64,000 nt of DNA from Aureispira anguillae. Its GTDB lineage: Bacteria > Bacteroidota > Bacteroidia > Chitinophagales > Saprospiraceae. Both the position numbers and the translations under genes were made by a program. Positions 1 through 64,000 of this stretch are shown one piece after another. The stretch spans positions 2,201,501 to 2,265,500 of the forward strand of contig NZ_AP026867.1 of assembly GCF_026000115.1 (NCBI RefSeq). Direction: 5' to 3'. The notes below the pieces were generated by a model. It was not told the DNA's origin. It did no database searches and saw nothing but the letters and a program-made list of their open reading frames with translations. Numbering within the stretch: position 1 is the stretch's first letter; every line of letters starts with the position of its first letter.

Positions 1-2058
1 ATCTAAGGTGCGTTTGATGGCAACAAAGGAATTTTCTAAGCCAATCATGTATTTAACATTGACATCTTTGGGATGCTTTTCTGTGGTAGCATGTTGAAAT
101 TCTTTGAATATAGAGTGATTAAATAAGGTTGCCGTTTCAGTCACTTGAACCTTGTAAGTTAGCCCCTTTAATTGTTTTTGGTAACGGGTGTAAGCTAAGT
201 TTTGCATGACAGAGCTTACTTTTGGTGCTATAATGTTAATACTCATTTCATCTTTTAAATGAGCAATATTATAAACATCTACATTGATGCGTCTGTTCAT
301 TTTTTCACCAATATGATTGGGGGATCCGTCAAAATTTTGATTGTTGGCTATTGGGTAGTTTTGCCCACAGCCTCGAATCCAAATCTGTTTGTTTTGACTA
401 TTGTTTTCGATTAGTTCGTTAGAAAGTTCTTCTGCTTGTTTGATGGTTAGATAAAGGTCATTGATAGAATTCCCTGAATGATCGGTATGCCCAGAAAGAA
501 CGATCATTGCTTCTGAATGTCGTGCAAGTAATTTTTTAAGTGCGAGGATGGTATTTCTGGCCCCTTCTATTTTTCCTGTTTGTGCATTGTAATAAATAGG
601 ACTAATGTTGTAGACCGTTTTGGCTCCTGAAGTAGTGGTGGGATCAACAGTTGCTGTTGGGGTTAGTTTTTTGACCGTGTGCGAGATGGGAGTGTTGTCA
701 ACTAAGCTAGTAATATTGGTTAAGACTGCTACAAAATGATTGGGCGTTTGGGCTTGCAACTGTTCTTGTTGGCGTGTTCTAAAATAAGCAGAATACAGAT
801 CAAAACCTCCTAGTCCGCCAATTCTATTGGACGAAAAATAAGCTTTGAGACCATCTTTATCCAAAAAGAAATTCTTATCGTCTGCTGATGAATTAATGGG
901 AACGCCAAGGTTCTGGCGTGGTTTCCATGTTCGGGTTGAGTCGTCAAATATAGCTTTGTAAATGTCATAACCGCCCATTGATAGGGGATGATCAGAGCTA
1001 AAATATAGATGCCTTCCATTTTTTGCTAAAAAAGGGGCATCTTCATCATACTCTGTGTTGATTTTAGGCCCTAAATTGACTGGTATTTGCCATTGTCCAT
1101 TGGTTTGAATAGAGTAATACAAATCCCTACCACCATAGCCACCTGGGCGATTGCTCGAAAATAACATAAGGCTATCAGAGACAAAAAAATGATCCCCATC
1201 CCAATGGTGTGAACTGGCATTAAGTGCAAAAGGAAGAATAACCTCAATAGAATCATCGTCATAATTTTCCTTTACAATCTCTTTGTGTCCATCTGCAAAA
1301 CCTTTTAGTAACAGCATTTGATAGCCATTATCAAAAAAACTAATGATATCCTCACTCATATTGGTATTGTAACGGCTAGAGAGCGGGGTGGCATCCATCC
1401 AACTTCCTTGGTTTAGAGTCGATTTGTAAATGTCAGATCGATAATGACCATTGATTGGATCGGGGATGTTGTTCTGGTTTAGTTTGCCCCCTGTAGCTGT
1501 GTTTCTCGTAGACGAAAAGAAAATTGTATTGGCTACTCTAGGATTGAAGCATATTCGATAATCATCAGCATTGCTATTGATTTTAGTACCCAATGTTGCT
1601 ACAATTGCTCCTGAATTAATTTGCTCTACTTTAGGACCATTAGTGCACTGAATAATTAGGCGTTTTAGTCGTTCTCGTTCTGGAGCATTAGAAGCAAGGG
1701 TTCTTAGGTGATTTTTGTAGTAATGTACGGCTGTTCTAAAATTATTTTGATGGTGATAGGCTCTAGCTATATAGTAATTGGTTAGGGGGGCTAACTTAGG
1801 GGAGTTTTGGCTGTAAAATTTTAAGTATATAATGGCTTCGTCCATATTGTTGGTATAGAAATAGCAAACTCCTATCTTATACTTTATATCAATATCTTTT
1901 GTGTACTTATTTTTTATTTTATTGTACTCATTTAAAGATTTCTCGTAATTTTTAGAAGCAAATAATTGATCTGCTTCTTTTTTAATCTTATTGGGCGACT
2001 GTGCCGTTAGGGTAGCACAAAATAAAAGGACTATGGATAGTGAGCTAATATATTTCAT
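1..2058 (-). CDS. OmpA-family envelope protein with TPR and PD40 repeats (partial, C-terminus off the window)
   Basis: The reading frame is open from ATG at 2058 to the window edge (686 codons), so the C-terminus is missing. A signal peptide (MKYISSLSIVLLFCATLTAQ) is followed by TPR-like helices (about 25-140), then WD40-like PD40 beta-propeller repeats (about 170-430) with repeated motifs such as YFSSNRIGGLGGFDLY. An OmpA-like peptidoglycan-binding domain follows (about 470-600) with GHTDHSGN and the closing NRRINVDV. The last visible part (from about 635, TYKVQV) looks like the start of a SPOR-like domain. This architecture is common in Bacteroidota and resembles the T9SS-associated PorE type, which anchors outer-membrane machinery to peptidoglycan. 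Assignment to PorE itself is inference; the domain assignment is firm. Confidence 0.85.
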   Translation of the reverse strand, partial: MKYISSLSIVLLFCATLTAQSPNKIKKEADQLFASKNYEKSLNEYNKIKNKYTKDIDIKYKIGVCYFYTNNMDEAIIYLKFYSQNSPKLAPLTNYYIARAYHHQNNFRTAVHYYKNHLRTLASNAPERERLKRLIIQCTNGPKVEQINSGAIVATLGTKINSNADDYRICFNPRVANTIFFSSTRNTATGGKLNQNNIPDPINGHYRSDIYKSTLNQGSWMDATPLSSRYNTNMSEDIISFFDNGYQMLLLKGFADGHKEIVKENYDDDSIEVILPFALNASSHHWDGDHFFVSDSLMLFSSNRPGGYGGRDLYYSIQTNGQWQIPVNLGPKINTEYDEDAPFLAKNGRHLYFSSDHPLSMGGYDIYKAIFDDSTRTWKPRQNLGVPINSSADDKNFFLDKDGLKAYFSSNRIGGLGGFDLYSAYFRTRQQEQLQAQTPNHFVAVLTNITSLVDNTPISHTVKKLTPTATVDPTTTSGAKTVYNISPIYYNAQTGKIEGARNTILALKKLLARHSEAMIVLSGHTDHSGNSINDLYLTIKQAEELSNELIENNSQNKQIWIRGCGQNYPIANNQNFDGSPNHIGEKMNRRINVDVYNIAHLKDEMSINIIAPKVSSVMQNLAYTRYQKQLKGLTYKVQVTETATLFNHSIFKEFQHATTEKHPKDVNVKYMIGLENSFVAIKRTLD

Positions 2059-2225
2059 GTATATGTTGTTGTATTGGTTAATAACACTCTGTTGATTATT
2101 ATATAAGCTAGCAATGTTGGGGAGGGGAGTACACTAAATAGCTTAATACATTTTTAACGGAGTAATGGGTTAATGGTACTGTTCGTTTATTCTTGACACT
2201 CTATAAAGAGGGAACAAAGTTTATA

Positions 2226-3047
2226 CTAGACTAGTTTTGTTTCATAATAATTCCAAATTCCTTTCCAAGGGTAGAAAAGTAGGGCAAAAATACAAAATTC
2301 GATAAAGCAAAGATGCATTAACAAATAATCCATTAAAAAAAAGATCAAAAATAGCACTCCAAGTAGTTTATCAAACTTTCTAGTGATAAAGCCGACTATA
2401 AAACTTAGTTCTAATATCCAACCACCATACCAAAACGCACTAGAACAGTAGGGGTGGTCTATTAAGTAACTTATAAAGGTGCTAAAATGACTGTTTGGGT
2501 AGTTAATCAGATAATCTAGATGCTGGTGTTTTAGTATTTCACTCATCTGATTAGGAAAAAAAATACTTCCTCTCCATATTTTCCATAGACCTGCGCTAAA
2601 TAGCGCAAAAATAGCATAATATCGGATGCCTGCAAATGCTAAAACAAAATTTTTGGGGCTTTGGAGTATCAATAGGGGAAGACAGAAGAGTAGTCCTACT
2701 AATTTATGTTCGTGATGGGTGGCAACCGAATTATAAATAATACTATAGTTGACTACTAGAAATAGTATTATTATCCCCAAAGATCGAGAAGAACTGCGCT
2801 TAATTCCCCAAAGACAGCTAAAGAACCACAGAAGGTCTAACAAAAGCCCTAAATAAAAGTGCTGAATAATGCAATGAGGAAGTTGCAAGGCGTGATATAT
2901 CCAATATATATTATCTGCTTTTGGACTAATAAATGGAGAAAGGTGCAATTGATGTAGCAATAGACCTTGTTTAAATCTTAAGAGCCAAACGAATAGTAGG
3001 AATAGCCAAATTATTCGTTGAATAGTTTGCTTATCTTTTGTTGGCAT
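2226..3047 (-). CDS. Polytopic membrane protein, HTTM/vitamin-K-carboxylase-like
   Basis: A 273-aa, very hydrophobic protein with about seven predicted membrane segments. The motif-like stretches RYYAIFALFSAGLWKIWRG and GGWILELSFIVGFITRK resemble HTTM (horizontally transferred transmembrane) proteins, which are related to vitamin-K-dependent gamma-carboxylase. The known enzymatic residues cannot be confirmed by eye, so no reaction is assigned. The start codon lies inside the end of the upstream gene (17-bp overlap), which suggests translational coupling and a shared complex with the single-pass protein encoded just before it. It could also be a DoxX-like integral protein. Confidence 0.7.
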   Translation of the reverse strand: MPTKDKQTIQRIIWLFLLFVWLLRFKQGLLLHQLHLSPFISPKADNIYWIYHALQLPHCIIQHFYLGLLLDLLWFFSCLWGIKRSSSRSLGIIILFLVVNYSIIYNSVATHHEHKLVGLLFCLPLLILQSPKNFVLAFAGIRYYAIFALFSAGLWKIWRGSIFFPNQMSEILKHQHLDYLINYPNSHFSTFISYLIDHPYCSSAFWYGGWILELSFIVGFITRKFDKLLGVLFLIFFLMDYLLMHLCFIEFCIFALLFYPWKGIWNYYETKLV

Positions 3048-3549
3048 TTATAAATGTTTTTTGACTTACTTTTTTGAAATTATTGTTTACCCAGTCGTAA
3101 TTTTCTTGCTTGATTGAAATGTTTTTAAGTTTTAGTCTATTAGATAGATATATTGGTGCTGTTGTTAAACTTCCTTTGGAGTTACTCAGGAATTTTGTTA
3201 GGTAGCGACTAAAGGTTGTGGCAACTCCAAACCTAGATTCTATCGTATGAATAATTGGATCAATAGAGTCTTGTTTTATTAATTGGGCATAATAATTCAA
3301 TTGATAGTGCATAAAGAAAGGAGAGGGGCTATTGTATAGATTTATTCGTTCACCTTTTTCTGTATAAATAGCAAACGTTGTATAAGATGTTTGTTTTGGG
3401 CAAGGTTCAGAATACATTCCATAATTAAAAAAAGGAATTGTTTCTACTTGTTTATAAGAGAAAAATAATTGACCCAATAGAAAAATTAGAAGAATGACAC
3501 AAAAGAATTTATTGGTTCTCCAGACCTTAAAAATATAGCTGTTTTTCAT
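3031..3549 (-). CDS. Single-pass membrane protein, partner of the downstream HTTM-like protein
   Basis: A 172-aa protein with one N-terminal membrane helix (about residues 16-31) and a C-terminal domain that probably faces the periplasm. The stretch FFNYGMYSEPCP after the helix is typical of small proteins encoded beside HTTM-like genes in Bacteroidota. The gene overlaps its downstream neighbour by 17 bp, so the two are almost certainly one transcription unit. No catalytic motif is recognised, and the function is unknown. A role as a partner subunit is inferred only from gene order. Confidence 0.65.
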   Translation of the reverse strand: MKNSYIFKVWRTNKFFCVILLIFLLGQLFFSYKQVETIPFFNYGMYSEPCPKQTSYTTFAIYTEKGERINLYNSPSPFFMHYQLNYYAQLIKQDSIDPIIHTIESRFGVATTFSRYLTKFLSNSKGSLTTAPIYLSNRLKLKNISIKQENYDWVNNNFKKVSQKTFINANKR

Positions 3550-3625
3550 ATTGAGCTATTGATTTTTTGAATAGAATGCTGTACATTTAATGTTGCTATC
3601 ATGGGGATTATTCAATTAATTTTCG

Positions 3626-3823
3626 CTCTTTGACAACTCTATCACGAAGTAACCACGCAGTAGCAGCGAAGCTAATCGTGTGGAAATTTTAATTAACGTC
3701 TTTAATTATGCCGTTTGGGTATTAGATTTAGTGATCTAAAAACAAGGTAGCCTAGGCTCTAATATCCCAAAATAGAAGCATTTTACCTTACGTTTTACGA
3801 TTAGCACACAAGTTGTCAAAGAG
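3626..3823. repeat. 198-bp element with perfect 13-bp terminal inverted repeats
   Basis: CTCTTTGACAACT at 3626-3638 is repeated perfectly inverted as AGTTGTCAAAGAG at 3811-3823. The interior has no open frame of note. It holds secondary structure, including a near-palindrome pairing GGGTATTAGA (about 3717-3726) with TCTAATATCCC (about 3759-3769). This is the shape of a miniature inverted-repeat element (MITE). No target-site duplication is obvious at the ends. It fills most of the 303-bp gap between 3549 and 3853; I see no other feature there. It could also be a structured untranslated RNA. Confidence 0.55.
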
Positions 3824-3852
3824 GCAGATATTTTTTAGAAAAAAATTAGCAA

Positions 3853-4664
3853 ATGCAACAAATTATTTTTGAAAAAATAAGGGAACGTATTACAAGTATA
3901 CAAAAACAAAAAAACAAAGCTGTTCGAATTGCAATAAATGGGGTAGAGGGAGTCGGAAAAACAACTTTTGCTATTGCATTGTGCCAATTTCTTCAATCCA
4001 ATGAACTTAATGCTTTTCATATTTCTATAGATGGTTTTCACTTTAATAAAGCACATCGATATCAACAGGGACGAAATTCTGCCAAAGGGTATTATGAAGA
4101 CTCTTACAATGAGGTCGCATTTGTCAATGAGGTTTTATTGGCTTCCCAAAAAGCATTACTCCGCTAGAAAATCGTATCAATCTGATAATCAGTAAAATAG
4201 GTTTTTGCTAGCCAAAGTATTAAAAGGCTGATTATCAAATTGATACAAGATGTTTTTTTATGTTTTTTGTTAAAAAACTAAAAAATCAGCAGAGTATAAA
4301 AAAAGACAAACCCTATTATTTGAAAGCAGTCCATGATCTAGAAACAGACGAGTATCTAGATTTGCCTCCAACTTTTATTTCAGATACAGCTATTTTGATA
4401 ACGGATGGAGCTTACCTTTTTAAACCAATTTATAAACCGCATTGGGATCTAAAAATTTATCTAAAAGCTGATTTTGAAACCGCAAGAGCCCGTGGTGTTG
4501 ATCGAGATCAATTTGCGCTAGGAGGGAAGGAGCAAGCCGAAGAAAAATTTATAAAACGGTATCATGCTGCTTCCAAATTGTATCAAGAAGCTTGCTCTCC
4601 TGAACAGGTAGCAGATTTATTGATAGATGCAACAAACTTTAATTGTTATGAAATTTTAAAATAA
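3853..4664 (+). pseudogene. Uridine-kinase-like P-loop kinase, interrupted
   Basis: The N-terminal part (3853-4167, 104 aa) has the Walker A motif GVEGVGKTTFA at about residues 30-40 and SIDGFHFNKAHRYQQGR, typical of a uridine-kinase-like NTPase family. It stops at TAG 4165. The rest of the same family, from KPYYLKAVHDLETDEYLDLPP through DGAYLFKP, HWDLKIYL and RD, continues in another frame (4260-4664, 134 aa). Between them sits a hairpin-bearing insertion (4158-4296). Removing it exactly does not restore the frame, being off by one base, so a further indel has occurred, possibly in the seven-A run at about 4298-4304. Neither part alone should be an active kinase. A sequencing error could explain the frame but not the insertion. 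Confidence 0.75.
4157..4296. mobile_element. MITE-like hairpin insertion inside the kinase gene
   Basis: Outer imperfect inverted ends CTCCGCTAGA (4159) and TCAGCAGAG (to 4294) are flanked on both sides by TA (4157-4158 and 4295-4296). This is the target duplication expected of Tc1/mariner/IS630-type elements. Inside is a strong inverted pair: GTATCAATCTGATAATCAG at 4174-4192 against CTGATTATCAAATTGATAC at 4228-4246, an 18/19 match. No transposase is encoded, so it would be non-autonomous. The hairpin is certain. The exact ends and the IS630 link are inference. Confidence 0.5.
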
Positions 4665-4677
4665 TTAAAAAACAGAT

Positions 4678-5046
4678 ATGAATATAGAAGATTTTAGAAT
4701 TTACTGTTTGTCTAAAACAGGGACAGAGGAATGTTTGCCCTTTGATGAAAATACATTGGTATTTAAGGTTATGGGTAAAATGTTTGCATTAACATCCCTA
4801 GAAAAAGAAGAATTTACTGTTAATCTAAAATGTGATCCTGACAAATCTTTGGAATTGAGGGAATCTTATGATGAAGTGCAGCCTGGTTATCATATGAATA
4901 AAAAACACTGGAATACAGTTGCTTTTGAAAGAAGTCTTAGAGATAGTTTTCTCAAAGAATTAATTGACCATTCTTATAATTTGGTCGTAAAGGGATTAAC
5001 AAAAAAGGTAAAAGCAGAATTAGAGCTTCTAAAAGAAATGGGATAG
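4678..5046 (+). CDS. MmcQ/YjbR family protein
   Basis: A 122-aa protein of typical length for the MmcQ/YjbR (CyaY-like fold) family. Family hallmarks are CLSKTGTEECLPFDENTLVFKVMGKMF near the N-terminus and PGYHMNKKHWNTVAF in the second half. These small cytoplasmic proteins are annotated as possible DNA-binding proteins, but their role is not settled. It starts 13 bp after the broken kinase gene and may have shared its transcript. The start ATG at 4678 matches the usual family N-terminus. Confidence 0.85.
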   Translation: MNIEDFRIYCLSKTGTEECLPFDENTLVFKVMGKMFALTSLEKEEFTVNLKCDPDKSLELRESYDEVQPGYHMNKKHWNTVAFERSLRDSFLKELIDHSYNLVVKGLTKKVKAELELLKEMG

Positions 5047-5103
5047 CTATTAGAATTGTAAAAAAACATTAGTTTTGCTGTCTTTTTTACCAAATAATTA
5101 AAC

Positions 5104-6615
5104 ATGAAAAATACTGTTATTCTATTTTTACTGCTTTTGGGGCTTCAACAAAAAATGTATGCCCAAAATGTTGCTGTGCCCAATGCTAATTTTAAAATGT
5201 ATCTGTTGGGCAACAATGCTATCAATACCAATGGAGATACTGAAATACAAATGGTAGAGGCGCAGGCTTTTACGGGAGCAATTGATGTTAGTAGTCGAGG
5301 AATTAATGATTTAACAGGCATCGAAGCCTTTACGGCACTCAGTGAATTGTGGTGTGGAAATAACCAATTGACGACACTAGATTTAAGTGCCAATACAATG
5401 CTTACCCAACTCTATTGTTTTGCCAATCAACTTAGTTCTTTAGATCTGTCTGCCAACACCGCTTTGACCCACTTGGATTGTAGTGCTAATCCATTAACGA
5501 GTTTGGACATAAGTGCAAATACATCATTGATTCAATTGGACTGTAATTCTGCACAGTTAACAGCATTAAATGTTAGCAATAACGTAACTTTAACCCAGCT
5601 AGGTTGTAGCGATAATCAGTTGACAAGTCTGGATGTAAGTAATAATACATTACTAGAATCCTTAGACTGTGCTAACAATCAATTAACAGCATTAACCATA
5701 AACACCAATACAGTGCTTGACCGCTTATATTGTTTTTATAATCAATTGACGAACCTAGATGTAAGCTCAAATGCAGCTCTTACTCTGTTGAATGCAAGTA
5801 ATAACCAATTAACCAATTTGGATGTTAGCAATAATGTAGCGCTCTTAGAATTAAATCTTAGATCAAACCAACTTAGTGCATTAAATGTAAGCCATAATAC
5901 AGTTCTACGAGAGCTAAATGTTAGTGATAACCAATTCGCAAGCTTGGATCTTAGCGCAGTCACGCTTCTTAAAGATTTGCGATGTTCTTTTAACCAATTG
6001 ACAAGTTTAGATTTGAGTACCAATACAGTTCTAGAAGATCTGCGCTGTCGTTCCAACCTATTAACAACCTTAGATTTTTCAACTAATTTAGCGCTCGAAC
6101 AATTATTGTGCGATACGAATCAACTAACAACACTCGATTTGGGAGGACAGACTGTGTTAAGAGAATTATGGTGTGGTTATAACCAATTAACCAATTTGAA
6201 TGTTAAAAATGGAAACAATGCTAATTTTATCTATTTTGGTGCTCAAAACAATCCAAACTTAGCTTGTATTCAAGTAGATAATGTCAATTATTCTACCAAC
6301 AATTGGACAAATATAGATGCAACGGCAACGTTTAATACGGTTTGTGGACCTAGTTCTACCGCTAATCTAGGGGAAGAATTGTCTAATGTGCTGTTCTATC
6401 CTAATCCAACAACTGATAATTTAACCATTCAGTTGCCAAACTTACATTCAACCGTTCAACTTACTATAAAAAATGTGATGGGACAAATGCTCATAAACAA
6501 GGCATTCAGTGATATTCAGTATATAGATTTAGGGCTAGAATTTGAACCTGGAATCTACTTTGTGGAGATTAAAGCGGAAGAAAAACAAAAGACAATCAAA
6601 ATTATTAAAAATTAA
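5104..6615 (+). CDS. Secreted leucine-rich-repeat protein with T9SS type A sorting domain
   Basis: 503 aa. The signal peptide (about 1-20) ends at KMYA before QNVAVPNANF. A cap module (about 21-80) contains INTNGDTEIQ and the phrase DLTGIEAFTALSELWCGNNQ. Thirteen 21-residue repeats of the pattern LTxLDLSxNTxLxxLxCxxNQ follow, in register, and a closing segment ends near NWTNIDATATFNTVC. The C-terminal 80 residues (FYPNPTTDNLTIQLP to KTIKIIKN) are a type A T9SS sorting domain, so the protein should be exported across the outer membrane and attached to the surface or released. A binding or adhesion role is likely for such repeats, but no ligand is indicated. It shares its module plan with the LRR protein at 28353-30557. 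Confidence 0.92.
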   Translation: MKNTVILFLLLLGLQQKMYAQNVAVPNANFKMYLLGNNAINTNGDTEIQMVEAQAFTGAIDVSSRGINDLTGIEAFTALSELWCGNNQLTTLDLSANTMLTQLYCFANQLSSLDLSANTALTHLDCSANPLTSLDISANTSLIQLDCNSAQLTALNVSNNVTLTQLGCSDNQLTSLDVSNNTLLESLDCANNQLTALTINTNTVLDRLYCFYNQLTNLDVSSNAALTLLNASNNQLTNLDVSNNVALLELNLRSNQLSALNVSHNTVLRELNVSDNQFASLDLSAVTLLKDLRCSFNQLTSLDLSTNTVLEDLRCRSNLLTTLDFSTNLALEQLLCDTNQLTTLDLGGQTVLRELWCGYNQLTNLNVKNGNNANFIYFGAQNNPNLACIQVDNVNYSTNNWTNIDATATFNTVCGPSSTANLGEELSNVLFYPNPTTDNLTIQLPNLHSTVQLTIKNVMGQMLINKAFSDIQYIDLGLEFEPGIYFVEIKAEEKQKTIKIIKN

Positions 6616-6619
6616 AAAG

Positions 6620-6660
6620 AGAGGAAGGTTTGTAGTTATGTTCTCAAACCTTCCTCTTTT
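6620..6660. terminator. Bidirectional intrinsic terminator
   Basis: AGAGGAAGGTTTG (6620-6632) pairs perfectly with CAAACCTTCCTCT (6645-6657), with a 12-nt loop. There are A residues on the left and T residues on the right. It lies between the converging genes ending at 6615 (+) and 6659 (-) and can serve both. Confidence 0.85.
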
Positions 6661-7684
6661 ATTTTGCCCATAACAATTGCAATTCAGGTTGTAATAATCT
6701 TAATCGAAAACCCTTGTTTTCTTTTTGAAGAATAAAGGTAAAGACCGCTGTATATTCTTTGTTTTTGAATTTATCTGATTTTGGCATCATTGATCGCAAC
6801 AATGGATCCAATTGAGTTGTGATATGTTGTAATTGTCGGACAGTTGGAGTTAGAGCTGCATTGTCAACAAAAATATTGTGCTCTTTTCCTTCTTCGTAAG
6901 TCCTATACCATTTGCTATCAAACTGAATAAAACCGATTCGTTCTGTTGAAGACTCTCGTTTGCTCAAAATATGAATAGATGGATGTGTTGTCGTGTAATC
7001 GGTGCTAACTTTACCAATTGCATAACCGTATTCAAATGCCTCTGTAACTAGAAGCCCAAGGGCTAATTCCTTTTGATTCAAATCTCCTTTGTGAGTAAAT
7101 CGTTCTTGAACATTATCATCCTCCCAAAATGAAGCATAGGCTTTGGTAATACTAAGTGATAACTCATCGATATTCGTTACTAAAGTATATGTTGGTTTGA
7201 TGCCTTTATAAGCATTAATTGTCAAGGCTTGGTAGTTGGGTGAAGTGCTGATTCGAATTCTTTTGCCGCTAAAAAATTCTTGAGTAGCGTTTTTTAATTG
7301 ATGGATTAAATTAGAGGAAATTTTTGCAGCCAAGATTTTCGCTCGTATGGCTTTGAGTTGTTTTGAAATTTCTTCTGGTTTTAAGTTGTTATAATGCTCC
7401 AATAATTCTTTAATGAGCAAATCAGCACCACAATTTTTTAACGTTTCTTGATAGAAAAAAACGGGTACACCGATACCTTGCCCTGTTAATTGAGGGAATT
7501 GCTGTTGCATTAATGCATACATAGCGGCATTATTTCCCAAAACAGAGGGTTTCTGCACGGATTCCGAACCAATTCCAAAATAAGAAATGTATCGGACAGC
7601 AAAATCGGGTTTAGCATACCATTGTTGAGCGGATAGATTAAGTGTGCTAATAACAACAAAAAAAAGCAAGGGAATGAATCGCAT
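6659..7684 (-). CDS. Secreted protein resembling the PEP/pyruvate-binding (PPDK N-terminal) domain
   Basis: 341 aa with a clear signal peptide (MRFIPLLFFVVISTLNLSAQ). Several stretches follow the order of the ATP-grasp nucleotide-binding domain of PEP synthase / pyruvate phosphate dikinase. GNNAAMYALM...VPVFFYQ is like GKAANLAEL...VPPGFVI, IRISTSPNY is like VRSSATAED, and KAYASFWEDDNVQERF with LALGLLV is like VWASLWNERAVAYR with MAVLVQ. The phosphohistidine and PEP domains are absent, so it is not a full dikinase. A predicted export signal on this normally cytoplasmic fold is odd. It starts 19 bp after the MoxR ATPase gene and is probably in one operon with it. The function is unknown, and the fold call is by eye. 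Confidence 0.6.
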   Translation of the reverse strand: MRFIPLLFFVVISTLNLSAQQWYAKPDFAVRYISYFGIGSESVQKPSVLGNNAAMYALMQQQFPQLTGQGIGVPVFFYQETLKNCGADLLIKELLEHYNNLKPEEISKQLKAIRAKILAAKISSNLIHQLKNATQEFFSGKRIRISTSPNYQALTINAYKGIKPTYTLVTNIDELSLSITKAYASFWEDDNVQERFTHKGDLNQKELALGLLVTEAFEYGYAIGKVSTDYTTTHPSIHILSKRESSTERIGFIQFDSKWYRTYEEGKEHNIFVDNAALTPTVRQLQHITTQLDPLLRSMMPKSDKFKNKEYTAVFTFILQKENKGFRLRLLQPELQLLWAK

Positions 7685-7703
7685 AATTTGGGATTTTATC
7701 AGA

Positions 7704-8789
7704 TTAACCTAATTCTTTAAAAGCACGATACAAGTCAGACCAATCTTTGCGTTCCTTAACCACGGTTTCAAGATATTCTTTCCAAATTTCGTGATCTTGG
7801 ATGGGGTCTTTTACAACAGCGCCAATCACCCCCGCTGCCAAATCTCTAGCTTTAATGGTACCATCTCCAAAATGCGCCGCCAATGCTTGACCACTATTAA
7901 TTACTGAAATAGCTTCGGCTGTACTGAGTGTTGCAGAAGGCGTTTTTAATTTTGTTTTTCCATCGTGTGTTTTGCCTTCCCTCAATTCACGAAACATGGT
8001 AACGAGTCGTTGAATTTCTTTGACAGGAGCTAATTCGGCAGGAATAGCTAAATTTTGCCCTAGTTGATCTACTCTTGTTTTTACGATTTTAACTTCCTCC
8101 TCTAAACTGTTTGGTAACGGAAGAACAACGGTATTAAAACGCCGTTTTAGAGCGCTAGAAAGATCATTAACGCCTTTGTCCCTGTCATTGGCCGTAGCAA
8201 TAACATTAAAACCACGTTGCGCCTGAATTTCAGTATTTAATTCTGGGATGGGTAATGTTTTTTCGGACAAGATCGTAATCAATGTATCCTGAACATCTGA
8301 CGGAATTCTAGTCAGCTCTTCAACTCTCGCCAATTTACCTTCTTGCATGGCTAACATAATAGGCGAAGGAACGAGTGCCTCCTCAGAGGGGCCTTTGGCT
8401 AACAAACTGGCATAATTCCAACTGTAACGAAGGGTGTCTTCATTGATACCCGCTGTCCCTTGTACTAGAAGCGTAGAAATTCCTGATATAGCTGCCGAAA
8501 GGTGTTCTGCTACCCAAGTTTTTGCGGTACCAGGTACCCCCATTAGTAGCAATGCTCGATCGGTTACTAAAGTTGCAACGGCAATTTCAATAATTCGTCT
8601 ATTGCCAAAATATTTGGGGCTAATTACTGTGCCATCCTCCAGTTCTCCTCCCATAATATAGGTGACAACAGCCCAAGGAGAAAGCTTCCAGTTAGGTGGT
8701 TTGGGGAATTTATCTTGTTTTGCCAATGCACTAAGTTCATTTGCATATTCTTGTTCTGCATGATGCTTTAGCAAGGTTTCTACAGCCAT
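7704..8789 (-). CDS. MoxR-type AAA+ ATPase
   Basis: 361 aa. Walker A is LLMGVPGTAKTWVAEHL (about 81-97). The Walker B region is near ARVEELTRIPSDVQDTLI, followed by sensor motif VIATANDRDKGVNDLSSALKRRF with the arginine finger. The sequence matches the subgroup found beside VWA, DUF5682 and SWIM-type genes (YehL-like in Escherichia coli) rather than classical MoxR of methanol oxidation. Such ATPases act as chaperones with a VWA partner that binds metal. The likely partner in this window is the VWA protein at 51751-52893, 43 kb away. The downstream gene at 6659-7684 follows at 19 bp. Confidence 0.88.
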   Translation of the reverse strand: MAVETLLKHHAEQEYANELSALAKQDKFPKPPNWKLSPWAVVTYIMGGELEDGTVISPKYFGNRRIIEIAVATLVTDRALLLMGVPGTAKTWVAEHLSAAISGISTLLVQGTAGINEDTLRYSWNYASLLAKGPSEEALVPSPIMLAMQEGKLARVEELTRIPSDVQDTLITILSEKTLPIPELNTEIQAQRGFNVIATANDRDKGVNDLSSALKRRFNTVVLPLPNSLEEEVKIVKTRVDQLGQNLAIPAELAPVKEIQRLVTMFRELREGKTHDGKTKLKTPSATLSTAEAISVINSGQALAAHFGDGTIKARDLAAGVIGAVVKDPIQDHEIWKEYLETVVKERKDWSDLYRAFKELG

Positions 8790-8923
8790 TATTTTTATTT
8801 CTTAAATGCATAAATTTGTTTCGATCCCCAAAATAGTAAATTTTGCTATACAACTATGCTCTTTTAAAAACTTATTCTCATTTGATTACTTCATGGGGAG
8901 CCTGAAAAGCAAGCGCTTTAATT

Positions 8924-8967
8924 AAAAAATGTACTAACCGATTAAAATGATAATCGACTAGTACATT
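8924..8967 (-). terminator. Intrinsic terminator of the giant 2473-aa gene
   Basis: On the minus strand, ATGTACTAGTCGATTA pairs with TAATCGGTTAGTACAT (14 of 16) around a short loop and is followed by a T run. It lies 22 bp after the stop of the gene ending at 8989. The remaining part of the 8790-8988 gap holds the MoxR upstream region, in which I see nothing definite. Confidence 0.75.
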
Positions 8968-8988
8968 AGATGCTAAACAAGATGGTTT

Positions 8989-11900
8989 TTAGTTTTGATT
9001 AATGATAACTTTTCGTTGGGAGAATACACGATCATTGTAGACAACAAAAATATAAACTCCTGTAGGAAAATTGAAGTTGTTAACTTCTAGGCTATTTTTA
9101 CCTTGTTGCACAACACCTGATTTTACCTCTACTCCCCTTAAATCAACGAGCTTCCAGTTGTAATCCTGTTTCAACGCTTCTTTAAACGATACCCTAAACG
9201 CATCTTTGGCAGGATTGGGATATAAATTCATGCTTCTGATTTCGTCCAATTCAGATTTTGCTTGTATTTTGTCAATTGCTACATCTGGTCCCCTTGAATA
9301 ACCACTTACATCCCTAGAGGTCTTAACTTGGTAGATTTCTTTGGTAGCATTGTTTTGTATAAAGACAACTGCTTGGAATGTTAGTGGTGCATAAGTAAGA
9401 CCTGGACGAGACCATGAGAACCTAGTTTGGGCAGTATCTCCCTTAGCCCAAGTCCTATAACGCCTGCTATTTACTTTCTCTCTATTGTCTTCCCGCACTA
9501 CAGCATGAGCCGTTTTTATTTGACGGAGAGGATTAATATATTGTAGTGAATCTTCCGTAATAACGGTGAAAATTTGATATTCGGTTAGGGAACTAATATC
9601 TTCTAATGCTTTAGTTGTAGCTTGAATAATAAAATTGCCGAGATTGTTGTAATAAAAACTATCAATTACTATGTCAAACTTTGGTGTTTGAAGCATGTCC
9701 CTTTCAAAGTCAGCAGTTACCAAATCACCTGAAGCACCAGCTTTTTGACCATCAATATAGGCCCTAGCAGGGGTTGAAATTCCATAATAATATGCTCTAG
9801 CATCAGCAACGGCAGAATTAAATTGGTAAAATGGATCATCAATGGATGGCTCTTTAGTGTGGTATTCTAATAAAACTAAATCTTTATTGGTAGAAGTATG
9901 GAATACCAAATTATAGATGTCGCTGCTAATTGAATCCATCCCAGGGTGTTCTATATTAGCAGTCGTTTCCAACAATACATTTCTCGTTCTACTACCAATC
10001 CAAACACTATCAAAAGCAAAACCATCATAAAATGTAGAGCCTAAGCTATTAGAAAGAGAGCTAAAAGCAAATCTCAAACGAATGATGCTATCTTGTTGGA
10101 AACGATCCAATCGGTATCTACTATCAACCCACTTATTGGTATTTCCCGACCACCCAACGGGGAAAACAGTTTGATTACCAGGCGCACTAGCCAAATAGGA
10201 ATTATTAAACCAGTTAATGCCCTGACCTAAATTCCCTAGACGTTGCCATGTTGTATCTCCTCTTTTTTGGTATTCCAAAACAACGCCATCAAAGTTTCTC
10301 GTATTAGACCAGTGATTAAACTTAATCATGGGGCGTTCTAAATGTTTAATGTCAATACAAGGACCATAAACCCAAGCATTTTCGCCTGTTGAATAACTTT
10401 GATTGGGTGCTGTTATCCAACATTTGTTATTGCTATTTGGGCTAATTCCCCCTGATGTACTATCGATCCCCCATTCCCACAACAAAGCATGAGCATTGCT
10501 CTTGCTTTCTGCATACCAATGCCCGTGATTGGTCTCAAAGTCTTGAACATAGGGAAAAGAGTTAACTTTAGGCGAAATTACTAGACGAACACTATGACTG
10601 TCTATGCAATAGTGTTGATTCTCTACATAAAGCTGAACAAAATTGATCCCAATTCCAGCATTACCAAACACATGATAAATACTATCAATACTGTTGTTAT
10701 TACTATTGCTGCTGTGGTTTATGGTACTGCTATTCCCATCTCCAAATTTCCAGATTACTTTGGTAATCGAATCAATAATTTGATTATTAGAGAGCGTATT
10801 ATTAAGATTTAGTATTTGGTTATTGGGTAGGAATAGAATACTGTCTTCAACGCAACCTCCGATAATATCAAAATCAACATTAGGCTTGGCAAATACGTGA
10901 AAAGTATTGGTAGCGATATTGGAGCAGTTTGTAGCCGTATCCCCATACTCATAAGCAATGATATGATGTCCAATTCCTGCGATATTGGGTCGGAAAATAG
11001 AATCTCCTGAAAGAACCCCTGGTCCTGTAAATGTGCCACCTGAAGGGCTGTAAATAAGGGGTATACTATCCATATTTAGACAATAGACATTGTGTGGACG
11101 AGTTGTATCCCCTAAAAAAGAAACTTGTGGGGTTGGGTGAATGTGCACTAATTGTGTATCTGTAGTAAAACAGGCTCCATAGTTTACAGAATAAATAATT
11201 GTATCTACGACCGAATTGGGCATAGATAAGTTGGATGCATTGGGATTAAAATAAGGAGGTATTCCATGGAGCGTATCTTGGTTTCTTAAAAATACACCTC
11301 CTCCAGGAGAGGCCACCAAGGCTACGGAATCATCAGATTGGCAAAAGATAGAATCTAGTACAAAGATTAGGGTATCACTAGGATCCACATGGTAGGTGTA
11401 TGTTGTGCTATCTTGGCATCCTGAGATACTATCTGTTGCAATGTAGGTTACTCTGTGAGAACCTGCTCCTGCGGTGCTAGGGTTGAAAAAGAATGTAATA
11501 ATTGTATCTGGTCTCAGAAGACCTCCCGCTACAGGTATAAGGGTATCATAAAGAGCTGTATCAACGCCTCCAGATAAGCTCGTGAAAAGTGTATACATTC
11601 CCAATGAATCTGCTTTAAGTGGTTCTCGATTTCCTGTACTACAAAAACGGCTATTATCACTAGGACTAAGGATTGTAGGAATAGGTAATGGTTTTACTCT
11701 TACATTGATATTAGTATCCATAGGACAAACCAAAATGTTGTTCGTTCCATAAGGAAGGCTGTCTTTTGCGGAATAAGTAATGGAATGTATTCCTCCTCCT
11801 GCTCTAGATGGAATAAAAAGGCTATCATTTATGATTCCAGGACCTCCAAAAGAACCACCTACTGTACCTATATTAATAATAACAGGATTATTCGTTTCAC

Positions 11901-14900
11901 AATAAGAACTATCTAGATTTCCATAAAGTAACGGGGGGGGACTGTGAACAAATGTACTACGGTTAATGGTATCTGCACAGGTTGTTATGGGGTCGGTGTG
12001 AATATAAGTGAAGCTCTTGGTACCTGATGTGTTTCTATTAGGGTTAAAGCTAATTCCTGTTGTTGTAACAGAAAAATTGGGATCACTACTAGGATCTAAC
12101 ACGCCAGCTGGAAACACAGTTATATCATCTACTGAACCATTAAAACAATAAGCAGAATCTAGCCCACTAATAATTATTTTAGGGCTGGGATGGATAAAGA
12201 TATTTGCACTAGCGGTATCTGTGCAGCCCAATGAATCGGTAAAAGCATAAAAAATTGTTTTGAGACCTGTGCTATCCAAACTGGGATCTAAAACTCCTAT
12301 GGGCTGACTAATAATTGATCCCCAAAAAGAAAAAGAGGAACCCAAACTTGGAGGATTTAGGCTGGATAAGGCATCATTAGCTGCTGCTGTGCAATATTGG
12401 TTTTGGTAGCCTCCAAAAGAGGGCGTTGGTAAACTATGGACAATAGTCGTATCATAAGCTATATTTTTACAAAAATTATTATCCGTAAAAGAATAACTAA
12501 GTATTTTTTGTCCTGTACCAGCCAAAGAAGGAGTAAAAATTCCTGTGTTGGTATGAATTCCTGGACCTCCAAAAAGAACTCCTCTATTTCCTACACTTGT
12601 ATTTGGCGAACCAAGTAATTGGTTGGTTGCATAATTAATACAATAACTAGAATCTAGCCCTATAAGGGAGACTTCTGGAATGGTATCAATATTTACTTTG
12701 GTATGAATTGTGTTTTTGCAGCCTAAATGATCAGTATAAAAATAACTGATGGTATCGACATAAGATTGGCTTGCAATTAGATTGGCACTAATTAAACTGG
12801 GATCATAATAATAAGTACTATCTCGCAAAACAATGCCCCTTCCTGTAATTCTATTGACACTTTTTTGACCTGTTAAATGGCTGGGGGTGCCTGCTATAAT
12901 AAAAGATGAATCATTGCCGCAGTACTTATGATCGTAAATAGTTTGACCATTAACTATAGAATGATTGTTATTAAAAAGACTATCTATCGTAATAGATGGG
13001 ATTGGATGAACATTTACAAATGAATGATCCTTTACAGCGCAACCGAATGTGTCTGTAAATTCAACTTCAATTTTTACCGTACCTCCTGCTGGTCCCTTTC
13101 CGCTAGGATTCCAAATGCTATCTATTATTGCTACTCCTACTCCTCCTGTATATGAGATAGAGTCAGCGACTGCTCCTGACAAAAGCCTCGTTTGTAAAAT
13201 AACATGTGTTTCATTGGCACAAAAATTTGTTCGGTTTGGGCTGCCAACCATCAGTTCGATATTAGGGGGCTCTCGAACAAATAAGGTGTCAGTATAGGAA
13301 CCTGTACAGCCATAATCGTCCGTATATTGATAGGTAGCGAGATGATTTCCTGGTCCTGCAACACTAGGAGAAAATAAAGCCACAGGAAAGGTATCTAAAC
13401 CTGGAATCTGAAAAAAGGTTCCTCCTCCTCCCGTTGGCGGTAAATTACCAGATAAATGAGAATGTACTTGTATCCCACTAGGTTGTTCATTGGTGCAATA
13501 AGCAGGTTTAGGCGTAAAATAAGGACGAATGGGAGCAATAATTTGGGTAGTATCTGTAATAGAATCCCGACAACCATGACGAGCTACTACATAGGTTAAT
13601 TCTAGTTCTAAGTGGTTGTTTTTACTAGGGACAAGGCTGTTGTAAAGAGTACGTGGGTCGAGTAAGGTATCACGCACTAATTGCCCTGTTAAATTATTGT
13701 GGATTCCTGCGGTTCCTTTTACTCTAAAAAACGTCCTAGCTGAATGCTCAAAAAATGGACTAGGCTTGAGCGTATCTAAAATAGCATTTTCACAATAAGC
13801 ATTTTCCAGACCCGATATACTTGGGCTAGGTCGAGGGCTTATATAAACAGTATCAAAGGCGACAAATTGGTGCGTGACATAGCTTGTTGAAAGAAAAGCA
13901 GGATCGTTAGACGTTACGTTTACAAAGGTAGAATAACGCATCTGAATGGCTATTGAATCTACTCCAGGAGGTAATTGAGTAGGGTCAAAACGGTATAGTT
14001 CGCCATTTGGGGTTGTTTGAATGGTGTCTATAGCTACTTGGTAAGCAGGATTGTCTGTTGTTACGCCTATAATTTTGTTATAGGTATAATTATTTGTTTT
14101 GGTAAAATAATTGCTATTCTGTAGATAGATTTGATGGGTAGTTGTGTCGTATTGCCTATAATCCCGTAATGTATCTCTAGTAAAGAGAATTGGATTAGCT
14201 TCTGAGCAAATTGTATCCAAAAGACCAATCATGCGTAGAGGTGGATAGACATTAAGTTCACCTGTAGCAGTTCCGATACAACCTCCATTATTATAAGTCA
14301 TGGTCACTAGGTTGTTTGTTGCTGCTTGATTGGTGTGGAGTTTATAATAATTGGAACTACTATCATAATATACATAAGTCCCCGAAAAATGAACAGGAAA
14401 AGTAAAGGAAGAAGTTAATAAATTGGGGGTAATACTGCTGATAACATCAGAATGGAGTGCTAAAGTATCTTTGGCGGCTGGTAGATAAGGCTTTTTGATA
14501 ATGTATCTAAATTCTATATCACTAAGTCTGTTGTCTTTAATCTCTATTGATAAAGAGTCTGTAATGGTACTTAGACAAGCTGTTCCATCCAAGTATTCTG
14601 GGCGATAAGTATAGTAAATCGATACAGGTTTACTAATAGTGTTAGTATTAGACCAACCTGCCGTAGGAGCAATTAAACTATCTCCACTTATAGTCAAACC
14701 AACGATATTCGTCGAAAAAGCACCTCCTGCTGGAATTCCAACCAATGGTACAGTATCTGTTGCGCAGATAGGATTATTTTGAGGTAAAATGTGTAGCTCA
14801 GGATTGTGCACTAATAGATTACCAGCGTAAGTATGTATGAGGTTATTACCACTTAACAATTCTACAGAGCCCGTTCCTGCATTGGGAGGGATGGTTATGT

Positions 14901-16410
14901 CAATGCTCCCTGTATAGGGACTGATATGAACATTAGAAGTAGGCATAACTATGATGGTTCCTGTGCCACTAGCATTATTCATTCTGACTCTATCAGGATG
15001 GGCAAGGAGGTTTTCATAATAGAAAGTAACCTCCGAACCTAAACAAGCTTCGTAGGTTTGGGGAGCTAAAGGATCATTATTCAGATAATAAACAGGTTCT
15101 TCCAATCCTACGGTAAAATACGAATTATCAGGTAGTGTGACATTGTTAAACGTAATTTTATTGTTATTAATCGTACCTTGATAAGAAGCTAATGTTCCTG
15201 AGAACTGAGCGTTGTTACCGACAATTAACCTAAGGTTGGCGATGTTTTGAGTTGAGTTGAGAGTGGGAGTAGGTAAGGTAACATCAACGGAACCGATCTT
15301 ATTTTGATAATTTTGAGCCTTCCATCTTTTTTTAGAAAGTTGGTAGCCTTGAGGAGCATTTGTGGTGTTAATATCATTGTACTTTGCAGTAGCGCAATCT
15401 TTACAGCCCCAAATCAACATAGATTTGTCCTGTGTAAAAGAATTAGTATGCTCAATCGTAAGGTGTGAGTGACTGACTTCTTCACTCTTGGACTTCTGTT
15501 GATTTAGTTCTGATAAATCATCCCGACCAATTCCTGCTACATTTTTGTGGTAGGCTGAATTATTCGCTTTGTCCCAAGCAATATTGTTATCAGAAAGTGT
15601 ATAATCATGATTTAACGTAACACCATATTTAATGCCTAAATAAGAAGTGATCCGTTTTCGTTTTGCTGAGTTTAATACCCCTGTATAAGCAATAAATTCT
15701 GCTACTTCTAACCCCAGTCCTGTAGGAGAAGTAGGGAAATTATCGTTATTACTTTTTCCAATAAAAATACCTGAATGTGCTGAATTATGTTGGGTGTTGT
15801 TGGTAGAATAGTTTCGTTCTTCTTTTCCATTTATATAAACAAAAGAATTGTTATTACTGGTTTCATCACTACTAATGTGGTTGATATAGACTTCATTCAA
15901 GCTGTTAGCACTAGTATAGGTTTTTGGGTTATTATTATTTCCACCTTTCGTAATTGAGGTTGTGGTGGCTTGCTTGCATTTATCGTTTGATGTTCCTCCT
16001 TCATTTCCCCAAAGTGGCACTAAAGAAGTGTTAGATATAGCGGATGTTTTTTTATATACTACAAAGATGTTAACGGTGTTTGTGTTAATACTCAGAGGGC
16101 TATCAAACCAGTCATTGCCATTAAAATGAATGGACTTGTTAAAATTAATGTTGTTGTTGTTAACCTGATAGAGTGCGCTTGATGTACTAGCGTTGAGGCG
16201 ATAGATTGCATCATTTCCGCTGCTGTAAGCATCTACCCAATTTGAGGTTATGGAATTACCATTGGTAGGTGTTAAATTATCGCATTTTAACCAAAGGCCT
16301 GGACTGGGAGAAAAAACGCCTCCTGGAGCTTGTTGAGCTTGTACTTGTACTGCACTTAACAGTAGAATGACGAATACTAAAAATAAGTTGGTTTGTTTTA
16401 GAGGGAACAT
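8989..16410 (-). CDS. Giant T9SS-secreted multidomain adhesin-like protein (2473 aa)
   Basis: A signal peptide (about 1-25, ending VQVQA) is followed by a LamG-like/DUF8202-type module (about 30-330) with IKYGVTLNHDYTLSDNN and IGRDDLSELNQQKSKS. A long array of Ig-like repeats (about 450-1850) has about 80-residue units marked by ISGLDSAYC-type cysteine motifs and GG-rich turns. A PKD-like domain has WKFGDG (about 1885-1945). A jelly-roll or MAM-like domain starts at FPYVQDFETNHGHWYAES (about 1950-2130). An Omp28/thioredoxin-like domain starts at RNVLLETTAN (about 2140-2330) but has no CxxC. A type A T9SS sorting domain begins at MNLYPNPAKD (about 2393-2473). It is a close paralogue of the 19438-28053 product. 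Surface adhesion or gliding is the likely role; no ligand can be read. Confidence 0.9.
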   Translation of the reverse strand: MFPLKQTNLFLVFVILLLSAVQVQAQQAPGGVFSPSPGLWLKCDNLTPTNGNSITSNWVDAYSSGNDAIYRLNASTSSALYQVNNNNINFNKSIHFNGNDWFDSPLSINTNTVNIFVVYKKTSAISNTSLVPLWGNEGGTSNDKCKQATTTSITKGGNNNNPKTYTSANSLNEVYINHISSDETSNNNSFVYINGKEERNYSTNNTQHNSAHSGIFIGKSNNDNFPTSPTGLGLEVAEFIAYTGVLNSAKRKRITSYLGIKYGVTLNHDYTLSDNNIAWDKANNSAYHKNVAGIGRDDLSELNQQKSKSEEVSHSHLTIEHTNSFTQDKSMLIWGCKDCATAKYNDINTTNAPQGYQLSKKRWKAQNYQNKIGSVDVTLPTPTLNSTQNIANLRLIVGNNAQFSGTLASYQGTINNNKITFNNVTLPDNSYFTVGLEEPVYYLNNDPLAPQTYEACLGSEVTFYYENLLAHPDRVRMNNASGTGTIIVMPTSNVHISPYTGSIDITIPPNAGTGSVELLSGNNLIHTYAGNLLVHNPELHILPQNNPICATDTVPLVGIPAGGAFSTNIVGLTISGDSLIAPTAGWSNTNTISKPVSIYYTYRPEYLDGTACLSTITDSLSIEIKDNRLSDIEFRYIIKKPYLPAAKDTLALHSDVISSITPNLLTSSFTFPVHFSGTYVYYDSSSNYYKLHTNQAATNNLVTMTYNNGGCIGTATGELNVYPPLRMIGLLDTICSEANPILFTRDTLRDYRQYDTTTHQIYLQNSNYFTKTNNYTYNKIIGVTTDNPAYQVAIDTIQTTPNGELYRFDPTQLPPGVDSIAIQMRYSTFVNVTSNDPAFLSTSYVTHQFVAFDTVYISPRPSPSISGLENAYCENAILDTLKPSPFFEHSARTFFRVKGTAGIHNNLTGQLVRDTLLDPRTLYNSLVPSKNNHLELELTYVVARHGCRDSITDTTQIIAPIRPYFTPKPAYCTNEQPSGIQVHSHLSGNLPPTGGGGTFFQIPGLDTFPVALFSPSVAGPGNHLATYQYTDDYGCTGSYTDTLFVREPPNIELMVGSPNRTNFCANETHVILQTRLLSGAVADSISYTGGVGVAIIDSIWNPSGKGPAGGTVKIEVEFTDTFGCAVKDHSFVNVHPIPSITIDSLFNNNHSIVNGQTIYDHKYCGNDSSFIIAGTPSHLTGQKSVNRITGRGIVLRDSTYYYDPSLISANLIASQSYVDTISYFYTDHLGCKNTIHTKVNIDTIPEVSLIGLDSSYCINYATNQLLGSPNTSVGNRGVLFGGPGIHTNTGIFTPSLAGTGQKILSYSFTDNNFCKNIAYDTTIVHSLPTPSFGGYQNQYCTAAANDALSSLNPPSLGSSFSFWGSIISQPIGVLDPSLDSTGLKTIFYAFTDSLGCTDTASANIFIHPSPKIIISGLDSAYCFNGSVDDITVFPAGVLDPSSDPNFSVTTTGISFNPNRNTSGTKSFTYIHTDPITTCADTINRSTFVHSPPPLLYGNLDSSYCETNNPVIINIGTVGGSFGGPGIINDSLFIPSRAGGGIHSITYSAKDSLPYGTNNILVCPMDTNINVRVKPLPIPTILSPSDNSRFCSTGNREPLKADSLGMYTLFTSLSGGVDTALYDTLIPVAGGLLRPDTIITFFFNPSTAGAGSHRVTYIATDSISGCQDSTTYTYHVDPSDTLIFVLDSIFCQSDDSVALVASPGGGVFLRNQDTLHGIPPYFNPNASNLSMPNSVVDTIIYSVNYGACFTTDTQLVHIHPTPQVSFLGDTTRPHNVYCLNMDSIPLIYSPSGGTFTGPGVLSGDSIFRPNIAGIGHHIIAYEYGDTATNCSNIATNTFHVFAKPNVDFDIIGGCVEDSILFLPNNQILNLNNTLSNNQIIDSITKVIWKFGDGNSSTINHSSNSNNNSIDSIYHVFGNAGIGINFVQLYVENQHYCIDSHSVRLVISPKVNSFPYVQDFETNHGHWYAESKSNAHALLWEWGIDSTSGGISPNSNNKCWITAPNQSYSTGENAWVYGPCIDIKHLERPMIKFNHWSNTRNFDGVVLEYQKRGDTTWQRLGNLGQGINWFNNSYLASAPGNQTVFPVGWSGNTNKWVDSRYRLDRFQQDSIIRLRFAFSSLSNSLGSTFYDGFAFDSVWIGSRTRNVLLETTANIEHPGMDSISSDIYNLVFHTSTNKDLVLLEYHTKEPSIDDPFYQFNSAVADARAYYYGISTPARAYIDGQKAGASGDLVTADFERDMLQTPKFDIVIDSFYYNNLGNFIIQATTKALEDISSLTEYQIFTVITEDSLQYINPLRQIKTAHAVVREDNREKVNSRRYRTWAKGDTAQTRFSWSRPGLTYAPLTFQAVVFIQNNATKEIYQVKTSRDVSGYSRGPDVAIDKIQAKSELDEIRSMNLYPNPAKDAFRVSFKEALKQDYNWKLVDLRGVEVKSGVVQQGKNSLEVNNFNFPTGVYIFVVYNDRVFSQRKVIINQN

Positions 16411-16530
16411 AATTTGGGTGTTTTATTAAAATAGTGTGTTTTGGGAACAAAATGCAGCAACAAACTTCTTATGTGTGCAGCTCCATTTTCTTTTTTTTGT
16501 AAAAGATATTTTTATTCATATAATAGTAAA

Positions 16531-16555
16531 TTGTAAATATATGTATTATTTACAA
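16531..16555. promoter_or_regulatory. AT-rich palindrome overlapping a -7-like box upstream of the giant gene
   Basis: TTGTAAATA (16531-16539) is repeated inverted as TATTTACAA (16547-16555). The minus strand reads TATATTTA at 16534-16541, like the Bacteroidota -7 box TAnnTTTG. It lies about 124 bp before the start of the gene beginning at 16410 and just after the end of the gene at 16577. It may be a promoter/operator, or a weak terminator of the upstream gene. Confidence 0.35.
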
Positions 16556-16576
16556 TAATTAATTAGTTCTTGTTCT

Positions 16577-18934
16577 TTACTTTGCCCATCTCAAGGTTTT
16601 AGTGCTTGGTCGTTGGGGGACACTAATTGTCAATAGTCCACGTGTTTTAGGGCTTGCAATTTGGGTTATTTGAACATTCAGGGTCCCCCCACTGTTGTCT
16701 AAGTCAAAACTATAAACATTGCCTTCTATCCAAAAAAAGCCAGTTTCTATACCATCTTCTTTTGTCCTAGACTCAGAACTGGTTAAACTCTTGGTGCTTG
16801 AAAGCACCACAGTCGAACCACTTGTTTTTTCTGTTCCCCATTCTTGTCCACCTCCTATTGATCCTGATACTTGACCTCCTGCATCTACCAATAGTTTGAG
16901 TAAGCCTCCCGATTTTATATCAACATCTCCTTCTGTTGAGGTATTCCAATTGTTCATATTCACAATAGTCTCCTCTTGATAGCTGTCCTCTTCTTTCCCT
17001 TTTTCTGTCCCTTGCTCATTACCTACGGTTAGACTCCCTCTATCTTTTGTGTAGCCTATTTTATACTCAAAATAAACCGTTACCCCTTCTTTGCCATTGA
17101 TTATAGGTGATTGCATCGAAAAATCTGAAAGCTCAAAGACATAACCTAATTTCCCATTTTGACCAATTGCAATACTAGCTTCAACAGGATTTATAAATGG
17201 AATGCCCTCAACTCGTTCGACTGTCGTTGACAAACCCAAACTAAACTCAGTACCATCATTGAACCATCCCAAACTACTCAACAATTCTCCCTTTGCCAAG
17301 GCTTCTGTTTTTACCATAGGCCGCTTGCAGGCTAAGAATACCCGTTGTATCCGTTCCACACTTGCTACCCCCAACAAAGTATCGCTCAAGGCTTCTATTT
17401 TTGCCCCTTGCTCTTGATCCGTCAAATGATGCAAACTATCCCTCAGTTGCCCACTGTTTATAATCACATCATACAAAGATTCTGTCCAAGCATAACTCAA
17501 CTGTTTTAAGCTACAATAGCTACCACTATTTTTATCTAATGTTCCTTTTAGTTTAGTTTCAAATGGCGTATAGAAAAAGTCTAACTCCTGTTTTCCCTCA
17601 AACAGTTTTTTTGTCTTTTCGAAGATCTTCGCTACTATAAATTGTTGATTAGAACCTAATTTTAAACTATCTACAGCAGCTCCAACTTCCCTAAACCAAA
17701 CTAAATACTCTTCCATAAGATCGTACTCGCCATAGCCGCTGTTGTTGGCTATAATTGCTGTTTTTAGGGAATAATATTCTGGTAATTTTGGACGTTTAAA
17801 CCAATTGGAGGCTATGATTGGCAGCGGTGTCTGTATTTCTGTGATAGCTGCTGACATGGCATTAACAAACTCTTTGATGCTCATTTCTTCTTTGGAGAGT
17901 TTATTAACAATATGCCTCAATAGCTCTTGGGTTAATTCTGGTTGCGCTTGCTCCCAAACCTTACTCTCCTTTAAAAGCATCGCCATAAATTTGGTCTTAG
18001 GCATTAGAATACTAGAGTCTGTTTTGGTATCGGCACTTATGATGGTTGTGCAGATCTTTTTTTGCTCTTTTACCCAAGCTTCGTAACTTTGCTGAAAGTT
18101 GTTCAACTTGTTTGCTAAGGCTTCCTCTTCTTCTTTTCTTTCTCTCGCTGCTCCCTTTATTTTTTCTATATTAGGTTCATATGCAGGATCATTAATCGCT
18201 GTTGCTATGCAGGTAGCTATACTTTTTTCGAAAGCGGTAAAATCTACTTTTAAATCTAATTCAAAAATTTCAGATCCTTCCAATTCATCTGTCATTTCTT
18301 CTTTGGTAAGATAAGTAACTTTATGAGCGTCATAATGCTTTGCCAAATAAGCTCGATCATTCAATTTCTTGAGAATGGCAATCAACACTTTCTTTACTTT
18401 ATCAATAGTGATGCATTTAGTAGCATTCTTTTGTAACAACTCCATGAATTTATTCCCCAATGGCGTTTGGGGCTTTATAGAACTCAAGTTGATGATTAAC
18501 TTTTCCGTATCAATTGTATAGGCATTATTATTCACTGCCCCTTCCAAAATATGAAAAGGATCTCCTGCTTGGCTCAATTCTTTTAAGAGTTTTAGAGCTG
18601 CCCGTATAAAAGCTCCTTTGCCCAATGCCTCTGGATTTTTTTCTTCTTCTTCCGTGTTACTATTCATCAAAAATTCTACCTTGAGTAGAGGGAAATATGC
18701 TTTTAGATACGCTACGTCTTCCCTAAACTGCTTAAATTCCATTGGAGAAAGTAACGTTCTTAAATCAATTTGCTTGTCTTGACAATGCGCTAATATTTTT
18801 TGAATCTGCTTCTTATTAACTGTTGCTTGATGCATTAATTGTTTGCCTTCTTTCATGCTTTTTTTAGTATTTGGGGGATTCAGTGGGAATAAAATGAATA
18901 GGACTGCTATAGCCCAATGGCATACTATAGTCAT
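16577..18934 (-). CDS. Unrecognised 786-aa protein between two giant adhesin genes
   Basis: I do not recognise a family. The frame is open from 19039, but the first 35 codons look non-coding. ATG at 18934 gives MTIVCHWAIAVLFILFPLN, a membrane-like N-terminus, and ATG at 18856 (MKEGKQLMHQ) is another candidate. The N-terminal two-thirds are helical and charged, with a coiled-coil-like KGAARERKEEEEALANKLNN. The last 200 residues are glycine/serine/threonine-rich and look beta-structured (SGSIGGGQEWGTEKTSGS, FFWIEGNVYSFDLDNSGG). There is no T9SS sorting domain. Its place between two paralogous giants on the same strand suggests co-inheritance with them. Confidence 0.7.
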   Translation of the reverse strand: MTIVCHWAIAVLFILFPLNPPNTKKSMKEGKQLMHQATVNKKQIQKILAHCQDKQIDLRTLLSPMEFKQFREDVAYLKAYFPLLKVEFLMNSNTEEEEKNPEALGKGAFIRAALKLLKELSQAGDPFHILEGAVNNNAYTIDTEKLIINLSSIKPQTPLGNKFMELLQKNATKCITIDKVKKVLIAILKKLNDRAYLAKHYDAHKVTYLTKEEMTDELEGSEIFELDLKVDFTAFEKSIATCIATAINDPAYEPNIEKIKGAARERKEEEEALANKLNNFQQSYEAWVKEQKKICTTIISADTKTDSSILMPKTKFMAMLLKESKVWEQAQPELTQELLRHIVNKLSKEEMSIKEFVNAMSAAITEIQTPLPIIASNWFKRPKLPEYYSLKTAIIANNSGYGEYDLMEEYLVWFREVGAAVDSLKLGSNQQFIVAKIFEKTKKLFEGKQELDFFYTPFETKLKGTLDKNSGSYCSLKQLSYAWTESLYDVIINSGQLRDSLHHLTDQEQGAKIEALSDTLLGVASVERIQRVFLACKRPMVKTEALAKGELLSSLGWFNDGTEFSLGLSTTVERVEGIPFINPVEASIAIGQNGKLGYVFELSDFSMQSPIINGKEGVTVYFEYKIGYTKDRGSLTVGNEQGTEKGKEEDSYQEETIVNMNNWNTSTEGDVDIKSGGLLKLLVDAGGQVSGSIGGGQEWGTEKTSGSTVVLSSTKSLTSSESRTKEDGIETGFFWIEGNVYSFDLDNSGGTLNVQITQIASPKTRGLLTISVPQRPSTKTLRWAK

Positions 18935-19002
18935 TCGTTTATTGTGTTTGAGTAAAAAAATATTGAGGAATAAATTGACCTTCTTCAATAAAAAATCTTG
19001 CA

Positions 19003-19194
19003 TTACGTACGGGAAAAAAACGATATGGTGAACATACAAGGTAACTTATAACTCCAACCCCAATGAAATCGATCTGCAACTGTATTTATAGATTCGGCTT
19101 TGTTACACCGAAAATTATAATAATTGGAGGTTTGCTTTGTGTGTCGTTTAGATGCAATATATAGGACAATAAATATGGATAGGTATGATTCCAT
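19003..19194 (-). pseudogene. Relic of the 5' end of an LRR secreted-protein gene
   Basis: ATG at 19194 begins MESYLSIFIVLYIAS, matching the start of the LRR gene at 30557 (MKQYLSIFIALILCL). Over the first 33 coding bases 28 are identical, and the untranslated leader (AAAACAAACAAA before ATG against AAAACAGACAAA) and the upstream TATATTTA box also match. After the signal-peptide region the frame loses similarity and shows no LRR. It is best read as a duplicated and truncated gene head. Whether the short frame to 19003 is translated is unknown. Confidence 0.45.
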
Positions 19195-19238
19195 TTTGTT
19201 TGTTTTGTAGAAGAGGGGTTTCTTTTTTATAATCAATG

Positions 19239-19246
19239 TAAATATA
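19239..19246 (-). promoter_or_regulatory. -7-like box of the relic promoter
   Basis: The minus strand reads TATATTTA within ACATATATTTACA. The same box stands at 30608-30615 before the intact LRR gene and at 16534-16541 before the giant gene. It is 45 bp before the relic start codon. No clear -33 TTG is seen. The remainder of 19247-19375 is AT-rich with nothing else definite. Confidence 0.4.
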
Positions 19247-19375
19247 TGTCATTTTGTTATAATGTAAAATGATATTGATTATTAAGTTGTTAAAAGTTAC
19301 AAAACATTAACCTTTGGTTATATTGTGTTAGTTTTTTTTATATTGTTTTAATTTTATATTGGTTGAACTAACGCT

Positions 19376-19416
19376 AAAAAAAAGAGACTGCCCTTTTCAG
19401 GCAGCCTCTCTTGTTT
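19376..19416 (-). terminator. Intrinsic terminator of the 2.9-kaa giant gene
   Basis: On the minus strand AAGAGAGGCTGCC pairs with GGCAGTCTCTT, with a two-base bulge and a short loop, and is followed by eight T residues. It lies 22 bp after the stop at 19438. Confidence 0.85.
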
Positions 19417-19437
19417 CAAGTAATTAAGTTTTATAAT

Positions 19438-22400
19438 CTAATTTTGGTCGATAATAACTTTTCGCTGAGAAAATACATGATCATTGTAAACAACAAAAAC
19501 ATAAACTCCTGTAGGAAAATCATAGTCGCTTACTTCTAGGGTTTGTTCCCCAGCTTGCACCGTTCCTGATTTTACCTCTACTCCTCGTAAGTCAACCAAC
19601 TTCCAGTTGTAATCCTTCTTTAAAGCCTCTTTAAAAGATACCTTAAAGTACTGCTGAGCAGGATTGGGATACAAATTCATGCTGTTGATTTCATTCAACT
19701 CAGGTTCTGCCTGTATTTGGTCTACACCCACCCAATAACCACTAACATCTCTAGAAGTATTTACTTGATACACTTCTTTGGTTCCTGTGTTTTGAATAAA
19801 GACTACTGCTTGGAAACGACCAGGATTATAACTAACATTGGTGCCAGTATGGTTCCAAGAAAGAGTAGCTTGTATAGTTTCTCCTACTGACCATGTTTTA
19901 TTGTATACATTGGCACCTGTTCTATCATCTTTTCGAACAACCGCATGTACCATGTCATTGTTGCCAGAAGCATACACTAACGAATCTTCCGTAATAACGG
20001 TGTGGATCTGGTATTCTTGAACGGTATTAAGATCTACCAAAGCTTCTACCGTGGCTTCTATCGTAAAATTGCCAAAATTGTTATGATGGAAGGTATCTAT
20101 GTCTATTTTAAATTTAGGTGATTCAAGCATATCTTGCTCAAAATCAATAGCGCTTAAGTACCTAGAACGAGGAACATTATTCGTTCTACCATCTATATAA
20201 GCTCGCCCTGCTTCGAATATACCATAGTAATGCGTTCTTGCATTTGCTACTGCTGTATTGTCAAGATGAAACTCATCATTCGTAGATGGTTCTTTAGAAT
20301 GATATTGCAACAAAACTAAATCCTTGTTGATAGAAGTATGGAAGACCAATTGATACACATGGTCGTTAATGATTCCCATATTTGATTCATTGATGTTTGC
20401 TGTTGTTTCTAATAATACATTTCTTGATCTGCTCCCTATCCAAACGTTATCAAAAGCAAAACCATCGTAAAAGCTGCCTAGATTTACAGAAGGTGAGCCG
20501 AAAGCAAATCTTAAACGCAAGATGCCATTGTCTGTAAACTCATCCAATTTGTACCTACTATCTACCCATCCATTTGTTTTTCCAGACCATCCAATTGGGG
20601 CCAAACTTTGATCTCCTGGTTGACCAGTTATAATAGAAGAGTTAAACCAGTTAATTCCTCTTCCTAGTTGTCCTAGAGGCTCCCAAGTACCATCTGGTTT
20701 TTGATATTCTAAAACCGTTCCGTCAGCAGAAGTTCTTGAATCAGACCAATAATCTAATTTAATCATTGGACGATCTAAACTGTCAATATCAAAACAAGGA
20801 CTATAAACCCAAGCATCTTCATTTTCGGAGTACGAGGCATTCGTATAAGTAGACCAAAATTTACTGTTTACATCATTAATACCACTAGCAGTGCTATCAA
20901 TCCCCCATTCCCATAATAGAGGATGCGAGCTATCTCTGCTTTCTGCATACCAATTCCCATCCGAATTTTCAAATGTTTCATCATAAGGGAATGTAGAAAC
21001 TTTTGGAGAAATAACTAAACTAACGGTATGCGTATCTACGCAATGAATGCGATTTTCAACATAAAGTTTTGTTTCGTAGACTCCTGGTGTGCTGAAAATA
21101 TGGTAAACACTATCCACTCGATTTTGGCTATTGCTACTACCAGCTAAGGTTACTGATGGTTCAAATTCCCATGTAATAGCTGTAATAGAGTCAATAATTT
21201 GATTGTTAAATATATTATTGAGACCAAGTATTGTGTTGTCAGGCCAGAAGAGTATACTATCTAATTGGCACCCTCCAATCGCTTGAAAACTAGCTTGAGG
21301 TGTTCCAAACACAGAGAAGGTATCAATAACTTGATTACCGCAACCCGTTCCTTGGTCGGTGTAATTGTAATAAATAGGATGGTGTCCAACTCCTGCAATG
21401 CTAGGTCTAAAGGTTGAATCTCCAAACAATACCCCATTTCCTGTAAATGTCCCCCCAGTGATGTTAGGAGTTAATGGAATACTATCTGTTCCCAAACAAT
21501 AAATGTTATGCGCAACTCCTCCTACAAAAGATAATTGAGGAACAGGATTTACTCGCACTAATTGAGTATCAGATCCATAACAAGCTCCATCTTGTACGAC
21601 ATAAATTACTGTATCTACAATAGGGCTAGGTAGGTAGGTTACGCCATAATTAGGATTAGGATGGAAATATGGAGGAGAACCTAAAATTGGACTGCTGTTT
21701 CGGAAAAATGTTCCCCCACCAGGTACTCCAAACAAAATGACGGAATCCGCAGATTCGCAGTAAACAGAGTCTAGTGCGAAAAAAGGATTGGTGTAATCAT
21801 CTACAATATAGGTGTGTTGAACACTGTCTTGGCATCCAGTAGCACTATCTGTCGCAATATAAGTGACAAAATGAGTTCCTTCAACGACAAGCCCTGGGTC
21901 AAAATAATAAGTTGTATCAGGGTAATGAATTACCGTCAAAGGTGTGTAGCTAACTGTATCGTGAACCGTTGTGATAACCGATACAACGCCTCCAGAAGTG
22001 TCTTGGAACAAATTCCAAGTTTTGTCGCTAAACGTACCATTTACTAATAATTGGGCAGTATCAGTACTACAGAACCGCTGGTTGTTTCCAGGGCTATGAA
22101 TCACTGGAATTGGTAATGGGCGAACTCGTACGTTAGTACTGGTATCAGCTTGACAAATGAGGGTGTCTTGGGTAGAATTATAGATTAGCGTATCATTTAC
22201 GGTATAGGTAATAATATGTATTCCACCACCAGCTTTAGCTGGTCCAAAATTATTATTATTAATGATCCCTTGCCCGTCCCAAGTTCCGCCTGCTGGAATC
22301 CCAGTAATAGGTAACGTATCTCTAGTTTCGCAATAAAAATTATCCAAACCTATATATCTAGGCGTTGGCGGTTTATACACTAAAGTTCTGACAGTAATTG

Positions 22401-25400
22401 TATCTGCACAACCTGTGCTAATGTCTGTGTAAATGTATGTGAAACCTTTAACTCCTGCGGTGTCTTGATCTGGATCAAAAGTAATAGTATTACCACTAAT
22501 AGAAAACCCTGGGTCAGATTGAGTTAGACTTGATGCGCCAGAAGGAAACACAGAGATATTATCTTCTGGGGCTTCGAAACAGTAGGCAGAATCTAAACCA
22601 CTAATGACAATTTCAGGAGTGGGATGTATAAATATATTAACGCTGTCAATATTAGAACAATTTAAAGAATCTGTGTACTGATAATAAACGGTTTTAACTC
22701 CTGAACTATCTAGGCTAGGATCTAAAATTCCTGAAGAATCGGCGATGATGCTACCCCAAAAGAAATAAGAAGAGCCTGCGTTTTGTATATTTTGACTAAT
22801 TAAGGTATCGTTAGGTGCTGCCGTACAATATTGGTTTTCATAGTCTCCAAAAGAAGGAGTTGGCAAAGCATAAACAATGGTCGTATCATAGATCGTATTC
22901 TCACAAGAATTTTGATCCTCAAAGGTATAACTGACAACTTTTTGTCCCGTTCCTGCTGCTAAAGGAGTAAAGAATCCAGTATTAGGATTAACTCCAGGTC
23001 CTCCAAAAACAATACGATTATACAATACGTTAGTATCTGGTGTTCCATAGAATTGATCGATTGGGTAGTTTATACAATAACTGGGATCTATACCTGTGAA
23101 TGTGAGTTCTGGGATAGAATCTATTGTAATAATTATATTAACTGCATTCGAACAACCAAATTGATCGGTATGGGAATAGGTCACTGTATCCATATAGATA
23201 CTATCAACACTGAGACTATTAGGGTCGTAATAATAGGTAGTATCAATGGTAGTAACAGCCCCTCCTGTGATCGTCCCATTGCTTTGAACCAAGTGCCCCA
23301 AACTATCTAGAACAAAACCAGCAATCATGAAAGATGGATCATTACCACAATAAGTAAGAGAGCTATTAAACAAACTATCGATTCTTAAATTTGGAACATC
23401 TAAAATTGTGATGTCTAATGTATCTCGTCCAGCACAACCAAAACTATCAATATAAAGATTCCAAATTTGGGAAGCTCCTCCTGAACTTGGTCCTCCACTT
23501 GGGTTAAGAAAAATAGCACTTGGATCTAAGGTAGTATTGCTTACGCCAGCTCCAAAATAACGGATGGTATCTGCTACTCCTCCTGATAAAAGTGTTGTGG
23601 ACAAAGGTACATTCGTTTCATTCGCACAGAATGAACTAACACCTACTCCTCCTGCATTTAAGCGTATTTGGGGTGGTTCTCGGACATATAAGGTATCAGT
23701 ATAAGTACTAATACAGCCAAAATTATCTGTAAATTGATAGGTCGCCATATGATAACCATCTAGGGCAATTCCTGGCGAAAATAAATTAGTAGTGGTGTCC
23801 AAACCTGGTGTTGAAAAGAAGACACCATTTCCTCCTGCTGGTGGGAAACTCCCTGCTGTAAAAGAAGCTGTTAAGGGAGTTGGAAAGTCACTGGTACAAT
23901 AAGCAGGTTGTGGGTAAAAAATAGGTTGAGCAGGAGCTATTATTTTAGTATAAGTAGTATCAGAATCTAAACAGCCATAACGATCTACCGTATAAATTAG
24001 TTGAACATCTAAATGTCTATTTTTACTAGGCACTAATTTATTGTAGTGATAACTAGAATTAAAAAGTGTATCTCCAAGCAAAGTATCTAAAAGATTATAT
24101 CCAAGCCCATCATCTCCTCTAAGTTCAAAGTAGGTCACCGCAGCATGGTCAAAAAATGGACTTGGTTTTAAGGTATCCAATAAGGCATTTTCGCAATAAA
24201 TGCTGTCAAAATTCCCAATTTGTGGTGTCGGACGTTCTGCCATATAGATGGTATCGAATGCCAATACGGTGGAAATTGTGCGGGTAATATCGGATATTTG
24301 GATGAAATTTTCAGTCACAACAGTTCTTAACGTTGACTCATAGTCCATCTGTATAATTACATTTGAGCCAGCCATAGAGTTATTAGGTGTAAAACTATAA
24401 CGTTCGGAGTTGTGTGTGACAGGAAGAATTGCGGTATCAACTGAACTTTGGTAAGCTGGGTTTAAAGTACGAACGCGGGCTATTTTATTATACTCGTAAT
24501 ATTGATCTACTGTAACGGAAACAGGAGTAAGAGTAGTACGATCTACATAACTATAATTATAACTTGTAGTGTCCAAGCTATGGGCATAATCAGGAAGAGT
24601 ATCTCTAGTAAAGTGACTGGAATCTGCCTCTGTACAAATAGTATCTGAGAGTCCTATGATGCGAAGTGGAGGGAAAACATCTAAGTTAGCGGTATACTCC
24701 CCAATACAACCGCCATTATCATAACTTAACGTAACAGGGTTATTGGCATCTGCTTGGTCGGTATGAAATTTATAAAGACTTGATGAAGTATCATAATAAA
24801 CATAGGTTCCTGAGAAGCTCACAGGGTGAGGAAAAGATGAATCTAATAAATCGGGGGTAACACTACCAATGATACCTGAATGAAGACTTAAGGTGTCATC
24901 GTTAACAGGTGGGTTTTTTATAATATAGTTATATTCCAAACTTTCTAAGCGATTGTCTCGAACAACGATATCTTTGGTGTGCTCAACAGAATTTAAGCAG
25001 AATGTTCCATCCAAATAGCTAGGAAAATAGGTATAAGTAACGGGAACATTTCTAATGGTATCGTTATTGGGGGACCAACCCACTTCAGATCCAATAACAC
25101 TATTAGCTTGAATAACATTCGTAATGGGGGAAGAAAAATTTCCTCCTGAAGGAAATCCAACTAATAATACAGTATCTGTTGCACAAACAGGAGAAGTTTG
25201 GGGGATAAAATCTAGTTGTGGGTTGTGGATGATGAGATTAGTATTAAAATTATATAGTGTCGTAGAGCCATTCAATAACTTTACATTTCCCGTTCCTGCA
25301 TTGCTGGGAATAATGATGGTAATACTACCATTATAAGGTCCTGTAGTGGGAACAGGGGGAATAGCTAATACCGTAATAGGTAAATTGGCGGTATCCATTA

Positions 25401-28053
25401 ATTGAACTCTATCAGGATGAGCCGATAGATTGGCGTATTGAAAAGTGACATTAGAACCAATGCAAGCTTCAAATGTTCCTGGTGCGCCAGCATCGTTATT
25501 GGTGTATCCTACATTTTCAGATGCACCTAAGGTAAAATAATAGCCATCAGGTAGCGTTACGTTCGTAAAGGTAACTTCTGTTCCAGATATTGTTCCTGTA
25601 TAGTTGGTGATCGAGCTAGTTGAAAAATTAGAGCCATTACTTACTAATAATTTAAGGCTGGCTGCATTTTGAGACGCAAGAGCAGTAGGAATATTTAACG
25701 TCATGGTAACTGGTCCTACTTGGTTGTTGTAATTTTGTACCTTCCATCTCTTTTGCGATATTTGAGATAAAGCGGGAGCACCATTCGAATTTACTGTATT
25801 GTATTTATCACAATCTTTGCAACCCCAGATTAGGTGTGATTGGTTTGTAAGGGCTGCACTATGCTCAATGATGACGTCTACGTTAGACCCCGATTGACTT
25901 TTTGATTTACGTTGATCTAATTCAAATAAATCATCTCTCCCTATCCCAGCTATATTTTCGTTATAGGCTGAGTTGGCACTTCTGTCCCAAGAAATATTAT
26001 TATTCGAAAGTGTATAGTCATGATTTAGTGTAACACCATATTTTATAGCCAAATAAGACTCAATAGCATTACGTTCATTATTACTAACTCTTTTGTTAAA
26101 AATAATAGCTTCTGCAAAATCTCCTTCGTATTCTTGAGACGAATCAAAGGATCCTCCGACTGCATCTTGTTCTTGCCCAAAAATAAAAGTTCCCCCAGCA
26201 TTAATTACTGTTGTGTTTTTGTAGTTTTCATTGTCATCTGTTCCATCTAAACGCAGATGATCTTTGCCTCCATTGCCTCGAACATTAGCAACAATATGGG
26301 GTAAGTTATCTTCTATGTCGTAATTATTACTATGCCCTGAACCCAATAAACCTACTTCAACATAAACCTCAATATCGGATGGGTCATCCATTATCCATTC
26401 ATTATCATCCGCAGGAGTAGCATAAGAAAACATAGCTTCAGTTCCTGTATTATTGTTATCTCTACGCAAGACTAGAAATGCAGAAACGCCACTCTCATCA
26501 AAGCCCACAAAATTACTTTTGTCAACGTAATTTTGATTTGATCCACTGTTAAAGGTAATATAAGGATTAAAATTCATCGCAGTAACAGCAGTTCCAATTG
26601 TATGATCAGGTTGGTTTCCTGATCGAATTGAGCCTGTCATATTATTAATACCCAATACATGATCTTCGAGTGCTTGTACTCTATTAGATCCTGAAATGGT
26701 GTTATTCCCATCTGCTTTTACCCATAAGGCTCCATCAGAGCGAGCAATGGTGAAATAATCACCATCATTCAAGGCTACATTTGTAGCAGTATAAGTTCCT
26801 CCAGAGTTACTGAGTGGATAAGCTCTTGTATTAGCATTGGTAGCGTTAAAATTGGGATTGCTAGAAACCAACAGAAAAATATTTCCTGTTGTGAATCCTG
26901 AGGGTAATGAAATGCTATTATCAATATTTATGGCAACATTAGGGGTAAATCCAGCTGTCTTTTGGCATTTCCACACTTTGTTCATGAATCTTCCTTTGGC
27001 AAAGAAGTTATCAGAAACTTGGTAAGCAGTAGAACCGTTCGTTCCTCCACCATTATCACCAACTATTAATGCCTGATGATTTGGGATAGCTGAGGCTGAG
27101 GATAAGGTAAGAATAGATCCTGAGTTTTGGCTTTTTGATTGCGCTTGCTCTAAATCTGAATTGTCATCTCTAGCAATACCTGTTATATTAGTGTTATATC
27201 CTGCATTTGTTGTTCTATTCCACACTTCTAGACTTCCGCTATTAATCGTATAATTATGAGGTAATGTAATGCCGTATTTAATGGCTAAATAAGAATTGAC
27301 TCTTTCTCTTTGCGCTGCATTAATTGAACCTGTATAGACGATAACTTCTGCTATTCTAAGATTTGACGCAGAAGGTCCATTAATTTGAGATTTCCCTATA
27401 AACATGCCCTGATGTGTAGAATCTACTCCGTCTGTTTGTGCACTAACAGTTGTATTATCTGTATAAGTTAGGGCTGGTGTATTTCCATTTATATAGACAT
27501 GAGAACCATTTGTTGTTGGCGCATCCATGCTGAAATGGTTAATATAAACAGTGTTAATCGTATTGGATCCTGTGTACGGACTAGTATTATTTGCTCCTCT
27601 AGAAACGGATGAGCTACTTGCTTGCTTTCCTAAGTTGTTAGGACTAAGGGTATTCGTTAGACCATTGCCCCACAATGGAGCGTTGTTCGCTCCCATTCTA
27701 TAAACCACAAATGTATTTACTTGACTTACATTAATATTTAATGTACTAGGGGCAGCAATAGTAAACGTTTCGTCATTAAAATGAACCGAATTGTTAAAGT
27801 TAATATCTTGTGCTACCTCATACCAAACCCCAGGTGTATTTGGGGTGTAAATAGCGTCGTTGTTAGAACTGTGAGCATCATTCCAGTTTCCTGTGGTATT
27901 GGAACTTACTGGTAAGTCTCCACCCTTCAGCCAAAGATTTAAACTAGAAGAAGGGTCAACGCCTCCAGGAGATTGTGCTAGAACAGTGGTACTAGTGACT
28001 GTTGCGCAAAGTAAGAGAATAACTATTGTAGAATAGTTGAAGTTTAAGAGCAT
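19438..28053 (-). CDS. Giant T9SS-secreted multidomain adhesin-like protein (about 2871 aa)
   Basis: The frame is open from 28110, but ATG at 28053 (MLLNFNYSTIVILLLCATVT) gives a proper signal peptide and is preferred. Two LamG/DUF8202-type modules follow (about 30-310, and about 440-720 with IKYGVTLNHDYTLSNNN), where the neighbour has one. Then come Ig-like repeats (about 860-2270; motifs such as ISGLDSAYCFEAP), a PKD-like segment (AITWEFEPS), a jelly-roll domain (FPYDETFENSDGNWYAES), an Omp28/thioredoxin-like domain (RNVLLETTAN, no CxxC) and a type A sorting domain (MNLYPNPAQQYFKVSF). The C-terminal half is very similar to the 8989-16410 product, so the two arose by duplication. The role is inferred as adhesion or motility. 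Confidence 0.9.
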   Translation of the reverse strand: MLLNFNYSTIVILLLCATVTSTTVLAQSPGGVDPSSSLNLWLKGGDLPVSSNTTGNWNDAHSSNNDAIYTPNTPGVWYEVAQDINFNNSVHFNDETFTIAAPSTLNINVSQVNTFVVYRMGANNAPLWGNGLTNTLSPNNLGKQASSSSVSRGANNTSPYTGSNTINTVYINHFSMDAPTTNGSHVYINGNTPALTYTDNTTVSAQTDGVDSTHQGMFIGKSQINGPSASNLRIAEVIVYTGSINAAQRERVNSYLAIKYGITLPHNYTINSGSLEVWNRTTNAGYNTNITGIARDDNSDLEQAQSKSQNSGSILTLSSASAIPNHQALIVGDNGGGTNGSTAYQVSDNFFAKGRFMNKVWKCQKTAGFTPNVAINIDNSISLPSGFTTGNIFLLVSSNPNFNATNANTRAYPLSNSGGTYTATNVALNDGDYFTIARSDGALWVKADGNNTISGSNRVQALEDHVLGINNMTGSIRSGNQPDHTIGTAVTAMNFNPYITFNSGSNQNYVDKSNFVGFDESGVSAFLVLRRDNNNTGTEAMFSYATPADDNEWIMDDPSDIEVYVEVGLLGSGHSNNYDIEDNLPHIVANVRGNGGKDHLRLDGTDDNENYKNTTVINAGGTFIFGQEQDAVGGSFDSSQEYEGDFAEAIIFNKRVSNNERNAIESYLAIKYGVTLNHDYTLSNNNISWDRSANSAYNENIAGIGRDDLFELDQRKSKSQSGSNVDVIIEHSAALTNQSHLIWGCKDCDKYNTVNSNGAPALSQISQKRWKVQNYNNQVGPVTMTLNIPTALASQNAASLKLLVSNGSNFSTSSITNYTGTISGTEVTFTNVTLPDGYYFTLGASENVGYTNNDAGAPGTFEACIGSNVTFQYANLSAHPDRVQLMDTANLPITVLAIPPVPTTGPYNGSITIIIPSNAGTGNVKLLNGSTTLYNFNTNLIIHNPQLDFIPQTSPVCATDTVLLVGFPSGGNFSSPITNVIQANSVIGSEVGWSPNNDTIRNVPVTYTYFPSYLDGTFCLNSVEHTKDIVVRDNRLESLEYNYIIKNPPVNDDTLSLHSGIIGSVTPDLLDSSFPHPVSFSGTYVYYDTSSSLYKFHTDQADANNPVTLSYDNGGCIGEYTANLDVFPPLRIIGLSDTICTEADSSHFTRDTLPDYAHSLDTTSYNYSYVDRTTLTPVSVTVDQYYEYNKIARVRTLNPAYQSSVDTAILPVTHNSERYSFTPNNSMAGSNVIIQMDYESTLRTVVTENFIQISDITRTISTVLAFDTIYMAERPTPQIGNFDSIYCENALLDTLKPSPFFDHAAVTYFELRGDDGLGYNLLDTLLGDTLFNSSYHYNKLVPSKNRHLDVQLIYTVDRYGCLDSDTTYTKIIAPAQPIFYPQPAYCTSDFPTPLTASFTAGSFPPAGGNGVFFSTPGLDTTTNLFSPGIALDGYHMATYQFTDNFGCISTYTDTLYVREPPQIRLNAGGVGVSSFCANETNVPLSTTLLSGGVADTIRYFGAGVSNTTLDPSAIFLNPSGGPSSGGASQIWNLYIDSFGCAGRDTLDITILDVPNLRIDSLFNSSLTYCGNDPSFMIAGFVLDSLGHLVQSNGTITGGAVTTIDTTYYYDPNSLSVDSIYMDTVTYSHTDQFGCSNAVNIIITIDSIPELTFTGIDPSYCINYPIDQFYGTPDTNVLYNRIVFGGPGVNPNTGFFTPLAAGTGQKVVSYTFEDQNSCENTIYDTTIVYALPTPSFGDYENQYCTAAPNDTLISQNIQNAGSSYFFWGSIIADSSGILDPSLDSSGVKTVYYQYTDSLNCSNIDSVNIFIHPTPEIVISGLDSAYCFEAPEDNISVFPSGASSLTQSDPGFSISGNTITFDPDQDTAGVKGFTYIYTDISTGCADTITVRTLVYKPPTPRYIGLDNFYCETRDTLPITGIPAGGTWDGQGIINNNNFGPAKAGGGIHIITYTVNDTLIYNSTQDTLICQADTSTNVRVRPLPIPVIHSPGNNQRFCSTDTAQLLVNGTFSDKTWNLFQDTSGGVVSVITTVHDTVSYTPLTVIHYPDTTYYFDPGLVVEGTHFVTYIATDSATGCQDSVQHTYIVDDYTNPFFALDSVYCESADSVILFGVPGGGTFFRNSSPILGSPPYFHPNPNYGVTYLPSPIVDTVIYVVQDGACYGSDTQLVRVNPVPQLSFVGGVAHNIYCLGTDSIPLTPNITGGTFTGNGVLFGDSTFRPSIAGVGHHPIYYNYTDQGTGCGNQVIDTFSVFGTPQASFQAIGGCQLDSILFWPDNTILGLNNIFNNQIIDSITAITWEFEPSVTLAGSSNSQNRVDSVYHIFSTPGVYETKLYVENRIHCVDTHTVSLVISPKVSTFPYDETFENSDGNWYAESRDSSHPLLWEWGIDSTASGINDVNSKFWSTYTNASYSENEDAWVYSPCFDIDSLDRPMIKLDYWSDSRTSADGTVLEYQKPDGTWEPLGQLGRGINWFNSSIITGQPGDQSLAPIGWSGKTNGWVDSRYKLDEFTDNGILRLRFAFGSPSVNLGSFYDGFAFDNVWIGSRSRNVLLETTANINESNMGIINDHVYQLVFHTSINKDLVLLQYHSKEPSTNDEFHLDNTAVANARTHYYGIFEAGRAYIDGRTNNVPRSRYLSAIDFEQDMLESPKFKIDIDTFHHNNFGNFTIEATVEALVDLNTVQEYQIHTVITEDSLVYASGNNDMVHAVVRKDDRTGANVYNKTWSVGETIQATLSWNHTGTNVSYNPGRFQAVVFIQNTGTKEVYQVNTSRDVSGYWVGVDQIQAEPELNEINSMNLYPNPAQQYFKVSFKEALKKDYNWKLVDLRGVEVKSGTVQAGEQTLEVSDYDFPTGVYVFVVYNDHVFSQRKVIIDQN

Positions 28054-28270
28054 ATTCTTAAATTTTTGGTGGTGAATTTGCATACGTTTTGCAAAATAAA
28101 AAATACACATTACATGATCGTAAAGTATATATTAAATTGCACTGTAGTAATTAGGAGATGAGGGGTAAGGTTTCTTTTCAGATGTGAAATTAACATAGTA
28201 ATTATAGTCGCCCAACTATAATTAAATCAATTGTTATCAAAAATAAAAAAATATTGCAGGATAACAAGAT

Positions 28271-28321
28271 TTGCGCAGTGTTTTATTTTTGGTGGTAACT
28301 AAAAAATAAAACACTGCGCAA
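28271..28321. repeat. Perfect 20-bp inverted repeat downstream of the LRR gene
   Basis: TTGCGCAGTGTTTTATTTTT (28271-28290) is exactly inverted at 28302-28321 around an 11-nt loop. It lies 32 bp after the stop at 28353 and 218 bp upstream of the giant gene start. It may terminate the LRR transcript, although the T-rich part is in the stem rather than after it. The rest of 28054-28270 shows nothing definite. Confidence 0.7.
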
Positions 28322-28352
28322 TAAAGGAAAGCTGCTTATGCTTAAAGAGTAA

Positions 28353-30557
28353 TTATTCTTTAATCACTTTAAGAGTTGCCGTACCTTCTTCTGTTTGCAC
28401 GGTTACAAAGTACAAGCCTTTTGCTAATTGTTCTAGATTTAGATTCATTGCTTGTTGTTGAGTGTATTGGTTTATCATAACGGTTTGCCCCATATTATTA
28501 CTGAGTTGAATCGTTATGCTTTGGTATTCTTTGTCCAAGTTGAGATTTAGGCTTTTGTGGGTAGGATTAGGGTAAGCAGTTAAGGTTATTAAATCTGCAA
28601 CAATTGTAGGATTATTTAAATAACAGTTGGTGCTAAAGCTCACACCTGCATCTACTGCACTAGTATTAGCCCAATTAGTTGTAGCGTAAGAAACATCATC
28701 TACTTGTATACAGGTTAGACTATCATTATTTGCCGCACCAAAGTAAGCAAGGTTCGTATTATTGCCATTTTGCATATTTAATTCTTTTAACTTATTGTTT
28801 TGGCAAAAGAATTGAGTGAGGTTAATATTGGGAACAATGCTTGAAGTTTCTAACTCATTGTGATCACAAGCAAATACAGTAAGTCCAGTAAGTGCCGTAA
28901 CATCCAATGTTTTTATTTGATTAAAACCACAATCTAAATGATTAAGATTAATGTTACTTGAAACATCTAAACTAGATAATTCATTGCTACGGCAACTTAA
29001 ATAAGTAAGCCCCGTAAAAGCCTCAATTCCTGTTAAATCTTTGATTTGTTGTCCTGAAACATCTAAAGTGCCAATTAATGCTTGCGCTTCTGTTACCTGT
29101 ATTTCTGTATCGCTATTGGTGTTGATTGTAGTGGTATTAGCCAGCAAATAACCTTTAAAATTAGGATCTGGGATATAAACAATATGAGGAAAATTACAAT
29201 TGGTATTAAAGCTTGAAGTCGCATCGATATTTGTCCAGTTGGTAGTTGAATAGCTGCTATTGTCAACCTGTATGCAACTTAGATTGGCATTATTGGTAGC
29301 ATCAAAGGCTGTAAAGTTATTATTGTTGCCATTCTGTACATTTAAATCAGCCAATTGGTTGTTGCTGCAATTTAGGTCGGTAAGACTTGTATTAAGCGCC
29401 AAGTCTAAAAAATTCAATTGGTTATTTTGACAAAGTAATTGAGTTAGGTTGGTGTTTCCAAAAAGGTATACAGCAGTCAATTGGTTGTCGCTACAGTCTA
29501 GTTGCGTAAGACCAGAAGCAGTGTGAAAATCTAAGCTGCTAATTTGGTTATTACTACAATTTACTTGTGTGAGCTGTGTGTTATTCGAACAATCTAAGGT
29601 ATGAATTTGGTTGTTGTTGCAGTTTAGTTGGGTAAGTTGAGTGTTTGTTTCTAGTTTTAATTGATAAAGTAGGTTATTGTCGCAATCTAATCGACTTAGG
29701 TTGATATTTTTAGAAAGATCTAGATAAGATAGTTGGTTGCTACCACAATATAGTTCTGTAATATTAGTGAAATACTGAATACCAGCAAGGCTAGCAATGT
29801 TTTTATTAGCAACGCTAATGCTGCCCGCATAGGCTTGTGCTTCTGTCACTTGAATTTCTGTATCTCCGTTGGTATTAATCGTTGCATTTCCTACCAATTC
29901 TGCTTTGAAGATAGAATCGGGAATATAAACAACATAATCAAAATTACAGTTGGTGCTAAAACTAGCAGTTGCGTCTATATTGGTCCAATTGGCGTTTGAA
30001 TAATTCACATCGTCTACTTGAATGCAGGTTAAATTGGGGGTACTGGTGGAATTAAAAGATGTAAAGTTATTATTATTTCCGTTTTGAGCATTAAGAACTG
30101 TTAAAGGATTAGTTTGACACCAGAGAATAGCTATATCATGATTGTTGCTTATGTTTAAACTTGTTATTTGATTGTTTGCACATTGAAGCGTATGAAGGTG
30201 TATATTAGCAGAAATATCTAAACCAGTTAATTGGCTTGTATTACATTGCAAGTAAGTAAGATTTACATTGGAAGAAACATCAAGATGGTTTAACTGATTA
30301 CCACTACAATATAGTTGGGTGATGTTGGTAAAAGCTTCAATTCCTGTTAGATCAGCAATATTTTGACCGCTAACATTTATTGTTCCTGTATGTGCCTCCG
30401 CTTCCGATAGCTGAATTTCACTATCTCCATTGGTATTAATACTAGCGTTGCCAACCAAGTAACTTTTAAAGTTAGCATCAGGAATTACAACAATTTGAGC
30501 ATTGACTTGGCTTAAACATAATATTAGGGCAATAAATATGGATAAGTATTGTTTCAT
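28353..30557 (-). CDS. Three-module leucine-rich-repeat protein with T9SS type A sorting domain
   Basis: 734 aa with a signal peptide (MKQYLSIFIALILCLSQVNA). The body is three copies of one module. Each opens with VVIPDANFKSYLV or a close variant, then IN(T)TNGDTEIQ and LTGIEAFT, runs through short LRRs of the LxxLDCSxNQ type, and closes with CIQVDDVNYSxxNWTNIDA and FxTNC. The modules begin near residues 21, 215 and 445. The end (LTAYPNPTHKSLNLNLDKE to ATLKVIKE) is a type A T9SS sorting domain. The single-module relative is at 5104-6615. Internal duplication is evident. A surface binding role is likely; the ligand is unknown. Confidence 0.92.
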   Translation of the reverse strand: MKQYLSIFIALILCLSQVNAQIVVIPDANFKSYLVGNASINTNGDSEIQLSEAEAHTGTINVSGQNIADLTGIEAFTNITQLYCSGNQLNHLDVSSNVNLTYLQCNTSQLTGLDISANIHLHTLQCANNQITSLNISNNHDIAILWCQTNPLTVLNAQNGNNNNFTSFNSTSTPNLTCIQVDDVNYSNANWTNIDATASFSTNCNFDYVVYIPDSIFKAELVGNATINTNGDTEIQVTEAQAYAGSISVANKNIASLAGIQYFTNITELYCGSNQLSYLDLSKNINLSRLDCDNNLLYQLKLETNTQLTQLNCNNNQIHTLDCSNNTQLTQVNCSNNQISSLDFHTASGLTQLDCSDNQLTAVYLFGNTNLTQLLCQNNQLNFLDLALNTSLTDLNCSNNQLADLNVQNGNNNNFTAFDATNNANLSCIQVDNSSYSTTNWTNIDATSSFNTNCNFPHIVYIPDPNFKGYLLANTTTINTNSDTEIQVTEAQALIGTLDVSGQQIKDLTGIEAFTGLTYLSCRSNELSSLDVSSNINLNHLDCGFNQIKTLDVTALTGLTVFACDHNELETSSIVPNINLTQFFCQNNKLKELNMQNGNNTNLAYFGAANNDSLTCIQVDDVSYATTNWANTSAVDAGVSFSTNCYLNNPTIVADLITLTAYPNPTHKSLNLNLDKEYQSITIQLSNNMGQTVMINQYTQQQAMNLNLEQLAKGLYFVTVQTEEGTATLKVIKE

Positions 30558-30607
30558 TTTGTCTGTTTTATAGAGGTAGTATGTCCTCTTATGATTGAAT
30601 AATGATA

Positions 30608-30615
30608 TAAATATA
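30608..30615 (-). promoter_or_regulatory. -7-like promoter box of the LRR gene
   Basis: TATATTTA on the minus strand, 51 bp before the start codon at 30557, in the same context as the box at 19239-19246. It fits TAnnTTTG except for the last base. No convincing -33 element is visible. Confidence 0.4.
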
Positions 30616-30670
30616 TGTTATTATTTTTTAATATCCAATAGAGCTGCTTCTCCCATTATTACAGTGGTCT

Positions 30671-31276
30671 CTATATCGTGGAATAGATTTGTTGGGCTTT
30701 GGAATAAGCATAAGGCAATCCAGCAGGTTGAAAGGGAAGGATTTGTTTAAATTGATTTTTCCTGATCAAGTGCCCCCTAATAGCTCCAAATTCAGTGGGA
30801 GTATTTTTAAGTATTTTATTTCCTTTTTTGTGTTTGCTAATTAATACCTCTAGAGCCTCAATCATTTTGATATATATCGCATAAACAAGTTCCTCTTCTC
30901 CCTCCTCAAAGGGGTAATAGTTTCCATGAAAAGTCAAGTTTCTTATTTTAGCTGCATACTTAAAAAGTAACTCCGTCAAAATCTTAAGTTTTTGATTCTT
31001 TTTGAGTAGTTGCGCCCAATATTGTTTATTATTCGCTCTTTGGTTGAGCAAAGTTAGTACAAGTTTCCTCAATTGATCCTCTGTACAGGGAATCCAAGAT
31101 TTAGAAACATAGCTTTTGGCTTCCTTATATTTTGCCCCTTTCAGCCTAAGAGCTGTTAAAGCAATATATTTTAGATAGGTTTCAAAAAATTTGTGTATTT
31201 GTTCTATATCCCTTGGCGTTTTTGGCAAACCTATTTTGGATGCAATGTAATTATTGATATAAACCTTAGTATGCAT
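30671..31276 (-). CDS. Small HEPN-like protein
   Basis: 201 aa, almost entirely helical, with no signal peptide. KIRNLTFHG at about residues 111-119 fits the R-x4-H motif of HEPN domains (R, four residues, H), placed after a long helix as in that superfamily. HEPN proteins are often RNases in toxin-antitoxin or defence systems, but many are inactive. No antitoxin (MNT or similar) lies next to it. It is divergent from the APH-RapZ gene at 31402. The HEPN call rests on this motif and the helical pattern only; it may be an uncharacterised helical protein. Confidence 0.5.
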   Translation of the reverse strand: MHTKVYINNYIASKIGLPKTPRDIEQIHKFFETYLKYIALTALRLKGAKYKEAKSYVSKSWIPCTEDQLRKLVLTLLNQRANNKQYWAQLLKKNQKLKILTELLFKYAAKIRNLTFHGNYYPFEEGEEELVYAIYIKMIEALEVLISKHKKGNKILKNTPTEFGAIRGHLIRKNQFKQILPFQPAGLPYAYSKAQQIYSTI

Positions 31277-31401
31277 GGGAACGTTTTTTATGAGTTGCTA
31301 TAATACTGCCTTGAAAAGAGAAAGTCAACTTTTATGCAATGATTTTTAATAACAATTATTAAGTTTGTACGGATTGCTTTTTTTACTAAATACTTATAAG
31401 A

Positions 31402-32853
31402 TTGGACACGAATTTACAAAAACAAATTACGACATTATTTGAGTCATGGGCAAAAGAATCCGTCCAAAAACTAGAACAATTGCCCCAAGCTGGCTCTGAT
31501 CGATGCTATTTTCGAACTATTGGCGCAACAAAAAGAGCTTTAGTCGCATTTAATCGTTCTAAAAAGGAGAATACAACTTTTATCGATTATACGCAACATT
31601 TTAGAAAAAAGGGAATTGCATTGCCCGAAATCTACGCTCAAGACTTAGCAAATGATCTTTATTTATTAGAAGATTTGAGCGATATGACTCTATTGCATCA
31701 TTTGGAAACGGAACGCATTAATAAACGACCTTCTCCCCAGACTATTGGTTATTACAAAAAAGCGCTTTCGTCCTTGGCTTTTATGCAAATCAAAGGAATT
31801 GAGGGGTTACAAATTGATGATTATCATACTCCTGCTTCTTTTAATGAACAAGCTATATTGTGGGATTTGCAATATTTTAAATATTGTTTTCTAAAAACGT
31901 GCAAAGTAGAATTTGATGAATATTTATTGGAGCAAGATTTTGATCAGTTAGCAGCATATTTGGGCAATGAGGAGCAATTATTTTTTATGTTCCGTGATTT
32001 TCAGGCTAGGAATATCATGCTACAAAATGAGGAAGTTTATTTTATCGATTATCAAGGAGGCAAAAGAGGTCCTTTGCAATACGATGTCGTTTCTTTATTG
32101 TTCCAAGCAAAGGCAGATTTGCCCAACGAATTGAGAGTAGAATTATTGGATCATTATATAGAGGAGGCATCCCAATTTATCTCAATTGATGCTGAACAGT
32201 TCAGAAATAAATTCTACGCATTTGCATTAATTCGTACCTTGCAAGTCTTGGGAGCTTATGGATTTAAAGGACTTTATGAGCAAAAAGCGCACTTTGTTGC
32301 CAGCATCCCATTTGCCTTAAAGAACCTAAGTTGGTTGTTGGAGTCGGTTGATTTTCCAATCCGCTTAGATTATCTAAAAAAAGTCTTGAGGGAACTGCTA
32401 AAACAACAAGATAAATTTTCAGCCAAAGCGCCTGTTCAAAAAGCGGATCAATTAACAGTTAGAATTCAAAGTTTTTCATACAAGCGAGGTATTCCTGAAG
32501 ACCCCTCAGGAAATGGTGGAGGTTTTGTTTTTGATTGCCGATTTATTCACAATCCAGGGCGTTACACCCCTTATAAAAAATTGACAGGACGAGATCAGCC
32601 TGTGATTGACTTTTTTAAAACGCAAAGCACTATTGAAAATTTTGTTCACAAAGTTGAGGAGATTGTAGACGAAGCCGTACAGAATTATATTCAACGTGGG
32701 TTTGCGAACCTCTGTATCAACTTTGGGTGTACTGGAGGGCAACATCGCTCTGTTTTTTCAGCGGATTATATTGCTAATTATTTGAAAGAAAAATATCCTG
32801 TTAATGTGATACTACACCATCGAGAACAAGAACGGAAGAATTGGAAAAACTAA
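31402..32853 (+). CDS. APH-type sugar/aminoglycoside kinase fused to a RapZ C-terminal domain
   Basis: 483 aa. TTG at 31402 is used as start because an in-frame stop (31387-31389) leaves no ATG upstream. Residues about 1-330 are an APH/choline-kinase fold: MFRDFQARNIML is the catalytic loop (usual H-x-D replaced by F-R-D) and VYFIDYQGG the metal-binding aspartate. Residues about 350-483 match the C-terminal domain of RapZ, with RIQSFSYKRGIPED, GGGFVFDCRFIHNPGRY, LTGRD and LCINFGCTGGQHRS. RapZ senses glucosamine-6-phosphate through this domain, and AmgK-type kinases phosphorylate MurNAc/GlcNAc. A cell-wall amino-sugar kinase with its own sensor is a reasonable inference. No uridylyltransferase (MurU) is adjacent. 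Confidence 0.85.
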   Translation: MDTNLQKQITTLFESWAKESVQKLEQLPQAGSDRCYFRTIGATKRALVAFNRSKKENTTFIDYTQHFRKKGIALPEIYAQDLANDLYLLEDLSDMTLLHHLETERINKRPSPQTIGYYKKALSSLAFMQIKGIEGLQIDDYHTPASFNEQAILWDLQYFKYCFLKTCKVEFDEYLLEQDFDQLAAYLGNEEQLFFMFRDFQARNIMLQNEEVYFIDYQGGKRGPLQYDVVSLLFQAKADLPNELRVELLDHYIEEASQFISIDAEQFRNKFYAFALIRTLQVLGAYGFKGLYEQKAHFVASIPFALKNLSWLLESVDFPIRLDYLKKVLRELLKQQDKFSAKAPVQKADQLTVRIQSFSYKRGIPEDPSGNGGGFVFDCRFIHNPGRYTPYKKLTGRDQPVIDFFKTQSTIENFVHKVEEIVDEAVQNYIQRGFANLCINFGCTGGQHRSVFSADYIANYLKEKYPVNVILHHREQERKNWKN

Positions 32854-32880
32854 AATTATTGTTGTGTCAATTCCAAAGCC

Positions 32881-32914
32881 AAAAACCTTTTAACGAACTT
32901 GTTAAAAGGTTTTT
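32881..32914. terminator. Bidirectional intrinsic terminator
   Basis: AAAAACCTTTTAAC (32881-32894) and GTTAAAAGGTTTTT (32901-32914) form a perfect 14-bp stem with loop GAACTT. It lies between converging genes ending at 32853 (+) and 32934 (-). Confidence 0.85.
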
Positions 32915-32933
32915 GATTTTAGTATAGAATATT

Positions 32934-35900
32934 TTATTGTTTTTGAATACGGAGGCTGTTGATTTGAGAATTAGAAATTACACGAATCAAGTACATCCCA
33001 TTAGGAAGGTTTTTTAAATTCATTTCGGTGTCCAATTGCCCTATATCATGCTTTTGGTCAACAAGAACGCCTCTTATGTCATAAATAAATACCTTTTCGA
33101 TGTTTTGGGATAAGCTCTGTATTTTAACACCCCCAGTGGTTGGATTGGGGTAAGCCATTAAATTTTGTTCTTTTTTGTTTGTGTTGGTTAATCCTAAATT
33201 AGGATCTGTTATCAATATTTGTGAACGAGTCGGACTAGTTGGGATCACGGTTCCGTTATGATCGATATATCGCACATTAGTTATATCGAAATCTAAACGC
33301 ACAAAAGAAGATTTTGGTAATACATCGTCTTTGATGGTCAAATTAATATGCCCTATTGTGCCGCTGCCTACTACAGAGTTATGATCTATTCTAGTTAAAG
33401 CTACTTCTACCTGCCCTTGGTGATAAAAGTCTTTGGAAATTCCTATCATATCACTGTTGATTGTTCCTAACCAGCTAGTTGTGAAATCCATCGAAACGGT
33501 ATTGGTATCAACCCCAAGTGGATCATAGTTGATGGTAAAGGCAATCCCATAACCATTGCTAGGGGTAGTCCCTAGAACTATCGGCAAACTTACAACATCT
33601 CCTGGTGCAACAGTAGCCGTATCGATATAAAGGTCAACACCAGTGGTTACGCTATTTCCATTTTTTAAGTGTGTTTGTGCCCAGTTCAAAATAATAGCAT
33701 TGGTGTCCGTTCCATTAATTAGACCATCTCCATTACAATCTGTGTGTTTAAGGTCTATCGTTGGCATCCCTGAAATGGTAGTTCCCCAGTCACGAGAAGG
33801 CTGGCAAGTGTAGTTGATTGTAGCGTTGGTCCGAGTACTTCCTGTTGCATTATAGTGCAATCCAATAGGGAGTAAATCATGATTATTGGCAATCCCATCA
33901 TTATCTGCATCTCCTGGCCATACACAACTAGCCGTGGTGACATAAATAATTGTTGTATCACAAACTTGGACGGGCAAAACGCCGATATTAGCTGTACCAC
34001 AATCTACCCAAACAATGGTATCAACTCCTTGCATCCCTCCACTACTTGTATAATCAAAGCAATTTGTTAACGAATAGGTGATTGAGCCATAAGTAAGCGG
34101 ATTGTTTATTGGCGAAGACCCTGTATGTGTAACAAAACTAGGTATGTTTGAGCAATAATTAATAGTTGAGTCTAGGGCAACCTCTAAATAAACGGTGTCG
34201 GTTTGGTATGGATGTATGGTAATGGTGTCCATGCTAATACACCCCAATGTATTATGAGTGGCAGTAAGGACATATTGCGTCGGTGTATTAGGGTTAGCCA
34301 AAGGATTGGGACATGCTGAACAGGATAAATCACTTGCAGGAGCCCAATTGTAGGATGTTTGGTTGGGGTAACTACTGTTGGTTTGTATCGGATGAGGGGT
34401 GCCTTGATAGACAATTCCATATTTCTCCCCATTAGATATAATGGCATTGGTAATTTCTACTCCAAAATCAATGCTATCAGGGGTAATGCAAGCATTGTTG
34501 GTACAACCATTGCCATTGGTTACAGTAACACAGTAAGAGAGACCTGGCATTGTGTAAGTGATGCTTGGAGAGGTACTTCCTGTACTCCAATTATAGGTAC
34601 AACCACCTGTGCAATTTGAGCTAACTGCGGTAAGCGTTCCCGTTGTTCCTTGACAAATGGTGTCTAGGCTATTAATAGAAACAGTAAGAGCAGTTGGATC
34701 ACTTATAGTGATGGTGTCTCGTCCTATACAACCATTGGCATCTACGACATCAATAATGTATTGCCCAGAACATAAATTAGAAAAAGTATTACTGGCTGTG
34801 AAGGTTCCTCCACCATTAGCGTATTGATAGGGAGGGGCTCCTCCTGTAACAATTACCGAAATAGAAGCATCGCAGGTTCCAAAGCAAGAAACAGCAGTGT
34901 CCAATACTGTGGTCACGGCTATTGGAGTAGGTGCTCCGATATTTACACAGGTAGAATCGAAACAACCATTGGCATCTGTTACGGTTACGCAATGGGAAGC
35001 GCTAGAAAGTCCTATAGCTGTTAGACCAGTTTGGTTGCCTGCACTGGGAGACCATAGAAAAGCATAGGAACCAACACCACCTGACCCCACTACCGTTGCG
35101 GTACCATCTGTCATTCCATTACAACTGGCATTTGTTGAACTGGCAATAGAGGCTGTAACAGCAGTCGGTTCCGTCATATAAATACAACTAGTATCTATAC
35201 ATCCATTGGCATCTGCTACAGTAACGCAAAAGTTGCCTGCACACAGCCCTGTAATCGTTTGAGTTATCGCTCCATTTGCCCAAGTATAGGTGTAGGCACC
35301 AACTCCTCCAGCCGCTGTGACGGTAGCAGCTCCATCACAAGCTCCGAAGCAGGAAATATTGCTGTCGATAGTGACATTAGCTGCAACCATTGTCACTGGC
35401 TCTGTGATGATTACCTGATGGGAATTTGTACAACCATTAGCATCTTCTGCTGTAACGGAATATACCCCTGCACACAATCCTGAAATGGATTCTGTAGTAG
35501 CACCATTGGACCAAAGATAATCATAGGGAGCGACTCCTCCTGTAGAGCTTACAGTAGCAGAACCATCACAGTTCCCAAAACAAGAAACGCCCGAACCATT
35601 ATAATTAGAGGTGGGTGCTGCTGTGGAGGTTAAGTTAGTAAGTGGTTCTGTAATTATTGGGGTCAGAATAGTATCACAACCCAAATTATCTTCTACGGTT
35701 ATATTATAAGCGCCAGCTGCTAATCCTGTAATTGTAAATCCTGCGCTAACTGTTGTTGTTCCTGTATTCCAAATATAAGTGTAGGGTGTTTGACCATTAT
35801 TGGGGGAAATGCTAATAATCCCTGTCGTTCCTCCTTTACAAGAAACGTTGGCTATATTTGTGGTAACACTCAGGCATTGTGCGTCCAATTCCTGATGGAA

Positions 35901-35942
35901 AAAGAGGCTGAGTAAAAAAGCTATTTTGATAAATGTTCTCAT
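32934..35942 (-). CDS. SprB-repeat surface protein with dockerin-like and cohesin-like segments and T9SS type A domain
   Basis: 1002 aa with a signal peptide (about 1-21, ending QELDA). Six or so SprB-type repeats of 75-80 residues (about 22-410) each hold CxGxCDGxxTVxxxGGxxPYxYxWxxG and end in VTDANGC. These are like the repeats of the gliding adhesin SprB. A mid-region (about 410-670) has further Ig-like folds. About 674-760 carries two calcium-loop segments, GDADNDGIANNHDLLP and DCNGDGLINGTDTN, like a dockerin. About 770-870 (VAPGDVVSLPIVLG, FTINYDPLG, SWLG, VALTRID) resembles a cohesin. The C-terminus (AYPNPTTGGVKIQ to SLRIQKQ) is a type A sorting domain. A role in adhesion or gliding is inferred. 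Confidence 0.88.
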   Translation of the reverse strand: MRTFIKIAFLLSLFFHQELDAQCLSVTTNIANVSCKGGTTGIISISPNNGQTPYTYIWNTGTTTVSAGFTITGLAAGAYNITVEDNLGCDTILTPIITEPLTNLTSTAAPTSNYNGSGVSCFGNCDGSATVSSTGGVAPYDYLWSNGATTESISGLCAGVYSVTAEDANGCTNSHQVIITEPVTMVAANVTIDSNISCFGACDGAATVTAAGGVGAYTYTWANGAITQTITGLCAGNFCVTVADANGCIDTSCIYMTEPTAVTASIASSTNASCNGMTDGTATVVGSGGVGSYAFLWSPSAGNQTGLTAIGLSSASHCVTVTDANGCFDSTCVNIGAPTPIAVTTVLDTAVSCFGTCDASISVIVTGGAPPYQYANGGGTFTASNTFSNLCSGQYIIDVVDANGCIGRDTITISDPTALTVSINSLDTICQGTTGTLTAVSSNCTGGCTYNWSTGSTSPSITYTMPGLSYCVTVTNGNGCTNNACITPDSIDFGVEITNAIISNGEKYGIVYQGTPHPIQTNSSYPNQTSYNWAPASDLSCSACPNPLANPNTPTQYVLTATHNTLGCISMDTITIHPYQTDTVYLEVALDSTINYCSNIPSFVTHTGSSPINNPLTYGSITYSLTNCFDYTSSGGMQGVDTIVWVDCGTANIGVLPVQVCDTTIIYVTTASCVWPGDADNDGIANNHDLLPIGLHYNATGSTRTNATINYTCQPSRDWGTTISGMPTIDLKHTDCNGDGLINGTDTNAIILNWAQTHLKNGNSVTTGVDLYIDTATVAPGDVVSLPIVLGTTPSNGYGIAFTINYDPLGVDTNTVSMDFTTSWLGTINSDMIGISKDFYHQGQVEVALTRIDHNSVVGSGTIGHINLTIKDDVLPKSSFVRLDFDITNVRYIDHNGTVIPTSPTRSQILITDPNLGLTNTNKKEQNLMAYPNPTTGGVKIQSLSQNIEKVFIYDIRGVLVDQKHDIGQLDTEMNLKNLPNGMYLIRVISNSQINSLRIQKQ

Positions 35943-36051
35943 TGATATAAGGTATTTGTATGTTGTAATTCTAGAATGATTTAAAAAGATAATAAGTGCC
36001 TAAGAGACACGGTTCTATTTTAGTGGTTCAAAATCTTGATTTTCCATACTA

Positions 36052-36059
36052 CAAATATA
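36052..36059 (-). promoter_or_regulatory. -7 box of the SprB-repeat gene
   Basis: The minus strand reads TATATTTG, an exact match to TAnnTTTG, 110 bp before the start at 35942. No clear -33 TTG at the usual distance. Confidence 0.5.
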
Positions 36060-36394
36060 AATGAACCTCAGCCTAAAAAAAATAAAAAAAGAAAGCGATT
36101 CTAAGATTTTAAATTTCATAAAATCCTTTTTATGTTCTTATTATTAAGTGTTTACGTTTTTATTTCTAAGAAAAAAAAGACTTTATTTCCTTCACCTATC
36201 ATAGATTTACTTTAATCGAGAGGAAATAAGAAATATTTTTGGGGGGATATGTGGAGAGTCTATACTTTTTTTATAATCTTTAACAAAGGAGTCCATCATT
36301 CCGTTGAAAAACATAAAGTAGCAATGTGGCTAAGTAAAAAACTAAAACCTCGAAAGAGCAACGGAGTATTACTAATTATAACAATAACGCTCTA
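36060..36394. other. Intergenic region before the 476-aa gene
   Basis: This 335-bp AT-rich stretch between divergent genes holds no open frame of interest. The only structure I see is a 7-bp inverted pair, TCCGTTG (36300-36306) and CAACGGA (36359-36365), shortly before the start at 36395. It may belong to the leader of that gene. Confidence 0.4.
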
Positions 36395-37825
36395 ATGAAA
36401 AATTCTAAGCTAATTGGGATCTTAAAAACCTTAGAAACGAAAGAACTTACTCGGTTTAGAGAATACGTCCATTCGCCTTTTTTTAACAAGCATAAAATTG
36501 TTAATAAACTCTGTGATTACATTTTAAAATTTGCGCCTAAATTTGATAGTGAAAAACTGAACAAAAAAAACATTTATAAAGTATTGTTTCCTAACACTAT
36601 TTATAATGAAACGCATATCTATACCCACACCTCCAATTTAACACTTTTGTTGGTAGATTATCTCGCTGTTACAGGTTTCCAGAAGAATCCGTTGCAAATG
36701 AAATTATATGCGCTGAAAGCATTGAGAAACAAAGGCTTGTCAAAGCAATTTCATCAAACGGCTAAACAATATCAGAACTTATTGGATAAAAGAAGGCTTA
36801 AAGATCGAGATTATCATTTCTATCAGGCTGAATTATACCATGAATTTGACCAAATCAACCCCATTCGCAACCAGGATCAAAATATTCAATTGAGGGATAC
36901 AGAATCGGAAATTGTGTTTTTGATTGACAAAATGCAAATTGCTTGCGATATGATTAATAGAAATAGCATCATTGGATCCAATTATGAAGCAAGTGGAATT
37001 GATTTTGTCTTAGAATGGCTAGAAACAGATCAATCTTATTATCTAAATTTCCCAGAACTACGGATAAATTACACCATCTACAAATTAATTAAAACGGAAG
37101 AAAAGCAATATTATGATGATCTGAGGTTGTTTCTTGCCGATAAAACGCATTGGTATTCCAAATCCAAAATCAAAGTAATTTATGACTATTTGACCAATCA
37201 CTGTATAAAAAAAATGAATACAGGCGATAAAGAATATCTAAGGGAGTTTTTTGAATTGCACCGTTTTTTATTGAGCGAAAAAATTCTACTACTAGAGGAC
37301 AATAGCTTGGATGAATGGGATTACAAAAACATCGTAACTGTTGGTGCTCGTTTGGAGGAATTCGATTGGGTCAAATCCTTTATTTATAAGTATAAAAACT
37401 TCGTAAAGTCTAGTTCAAGGGAAAATGTATTCAATTACAACCTAGCTTATTATTACTACAGCAAGAAAAATTATAGCAAAGCGCTTGGTTTATTGCACCA
37501 CGTAGAATTTACAGACGCATCTTATTATATCGGAGCCAAGATTATTCAATTAAAATGCTATTATACCTTGGGAGAACTGGAAGCTTCTTTGTCCTTAATT
37601 GCAACATTTAAAAATTATATACAAAGAAGCAAAGTCTTATCTGATTACAAAAAAGCAATGAATCAAAATATGCTGAGAATGGCAAAAAAGATTATTGTAC
37701 TCGAATCTAAAAAAATAGCCCTATCTAAAAAGGAATTGGATCAACAGAAAACAAAATTGCAGGATCAGATCAAAAATCTATCTCCAATTGCTAATGCAGA
37801 TTGGTTAGTTGATATTTTGTCTTAA
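36395..37825 (+). CDS. Unrecognised helical protein, possibly TPR-like (476 aa)
   Basis: No signal peptide and no motif I can name. The protein is helical and tyrosine/lysine-rich. The second half has TPR-like helix pairs (NYNLAYYYYSKKNYSKALGLLHHVEF, AKIIQLKCYYTLGELEASLSLI). A C-terminal coiled coil (KKELDQQKTKLQDQIKNL) closes it. Proteins of this plan are frequent and uncharacterised in this group of bacteria. It ends 99 bp before the threonine leader peptide and is probably separate from that operon. Confidence 0.75.
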   Translation: MKNSKLIGILKTLETKELTRFREYVHSPFFNKHKIVNKLCDYILKFAPKFDSEKLNKKNIYKVLFPNTIYNETHIYTHTSNLTLLLVDYLAVTGFQKNPLQMKLYALKALRNKGLSKQFHQTAKQYQNLLDKRRLKDRDYHFYQAELYHEFDQINPIRNQDQNIQLRDTESEIVFLIDKMQIACDMINRNSIIGSNYEASGIDFVLEWLETDQSYYLNFPELRINYTIYKLIKTEEKQYYDDLRLFLADKTHWYSKSKIKVIYDYLTNHCIKKMNTGDKEYLREFFELHRFLLSEKILLLEDNSLDEWDYKNIVTVGARLEEFDWVKSFIYKYKNFVKSSSRENVFNYNLAYYYYSKKNYSKALGLLHHVEFTDASYYIGAKIIQLKCYYTLGELEASLSLIATFKNYIQRSKVLSDYKKAMNQNMLRMAKKIIVLESKKIALSKKELDQQKTKLQDQIKNLSPIANADWLVDILS

Positions 37826-37924
37826 AGAGTTTACCGCTCTATCGGCTTGATTATTAAAAAAATATTCTTTGATAAATCGATTTTTTTTTTGCGAAGCTAA
37901 AAAATATTTCCTAGCTTTATAGTA

Positions 37925-38029
37925 ATGCAACAACAATCCACACATATTACCTCTTCTACAACATCATTGGAAAATGATGCGTTTGTTGTTGGCACATCTA
38001 CAACTATCTTCACTACAACTACCCCCTAG
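37925..38029 (+). CDS. Threonine-operon leader peptide (34 aa)
   Basis: A 34-codon frame from ATG 37925 to TAG 38027, too short for normal gene calls. It encodes MQQQSTHITSSTTSLENDAF and then VVGTSTTIFTTTTP. Eleven of 34 residues are threonine, with TTIFTTTT just before the stop, and two are isoleucine. It stands directly before the aspartokinase-homoserine dehydrogenase gene, followed by a hairpin and T run. This is what a ribosome-stalling leader for threonine (and isoleucine) attenuation looks like, as in the Escherichia coli thr leader. Translation is inferred from this composition and position. Confidence 0.75.
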   Translation: MQQQSTHITSSTTSLENDAFVVGTSTTIFTTTTP

Positions 38030-38110
38030 GGGGTATATATGAACATATCAGGCACTTTGTGCATTCTTCCCATTCGTGAATAAAAATTCACTCATCCATT
38101 TTTTTTTTAT
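38020..38110 (+). promoter_or_regulatory. Attenuator of the thr operon
   Basis: A perfect 16-nt palindrome TACCCCCTAGGGGGTA (38020-38035) contains the leader stop codon. It is followed by hairpin GTGAAT-AAAA-ATTCAC (38076-38091) and ten T residues (38099-38108). GGCACA near 37991 in the leader could also pair with TGTGC near 38058. Switching between such pairings as the ribosome stalls on threonine codons is the standard attenuation model. The GTG at 38076 lies in the hairpin and is not the thrA start. The terminator stem is short and AT-rich, so the exact fold is uncertain. Confidence 0.6.
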
Positions 38111-38132
38111 TATCAACCGAATTAAAAATTAT

Positions 38133-40583
38133 ATGCTAGTCATAAAATTTGGAGGTAGTAGTGTTGCCTCATCTCAAAATATCAAGAAGGTAAAGGTCGT
38201 TTTGAGCCAAAAAAAACAGCCCTTTTTTTTAGTTGTTTCTGCGTTTTCAGGAACAACAGATTTATTACAAAATGCTGCAAAACAAGCTTTAGGGGGGACA
38301 GATTCTTACCTCAACACCTTAGATGCTCTAAAAAATAGACACTTTTTAATTGCGAAAGAACTCATTCTACTAGAAAACCAAGCCGACACGCTGATTTATA
38401 TCCAAAAGCAGTTCAACCAATTAACTGCGCTTTGCGAGGGAGTATTCGCCCTTGGGGAACTAACAGATAAAACCCTTGCTCGGATTATGAGCTTTGGAGA
38501 ACTGTTTTCCTCCTTTATTATTGGGCATTATCTTTGTCAAGAAGCGCTTAATGTTGAATGGATTAATAGCTTGGACTATATCAAAGCAGAAGGAAATTAT
38601 TTGGAAGGGGAACTTAATAGAACGGAAACGGCTTCGTTGATTAAAGATTTGGACAAAACTCGGAATTATATCGCTCCTGGATTTATTGCTTCAAACTCCA
38701 AGGGGGAAATTGTTTTGTTGGGAAGGGGAGGCTCAGATTATAGTGCTGCTATATTCGCAGGAAATCTGAATGTAAACGGCCTAGAAATATGGAGTGATGT
38801 AGATGGCATGTTAGATGCAAATCCCAAATTGGTTAAATCTGCCAGAACCATCAAAGAACTGAGCTATAAAGAAGCTTTTGAGCTTTCGCATTTTGGTGCA
38901 AAGGTCTTGTATGCCCCAACGATCCGCCCAGTGATGAATAAAGGAATTCCCATCCAGTTAAAAAATACATTCTCCCCTGAAAAAAAAGGTACTTATATCG
39001 GCAATAAATTAAAACAAGAACCTCAGAATAGTGTAAAAGGGATTTCCTCCATAGCGGGTCTTAGTCTTATAACCGTTGCGGGAATTGGGTTGGCAGGAAT
39101 AAAGGGAATGGCAAAAAAAGTATTTGCTACTTTAGAGCGTGCATCGGTTAATGTTGTCTTGATTACCCAATGTTGTTCAGAGCAAAATATTTGTATTGGA
39201 GTTGTTGACAAAGACAAAAACCAAGCAGTGACAGCATTAAATGAAGCTTTTGATTCAGAGATAAGAAAGTTGTTGGTTGATAAAATTATTGCCAAATCCA
39301 ATTATTCCGTTATTGCACTTGTTGGGGATAATATGAAAATGAAAGTTGGCTTATCAGGGCAACTATTTGGAGCATTAGGGCAAAATGGAATTAACATAAT
39401 TGCTATTGCTCAAGGAGCCTCTGAGCGAAATATTTCAGTTGTTATTGACACCAAAGACGAGAAAAAGGCAACGAATGTTTTACACGAATGTTTTTTTAAT
39501 ACAGTAAGTAAAAAAGTGCACCTTTTTGTAGCAGGGCTTGGTAATGTAGGCAAGCAATTTTTCAAAATTATAGCTGAACAAAAGGCTACTTTATTAGCAG
39601 AAAACAATCTAGATCTTAGGTTGGTTGGTATTGCGAATAGCAAACGGATGGTATTGGACGAGTTGGGAATTGATTGGGATCAAGGGGGAGTTGCTCTTGC
39701 GCAAGGTACTGAGGTCGGTCATTTTTCAGATTTTGTAGAGGGTATGAAAAAAATGAATCTCAGGAATAGTATTTTTATTGACAACACTGCATCCGAGGAG
39801 GTTAGTGCCTCTTATTTAGAAATTTTGAAGGAATCTATTTCTGTTATTACCTGCAATAAAATTGCCTGTAGTTCCAGTTATGAGCATTACAAAGGCTTAA
39901 AAGATACCGCTAAGAAATTTAATTGTTTTTTCAATTACGAAACAACAGTTGGGGCGGCTCTGCCTGTCATCAAAACAATTCAAGATTTGAGGTTAAGTGG
40001 AGATAAAATTAACCGTATTCAAGCCGTTCTTTCTGGCAGTTTAAATTTTATCTTTAATCATTATAATTCATCGAAGAATACCTTTGTTGAAATTGTAAAA
40101 CAAGCCAAAGAGGAAGGCTATACAGAACCCAATCCATTGATCGATTTGAGTGGTATAGACGTTATGAGAAAAATATTGATCTTAGCTAGAGAAGCAGGTT
40201 ATTCTTTAGAAATGGATGAAGTGGTTGCGAATGCGTTCATTCCAGAAAATTGCTTGCACGCTCAAAATGCAACAGCGCTTTTTGAAGCAATAGAACAATC
40301 CGAATCTCATTTTAAACAATTGTATGAGGACGCTAGCTCAACCGATAGCAAGCTCAAGGTTATTGCGACTTTCGAAAAGGGTAAGGCTTGGGTTGGTCTC
40401 GAAAAGGTTCAATCTAGCAGTCCATTTTTTCATCTAGAAGGCAAAGACAACATTGTTTCGATCCAATCTAGACGGTATCCTACAGAACCACTGGTTATAA
40501 AGGGAGCAGGAGCTGGCGCTGAGCTAACAGCAGCAGGTGTTTTTGCAGATCTAATGCTTATTATAAATAAATCGATTAATTAA
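38133..40583 (+). CDS. thrA: Bifunctional aspartokinase / homoserine dehydrogenase
   Basis: 816 aa from ATG 38133 (MLVIKFGGSSVAS), the normal start of aspartokinases; Escherichia coli ThrA has 820. An earlier in-frame GTG at 38076 is rejected because it would translate the attenuator T run. The aspartokinase domain is about 1-290 (KFGGSSV; GRGGSDYSAA), ACT regulatory domains about 300-455, and homoserine dehydrogenase about 460-816, with NAD(P)-binding VAGLGNVGKQFF, CNKIA and SGSLNFIF. It catalyses the first and third steps from aspartate to threonine in the cytoplasm, and the ACT pair normally gives feedback inhibition by threonine. It is the first gene of thrABC, controlled by the leader at 37925-38110, and thrB begins 5 bp downstream. 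Confidence 0.96.
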   Translation: MLVIKFGGSSVASSQNIKKVKVVLSQKKQPFFLVVSAFSGTTDLLQNAAKQALGGTDSYLNTLDALKNRHFLIAKELILLENQADTLIYIQKQFNQLTALCEGVFALGELTDKTLARIMSFGELFSSFIIGHYLCQEALNVEWINSLDYIKAEGNYLEGELNRTETASLIKDLDKTRNYIAPGFIASNSKGEIVLLGRGGSDYSAAIFAGNLNVNGLEIWSDVDGMLDANPKLVKSARTIKELSYKEAFELSHFGAKVLYAPTIRPVMNKGIPIQLKNTFSPEKKGTYIGNKLKQEPQNSVKGISSIAGLSLITVAGIGLAGIKGMAKKVFATLERASVNVVLITQCCSEQNICIGVVDKDKNQAVTALNEAFDSEIRKLLVDKIIAKSNYSVIALVGDNMKMKVGLSGQLFGALGQNGINIIAIAQGASERNISVVIDTKDEKKATNVLHECFFNTVSKKVHLFVAGLGNVGKQFFKIIAEQKATLLAENNLDLRLVGIANSKRMVLDELGIDWDQGGVALAQGTEVGHFSDFVEGMKKMNLRNSIFIDNTASEEVSASYLEILKESISVITCNKIACSSSYEHYKGLKDTAKKFNCFFNYETTVGAALPVIKTIQDLRLSGDKINRIQAVLSGSLNFIFNHYNSSKNTFVEIVKQAKEEGYTEPNPLIDLSGIDVMRKILILAREAGYSLEMDEVVANAFIPENCLHAQNATALFEAIEQSESHFKQLYEDASSTDSKLKVIATFEKGKAWVGLEKVQSSSPFFHLEGKDNIVSIQSRRYPTEPLVIKGAGAGAELTAAGVFADLMLIINKSIN

Positions 40584-40588
40584 AAAAC

Positions 40589-41527
40589 ATGATGAAAAAA
40601 ATTAGTGCATTTGCCCCTGCAACCATTGCCAATTTTTCGGTAGGATTTGATGTACTGGGCTTAGCTTTAGATTCTATTGGAGACACAGTAGAAGTGGTTT
40701 TAAATAACGAGACTGAAAATAAAATTAAAGAGATTGTAGGAGGTAGTGACTTGCCCACCAATATTGAAAAAAATTGTTGTTCTGTAGTCATTAGAAAAAT
40801 GCAAGAACGACTCGATGATTTTCGGGGTGTTGATATTCGAATCAAAAAAGGATTTAAATCAGGGAGCGGCTTAGGATCTAGTAGTGCTAGTAGTGCGGCT
40901 GCCGCCTATGCTTATAATGAGTTAATAGGAAGCCCTTTTAGCGAACAAGAGTTGGTTGCGTTTGCAGCAGAAGGAGAGCGAGTTGCCTGCGGAGCTGCTC
41001 ACGCCGATAATGTTGCACCTGCCATAATGGGAGGCTTGGTCTTGGTGCGTGCTCATGATCCTATAGATGTCATTTCTTTACCGATACCAAAAAACCTTTA
41101 TGCAATACTTCTTTTTCCTGACGTAAAAATCAATACTGCCGACTCAAGAGAGGTAATGAATAAAAACATTTCGCTGGACAAAGCTTGCAGCCAATGGGCA
41201 AATTTAGGAGCTTTTATTAGCAGTTTATATCAAAATGACCTCGAATTATTGTCCAAATCCATGCAGGATTTTGTTGCGGAGCCTGTTCGATCCTTATTTA
41301 TCCCGAAATTCCAAGCACTAAAAAAAGCGGCATTAGAAAATAAGGCGCTAGGTTTTGGAATTTCTGGATCTGGTCCCTCTGTTTTTGCCCTAGCATCAAG
41401 CAAAGCTTCTGCTCAAACGATCCAAAAGGCTTTACTAGACCAGTTTGAAGGTAGTTCTGTTAAGACCATGAGTTTCATAGAATCTCTAGATGGCAATCAA
41501 GGAGCTAGAATTATTGAATCATTTTAA
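40589..41527 (+). CDS. thrB: Homoserine kinase
   Basis: 312 aa, the usual length. It is a GHMP-family kinase: APATIANFSVGFDVLG at the N-terminus and the ATP-binding motif GSGLGSSSASSAAAAYA at about residues 91-107, with FGISGSGPSVFAL in the C-terminal GHMP motif. It phosphorylates homoserine for ThrC. It starts 5 bp after thrA and ends 11 bp before thrC, so the three form one operon. Confidence 0.96.
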   Translation: MMKKISAFAPATIANFSVGFDVLGLALDSIGDTVEVVLNNETENKIKEIVGGSDLPTNIEKNCCSVVIRKMQERLDDFRGVDIRIKKGFKSGSGLGSSSASSAAAAYAYNELIGSPFSEQELVAFAAEGERVACGAAHADNVAPAIMGGLVLVRAHDPIDVISLPIPKNLYAILLFPDVKINTADSREVMNKNISLDKACSQWANLGAFISSLYQNDLELLSKSMQDFVAEPVRSLFIPKFQALKKAALENKALGFGISGSGPSVFALASSKASAQTIQKALLDQFEGSSVKTMSFIESLDGNQGARIIESF

Positions 41528-41538
41528 GACAAAAAAAC

Positions 41539-42822
41539 ATGAATTATATTAGCACAAAAGACAAAAATGAACTCGTTTCTTTTGAAGAAGCGGTCGTTAA
41601 AGGTCTGGCTCTGAACAAAGCCTTATTCATGCCTGAGCGCATTCCAGTATTGCCTAGACATTTTTGGGAAGAAATAGCAAGGTATACAGATCATGAGATC
41701 GCTTTCGAAGCACTTTTTCCCTTTGTTAAAGACTCGATTGATGAACCTTCTTTAAAGAAAATAATTGCAGAAACCATATCCTTTCCAACACCTACTGTTT
41801 TCGTAGAAGAGAATATTTATTCTTTAGAGTTATTCCATGGACCAACAAAAGCATTCAAGGATGTTGGTGCCCGTTTTATGTCGAGGTGCCTAGCTCATTT
41901 TGTGGGCAAGAGTGATAAAAAAGTAACCATTTTGGTCGCAACCTCAGGGGATACGGGAAGTGCTGTTGCAAATGGATTTTATAATGTTACTGGGGTTGAT
42001 GTTGTTATCTTGTTTCCCAAAGGCAAAGTTAGCCCATATCAGGAATTTCAAATGACCTCTTTAGGGGGAAATATTAGGGCGGTTGAGGTTGACGGTGTTT
42101 TTGATGATTGCCAAGCTCTAGTCAAGGAAGCTTTTAGCGACATTGAATTAAACCAGCGATTGAATCTGAGTTCGGCAAATTCTATTAATATTGCTCGGTT
42201 ATTGCCCCAAATGCTGTATTATTTCTTCGCTTATAAAGAACTGAAAAAAAAGGATAAGAAAATTGTTTTTTCCGTTCCGAGTGGAAACTTTGGGAACTTA
42301 ACGGCAGGGATTATTGCTAAAAAAATGGGTTTGCCTGTGCAGTTTATCGCTGCAACCAATTCTAACGACACGTTTAGGCATTATATGGAAACGGGGGAGT
42401 ACCTCCCTAAGGCATCTGTAAGCACCTATTCTAATGCAATGGACGTGGGAGCACCAAGTAATTTTGAGCGATTGATGCATCTCTACGACTCTGATTTAAA
42501 GCAAATTCGTAGAGATATACAAGCCGAATCTATTGATGATGCAGCTACCCTAAAAGAAATTGAAGAGGTCTATAAAAAGTCTGCTTATTTGCTAGATCCC
42601 CATGGCGCAGTGGGGATAAAATCTCTTCGTCATAGATTAAAAGAAGGACAGATTGGAGTGTTTTTAGAAACGGCACATCCTAAGAAATTTGAAGAGGTGG
42701 TTCAAAAGGCAATTCCTAATTACCCTAAAAATGAAGTGGATCTAGGCGCTTGTAAAAAAGAGTGTATTGGGAAGGAGTATATAGCGTTTAAAACGCTGTT
42801 ACAGGAGCGAAATAACAAATAA
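41539..42822 (+). CDS. thrC: Threonine synthase
   Basis: 427 aa, typical of the shorter ThrC class. The PLP lysine lies in FHGPTKAFKDVGARF (about residues 100-114), and ATSGDTGSA is the phosphate-binding loop. The PLP enzyme converts O-phosphohomoserine to threonine. It is the last gene of the operon, followed by a terminator. The start matches the family N-terminus (MNYISTKDK). Confidence 0.96.
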   Translation: MNYISTKDKNELVSFEEAVVKGLALNKALFMPERIPVLPRHFWEEIARYTDHEIAFEALFPFVKDSIDEPSLKKIIAETISFPTPTVFVEENIYSLELFHGPTKAFKDVGARFMSRCLAHFVGKSDKKVTILVATSGDTGSAVANGFYNVTGVDVVILFPKGKVSPYQEFQMTSLGGNIRAVEVDGVFDDCQALVKEAFSDIELNQRLNLSSANSINIARLLPQMLYYFFAYKELKKKDKKIVFSVPSGNFGNLTAGIIAKKMGLPVQFIAATNSNDTFRHYMETGEYLPKASVSTYSNAMDVGAPSNFERLMHLYDSDLKQIRRDIQAESIDDAATLKEIEEVYKKSAYLLDPHGAVGIKSLRHRLKEGQIGVFLETAHPKKFEEVVQKAIPNYPKNEVDLGACKKECIGKEYIAFKTLLQERNNK

Positions 42823-42834
42823 CCCATGGGAAGA

Positions 42835-42866
42835 GGGAGAGGCGTTTGCCCCTCCCTTTACTTTTG
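42835..42866 (+). terminator. Terminator of thrABC
   Basis: GGGAGAGGC (42835-42843) pairs with GCCCCTCCC (42848-42856), 8 of 9, with loop GTTT, followed by TTTACTTTT. It begins 13 bp after the thrC stop. Confidence 0.8.
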
Positions 42867-42896
42867 GAGGGAGCATAGAATATCCCGTGTTTTTCT

Positions 42897-43790
42897 TTAA
42901 TTCCCAATATTAAAGATTCTGTTCCCTCCCTTTTTTTCTATTTCGATCGCTTTGGTATGATCTTCTACCACTCCTTCAAGATCTCCTAAATTTCCTCTGG
43001 AATCCCCTCGACTGTAGTATGCTTCAATAAAATTAGGGTTAATTTCAATTGCTCTGGTGTAGTCTTCAATTGCTCCTTTGTAATCTCCAAAATCCTTTTT
43101 GAGATTCCCCCTATTGTAGTAAGCTTCAATATAGTTGGGATTAATTTCGATCGCTTTGGTATAATCTTCTATTGCCCCTTTAATAATCTCTTTATCGCCT
43201 CCCAACTTTCTCTTGGTAACCCCTCTATTGTAATAAGCCTCGCTAAAGTTAGGATTAATTTCAATTGCTTTAGCGTAATCTTTTATTGCTTCTTCATAAT
43301 TTCCTAACTCGCTTTTTGCGTTAGCTCTATTATCATAAGCCTGGCTAAAGTTGGGATTAATTTCAATCGCTTTAGTATAATCTTCTATTGCTCCTTCATA
43401 ATCTTCTAAGCCATCCTTTATAGAACCTCTATTATTATAACTATAACTTGCGTTAAAGTTAGGATTAAATTCAATCGCTTTAGTGTAATCTTCTATTGCT
43501 CCTTCATAATCCCCCAATTTTCTCTTAGTGAGTCCTCTATTATGATAAATATCACCAACTCTGCTATCATCGGGATTAATTTCAATGGCTTTGGTGTAGT
43601 CCTTTATTGCTCCTTCATAATCTCCTAAGTCGTCTTTTTTATAGCCTCTTTTGTAGTAAGCTTCATTGTCATCTGGGCTAATTTCAGTTGCTTTAACATT
43701 CTCTGAATTACGCTTTGTCATTTCTTCATCTCCTGAGCAAGAGATAAATGATAAAAAAGTAATGAGCAGAAATAATTTTAAACTCTTCAT
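42897..43790 (-). CDS. TPR-repeat lipoprotein
   Basis: 297 aa. A lipoprotein signal with lipobox LSFISC puts the lipid cysteine at residue 19. Seven TPR units of about 34 residues follow, each with AYYNRGxxKxxLGDYEGAIEDYTKAIEINPN. One unit carries a short insertion (GGDKEIIKGA). The copies are so alike that recent repeat expansion is likely. It is anchored in the envelope and should bind a partner protein, which cannot be named. Confidence 0.88.
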   Translation of the reverse strand: MKSLKLFLLITFLSFISCSGDEEMTKRNSENVKATEISPDDNEAYYKRGYKKDDLGDYEGAIKDYTKAIEINPDDSRVGDIYHNRGLTKRKLGDYEGAIEDYTKAIEFNPNFNASYSYNNRGSIKDGLEDYEGAIEDYTKAIEINPNFSQAYDNRANAKSELGNYEEAIKDYAKAIEINPNFSEAYYNRGVTKRKLGGDKEIIKGAIEDYTKAIEINPNYIEAYYNRGNLKKDFGDYKGAIEDYTRAIEINPNFIEAYYSRGDSRGNLGDLEGVVEDHTKAIEIEKKGGNRIFNIGN

Positions 43791-43824
43791 ACATTTATAA
43801 CTTTCGCTTTTTTTGTAACGGTTA

Positions 43825-44160
43825 TTATGATTTATTATGTTCTTTTGTTTTATACAATGAATAGATAATAGAGATCGTTACTGTCAACATAAAAAAAGTA
43901 GAAGCTCCATCTATTAGATAGCGGTGCAGGAATAGGGCAAGTAATAAGATCAAAGAAGCAATCAATCCCAATAGATGCAGTTTAGTATTGGGTGTAGCTA
44001 TTGTATTAATGCCCACGACCATCACAACAGGTATTAAATATAATAATGTAAAGAATAATCCTATTGCTCCTGCTCCACCTGATCCGTGCTGCGCACTAAC
44101 AAAAACAGGAAGCAACAGAAAGAAGGGGGGAAGGATATACTTTGCTTTTGAGTTATTCAT
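43825..44160 (-). CDS. Small membrane protein
   Basis: 111 aa. An N-terminal signal or membrane segment (ILPPFFLLLPVFVSA) is followed by three further hydrophobic segments. The stretch HGSGGAGA after the first segment is unusual but not diagnostic. It starts 34 bp before the TPR lipoprotein gene on the same strand and may be co-transcribed. The function is unknown. Confidence 0.65.
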   Translation of the reverse strand: MNNSKAKYILPPFFLLLPVFVSAQHGSGGAGAIGLFFTLLYLIPVVMVVGINTIATPNTKLHLLGLIASLILLLALFLHRYLIDGASTFFMLTVTISIIYSLYKTKEHNKS

Positions 44161-44447
44161 AGTCTATTGTACTTATAATAAGCTTCAATATATTCAAAAA
44201 TTCTTGTTTGGGCATCCTCTAAACTATAAAATGTCAAATGCTTCACGTATTCTGCAACTATCATAACGCTTTTTGTGAAAATTTGTCTTTTATACAGCTT
44301 TTGCAATCAACTAAAAAACAACAGTTTATAATTCTTTAAGCTCCAGCTGTAGTCTATCGCCTAAGACAAACGCTCAGCACTCAAACGAAAAATAAGTGTA
44401 CTATTCTAGTTGGGGTAAATGGGGGAGATTTTTCTCAAATTTTACCA

Positions 44448-44875
44448 TTAAACGCCATTATGATACCCCAATTTGTCTAATTTTCTGTGCATTAAAAATT
44501 TTGCTCCAATCATAGCAGTAGCTTCTTCCTTGAGTAAAGGAAAATTGCTTTTCGTTTCCGCAATATTCGCAGCTTGATAGGTTACTCTATCTAAATCTTT
44601 TCTCCAATTTTTTAACCTTCAATGTGAGCCAATTCAAATTCCACAATTAGGCGCACAGAAAAAGAAGCATTATAAAGCAAGTCAGTATTATGACCTTTTA
44701 AATTAAAAACTCTAGTGCGTGGAGGATTGGAGCCGATATACAAAAGTAATTTTGTATAAACTGCCATTTCGGGATCATGCGCCGCCAGTTTAAGCGCTTG
44801 ATATTTCCACGCTTTAGACTGAGAATTAGGTACTCCTACGTAGAAATCATAGTAGTAAATAGGTGCTTTTGTCAT
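44448..44875 (-). pseudogene. Small gene of unknown function split by a -1 frameshift
   Basis: ATG at 44875 opens a frame (MTKAPIYYYDFYVGVP...) that stops at 44612 after 87 residues. A second frame continues without a break in coding character from just downstream (LKNWRKDLDRVTYQAA to KLDKLGYHNGV) and ends at 44448. Adding one base near GGTTAAAAAATTGG would join them into about 142 aa. A one-base loss next to an A run, or a sequencing error, is the simplest reading. I recognise no family. The 44161-44447 gap beyond it shows only a scrap at about 44326-44428 that could be decayed coding sequence. Confidence 0.55.
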
Positions 44876-44983
44876 TTGAAAGTGCTTTTCTAGTTAACAT
44901 TGTATATTTTGCCCATAATTTATATTATGTTAAATAGAAAAACCGATTATTTATGATCACCTCTCCTTTTTCCTTGAATAGAC

Positions 44984-45029
44984 AAAAAAATAGGGCTAAT
45001 TCTGATTTCAGAATTAGCCCTATTTTTTT
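44984..45029. terminator. Strong bidirectional terminator
   Basis: A perfect 22-bp stem: the left arm 44984-45005 starts with seven A, contains TAGGGCTAATTCTGA, and is exactly inverted at 45008-45029 ending in seven T. It is 13 bp after the stop of the gene at 45043. Confidence 0.92.
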
Positions 45030-45042
45030 GAACTTATTTTAC

Positions 45043-46356
45043 TTAGCCTTTCTTTTGAAGTGCTTCTACTTTCTCTTTATACTTGGTATAATTGTTTTCA
45101 TCATTTTTGCGACTGTAAACCTCTTTGAGAGCAATGGCTACTCCTAGGTCATTAGGTTTTACTTCTTCTGCAGTTTGTAAATGAGCAAGTCCTAAATCCA
45201 ATAATTCATTGTACTTAGTTTCTAATTCTTTAAATTTAGGATCTTTCATATTTGTGATCTCATTCATAGCCTTAGCAAAAGAGTTAGAATAATTCACGTG
45301 AAGAGCTCCTAAACTATAAGAAGAATTAAAGTGTTTAGGATCGATTTCTGCGGCTTTTTTGTACCAATTTACGGCTTTCTTGAAAAAATCTTCAGCTAAA
45401 TTTGATTCTCCAGCCTCTAATTTTTCTCTAAAGATACCATCGTAAACATTTCCTAACACAAAATGAAGTTCAACATTTTCCTTATCTCCTTCTACTGCCT
45501 GCTTAAGTTTACCTTCTAGTTCTTGTAGTTTACCTTCGGATAAAGCAATGTTAATTTCAGCAATTAGTAGGCTTTGATTCGTTGGATACAGTTTTCTAGC
45601 TTTACCAAGTGTTTCTTTAGCCTTTTTAAGGTTGCCTTCTTTTTGCCAAGCACCAGCTAACATACTGTATGTAGTAGGAATTAGTTTTTCGCTAATTTTT
45701 TTACCATCCAACAAAGGCAATAAAAGCGTCTCTGCTTCTTTTGGTTTTCCTAGTTGTATCGCAGACATTCCTCCCAATCGAGCGGCCTCTTGCTCCATAT
45801 CAATTTTGCTAGAAGTAATTAAACTAATAGGCTTCTTAGCTAATCCAGAGCTAGTTTTAGGTTTAATGGTTAAAATCCCCGTAAAACATTGATAGGCTAA
45901 GTCATAATCTTGCGCATTGTAGGCATCTGCTCCACCATTATAAAGCGCTCTACAAGCTCCTTCAAAACCAGACTTAAATTCCGATTTAGCAGGAATCTTT
46001 GCAATATCTTTGCCCTTTTCTTCTAACTTCGCAGCTTCCAAATCCCATGATTTAGAGAAAGATTCTAAGGCCATAACTCCCGCATTTTTATGCTCCGCTT
46101 TTAATTTTGCATTAAAGGCAATACGGTTATAAATCTTGCCTCTATATCTCCAGACTTTGGGATCTGAGGCGGTTTTTTCATGCCCTGCTGCGTAGTCAAT
46201 GTCATTTTTTGCTTTCTCCAATTCCTCTATTTTACTGGGATCGGTGTCGTACATTTCCAAACTCATCGCAGCATTTGTCATTGATGTTTTTGGATTTTGA
46301 GCGTTTGTGGTAGCAACACTTGCCACTGCTAGAAAGCCTAACAAAAATTTCTTCAT
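45043..46356 (-). CDS. Secreted/periplasmic TPR protein
   Basis: 437 aa with a signal peptide (MKKFLLGFLAVASVATTNA). At least five TPR-like helix pairs run through it, for example YNGGADAYNAQDYDLAYQCFTGILTIKPK, YSMLAGAWQKEGNLKKAKETLGKARKLYP and LHFVLGNVYDG. It has no T9SS sorting domain and no lipobox, so it is probably periplasmic. TPR proteins of this type act as assembly scaffolds; the partner is unknown. A TAnnTTTG box lies 70 bp upstream. Confidence 0.85.
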   Translation of the reverse strand: MKKFLLGFLAVASVATTNAQNPKTSMTNAAMSLEMYDTDPSKIEELEKAKNDIDYAAGHEKTASDPKVWRYRGKIYNRIAFNAKLKAEHKNAGVMALESFSKSWDLEAAKLEEKGKDIAKIPAKSEFKSGFEGACRALYNGGADAYNAQDYDLAYQCFTGILTIKPKTSSGLAKKPISLITSSKIDMEQEAARLGGMSAIQLGKPKEAETLLLPLLDGKKISEKLIPTTYSMLAGAWQKEGNLKKAKETLGKARKLYPTNQSLLIAEINIALSEGKLQELEGKLKQAVEGDKENVELHFVLGNVYDGIFREKLEAGESNLAEDFFKKAVNWYKKAAEIDPKHFNSSYSLGALHVNYSNSFAKAMNEITNMKDPKFKELETKYNELLDLGLAHLQTAEEVKPNDLGVAIALKEVYSRKNDENNYTKYKEKVEALQKKG

Positions 46357-46425
46357 TCTTATATTATGTTTTTATCTGAAAATAGTTTTATGGCTTAAAA
46401 ATCCTTCTGCCATTACTCTCTATTG

Positions 46426-46433
46426 CAAAAGTA
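46426..46433 (-). promoter_or_regulatory. -7 box of the TPR-protein gene
   Basis: The minus strand reads TACTTTTG, an exact TAnnTTTG match, 70 bp before the start at 46356. A TTG lies 24 bp further upstream, slightly more than the usual spacing. The rest of 46357-46628 shows nothing else. Confidence 0.45.
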
Positions 46434-46628
46434 GGAAAATACCTTGCCATTTTTTACCAATTATTTTTTTATCTGCTTACTCCCCTATTTTCTTTTACAA
46501 GAATAGTATTTTTAACACTAAAAAAAAAGAAAGTAGGTTCTTTTTTTATAAAACCTAATTAAATACAACTTACTGATTGTTAAATATTTGTAGCTAAGCG
46601 ATTGATGAATGATTCGTTTGACATTATC

Positions 46629-46922
46629 TTAAAGCGATGGCCATATTACGCCATAAAAAATAAAAATAATGGGAACTGTTAAAACACTTAACAAAATTGC
46701 TTTTTTCGGAGGGTATATTCCCCCAAAAAGTCCCAATGCCAAAAAGGGCATCCAAAAATAACTCCCCAGTACTAATTCTGTCTCAGATGTTCTCTCTGTT
46801 AGAATCTGGTAAGCAAATAGGTTAAAAGACATCAAAAAGCCCACAATCATCACTTTCTTATTGGGCTTAGTTTTTTTTGGTTTGGGGGCTAAATTAAGAT
46901 CATCTAACAATTCATTTTTCAT
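46629..46922 (-). CDS. Small membrane protein (97 aa)
   Basis: The N-terminus is cytoplasmic and lysine-rich (MKNELLDDLNLAPKPKKTKPNKK), followed by three hydrophobic segments. It has no family I know. It lies downstream of gyrA on the same strand, beyond a terminator, so it is probably transcribed separately. Confidence 0.6.
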   Translation of the reverse strand: MKNELLDDLNLAPKPKKTKPNKKVMIVGFLMSFNLFAYQILTERTSETELVLGSYFWMPFLALGLFGGIYPPKKAILLSVLTVPIIFIFYGVIWPSL

Positions 46923-47019
46923 TCGTGCATTTTTATAATCGAAACCAATTACCCTTTTCGCAAAAACAGGAGTTTTTCTATAAAGATGTTGTTTTATTTT
47001 TATTTGGTGTGCAAAAATA

Positions 47020-47051
47020 AAAAAGAGTAGTTCGTTCGCACAAACTACTCT
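47020..47051 (-). terminator. Terminator of gyrA
   Basis: AGAGTAGTT (47024-47032) and AACTACTCT (47043-47051) form the stem. On the minus strand the stem is followed by six T. It is 26 bp after the gyrA stop. Confidence 0.8.
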
Positions 47052-47076
47052 AATATTATTTTACATAAAGTCTGAA

Positions 47077-49680
47077 TTATTCTTCAGACGTATTATTTGT
47101 ATTCTCTTCTGTATTTTCTGTAACGGTACCTTCTACTTCTTCTGTGTTCTCTTTATCTTCTTCCGCTTCTAATTGCCCGTCAATGATTAACCCAACATCA
47201 GCAATTGCATCTTTCTTTCTTAAGTCTATTAATTTGACTCCTTGAGTAGCTCTACCTGTTGTAGGAACATTTTTAACGGCTAGTCGAATGGTAATTCCAG
47301 ACTTGTTAATAATAACCATGTCGTCATTATCAGTAGCTGCTTTGATCGCAATTAAATTCCCCGTTTTTGCGGTGACATTAATTGTTTTTACTCCTTTTCC
47401 TCCTCTTGTTTGGGGACGGTATTCGTCCAACAAAGTACGTTTACCAATTCCATTTTCTGCAACTACTAAAATTGTTTTCTCATCCTCTTCAGCAACGCAA
47501 ACCATTCCAACAACTACATTATTCTCAAAATCGCCCAATTTGATTCCTTTGACACCTGTAGCCGTACGTCCCATTTCTCGAACGTCTTTCTCGTTGAATC
47601 GGATTGCTTTTCCTTCTCTAGTAGCTAAGATAATGTGGTTAGAACCATCTGTTAATTTCACCTCAATCAATTCATCATTTTCTCGAATCGTTAAGGCATT
47701 AACACCATTTGTACGAGGTCTAGAATAAGCTGTTATATCTGTTTTTTTAACGATACCATGCTTGGTAGCAAAAATCAGATTGTGCGACTTTAAGAATTCT
47801 TCATCCTTTAAGTTTTCAATAGGAATATAAGCCTTAATCTTATCCCCAGGTTGCAATTGCAGTAAGTTTTGAATTGCTCTACCTTTAGATGCTTTTGCTC
47901 CTTTGGGAACTTCGTAAACTCTTAGCCAATGACAACGCCCTTGAGCGGTAAAAAGAAGCAAATAATTATGAGTGTTGGTAACAAAGATATGTTCTACAAA
48001 ATCTTTGTCTCTAGTTTTAGCTGCGTTGGCGCCAACACCTCCACGAGATTGCGTTCTATATTCAGAAACAGAAGTGCGTTTGATATATCCTAAATGAGAA
48101 ATCGTCACAACAACTTTCTCATTTTCAATCATATCCTCTATGCTAATTTCACCTTCTGCATAAGTGATGTCTGTGCGACGTTCATCGCCATATTTATCGT
48201 TAACTTCTGTTAATTCTTCCTTGATAATGGAATAACGACGGCTTTCGTTTTCGATAATATCTGTCAAGTCAGCAATTAGGAGAATTAATTCGTTAAATTC
48301 GCCGATTAATTTATCTCGTTCCAAACCTGTTAAACGCTGCAAACGCATTTCTAAAATAGCTTTTGCTTGTTCTTCAGATAAGCGATTACCGTTCAATGGA
48401 TTTTCTCCCAAGAAGCTATCCAAAGCATCTCCTTTAGGGGTAAAATCGAAAGCCATCAATGCTTCTTTTGCTTCATCTGCATTTTTAGAAGCCCGAATTA
48501 GAGAAATAATTTCATCTAGGCGGTCTAACGCAGCTAACAAACCTTGCAATACATGTGCTCTTTTTGTTGCTTTATCTTTGTCAAACACAGCACGTTTGTA
48601 AATTACCTCCAAACGGAATTTAACAAACTCACGGATAATATCTTTGACATTTAATAGTTCTGGACGACCATCTACCAAACAGATATTATTAACTCCATAA
48701 GAAGATTGCAAAGGACTATATTTAAACAACTTGCTTAAAACAACATTAGGGCTTACATCACGTTTAAGTTCGATAACGATACGCATTCCCTTTCTATCCG
48801 ACTCATCTCTTAAGTCCGAAATGCCCTCTACCTTTTTAGAGTTTACCAACTCTGCAATTTTTACAATTAAGTTTGCTTTATTAACTTGGTAAGGTATTTC
48901 TGTAACAATGATTCGTTCCTTTCCTGACTTAGTTACTTCTATCTCTGTTTTTGCTCTAACAACAACTCTACCTCTACCAGTTGCCATTGCTTGATGCACT
49001 CCTTGAGTCCCATATATAGTTCCCCCTGTAGGAAAATCTGGCGCTTTGATATGCTCTATTAATTCTTCAATAGTAATATCATGGTTGTCAATATAAGCCA
49101 AAATTCCGTTGATGACTTCGCTAAGGTTATGCGGTAACATATTGGTTGCCATACCTACAGCAATTCCCGAAGCACCATTTACCAATAGACTTGGAATTTT
49201 TGTTGGCAACACTGTTGGTTCCTTTAATGAGTCATCAAAATTTAATTGGAAATCAACAGTATTCTTGCCCAAATCAGCCAAAAGTTCGTTGCTAATTCGC
49301 TCTAATTTCGCCTCGGTATAACGCATTGCTGCTGGGCTATCGCCATCAACAGAACCAAAGTTACCTTGACCGTTTACTAAAGGATAACGCAATGACCATG
49401 GTTGAGCCATACGAACCATCGTATCATATACCGATGTATCACCATGTGGATGGTATTTACCTAATACTTCCCCGACAATACGGGCAGATTTTTTGTGCCC
49501 TTTTGCAAATGTTAACCCTAGTTGCGACATGCCATACAAAACTCTACGATGTACAGGTTTTAATCCATCTCTAACGTCAGGCAACGCTCTAGAAACAATA
49601 ACCGACATTGAATAATCAATGTATGCCGATTTCATTTCCTCCTCAATATTAATTGGTATTATTTTTTGGGTTGAATCCAT
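47077..49680 (-). CDS. gyrA: DNA gyrase subunit A
   Basis: 867 aa, normal for GyrA. The catalytic tyrosine lies in AAMRYTEAK (about residues 117-125). The quinolone-determining region reads [18 protein letters not shown], with threonine where Escherichia coli has Ser83 and aspartate kept at the Asp87 place. The C-terminal beta-pinwheel carries a GyrA box-like QTRGGKG, which supports gyrase over topoisomerase IV. An acidic tail ([21 protein letters not shown]) ends the protein. It introduces negative supercoils with GyrB, which is not in the window. Confidence 0.96.
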
Positions 49681-49743
49681 ATTTTTTTTTAGTTTATTTT
49701 TTTCGAAACCTATTCTAATTAGGTCTTATTGAAGACAACCTTG

Positions 49744-49751
49744 CAAAGGTA
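49744..49751 (-). promoter_or_regulatory. -7 box of gyrA
   Basis: The minus strand reads TACCTTTG, an exact TAnnTTTG match, 64 bp before the gyrA start. The rest of 49752-50031 is very AT-rich; nothing else is supported. Confidence 0.5.
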
Positions 49752-50031
49752 CAAAAATACTATTAATAATCCTAATAAAAAAAAGATTAGAAAGCTTCAT
49801 AAATCTTTGTTAGTTATTGTGTTATAAATATTTTAATTTAAAATATTTTACTTGCTTTTTTTTCTGCTAAAATCCAGCTAATTTAATTCAAAAATAAGGC
49901 ACTTTTCCACTAAAAAAAGAGCCTAAGTTCTCTCAAAAATAAATCCGTAAAGTTCGCATAGATTCATTCGTTCATATCCTATATCTATATAAATTGTGTA
50001 ACTTGCTACAGTCTAGAAACGTAATACAAAT

Positions 50032-50835
50032 ATGAAGTATATTTTCCTATTCCTAATACTGCTCAATGTTCTCCATTCTAAAGCTCAATTAAGAGATTCA
50101 GATAATGATCCTGTTTTTGAAGCCAAATTCGATCTTCGGATGGATGGAGGAATTTCAATTCCTTTGGGTAAATACCGTTTATTAACGGACGAGAGCGATG
50201 ATAGATCTGCTGCTAATTATGGCGTTTACACAGAGCTCTCAGCAAGTTTAACTCCACTATCTACATCTCCTTGGCGAATGGGATTTTCGCTAGGATATAT
50301 CCACAATCCTTTTAAAGCAGCTCATTCCAAAATACAATACAATTTACCACTATTTAAGGGAACAAATTGGAATTCTTTTTACGGACTATTGGGAATTGGT
50401 TTTACGAGTGAAACAACGTTTTTTTATAGTGTACGGGTTGGAGCTGGTGTGATGGGGTATTCTGGTGGGAACATCACAAAAGGGAGCCTTACTTTGGATA
50501 CGATGCAAGTTCAAACGTGGAAGTACAAATTAAGCGCAGCGGGAGTCGTCCAAGCTAGTTTTTCAATAGGGTATCATTTTACATCTAAATTTAGTATGTT
50601 TGCAACCGCTACTATATTTTACGCCGCAGGTGTTCGAAAAGGCACATTATTGGACGAATTTTTTATAGTAGATTCAAAAAACACCCCCGCACGACCTGTC
50701 CTAGAACAAAACATAACCCAAATACAAAACCAAACGACCATTTTCACGCTCAATATAGGTCTAGGTCTCAAATACAAATTCTACGAAGCAGCAGAAAAAA
50801 TTCATTACAAATTTAATATTGAAAAAAACGAATGA
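50032..50835 (+). CDS. Outer-membrane beta-barrel-like protein
   Basis: 267 aa with a signal peptide (MKYIFLFLILLNVLHSKA). The mature part has alternating beta strands with aromatic ends (YGVYTELSASL, WRMGFSLGYI, FSVRVGAGVMGYSGG), like small porin-type barrels of Bacteroidota. No family name is certain. Its stop overlaps the start of the ChaN-like gene by 4 bp (ATGA), so the two are translationally coupled and probably act together at the outer membrane. Confidence 0.7.
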   Translation: MKYIFLFLILLNVLHSKAQLRDSDNDPVFEAKFDLRMDGGISIPLGKYRLLTDESDDRSAANYGVYTELSASLTPLSTSPWRMGFSLGYIHNPFKAAHSKIQYNLPLFKGTNWNSFYGLLGIGFTSETTFFYSVRVGAGVMGYSGGNITKGSLTLDTMQVQTWKYKLSAAGVVQASFSIGYHFTSKFSMFATATIFYAAGVRKGTLLDEFFIVDSKNTPARPVLEQNITQIQNQTTIFTLNIGLGLKYKFYEAAEKIHYKFNIEKNE

Positions 50836-51704
50836 CTTTAACAACTCGCATTTTATGTTTGTTACTAGCAACAAACATGGTTTATGCACAACAGCAACCA
50901 AAAGCTTACAAACTATTTAATCACAAAGGGAAAGAGGTAGCATACAATAAGATGCTCAAAGATCTAGAAAGTGCCGACATCGTCTTTTTTGGAGAATTGC
51001 ACAACAATCCAATTTGCCATTGGCTACAGCTAGAAATAACAAGAGATTTATATGCTCAAGAAAGTGAAAATTTGGTGCTAGGAGCAGAAATGTTTGAATC
51101 GGACAATCAGTTGCTACTTAACGAATATTTTTTGGGGTTCATTTCCGAAAAAAACTTCCAAAAAGAAACTAGATTATGGCCCAATTACAATACTGATTAC
51201 AAACCATTGGTTTCTTTCGCAAAAGAAAATAACCTAAGTTTTGTCGCAACGAATGTTCCTAGAAGGTATGCTTCTGCTGTATTCAAAAATGGTCTTAAGA
51301 GTTTAGAAAACTTGCCAGAATACTCAAAGGTATTTATTGCACCACTTCCCATCAAAGAAGATTATGACATTTCTTGTTACAAGGAAATGCTTGAAATGAA
51401 CACGCATGGAATGACAGAAGACCCCAAATATTATCCACAAGCCCAAATGATAAAAGACGCAACGATGGCTCACTTTATTTATGGCAACTGGAGCGAAGGT
51501 GAATTGTTTTTGCACTTTAATGGGGGATTTCACTCCGATAAAAAAGAAGGCATTGTTTGGTATCTTCGCCAAATCAATCCGAATCTAAAAATTGTGACCA
51601 TAAGCACGGTTGAACAAGAACAGGTAGACAAGCTGGATCAAGATTATTTAGGAAGAGGAGATTATATCTTAGCCATTCCAGAACGAATGACAAAAACTTA
51701 TTAA
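50832..51704 (+). CDS. ChaN-family (haem-binding uptake) protein
   Basis: 290 aa. A signal peptide (MTLTTRILCLLLATNMVYA) is followed by the ChaN fold. DIVFFGELHNNPICHWLQLE, LGAEMFESDNQ and FLHFNGGFHSDKKEGIVW are family signatures. ChaN proteins bind haem and act in iron uptake in several bacteria. There is no lipobox, so it is probably soluble in the periplasm or exported. It overlaps the barrel gene by 4 bp. A haem-uptake role for the pair is inference. Confidence 0.85.
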   Translation: MTLTTRILCLLLATNMVYAQQQPKAYKLFNHKGKEVAYNKMLKDLESADIVFFGELHNNPICHWLQLEITRDLYAQESENLVLGAEMFESDNQLLLNEYFLGFISEKNFQKETRLWPNYNTDYKPLVSFAKENNLSFVATNVPRRYASAVFKNGLKSLENLPEYSKVFIAPLPIKEDYDISCYKEMLEMNTHGMTEDPKYYPQAQMIKDATMAHFIYGNWSEGELFLHFNGGFHSDKKEGIVWYLRQINPNLKIVTISTVEQEQVDKLDQDYLGRGDYILAIPERMTKTY

Positions 51705-51710
51705 TAGTAG

Positions 51711-51752
51711 AAATGGGCAGGTAACAGCAAAAAGCTATCTGCCCATTTTTTT
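51711..51752. terminator. Terminator between converging genes
   Basis: AATGGGCAGGTAAC pairs with GTTATCTGCCCATT-like CTGCCCATT (51739-51747) at 12 of 14 positions, followed by seven T. It overlaps the end of the VWA gene (51751), so both strands can use it. Confidence 0.75.
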
Positions 51753-52893
51753 AGCGTTTGACAATATTGTTTTTTGCCATCCAAGTATGAATATCTGTCT
51801 TTTTTAGAGCAGCAGCCATCATACTTGGAAAAAGATCGGGCGTGCAAGCAAAAACAGGAATCCCCATACTATAATAACGGGCAGCTACATGCTTATCATA
51901 AATAGGAGCCCCTTCATCATTCAACGCCAGCAAAGAAATAAAATTTACTCCCTTCTTCCGTATATTTTGAGCTTGTTGAAGCATTCGTTCCTCATTTCCC
52001 CCTTCATACAAATCAGAGATTAAAATAAGAACGGTATCATCTGGTCTTTTTATTAAGGTTTCTACATAGTTGAGCGCTTTGTGAATATCTGTCCCTCCCC
52101 CTAATTGGGTGCCAAATAGCAAATCAACAGGATCGTCCATTTCTTTAGTTAAGTCTGCAACAGCAGTATCAAAAACAACCATGTGTGTCTTGATCGCAGG
52201 TAAAGAAGCCAGAACCGCAGCAAAAATGCTAGAGTAAACGACAGAACTAGCCATTGATCCACTTTGGTCGATACAGAGGATAATTTCTTTTAGTGCTTGC
52301 CCTTTTCTACCATAACCGATTAATTGGTGAGGGATAATGGTTTTGTAATCTGTTTGGTAGTGTTTGAGATTCGCACGAATAGTTTTGCCCCAATTAATTT
52401 CTTTGAATTTTGGGCGTCTATTCCGAACGGTTTGATTTAAAGCTCCCTTTATTGCTTCTAGCAAGGGGTATTCCAATCGTTTTTTTAAATCCTCTACTAC
52501 TTTTTGAATGACTAAGCGTGCGGTTTCTTTTGTCTTGGAAGGAATGACTTGATTTAGAGACAATAAAGTCCCTACTAGATGCACATCTGCTTCCACATTG
52601 TTCAACAATTCGGGTTCTAATAACATTTGTTTTAACCCTAAGTTATCCAGCGCATCTTTTTGCATCACTTGAACGACCTGAGTTGGGAAATATTTCCGAA
52701 TATCGCCAAGCCAACGATTCACTTTTGGGGCAGAACTACCTAAACCTCCCTTTTGTCCTGTTTCATAAAGAGCATCCAAGGCAGCGTCCATTTCCATACC
52801 TTCTACTCCCAAAGCAACTTGCTCCTCTTCTTCGGCTTTCTTTCCTAAAATAAGCCTCCAACGTTGTGAACGGTCAAAGCGAATACTTTCCAT
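51751..52893 (-). CDS. VWA-domain protein, probable partner of the MoxR ATPase
   Basis: 380 aa from ATG 52893 (MESIRFDRSQRWRLILGKK). A longer in-frame start at 52947 is rejected because it overlaps the terminator of the upstream gene. The N-terminal half is helical. The VWA domain starts at about residue 215, and the MIDAS metal site reads DQSGSMASS with GGGTDIHKAL and ISDLYEGG. The match is to the VWA proteins (YehP-like, CoxE-like) encoded with YehL-like AAA+ and DUF5682 genes. The ATPase of that set is at 7704-8789, far from this gene. The complex probably remodels a protein or inserts metal; the target is unknown. Confidence 0.85.
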   Translation of the reverse strand: MESIRFDRSQRWRLILGKKAEEEEQVALGVEGMEMDAALDALYETGQKGGLGSSAPKVNRWLGDIRKYFPTQVVQVMQKDALDNLGLKQMLLEPELLNNVEADVHLVGTLLSLNQVIPSKTKETARLVIQKVVEDLKKRLEYPLLEAIKGALNQTVRNRRPKFKEINWGKTIRANLKHYQTDYKTIIPHQLIGYGRKGQALKEIILCIDQSGSMASSVVYSSIFAAVLASLPAIKTHMVVFDTAVADLTKEMDDPVDLLFGTQLGGGTDIHKALNYVETLIKRPDDTVLILISDLYEGGNEERMLQQAQNIRKKGVNFISLLALNDEGAPIYDKHVAARYYSMGIPVFACTPDLFPSMMAAALKKTDIHTWMAKNNIVKR

Positions 52894-52930
52894 AGCATTA
52901 CAATAATTAATAAGATTTGTTTGATGGCAA

Positions 52931-52956
52931 CAAAAAAGGAGCGGCAAGCGCTCCTT
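52931..52956 (-). terminator. Terminator of the MORN-repeat gene
   Basis: AAGGAGCG (52936-52943) pairs with CGCTCCTT (52949-52956). On the minus strand a six-T run follows. It is 37 bp past the stop at 52993. Confidence 0.8.
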
Positions 52957-52992
52957 ATCATTTTCTTGAAAATAACTCCTAAAGTTATTTAT

Positions 52993-53955
52993 TTATGGCA
53001 TTTCAACCGTCAACAACTGACCATTTGAATATTTTTCGGATTTAGTTACGGTGCCATCTTTATACCAATAAGTCCAATAGCCTACTCTTGTTTGAGACCA
53101 TTGATGTATACTTAACGATTGGGGCATAGTCGATTTTCCCTGTACTTTTACTTGACCGTTGGGCCAATAATTTTTAATCGATATTTTTTTATCGTCTGTT
53201 AATTCAATTATTTCCCATAACAACTTTCCTTCCTCTGTCCATTCTCTATATTCGCCGCTCATCACATTATTAATAGAGAAAAATTCCCGTTGTTTATTCC
53301 CGTTAGAATACCAAGAGCGATAAGAACCGTGTACTCTTGTGTTTTTCATCATTACATCTTCTTCCTTTTGCCCATTCTCATACCAGCGTTTAACACGCCC
53401 ATATTGCTGTCCATTTTTATAAGGGATAGCAGATTTTTTTTGTCCGCTAGCATACCATTCTATTTCCATAGAACGACCATTGCCCTCGTTAATGGTTTCG
53501 TACTTTAGCCAACCTTCCTTAGCCCAAATTTTCTTATTCCCCATTGGCTTACACTCTACATATTGGGTTTCTTCCATCTTCTCACCAGATTTGTACCATT
53601 TGGTAAGCAATCCCTCTGGGCAACCATCTTTGTAGGTTATGGTACCTTTCTTTTGACCATTGCTATAGTAAAATGTCCATTTTCCATTGCGAACAGAAGA
53701 CTTATCATCAATGGCAGATTTTTTTCCTTTTCGGATTACATGGATTGTTTTTCCTGCTTCTTTTCCATTGTAAGTACCTTCTGCTTCTAACTTTCCATTG
53801 GCATAATAGTACTTCCAAAGACCTGTTTTAAACTTCGCAGAACTATACGCCCCCTCAGATTTAGTCGTTCCATCGTCATAAAATTCTTTTTTTATATCTT
53901 GGGACATTGACTGAAAAAAGAGTAGAGTACAAAAAATCGTAGTGAATATTCTCAT
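52993..53955 (-). CDS. MORN_2-repeat (YwqK-like) secreted protein
   Basis: 320 aa from ATG 53955 (MRIFTTIFCTLLFFQSMSQ), which gives a signal peptide. An open extension to 54018 is unlikely to be used. About ten MORN-variant repeats of about 23-25 residues (for example YYSNGQKKGTITYKDG, WYENGQKEEDVMMKN) make up the mature part. Homologues are often labelled YwqK-family antitoxin; no toxin gene is adjacent and export argues against that role. The function is unknown. Confidence 0.82.
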   Translation of the reverse strand: MRIFTTIFCTLLFFQSMSQDIKKEFYDDGTTKSEGAYSSAKFKTGLWKYYYANGKLEAEGTYNGKEAGKTIHVIRKGKKSAIDDKSSVRNGKWTFYYSNGQKKGTITYKDGCPEGLLTKWYKSGEKMEETQYVECKPMGNKKIWAKEGWLKYETINEGNGRSMEIEWYASGQKKSAIPYKNGQQYGRVKRWYENGQKEEDVMMKNTRVHGSYRSWYSNGNKQREFFSINNVMSGEYREWTEEGKLLWEIIELTDDKKISIKNYWPNGQVKVQGKSTMPQSLSIHQWSQTRVGYWTYWYKDGTVTKSEKYSNGQLLTVEMP

Positions 53956-54112
53956 TATAAAGGGAATTTGCTCGTAAATTGGTTTGTAGGGACAGTTGAA
54001 TAAGAACAAAATTAACATTTTTTTGAAAAAAAATAAATAAGACCAATTTTTACTTCCGTGAAAGGACGTTTTTTCCCTATAAATCGAGCTTTTTCGGATA
54101 AATACCTCTATT

Positions 54113-56950
54113 TTAATTGTTTGACCTTATAATGTGAATATAACCTTTTAGTGGTTTTATAGCCTCGCAAGACATACAATTTTGTTCCACACCACAGGTA
54201 TAAAAATAAACCCCTTCAGGTAAATCTTGTCCTGTGTTTTGATCTTTCCCATCCCAATTGATCTCAGGATCCTCCGTTTCGAAAACAACTTGTCCCCAAC
54301 GATTGGTTACTTTAAATCTTACCTTATTTATGTATCGGTATAACAGGCAAGGTTTAAAAAGATCATTCGCTCCATCTCCATTAGGAGTAAATGTATTGGG
54401 CAAATCGTAAAACGGGCAATTATCTGTTCGGATTAAGGTACTAGGATCGCTTTCGTTCCCTCCACCATTTACTTCAATGGAGTCAATAGAAGTAATGTAA
54501 TAACAACCTGCTAGATTTGTTGGTGAAGGCACATGAGTAAATGACGTATCTGTCAATCCTTGCGATTCATAGACTAGTGTATAATTACCATCGCAATATG
54601 GCGCAAAATAAACCTTGAAGCTCGCAACATCGTTCGCACAAGAATCCATATTGTTTGACCAAGTAATTTGGTTGTATAAAAAATCTGGGTCTGTTATAGT
54701 CCCTTGGCAAGGTAACCGATCTGGATTATTGGCATCATCTTGAAGCGTATTGCAACTAGAAATAGCTATAATAGCTGAAGCATTAGGTGGACAAGGAGCA
54801 ATCGTATCCAAGGGAGTTCCACAAGCTTTTTGCGATTTATTAAACAAAGAATCGGGGGTGTTATTTGTATTGTATGAACCAATACTCATTACCCTATAAC
54901 AATAATTCTCGCCATTAACAAGCCCTCTGTGCTGGTAGGTTGCTGTAGTGACGGTATCTAAAATTATATAGCTATTGCTCCCCAAAGGAACTTCTTGATA
55001 AACTACATAAGCTGAGTTTTGCCATGGAACCATTTCTGACCAAGAGAGATTATTTTGTTGGTTGGTAGATGCCACATTTAGGAAAATAGAAGAAGCACTT
55101 TTTGTTGTTCCAATGGTATCTGTCCCTGCAAAAAACATCACCCGATAACTATATGGTGTATTCTCGGTATTCAAACCTAAAGCGGTAAAAAAAGTATCGT
55201 TAGCCAAATAGAAAGCACTGTAGGTTGGTGAAGAAAAAATAGGAACAGTACTAAAGTTGTTTCCTGCCATGTCATCCGATTGATACAATTCATAACGGTA
55301 GGGAGGCGGATTCATTATGGTGTCTAATTCCGTTGCAATGGGTTTCGTCCAGCGCACAAATATTTCTCCAGCAGTAGTGCTAGTCGCATTAACATCCACA
55401 TTGATAAGAGCTGGTAAATCTTCCCTTGTTTCTATGCATACTTCATCTGATGTTTTCCCCGAAACAGGGCTGTGATAATTAGTTATCGTGCCATTATAAT
55501 AAATGGGCGTTGCAAATTCACCTAGAATTCTATAACTATAAGAGGTTCCATTCTGAATGCTGTTATCAATATAAGTATAACTTCCCCCAGTTGCAGTTGT
55601 AATATACCCTGTGTTAATCTGGCTGTAACCATGCCCGTCTAAACCTATCTCACAGGTGTCGGGCTCAAAATTATCACAACCTATTTTTCGCCACACTGTA
55701 AAACCAAAAAAGTTAACTGCATTCTCACAAACATAAGGCGCATCCCAAGTTAATGTTGCAGAATTGGTTCCGACTGTTGCTTGTAAATTTTGAGGAGGCG
55801 GCGCTATTACTTTTATTCTAACCACCTTAAAGGTTGCCAAAGAAGCGTTGACCCCTCCTTGGGAATAATCGTCTTTAGCTTTAAATACCACTTGCCAAGG
55901 CTGTTTTTGGACATGCTCACAAACGGTTTGCCAACGAAAAGTACTGGTCAACGGAAAACCTACAGGAGCAGTACCCGTAACATTCGAGAATGTTGCAGGA
56001 GATGTAATTGTTGATGCTAATGGACCTCCTGTTGCTGTCAAGGTAACCAATTGGAGCGGGAGGTCTTGATCCCATGCTTCTACATCAAATTCAACCAATT
56101 CTCCAGCTTCTACACATATTTCTGAAACAACTTCCAGTTCGGGAGGGCGATTAATGGCATTTTCTATTTTTATTTGAATATCTCTTACAATTCCCCCTAG
56201 ATATTGACCATTTCGATAAGATTTAACAAGAATAGCAATGTTATATTCCCCTTCCTTTCGAGGAGCATTCCAAGTAAATAACCCTGTATGAACGTCAAAA
56301 GAATATTGATTGTTTGCCCCTGGAGATATATCCGTTACCTGTTGATAACCTGGTACTGTTACCCCTCGATCTTGCATAGGTGTGATTAGTTCATAGGCAA
56401 TGCTATCTCCATCGGGATCATAGCCATTGGGCGTATGCTGGAAAACCTGTCCGACAACTCCAAAATCAACAGGTTTTTCTAATAAAATGGGCGAACTATT
56501 GTAACCAAAAAAGGAAGGATTAAATAAAAACACCTCTGTTTGAAGAAAGAATTGGACATTGATAGAAGCTCCTCCATTAATGTTCAAAATATTATCATTT
56601 CGATTGGGGTCTTGCATAGAAATTACATAAGGCTGCCCTGGAACAGGATTCGCACCAGGATAAGCATGAACGCCAACATAGATGTTCTCTTGGATGTCAT
56701 TAAACACCATCGTCATGTTCGTTCTTAAAATCTCTTCCTCTGGAGAACCATCCCCCCAATCAACGGTCAAACGATCTCTATCTGCTTGCGCACTTTGACC
56801 ACTTACTTTTGTATAAGTAGTGATGGTTAATTCAATTGTATTTTGCCCAATTTGGCGATAGGTCATTTCTCCTGATCGGTTATGGGTAGCCCAAAGAGAA
56901 ACTGGTAATATGGTGAGAAGAAATAATAATAAACTAAGCTGTCTTTCCAT
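54113..56950 (-). CDS. T9SS type B (CHU_C-like) secreted protein
   Basis: 945 aa from ATG 56950 (MERQLSLLLFLLTILPVSLWA), a good signal peptide. An N-terminal module of the HNRSGEMTYRQIG type is common in gliding bacteria. A cadherin/PKD-like part (about 280-400) is followed by fibronectin type III domains (about 400-800), starting near PPQNLQATVGTNSATLTWDAP. The C-terminal 85 residues (DLPNTFTPNGDGANDLFKP, VTNRWGQVVFETED, GVYFYTC) are a type B / gliding-motility-associated sorting domain, which targets proteins through T9SS with a different surface attachment than type A. Adhesion is likely. Confidence 0.9.
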   Translation of the reverse strand: MERQLSLLLFLLTILPVSLWATHNRSGEMTYRQIGQNTIELTITTYTKVSGQSAQADRDRLTVDWGDGSPEEEILRTNMTMVFNDIQENIYVGVHAYPGANPVPGQPYVISMQDPNRNDNILNINGGASINVQFFLQTEVFLFNPSFFGYNSSPILLEKPVDFGVVGQVFQHTPNGYDPDGDSIAYELITPMQDRGVTVPGYQQVTDISPGANNQYSFDVHTGLFTWNAPRKEGEYNIAILVKSYRNGQYLGGIVRDIQIKIENAINRPPELEVVSEICVEAGELVEFDVEAWDQDLPLQLVTLTATGGPLASTITSPATFSNVTGTAPVGFPLTSTFRWQTVCEHVQKQPWQVVFKAKDDYSQGGVNASLATFKVVRIKVIAPPPQNLQATVGTNSATLTWDAPYVCENAVNFFGFTVWRKIGCDNFEPDTCEIGLDGHGYSQINTGYITTATGGSYTYIDNSIQNGTSYSYRILGEFATPIYYNGTITNYHSPVSGKTSDEVCIETREDLPALINVDVNATSTTAGEIFVRWTKPIATELDTIMNPPPYRYELYQSDDMAGNNFSTVPIFSSPTYSAFYLANDTFFTALGLNTENTPYSYRVMFFAGTDTIGTTKSASSIFLNVASTNQQNNLSWSEMVPWQNSAYVVYQEVPLGSNSYIILDTVTTATYQHRGLVNGENYCYRVMSIGSYNTNNTPDSLFNKSQKACGTPLDTIAPCPPNASAIIAISSCNTLQDDANNPDRLPCQGTITDPDFLYNQITWSNNMDSCANDVASFKVYFAPYCDGNYTLVYESQGLTDTSFTHVPSPTNLAGCYYITSIDSIEVNGGGNESDPSTLIRTDNCPFYDLPNTFTPNGDGANDLFKPCLLYRYINKVRFKVTNRWGQVVFETEDPEINWDGKDQNTGQDLPEGVYFYTCGVEQNCMSCEAIKPLKGYIHIIRSNN

Positions 56951-57148
56951 TGTAATATCCCGTTGAATGAATGTCAATTCTTACTAGCACTTTAATACAA
57001 AGCTACTACAAAAACCGCCCCAAACTCAAGGATTACAAATCGATTGTTTGAGACGGCTATACTATATTATAAACTCTATTTTGGTAAAGTTAGTTGGTCT
57101 GTGGTTGTAAAAGATTCTAATTTTAACGATTAGTTGGAAGAACAAGCT

Positions 57149-57544
57149 TTAAGAATCTTTAAACCGATCGATCTTTCTTCTATCTTTTTTGGTTGGGCGC
57201 CCCAATCCTTTTTCTCGAACTTCGAGATTCCCACTATTAAACAAATACCAGTCTTTAAATTTATTCAATTCTTCCTCTGGGGTCAAATTTTCATAACAAG
57301 GCTCTGCTAGTTTTGCAGAAACACGTTTTTCTAGTAAATCCACTACTTTAAAAACCATGTTATACCCTTCTTTTTTTACTTCTAAAGTCATTCCTCGCTC
57401 AATAGAATAAGAAGGTTTTAATGGAGTACCATCCAAAGTAACTTTATTGCTTTTGCAAGCATTGGTGGCCAAGGTACGACTTTTGAATATTCGAACTGCC
57501 CAAAGCCATTTGTCTACTCGTACTTTATCTAAATTCGATGCCAT
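57149..57544 (-). CDS. hslR: S4-domain RNA-binding protein, HslR-like
   Basis: 131 aa from ATG 57544 (MASNLDKVRVDKWLWAVRIFKSR), the family's usual start. The S4 domain occupies about 8-65, with RVDKWLWAVRIFKSRTLA and the loop KVTLDGTPLKPS. The basic tail (GLGRPTKKDRRKIDRF) is typical of HslR (Hsp15), which binds stalled 50S subunits carrying peptidyl-tRNA. The symbol is from family resemblance. Confidence 0.88.
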   Translation of the reverse strand: MASNLDKVRVDKWLWAVRIFKSRTLATNACKSNKVTLDGTPLKPSYSIERGMTLEVKKEGYNMVFKVVDLLEKRVSAKLAEPCYENLTPEEELNKFKDWYLFNSGNLEVREKGLGRPTKKDRRKIDRFKDS

Positions 57545-57612
57545 TTTAAATTTTAATTGAATTAAAAGAAGCAGCAAAATAAATTTGATACAATTATTTT
57601 AGGCTACCCCTT

Positions 57613-57657
57613 CAAAAAATAAACCTGCTAGAATGAAAATTACACTAGCAGGTTTAT
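57613..57657 (-). terminator. Terminator of the Bax-inhibitor-1 family gene
   Basis: ATAAACCTGCTAG (57619-57631) pairs exactly with CTAGCAGGTTTAT (57645-57657). On the minus strand a T run follows. It is 23 bp past the stop at 57680. Confidence 0.88.
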
Positions 57658-57679
57658 ATCTATAATTTTAGGGAATGTC

Positions 57680-58438
57680 CTAGTCACTACTGCTCGCAAC
57701 AATTGCCAACAAACGCAAGATTTCAAGATAAATCCAAACTAGTGTAATTAAAAGACCTAGGCTACAAACCCATTCCATATATTTAGGAGCACCTGCTTGA
57801 GCGCCCTTTTCTATATTGTCAAAATCAAGGATTAGATTTAAAGAAGCAATACCAATGATAAATACACTGATACCAATTCCAATCATTCCACCTTCGTGTA
57901 AGTAAGGAATTTGAATACCAAACATATTCAATACCATGCTAAGCAAATAAATCATCATAATTGCTCCTGTAGCAGTGGTAATGATAGAACGGAATTTTTT
58001 AGTGGCTTTGATCAACCCTGTTTTGTAGGCAATCAGCATAGAAGCCAAACATAAAATCGTTAAGAGCAAAGCATTCATAACAATTCCTGCCCCTAATGCC
58101 CCTGCAAATAAATAAGATACAGATCCTACAAAAACACCTTCTACTACTGCATATAGTGGAGCTGTGATAGGTGCCCAAGTTGGTTTCATAAATGAAGCGA
58201 TTGACAAGCCCAATCCGATAAACATACTACCATAAAACAACGGCATAGAAAAAGGCAATACATATCCAACAACAATCGCAGAAACTAATAAGATACCCGT
58301 TAGTATAAATGACTTATTAACGGCACCTTGAACAGTCATTACTCCAGACTCCTTGCTAATGCCAAGTGAGGCACTTTTAGCAAATTGTTTATCGCCAATG
58401 AGCGGATTAGAAGATGACATAAATCGATTATTAGACAT
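57680..58438 (-). CDS. Bax inhibitor-1 / YccA-family membrane protein
   Basis: 252 aa with a hydrophilic N-terminus (about 1-40) and seven membrane helices. The C-terminal NLILDFDNIEKGAQ and PKYMEWVCSLGLLITLVWIYLEILRLL are family signatures, including the acidic residues of the pH-sensitive calcium-leak site known in the YetJ-type member. It resides in the inner membrane. Roles in bacteria include calcium leak and protease (FtsH) modulation; which applies here cannot be told. Confidence 0.9.
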   Translation of the reverse strand: MSNNRFMSSSNPLIGDKQFAKSASLGISKESGVMTVQGAVNKSFILTGILLVSAIVVGYVLPFSMPLFYGSMFIGLGLSIASFMKPTWAPITAPLYAVVEGVFVGSVSYLFAGALGAGIVMNALLLTILCLASMLIAYKTGLIKATKKFRSIITTATGAIMMIYLLSMVLNMFGIQIPYLHEGGMIGIGISVFIIGIASLNLILDFDNIEKGAQAGAPKYMEWVCSLGLLITLVWIYLEILRLLAIVASSSD

Positions 58439-58638
58439 AATTTTGTGTTTTTAATTTTTTAAAGGGTTTCTAAAGTTAGAATAAAATAATAACGCTAATA
58501 TAATAAAAATTACAACAAAAAGGTTTCCTACAATGCCGCTTTTTAACAAAAAAACTTATTTTATAAAATTTGGCTCTCATTGGTAGAGACAAAGTGTTCT
58601 GTTGCACTAGAAAGACCAAGCAAGAGGAATGGAAGGTT

Positions 58639-58668
58639 TTGTATTCCTAAAAAATACGCCTATATTTA
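58639..58668 (+). promoter_or_regulatory. Promoter of the peptide ABC ATPase gene
   Basis: TTG (58639-58641), a 19-bp spacer, then TATATTTA (58661-58668). This fits the Bacteroidota -33/-7 pattern TTG-N19-TAnnTTTG with one mismatch, and lies 45 bp before the start at 58713. The rest of 58439-58638 shows nothing definite. Confidence 0.55.
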
Positions 58669-58712
58669 AGCCATCATAGTCTTCAGTCCAATAAATTCAA
58701 ATTAGTCAGTAT

Positions 58713-60524
58713 ATGGAAGCGAAAGATCGTAAAGTGTTGTTAGAAGTCCGCAATCTAAAAACCTATTTCAAAACAGATAGCGGTATAGCCAAAGCTGTTG
58801 ATGATGTTAGTTTTACTATTTATAGAGGAGAAACAGTTGGCATTGTTGGTGAATCTGGCTCAGGAAAATCGGTTACCTGCCTATCTATTATGCGCCTAAT
58901 TTCTAGCCCTCCTGGCTATATAGAAGGTGGAGAAATACTCTACCATCGTTCTAATGGCGAAGTGATCGACTTGGTTAAAGTAAGCAAGAAAGAAATGCGT
59001 TCTTATCGAGGAAATGAAATTTCCATGATTTTTCAAGAGCCAATGACTTCTTTAAATCCTGTATACACTTGTGGCGATCAGGTGATGGAGACAATTTTAC
59101 TACATCAAGATGGCAACAAATCAGATGCTAAAAAGTTAACGTTAGAGTTATTTGAAAAAGTAAAATTGCCCGATCCTCAACGTGTTTTTGAAGCCTACCC
59201 TCATCAACTCTCTGGTGGGCAAAAGCAACGAGTTATGATTGCAATGGCATTATCTTGCAATCCCAATGTTTTAGTAGCAGACGAACCAACAACGGCACTA
59301 GATGTTACCGTACAAAAGACAATATTGGAATTAATGGACGATCTTCGCAAAGAGATTGATGCCTCTATTATATTTATTACACACGATTTGGGCGTTATTG
59401 CAGAAATAGCAGATCGAGTGATTGTAATGTACAAAGGACATATTGTAGAAGAAGGTAATGTATTGGATATTTTTACAGAACCCAAACACCCTTATACGAA
59501 AAGCTTGTTGGCTTGTCGTCCTCCTTTGAGCTTTAGAATGAGTCAGCTTCCTGTTGTGAATGACTTTATGGATGTAACGGTAGATGAGCATGAAAACAGA
59601 GTCATTACAGCCAAAGATGTTTCTATTGAGGGAGTGGTTAACCAATTTAAGATAACCCCTAACCAAACCAAGGAGCGTTTGGATGAATTAAAACGAAAAA
59701 CGCCCATTCTCGAAATAAAAGGATTAAAAACTTATTTCCCTGCTGCAAAAAATTTCTGGGGTAAAACTACTCAGTGGGTAAAAGCTGTAGATGGAGTTGA
59801 TTTTAAGGTTTATCCAGGGGAAACATTAGGACTTGTTGGCGAATCTGGCTGTGGCAAAACTACCCTAGGTCGGACTATTTTGCGTTTGACAGAAGCTACT
59901 GCTGGGCAAGTATTTTTCGAAGGGAAGGATATCCTTACCATGACTCCCAAAGAGCTTAAAAAGATTCGAAAAGACGTACAAATTATCTTTCAAGACCCTT
60001 ATTCTTCTTTAAATCCTAGAATGACGATCGGAAATGCCATCATGGAACCGATGCGTGTACACGGTCTATTGGCAAACGACGAAGAACGAAAGGCGAAGGT
60101 GATAGAGTTATTAGAAACAGTAAGTTTAGAAGGGCGCCACTTTAGCCGTTATCCGCATGAATTTTCTGGTGGACAACGCCAACGAATCTGCATTGCTCGT
60201 GCCTTAGCTTTGCAACCCCGATTTATTATTTGTGATGAATCTGTTTCTGCCTTAGATGTTTCGGTTCAGGCGCAGGTGCTCAATCTACTCCTTGATTTGC
60301 GGCATAAATTTAACTTTACGTACATTTTTATTTCTCATGACTTATCGGTTGTTAAATTTATGAGCGATCGGATGATTGTAATGAACAATGGAAAAATAGA
60401 AGAAATGGATGCGGCAGACAATATTTACTCCAATCCTAAAAAAAGTTATACTCAAAAACTAATTTCAGCAATTCCAAAAGGAGAAATTGAAGATATAAAA
60501 AAAAGAATGCAGTTAAATGATTAA
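58713..60524 (+). CDS. Fused dipeptide/oligopeptide ABC transporter ATPase (DppD-DppF type)
   Basis: 603 aa holding two complete ABC ATPase domains. First (about 1-320): Walker A GESGSGKSV, signature LSGGQKQRV, Walker B VADEPTTALDV. Second (about 330-603): Walker A GESGCGKTTLGR, signature FSGGQRQRI, Walker B ICDESVSALDV. Each half ends in the peptide-transporter C-terminal extension (HPYTKSLLACRPP; KKSYTQKLISAIP). The fused form is like YejF/GsiA. No permease or binding-protein gene is next to it, so it serves a transporter encoded elsewhere. Confidence 0.93.
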   Translation: MEAKDRKVLLEVRNLKTYFKTDSGIAKAVDDVSFTIYRGETVGIVGESGSGKSVTCLSIMRLISSPPGYIEGGEILYHRSNGEVIDLVKVSKKEMRSYRGNEISMIFQEPMTSLNPVYTCGDQVMETILLHQDGNKSDAKKLTLELFEKVKLPDPQRVFEAYPHQLSGGQKQRVMIAMALSCNPNVLVADEPTTALDVTVQKTILELMDDLRKEIDASIIFITHDLGVIAEIADRVIVMYKGHIVEEGNVLDIFTEPKHPYTKSLLACRPPLSFRMSQLPVVNDFMDVTVDEHENRVITAKDVSIEGVVNQFKITPNQTKERLDELKRKTPILEIKGLKTYFPAAKNFWGKTTQWVKAVDGVDFKVYPGETLGLVGESGCGKTTLGRTILRLTEATAGQVFFEGKDILTMTPKELKKIRKDVQIIFQDPYSSLNPRMTIGNAIMEPMRVHGLLANDEERKAKVIELLETVSLEGRHFSRYPHEFSGGQRQRICIARALALQPRFIICDESVSALDVSVQAQVLNLLLDLRHKFNFTYIFISHDLSVVKFMSDRMIVMNNGKIEEMDAADNIYSNPKKSYTQKLISAIPKGEIEDIKKRMQLND

Positions 60525-60637
60525 ATAGATTACCAAGTTGTAAAACTATTCTTCAAATAGCAGTTTAATCGATAAATTAGACTAATTTCGCTCCCCTAAT
60601 CAAATACTATATTTATCAGAATAGAAAAAGACGATTA

Positions 60638-61882
60638 ATGAATAAGTATTGGCGAAAGCAATCCGAAGAAGAAATGAAATCAAGAATTTTTAAAGCTCTT
60701 GAAAACAACATTAATTATGACAAACACCCCATCCTTGGGGTTCCTGCTTCCTACTTGGACGAAAAGGTTTTTAATCAGGATGCCTCTTTTGTAAAGGATG
60801 CTCCTTTTATTTCAACCTTGATCCAAAATCCTAACCATATTGGTTGCCATACCTTGGGGAAATCAGAATCTTTTTTTCAAGGAACGCAAACGATAGAACA
60901 AGAGTTGATAGAGCTTTGTGCTGTTGACATTCTAAAAGGTGAGCCTAATGCCCAAGATGGTTACGTTGCCTCTGGAGGAACAGAAGCAAATATTCAAGCA
61001 ATATGGATCTATAGAAATTACTTTTGTGGTCAATTTTCTGCAAAACGAGAAGAAATTTGCATTCTGTGTAGTGAGGACAGCCATTATTCAATGGACAAAG
61101 CTGCCAATTTATTGGCGATAGATATTTTTAAAGTAGCGGTTGAGCAGGATACTAGAACCATCAATAAGGCAACCATTAAGGAAGCTATCCTCAACGCTCA
61201 ACAAAATGGAAAAAAACATTTTATTGTCGTTTCCAATATGATGACAACAATGTTTGGCTCTATAGATCCTATCAATCTATATATAGAGGCTTTGGAGGAA
61301 TTAAATTGTCATTTTAAAATTCATATAGATGGTGCTTATGGCGGCTTTTATTATCCTTTTTCAGAGCAGGATAATCAATTGACCTTCCAAAATCCTCATA
61401 TATCTTCCTTTACATTAGACGCCCACAAAATGGCACAAGCTCCTTATGGAACGGGGATATTTTTGATTCGAAAAGGCTATATGGAAAATGCCAACACCCA
61501 AGAAGCAAGCTATGTAGAAGGAGAAGACTATACTCTAATTGGTAGTCGATCAGGAGCAAATGCAGTGGCTGTTTGGATGATTTTAATGAAAAATGGTCCC
61601 TTTGGATGGCAAGAAAAGATTTTTATTCTACAGAAAAGAACCGCATGGATGTGTCAACAATTAGAACAGTTAAATATTGGTTATTATAGACATCCTAAAT
61701 CTAATATTATTACCATTAAGAGTGAGTGCATCGATGAAAAGACAGCTTCTAAATTTGGCTTAGTTCCCGATAATCACTCCGCAGCTCAATGGTTCAAAAT
61801 TGTAATTATGGAACATGTTACTATTGAAAAACTGATGCTTTTAATTGAAGACATCAAAAAGTTAACCCCAGAACTTCAGTAA
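60638..61882 (+). CDS. PLP-dependent amino-acid decarboxylase (group II)
   Basis: 414 aa. The PLP-binding lysine lies in TLDAHKMAQAPYGTG (about 263-277), with HIDGAYGGFYYPF holding the cofactor aspartate and ASGGTEANIQAIW the phosphate region. This is the group II decarboxylase fold (tyrosine/aspartate/glutamate types, MfnA-like). The substrate cannot be read. It stands alone, with converging genes downstream. The start at 60638 (MNKYWRKQSEEEM) is sensible. Products could be an amine or beta-alanine. Confidence 0.85.
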   Translation: MNKYWRKQSEEEMKSRIFKALENNINYDKHPILGVPASYLDEKVFNQDASFVKDAPFISTLIQNPNHIGCHTLGKSESFFQGTQTIEQELIELCAVDILKGEPNAQDGYVASGGTEANIQAIWIYRNYFCGQFSAKREEICILCSEDSHYSMDKAANLLAIDIFKVAVEQDTRTINKATIKEAILNAQQNGKKHFIVVSNMMTTMFGSIDPINLYIEALEELNCHFKIHIDGAYGGFYYPFSEQDNQLTFQNPHISSFTLDAHKMAQAPYGTGIFLIRKGYMENANTQEASYVEGEDYTLIGSRSGANAVAVWMILMKNGPFGWQEKIFILQKRTAWMCQQLEQLNIGYYRHPKSNIITIKSECIDEKTASKFGLVPDNHSAAQWFKIVIMEHVTIEKLMLLIEDIKKLTPELQ

Positions 61883-61892
61883 CGTTTTATTG

Positions 61893-61950
61893 GTTTGATA
61901 ATTTGAAGGCACTGACACTTCCATAGGCCTTCAAATTATCAACCTTTATA
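61893..61950. terminator. Bidirectional terminator
   Basis: TGATAATTTGAAGGC (61896-61910) and GCCTTCAAATTATCA (61927-61941) form a perfect 15-bp stem with a 16-nt loop. It lies between genes converging from 61882 (+) and 61955 (-). Confidence 0.8.
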
Positions 61951-61954
61951 TTTC

Positions 61955-62374
61955 TTAGTTTATATCTCCCTGATTAATGACAAGTCTACACTCACACTTC
62001 CCGTTTTGACCAGGTTTGGTAATGCTGTATTGCCAATTAGAATTTTCCTCGATGGTAAAAGCAACGTTTAAGGAATCAATTCCGTCAATTCTTGTATCAA
62101 TGGTATCAATTGGGCAAATCCATTCTGACACAGACAAAGGGCAAGATTCATAAGACCTCAAAGAGCCCCCTATGTCCGATTCTATGTGTAATTCAAAAAT
62201 AGAATGGCTAGACAATAAAACGCTGTCACGTAACTCTACACAAGAGAGCGTACTATCTCTATTGATCAACCAAATGTCGTGATCGCTGTTATTTTCGATT
62301 ACTTTGGTATAGGTAACAGAAGGATCGCAACTAACCAATAAAAAGAATGCTCCAATCAGATAAAATAATTTCAT
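61955..62374 (-). CDS. Small lipoprotein of unknown function
   Basis: 139 aa from ATG 62374 (MKLFYLIGAFFLLVSCDPS). A lipobox LLVSC puts the lipid cysteine at residue 16. An open extension to 62458 is not used, since it would bury the signal. The mature part has six further cysteines (SCVEL, ESCPL, WICPID, KCECRL), likely disulfide bonded in the periplasm. No family is recognised. It follows the T9SS gene start by about 100 bp on the same strand but is separately promoted or loosely linked. Confidence 0.75.
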   Translation of the reverse strand: MKLFYLIGAFFLLVSCDPSVTYTKVIENNSDHDIWLINRDSTLSCVELRDSVLLSSHSIFELHIESDIGGSLRSYESCPLSVSEWICPIDTIDTRIDGIDSLNVAFTIEENSNWQYSITKPGQNGKCECRLVINQGDIN

Positions 62375-62475
62375 GTTTATCAATTTAAACTTATTTAGAA
62401 ATGAGATAAGTGTCATGATAATACCGTATGAGAAAACAAATACCCTATCTTGGAGCAAAATAATAATGGCATAAG

Positions 62476-63954
62476 TTACTCAATTCTGATTTTTTGAACA
62501 AAACCTTCTCCTTCGTTTGCTACCTGAATAAAATAAATCCCAGTCTCATATTTAGCGGCATCTATTTTTAATTCATTATACTGCTTAGCCGAGAAATTAC
62601 TAGTAAAAGATTCTATTACTGCCCCCATTAAGTTATAAATTCTTACTTGATGGCTTCCTTCTAGATTTACTTTTACAAACAAACTTGAAGTCGAACTAGT
62701 TAAAGAAGTTGGATAGACAGACATGGTCTGTTCTATTCCTTTTATTGTTGCTGCTTTAATTGGACTGTAAGTTGTTGTCCCATCAAAATCAATTTGCTTA
62801 AGCCTAAAATAATGTACTCCATTGGTCAAATTAGACACCTTGTAGTCATAATATTGAGCAAGGTTTGTTGTGCCCGCTCCCTCTATCGTTCCAATCACTT
62901 GGAAGTTGGGAACTCCCGAAGTAGGCAAGGCATGTTCTATTTCAAATAAAGCATTGTTGATTTCTGAAGCGGTTACCCAATTTAATTGAACATTATTGTT
63001 GCGCACTACTTTTGCCTGCCAATGATTGAGTTCAATTGGGAAAACACTTGGATTAAAAGACGAAGATAAAGAGAAACCCATAGCACTTTTTATCCCTGTA
63101 TTGGCAGATGATTTAGCAATATCTTGCCTTCCTACAATAAAAGAAGACATTGGTGGAAAATAGACATTGTAGCTAGCTTCATCGACTTGTAGTTGGTTAT
63201 TATTGTTATTATCACAGGTATTTTGTGCTTCCATTGCATGTATATAAGTTCTCCCCCCATTTATATCGTATGGGTAGGTCATATTTGATTTGGCAGTAGT
63301 TAACGAACTTTGATTAATATCTTCTGCTCCAATGACAAAATCAGAATGGTTCTGCCCTAGAATCACGGTATCTATCTGATCACAGTTATCAACCACCTCA
63401 CAAGGTACGGGGTTAGTAGATAACAAATCTTCAATATAATAGACCTCTGCGGCATGTAACCTACCTACTCCCGTTATATTTGAATTAGGCGCAGAAAAAC
63501 CAATGGATGCTTTTCTTGGGATTCCACCCGATCCTGGACTGTAGTCTAAATTTGTTCGAGTCCCGTATTTAAAAATATTAAATTGTAATCGAATAAATTG
63601 ATTTAAAGGAGTCGAATTAAAATGTGTTTGCAGATCCATTGTACTATCGGAATCGTAAATGGTGAGTTGCTGATTTCCAGTTCCACTAATAGAACTGCTT
63701 TCTACCAAGACTTCAAAATCTACTGTATCAGAAACCCCAGCACTTGTGGTCGTAATTAAATACCCCCACAAAAAGGGATCTGTTCCCTCAGTATAATTAA
63801 CATTATTGATGCTCGTTTCCTGAAAAGAATAAGTTATTCCGCCAGTAGATGAAGAACTATGGAGCGAACCTTCTACCACCCACTTTAAAGAGCCTTGTGC
63901 ATTAAGTTGATAGATGGATAGGAATAGTAGGACAAGTGTATAAATTTTAGGCAT
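62476..63954 (-). CDS. Secreted protein with T9SS type A sorting domain
   Basis: 492 aa with a signal peptide (MPKIYTLVLLFLSIYQLNA). The N-terminal 300 residues are beta-rich and asparagine/serine-rich, with no family I can name. A fibronectin-like segment (about 305-410: WQAKVVRNNNVQLNWVTASE, YYDYKVSNLTNGVHYFRLKQ) precedes the sorting domain (about 412-492: SVYPTSLTSS to QKIRIE), in which the usual YPNP has become YPTS. The variant may still be recognised, as the rest of the module is intact. Confidence 0.85.
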   Translation of the reverse strand: MPKIYTLVLLFLSIYQLNAQGSLKWVVEGSLHSSSSTGGITYSFQETSINNVNYTEGTDPFLWGYLITTTSAGVSDTVDFEVLVESSSISGTGNQQLTIYDSDSTMDLQTHFNSTPLNQFIRLQFNIFKYGTRTNLDYSPGSGGIPRKASIGFSAPNSNITGVGRLHAAEVYYIEDLLSTNPVPCEVVDNCDQIDTVILGQNHSDFVIGAEDINQSSLTTAKSNMTYPYDINGGRTYIHAMEAQNTCDNNNNNQLQVDEASYNVYFPPMSSFIVGRQDIAKSSANTGIKSAMGFSLSSSFNPSVFPIELNHWQAKVVRNNNVQLNWVTASEINNALFEIEHALPTSGVPNFQVIGTIEGAGTTNLAQYYDYKVSNLTNGVHYFRLKQIDFDGTTTYSPIKAATIKGIEQTMSVYPTSLTSSTSSLFVKVNLEGSHQVRIYNLMGAVIESFTSNFSAKQYNELKIDAAKYETGIYFIQVANEGEGFVQKIRIE

Positions 63955-64000
63955 ACTTTTGTGTTTTAAAAAAAACTTAATAAATATTTTATTTCAAAAT

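Follow-up and report, generated by a model that had tools for sequence, protein, structure and literature searches.

The thrABC operon of Aureispira anguillae is preceded by a short threonine-rich reading frame whose stop codon lies in a hairpin (P1), and elements of the same type stand before thrA in many other Bacteroidota. Enteric bacteria provide the textbook examples of ribosome-mediated attenuation; here, we consider it fairly probable that the element is a ribosome-mediated attenuator which senses charged tRNA-Thr, with a smaller share for isoleucine, and controls thrABC. Comparison between genomes establishes the leader, its recurrence, P1, a downstream motif (YATAT) at fixed spacing from P1 and the lack of a clear excess of canonical terminators. 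On the same grounds, threonine sensing by ribosome stalling is likely.

Leader frame, putative promoter and operon

Coordinates refer to the window, that is, the whole 64,000-nucleotide stretch of A. anguillae DNA that was analysed. The leader and the operon comprise the following features:

37889-37919, plus strand: promoter-like sequence consisting of TTG (37889-37891), 20 nt and TAGCTTTA (37912-37919), read from the sequence
37925-38029, plus strand: leader peptide frame of 34 codons with 11 Thr and 2 Ile, from the translation of the frame; comparable leaders occur elsewhere
37994-38023, plus strand: control codons of the leader frame
38133-40583, plus strand: thrA, bifunctional aspartate kinase/homoserine dehydrogenase I (NF006959, 918 bits against a cut-off of 726)
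40589-41527, plus strand: thrB, homoserine kinase (NF002288 and TIGR00191, above their cut-offs)
41539-42822, plus strand: thrC, threonine synthase (TIGR00260, above its cut-off)

All three genes exceed curated NCBIfam cut-offs, which identifies a genuine thrABC operon downstream of the leader. The start codon of thrA is the ATG at 38133 and the leader stop begins 106 nt upstream of thrA; the leader is thus placed directly 5′ of the matching biosynthetic operon, as is characteristic of ribosome-mediated attenuators. The frame itself has the other hallmark of this class, being short and carrying clustered codons for the product of the operon. It translates as MQQQSTHITSSTTSLENDAFVVGTSTTIFTTTTP followed by the stop. 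This frame ranks first by Thr count and by Thr fraction among the 1,328 ORFs from 12 to 60 codons long on the two strands of the window, and when all six frames are considered, 12-codon stretches with seven Thr are confined to its last codons. Both the translation and this window-wide ranking bear out the first-pass annotation, which had pointed to a 34-codon frame with 11 Thr and two Ile codons before thrABC. Equally sound was its remark on a perfect palindrome of 16 nt enclosing the stop codon: TAG (38027-38029) is part of TACCCCCTAGGGGGTA (38020-38035), the only perfect palindrome of at least 16 nt in the 64-kb window. When folded, the leader region exceeds its shuffles in stability by a modest margin (z −2.2).

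When the final 15 codons of 95 related leaders are counted, Thr (583) and Ile (209) are the top residues, as expected for leaders that had been selected for Thr/Ile. All four Thr codons are used there (ACA 187, ACC 181, ACT 164, ACG 51), and it is therefore the amino acid that is conserved and not one DNA word.

The promoter-like octamer TAGCTTTA has one mismatch to TAnnTTTG, which we take to be the Bacteroidota −7 box; it lies 5 nt upstream of the leader ATG, with TTG 20 nt further 5′. An exact TAnnTTTG box is absent before the leader of the window. Across loci, 47 of 92 have the exact box no more than 70 nt 5′ of the leader ATG, compared with 62 of 1671 control windows, and its distance to the ATG ranges from 2 to 33 nt. 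The transcript would probably start a few bases 5′ of the leader ATG. Further upstream, the window encodes a 476-aa protein (36395-37825) without an NCBIfam match, which belongs to an expanded family, with 3 to 20 matches per genome in eight genomes of the same genus.

The stop-codon hairpin and its surroundings

Four elements were delineated within the leader and between the leader and thrA:

37928-37991, plus strand: P0, CAACAACAA/TTGTTGTTG around CATCATT/AATGATG, just 5′ of the Thr codons, from the minimum-energy fold
38020-38035, plus strand: P1, the stop-codon hairpin TACCCC/GGGGTA, supported by a stem at the matching place in other leaders and by covariation
38044-38048, plus strand: CATAT motif, 14 nt downstream of the position where the P1 3′ arm begins, from the YATAT spacing across loci
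38052-38062, plus strand: P2, a small hairpin GCAC/GTGC, with a matching hairpin of changed pairs in loci L102, L104 and L105 and in f104, a family of another class

P1 spans the last leader codons and the stop. At the stop codon, 95 of 117 leader loci, which had been picked by Thr count alone, have a stem of 5 bp or more with three G-C pairs; the 22 misses include six loci of f60, a group with a different type of leader (see below), and several chance frames. Applied upstream, the same test was positive in 3/117 loci at −120, 1/117 at −90 and 17/117 at −60, the last position corresponding to the P0 region; downstream it was positive in 13/112 loci at +40 and 10/86 at +60, and on base shuffles in 63 of 2,340. 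The stems themselves vary, e.g. ACCCC/GGGGT, ACGGG/CCCGT, ACCCTC/GAGGGT and GATCCGC/GCGGATT. So does the register of the stop: of 106 leaders, 70 have its first base in the loop, 15 have it in the 3′ arm, 20 beyond the hairpin and one in the 5′ arm. P1 is kept despite this shift and is therefore not a by-product of one coding register; its persistence across stop positions is the strongest argument for P1.

MAFFT alignments (A3 and A4) displaced the stems against each other, and for this reason pairs were counted in Python on hairpin-anchored rows without a covariance model. Standard pairs occupy 92.7% of the cells of the six inner P1 pairs (96 rows), compared with a mean of 73.6% (maximum 76.6%) when columns were re-dealt and 30-60% when they were slid, and both sides change in all six pairs, a weak measure alone because re-dealt columns reach a mean of 4.5 of 6; the stems had been selected for pairing, which biases these pairing and covariation figures upward. 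Between 10 and 11 doubtful or duplicate loci were removed before the pairing, long-range pairing, YATAT/codon and terminator counts.

Sequences on both sides of P1 contribute further structure. The 90 nt 5′ of P1 are more stable than shuffles (mean z −1.6, with 47 of 95 loci below −1.5; z only −1.2 in the window itself), and the arms of P0 covary by eye in Flavobacterium. On the 3′ side, of the 82 loci having YATAT, 68 have it 14-16 nt beyond the point where the P1 3′ arm starts; it is absent in 13 of 95. Its distances from the stop codon are bimodal and those from P1 fixed, indicating that YATAT is positioned by P1 and not by the stop. The nearest leader-bearing relatives of the window (L102, L104 and L105) have GATATA or CATAG in its place. 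The combination of a hairpin and YATAT is by itself not rarer than chance, with two occurrences on both strands of the window against a shuffle mean of 0.98 and a maximum of 4. P2 takes the forms GGCA/TGCC, TAGGA/TCCTA, GCAGG/CCTGC and GCAC/GTGC in f104, L102-L105 and the window, a series obtained by comparison and without a shuffled control.

A strict pattern combining P1 and the motif gave eight matches in 20 genomes, seven of them just 5′ of thrA and the eighth inside a 748-aa open frame of genome G159; the reversed control gave one match. No match was obtained in 13 of the 20 genomes, including that of the window, because the motif after CATAT varies. The idea that P1 elements also precede other operons was dropped, since this strict search of 20 genomes returned only thrA sites and the one place in a long ORF. 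Two further candidate pairings were abandoned as well. On inspection, CATAT pairs with the thrA start in some loci but not in Flavobacterium, and pairing of the P1 5′ arm with a downstream GGG shows no covariation, because GGGC stays constant where P1 becomes GATCCGC-like.

Distribution across Bacteroidota

The first-pass annotation had proposed that conservation of the leader in relatives would be informative. Recurrence holds for more distant Bacteroidia and for family f104, but fails in the nearest genomes: none of 33 loci from genomes of the same genus, family and order (the 29 best ThrA loci, L004-L032, and four more of the same search, L098-L101) has a leader element before thrA. Four of L004-L032 passed the loose Thr+Ile threshold, yet lack a Thr run. 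A ThrA match of some kind exists in 59 of the 60 genomes searched, the window's own included, often to a single kinase domain only. Full-length fused ThrA was not found in four genomes of the same genus, G001 and G006, which are drafts of 92% and 88% completeness, and G003 and G008, both 99% complete; judged from these assemblies, the thrABC operon has a patchy distribution in the genus. In three leaderless loci of the same genus (L004, L005 and L006), thrA stands close behind a gene whose product, judged by eye, is a small cysteine-rich protein, presumably DksA/TraR-like.

Beyond the nearest genomes, the following counts are biased frequencies, because loci were ranked by similarity to the ThrA of the window: in a class-wide sample (295 genomes searched), 24 of 63 usable loci have a Thr/Ile-rich frame with an end hairpin before thrA, as do 63 of 80 named loci and, from the window's order (248 genomes searched), 18 of 27 additional loci; all usable entries together, the window included, have it in 106 of 204, a few of these being doubtful or near-duplicates. 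Loci tested later, which are included in no other count, have the element in 9 of 10 (L231-L239, L244) and 6 of 6 (L282-L287) cases. L001, a copy of the window, was left out throughout; L052 and L097, which have no usable thrA start, were dropped as well. Named carriers are Flavobacterium hercynium, Kordia algicida, Tenacibaculum ovolyticum, Polaribacter sp. BM10, Niastella populi, Chitinophaga cymbidii and Solitalea agri. Outside the class, the element is present in 9 of 21 loci of f104 and in none of 20 loci of other families. In one genome (G091, locus L088), thrA is preceded by a short frame ending SHVHVHHDP, which looks like a histidine and not a threonine leader peptide.

In a FastTree phylogeny of ThrA (158 rows), the window groups with the leaderless L004 and L005 (support 95), and the leader-bearing L102, L104 and L105 form part of the neighbouring branch. 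With leaderless sisters and leader-bearing neighbours, the leader must come and go in this part of the tree. The 18 changes of leader state counted on the tree are an overcount, as some loci missed by the threshold, such as L112, show a visible P1 and CATAT. The lack of a leader in the nearest kin is what would be expected of a chance Thr-rich frame without function, but frames of the same type, with the hairpin and in the same position, occur in dozens of species of two classes, and the promoter box is enriched before the leader ATG. We regard a chance frame as highly improbable.

Possible read-out of the leader and known systems

The hairpin and run of ten T that had been annotated as the terminator form a single feature:

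38076-38108, plus strand: P3 hairpin GTGAAT/ATTCAC (38076-38091), 7 nt and T10 (38099-38108)

If P3 and T10 terminated transcription and a stalled ribosome freed an antiterminator, attenuation would be of the classical kind. The pair stands at the expected place, and only 2 of 200 shuffles of the 43-nt region of P3 fold as stably. The only two ten-T runs on the plus strand of the window (37881 and 38099) flank the leader, compared with about 0.7 expected by chance per strand, a rough estimate from base composition. However, the P3 stem has six base pairs, only two of them G-C (−3.9 to −5 kcal/mol), it ends seven bases short of T10, and neither of two terminator scans reported it. A search for a strong terminator adjoining T10 with gaps of 0-2 nt found none, and neither inspection nor pairing scores revealed an antiterminator partner for P3 in the window. 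The intrinsic terminator between leader and first gene that defines the classical form was therefore not found here.

The same picture emerges from the comparison of loci. Canonical intrinsic terminators of −5 kcal/mol or better occur in 9 of 96 P1-type leaders against 24 of 480 shuffles, which is no clear excess; at −8 or better there is a slight excess (3/96 against 4/480). None of nine f104 leaders has one at −5 or better (shuffles 1/45). With its 7-nt gap, two silent scans and no clear terminator excess in P1-type leaders, the reading of the hairpin and ten T as a terminator is not supported. Antitermination through long-range pairing between leader and downstream sequence likewise showed no general excess (mean z −0.43; 15 of 95 loci below −1.5), although such pairing is strong in L102, L188 and L191 (z about −2.4 to −2.6). 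Neither terminator counts nor long-range pairing thus give general support to a classical two-state switch, and we consider classical attenuation through P3 and T10 unlikely.

The textbook form does occur in the same class, in the nine f60 leaders (L064, L066-L070, L074, L075 and L083), which also place a Thr/Ile leader before thrA. Unlike P1-type leaders, they have no P1 and all nine have a strong intrinsic terminator (−5 or better; shuffles 6/45), with stems GCCTTCCTCC...GAGGAAGGC or GCGTCCCGA...TCGGGACGC and a T run; this count used all nine loci with the region start set by a simple motif, whereas the scan for terminators with an adjacent T run left out L068, in which no frame was found. 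In several f60 loci a complementary GGAGGAAG-like stretch is seen by eye at the leader end, where GGAGGAAG could act as an antiterminator. Given the f60 terminators and the lack of a clear excess of them in P1-type leaders, the phylum has at least two designs of thr leader.

Without early termination, the leader ribosome might instead change access to the thrA mRNA or its decay. Such translational control or control of mRNA stability would fit the absence of a canonical terminator and would give a role to hairpins P1 and P2, which need explaining; however, the sequence just 5′ of thrA is A/T-rich and stays single-stranded in the predicted fold, and conserved structure over the thrA start was not seen in the alignments made. 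We think this quite improbable.

For attenuation through P1, we infer leader translation, a pause, the direction of regulation and the final step as follows. The leader ribosome would either stall on the Thr run, which abuts and enters P1, or reach the stop in or just behind P1, and its position would decide whether P1 forms behind RNA polymerase. P1 together with YATAT at a fixed distance is most likely a hairpin-dependent pause or decision site. With ample threonine, most transcripts would end before thrA; under shortage, the stalled ribosome would hold P1 open and the polymerase would read through. As to the final step, Rho or another factor would be favoured over a U-tract terminator. The RNA after P1 is G-poor, C exceeding G in 88 of 95 loci compared with 55 of 97 loci without the element, for which the 90 nt immediately preceding thrA were used, a stretch that may be partly coding; G-poor RNA would suit Rho. 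It is a tentative and rather doubtful extension that Bacteroidota of at least two classes use the stop-codon hairpin and the fixed-spaced YATAT as a ribosome-opened switch for polymerase pausing and termination that dispenses with a U-tract terminator, and that the C-rich, G-poor RNA could load Rho.

Hairpin-stabilised pause sites are known from the enteric his and trp leaders, in which about 11 nt separate the hairpin from a fixed site downstream. The geometry of P1 and YATAT resembles them in placing a leader hairpin near such a site, but P1 spans the stop region, the motif is not the enteric pause sequence and pausing here is a prediction. The nearest functional counterpart is the thr leader of Enterobacteria, which we take to be represented by Rfam Thr_leader and E. 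coli thrL. It shares with the P1 type a Thr/Ile-rich leader peptide directly before thrABC and presumed sensing of charged tRNA-Thr/Ile. The P1 type differs in having the stop codon in or beside a conserved hairpin, no canonical terminator and no Rfam match: neither the window nor seven related loci matched any Rfam family, including the Thr_leader covariance model. The closest catalogued relative in logic is Bacteroid-trp (RF01692), which belongs to the same phylum and has a leader peptide with repeated codons for the product amino acid, but its codons are for Trp, its fold is another one and it ends in a strong hairpin with a T run. RF01692 matches 6 of 149 genomes of the class, and neither the window nor its genome. 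The entry is listed by Weinberg et al. 2010 (PMC2864571).

As for threonine attenuation in Bacteroidota with a different RNA fold, which had been anticipated from the window alone, the Thr leader before thrABC, its recurrence and the lack of an Rfam match agree with it, and the proposed terminator does not. We found no earlier description of a Bacteroidota thr leader in the open-access literature that was searched, though the surveys of the Lyubetsky group (2007, 2010) may list such leaders. Clues to leader-peptide attenuation before amino-acid operons are given for F. psychrophilum (PMC9723704), where thrA is not among the genes named in the section on 5′ cis-regulatory RNAs, and leader-like sORFs are mentioned for B. 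thetaiotaomicron (PMC7366714); Naville and Gautheret 2010 (PMC2965389) is cited alongside the known systems. On our best reading, and as far as this literature search shows, the P1-type thr leader would be a previously undescribed form of ribosome-mediated threonine attenuation. If so, Bacteroidota would have solved the same sensing task separately, by a recurrent thr leader with a hairpin at the stop codon and without a U-tract terminator, and this leader would offer a compact, testable model for ribosome-polymerase coupling in this phylum.
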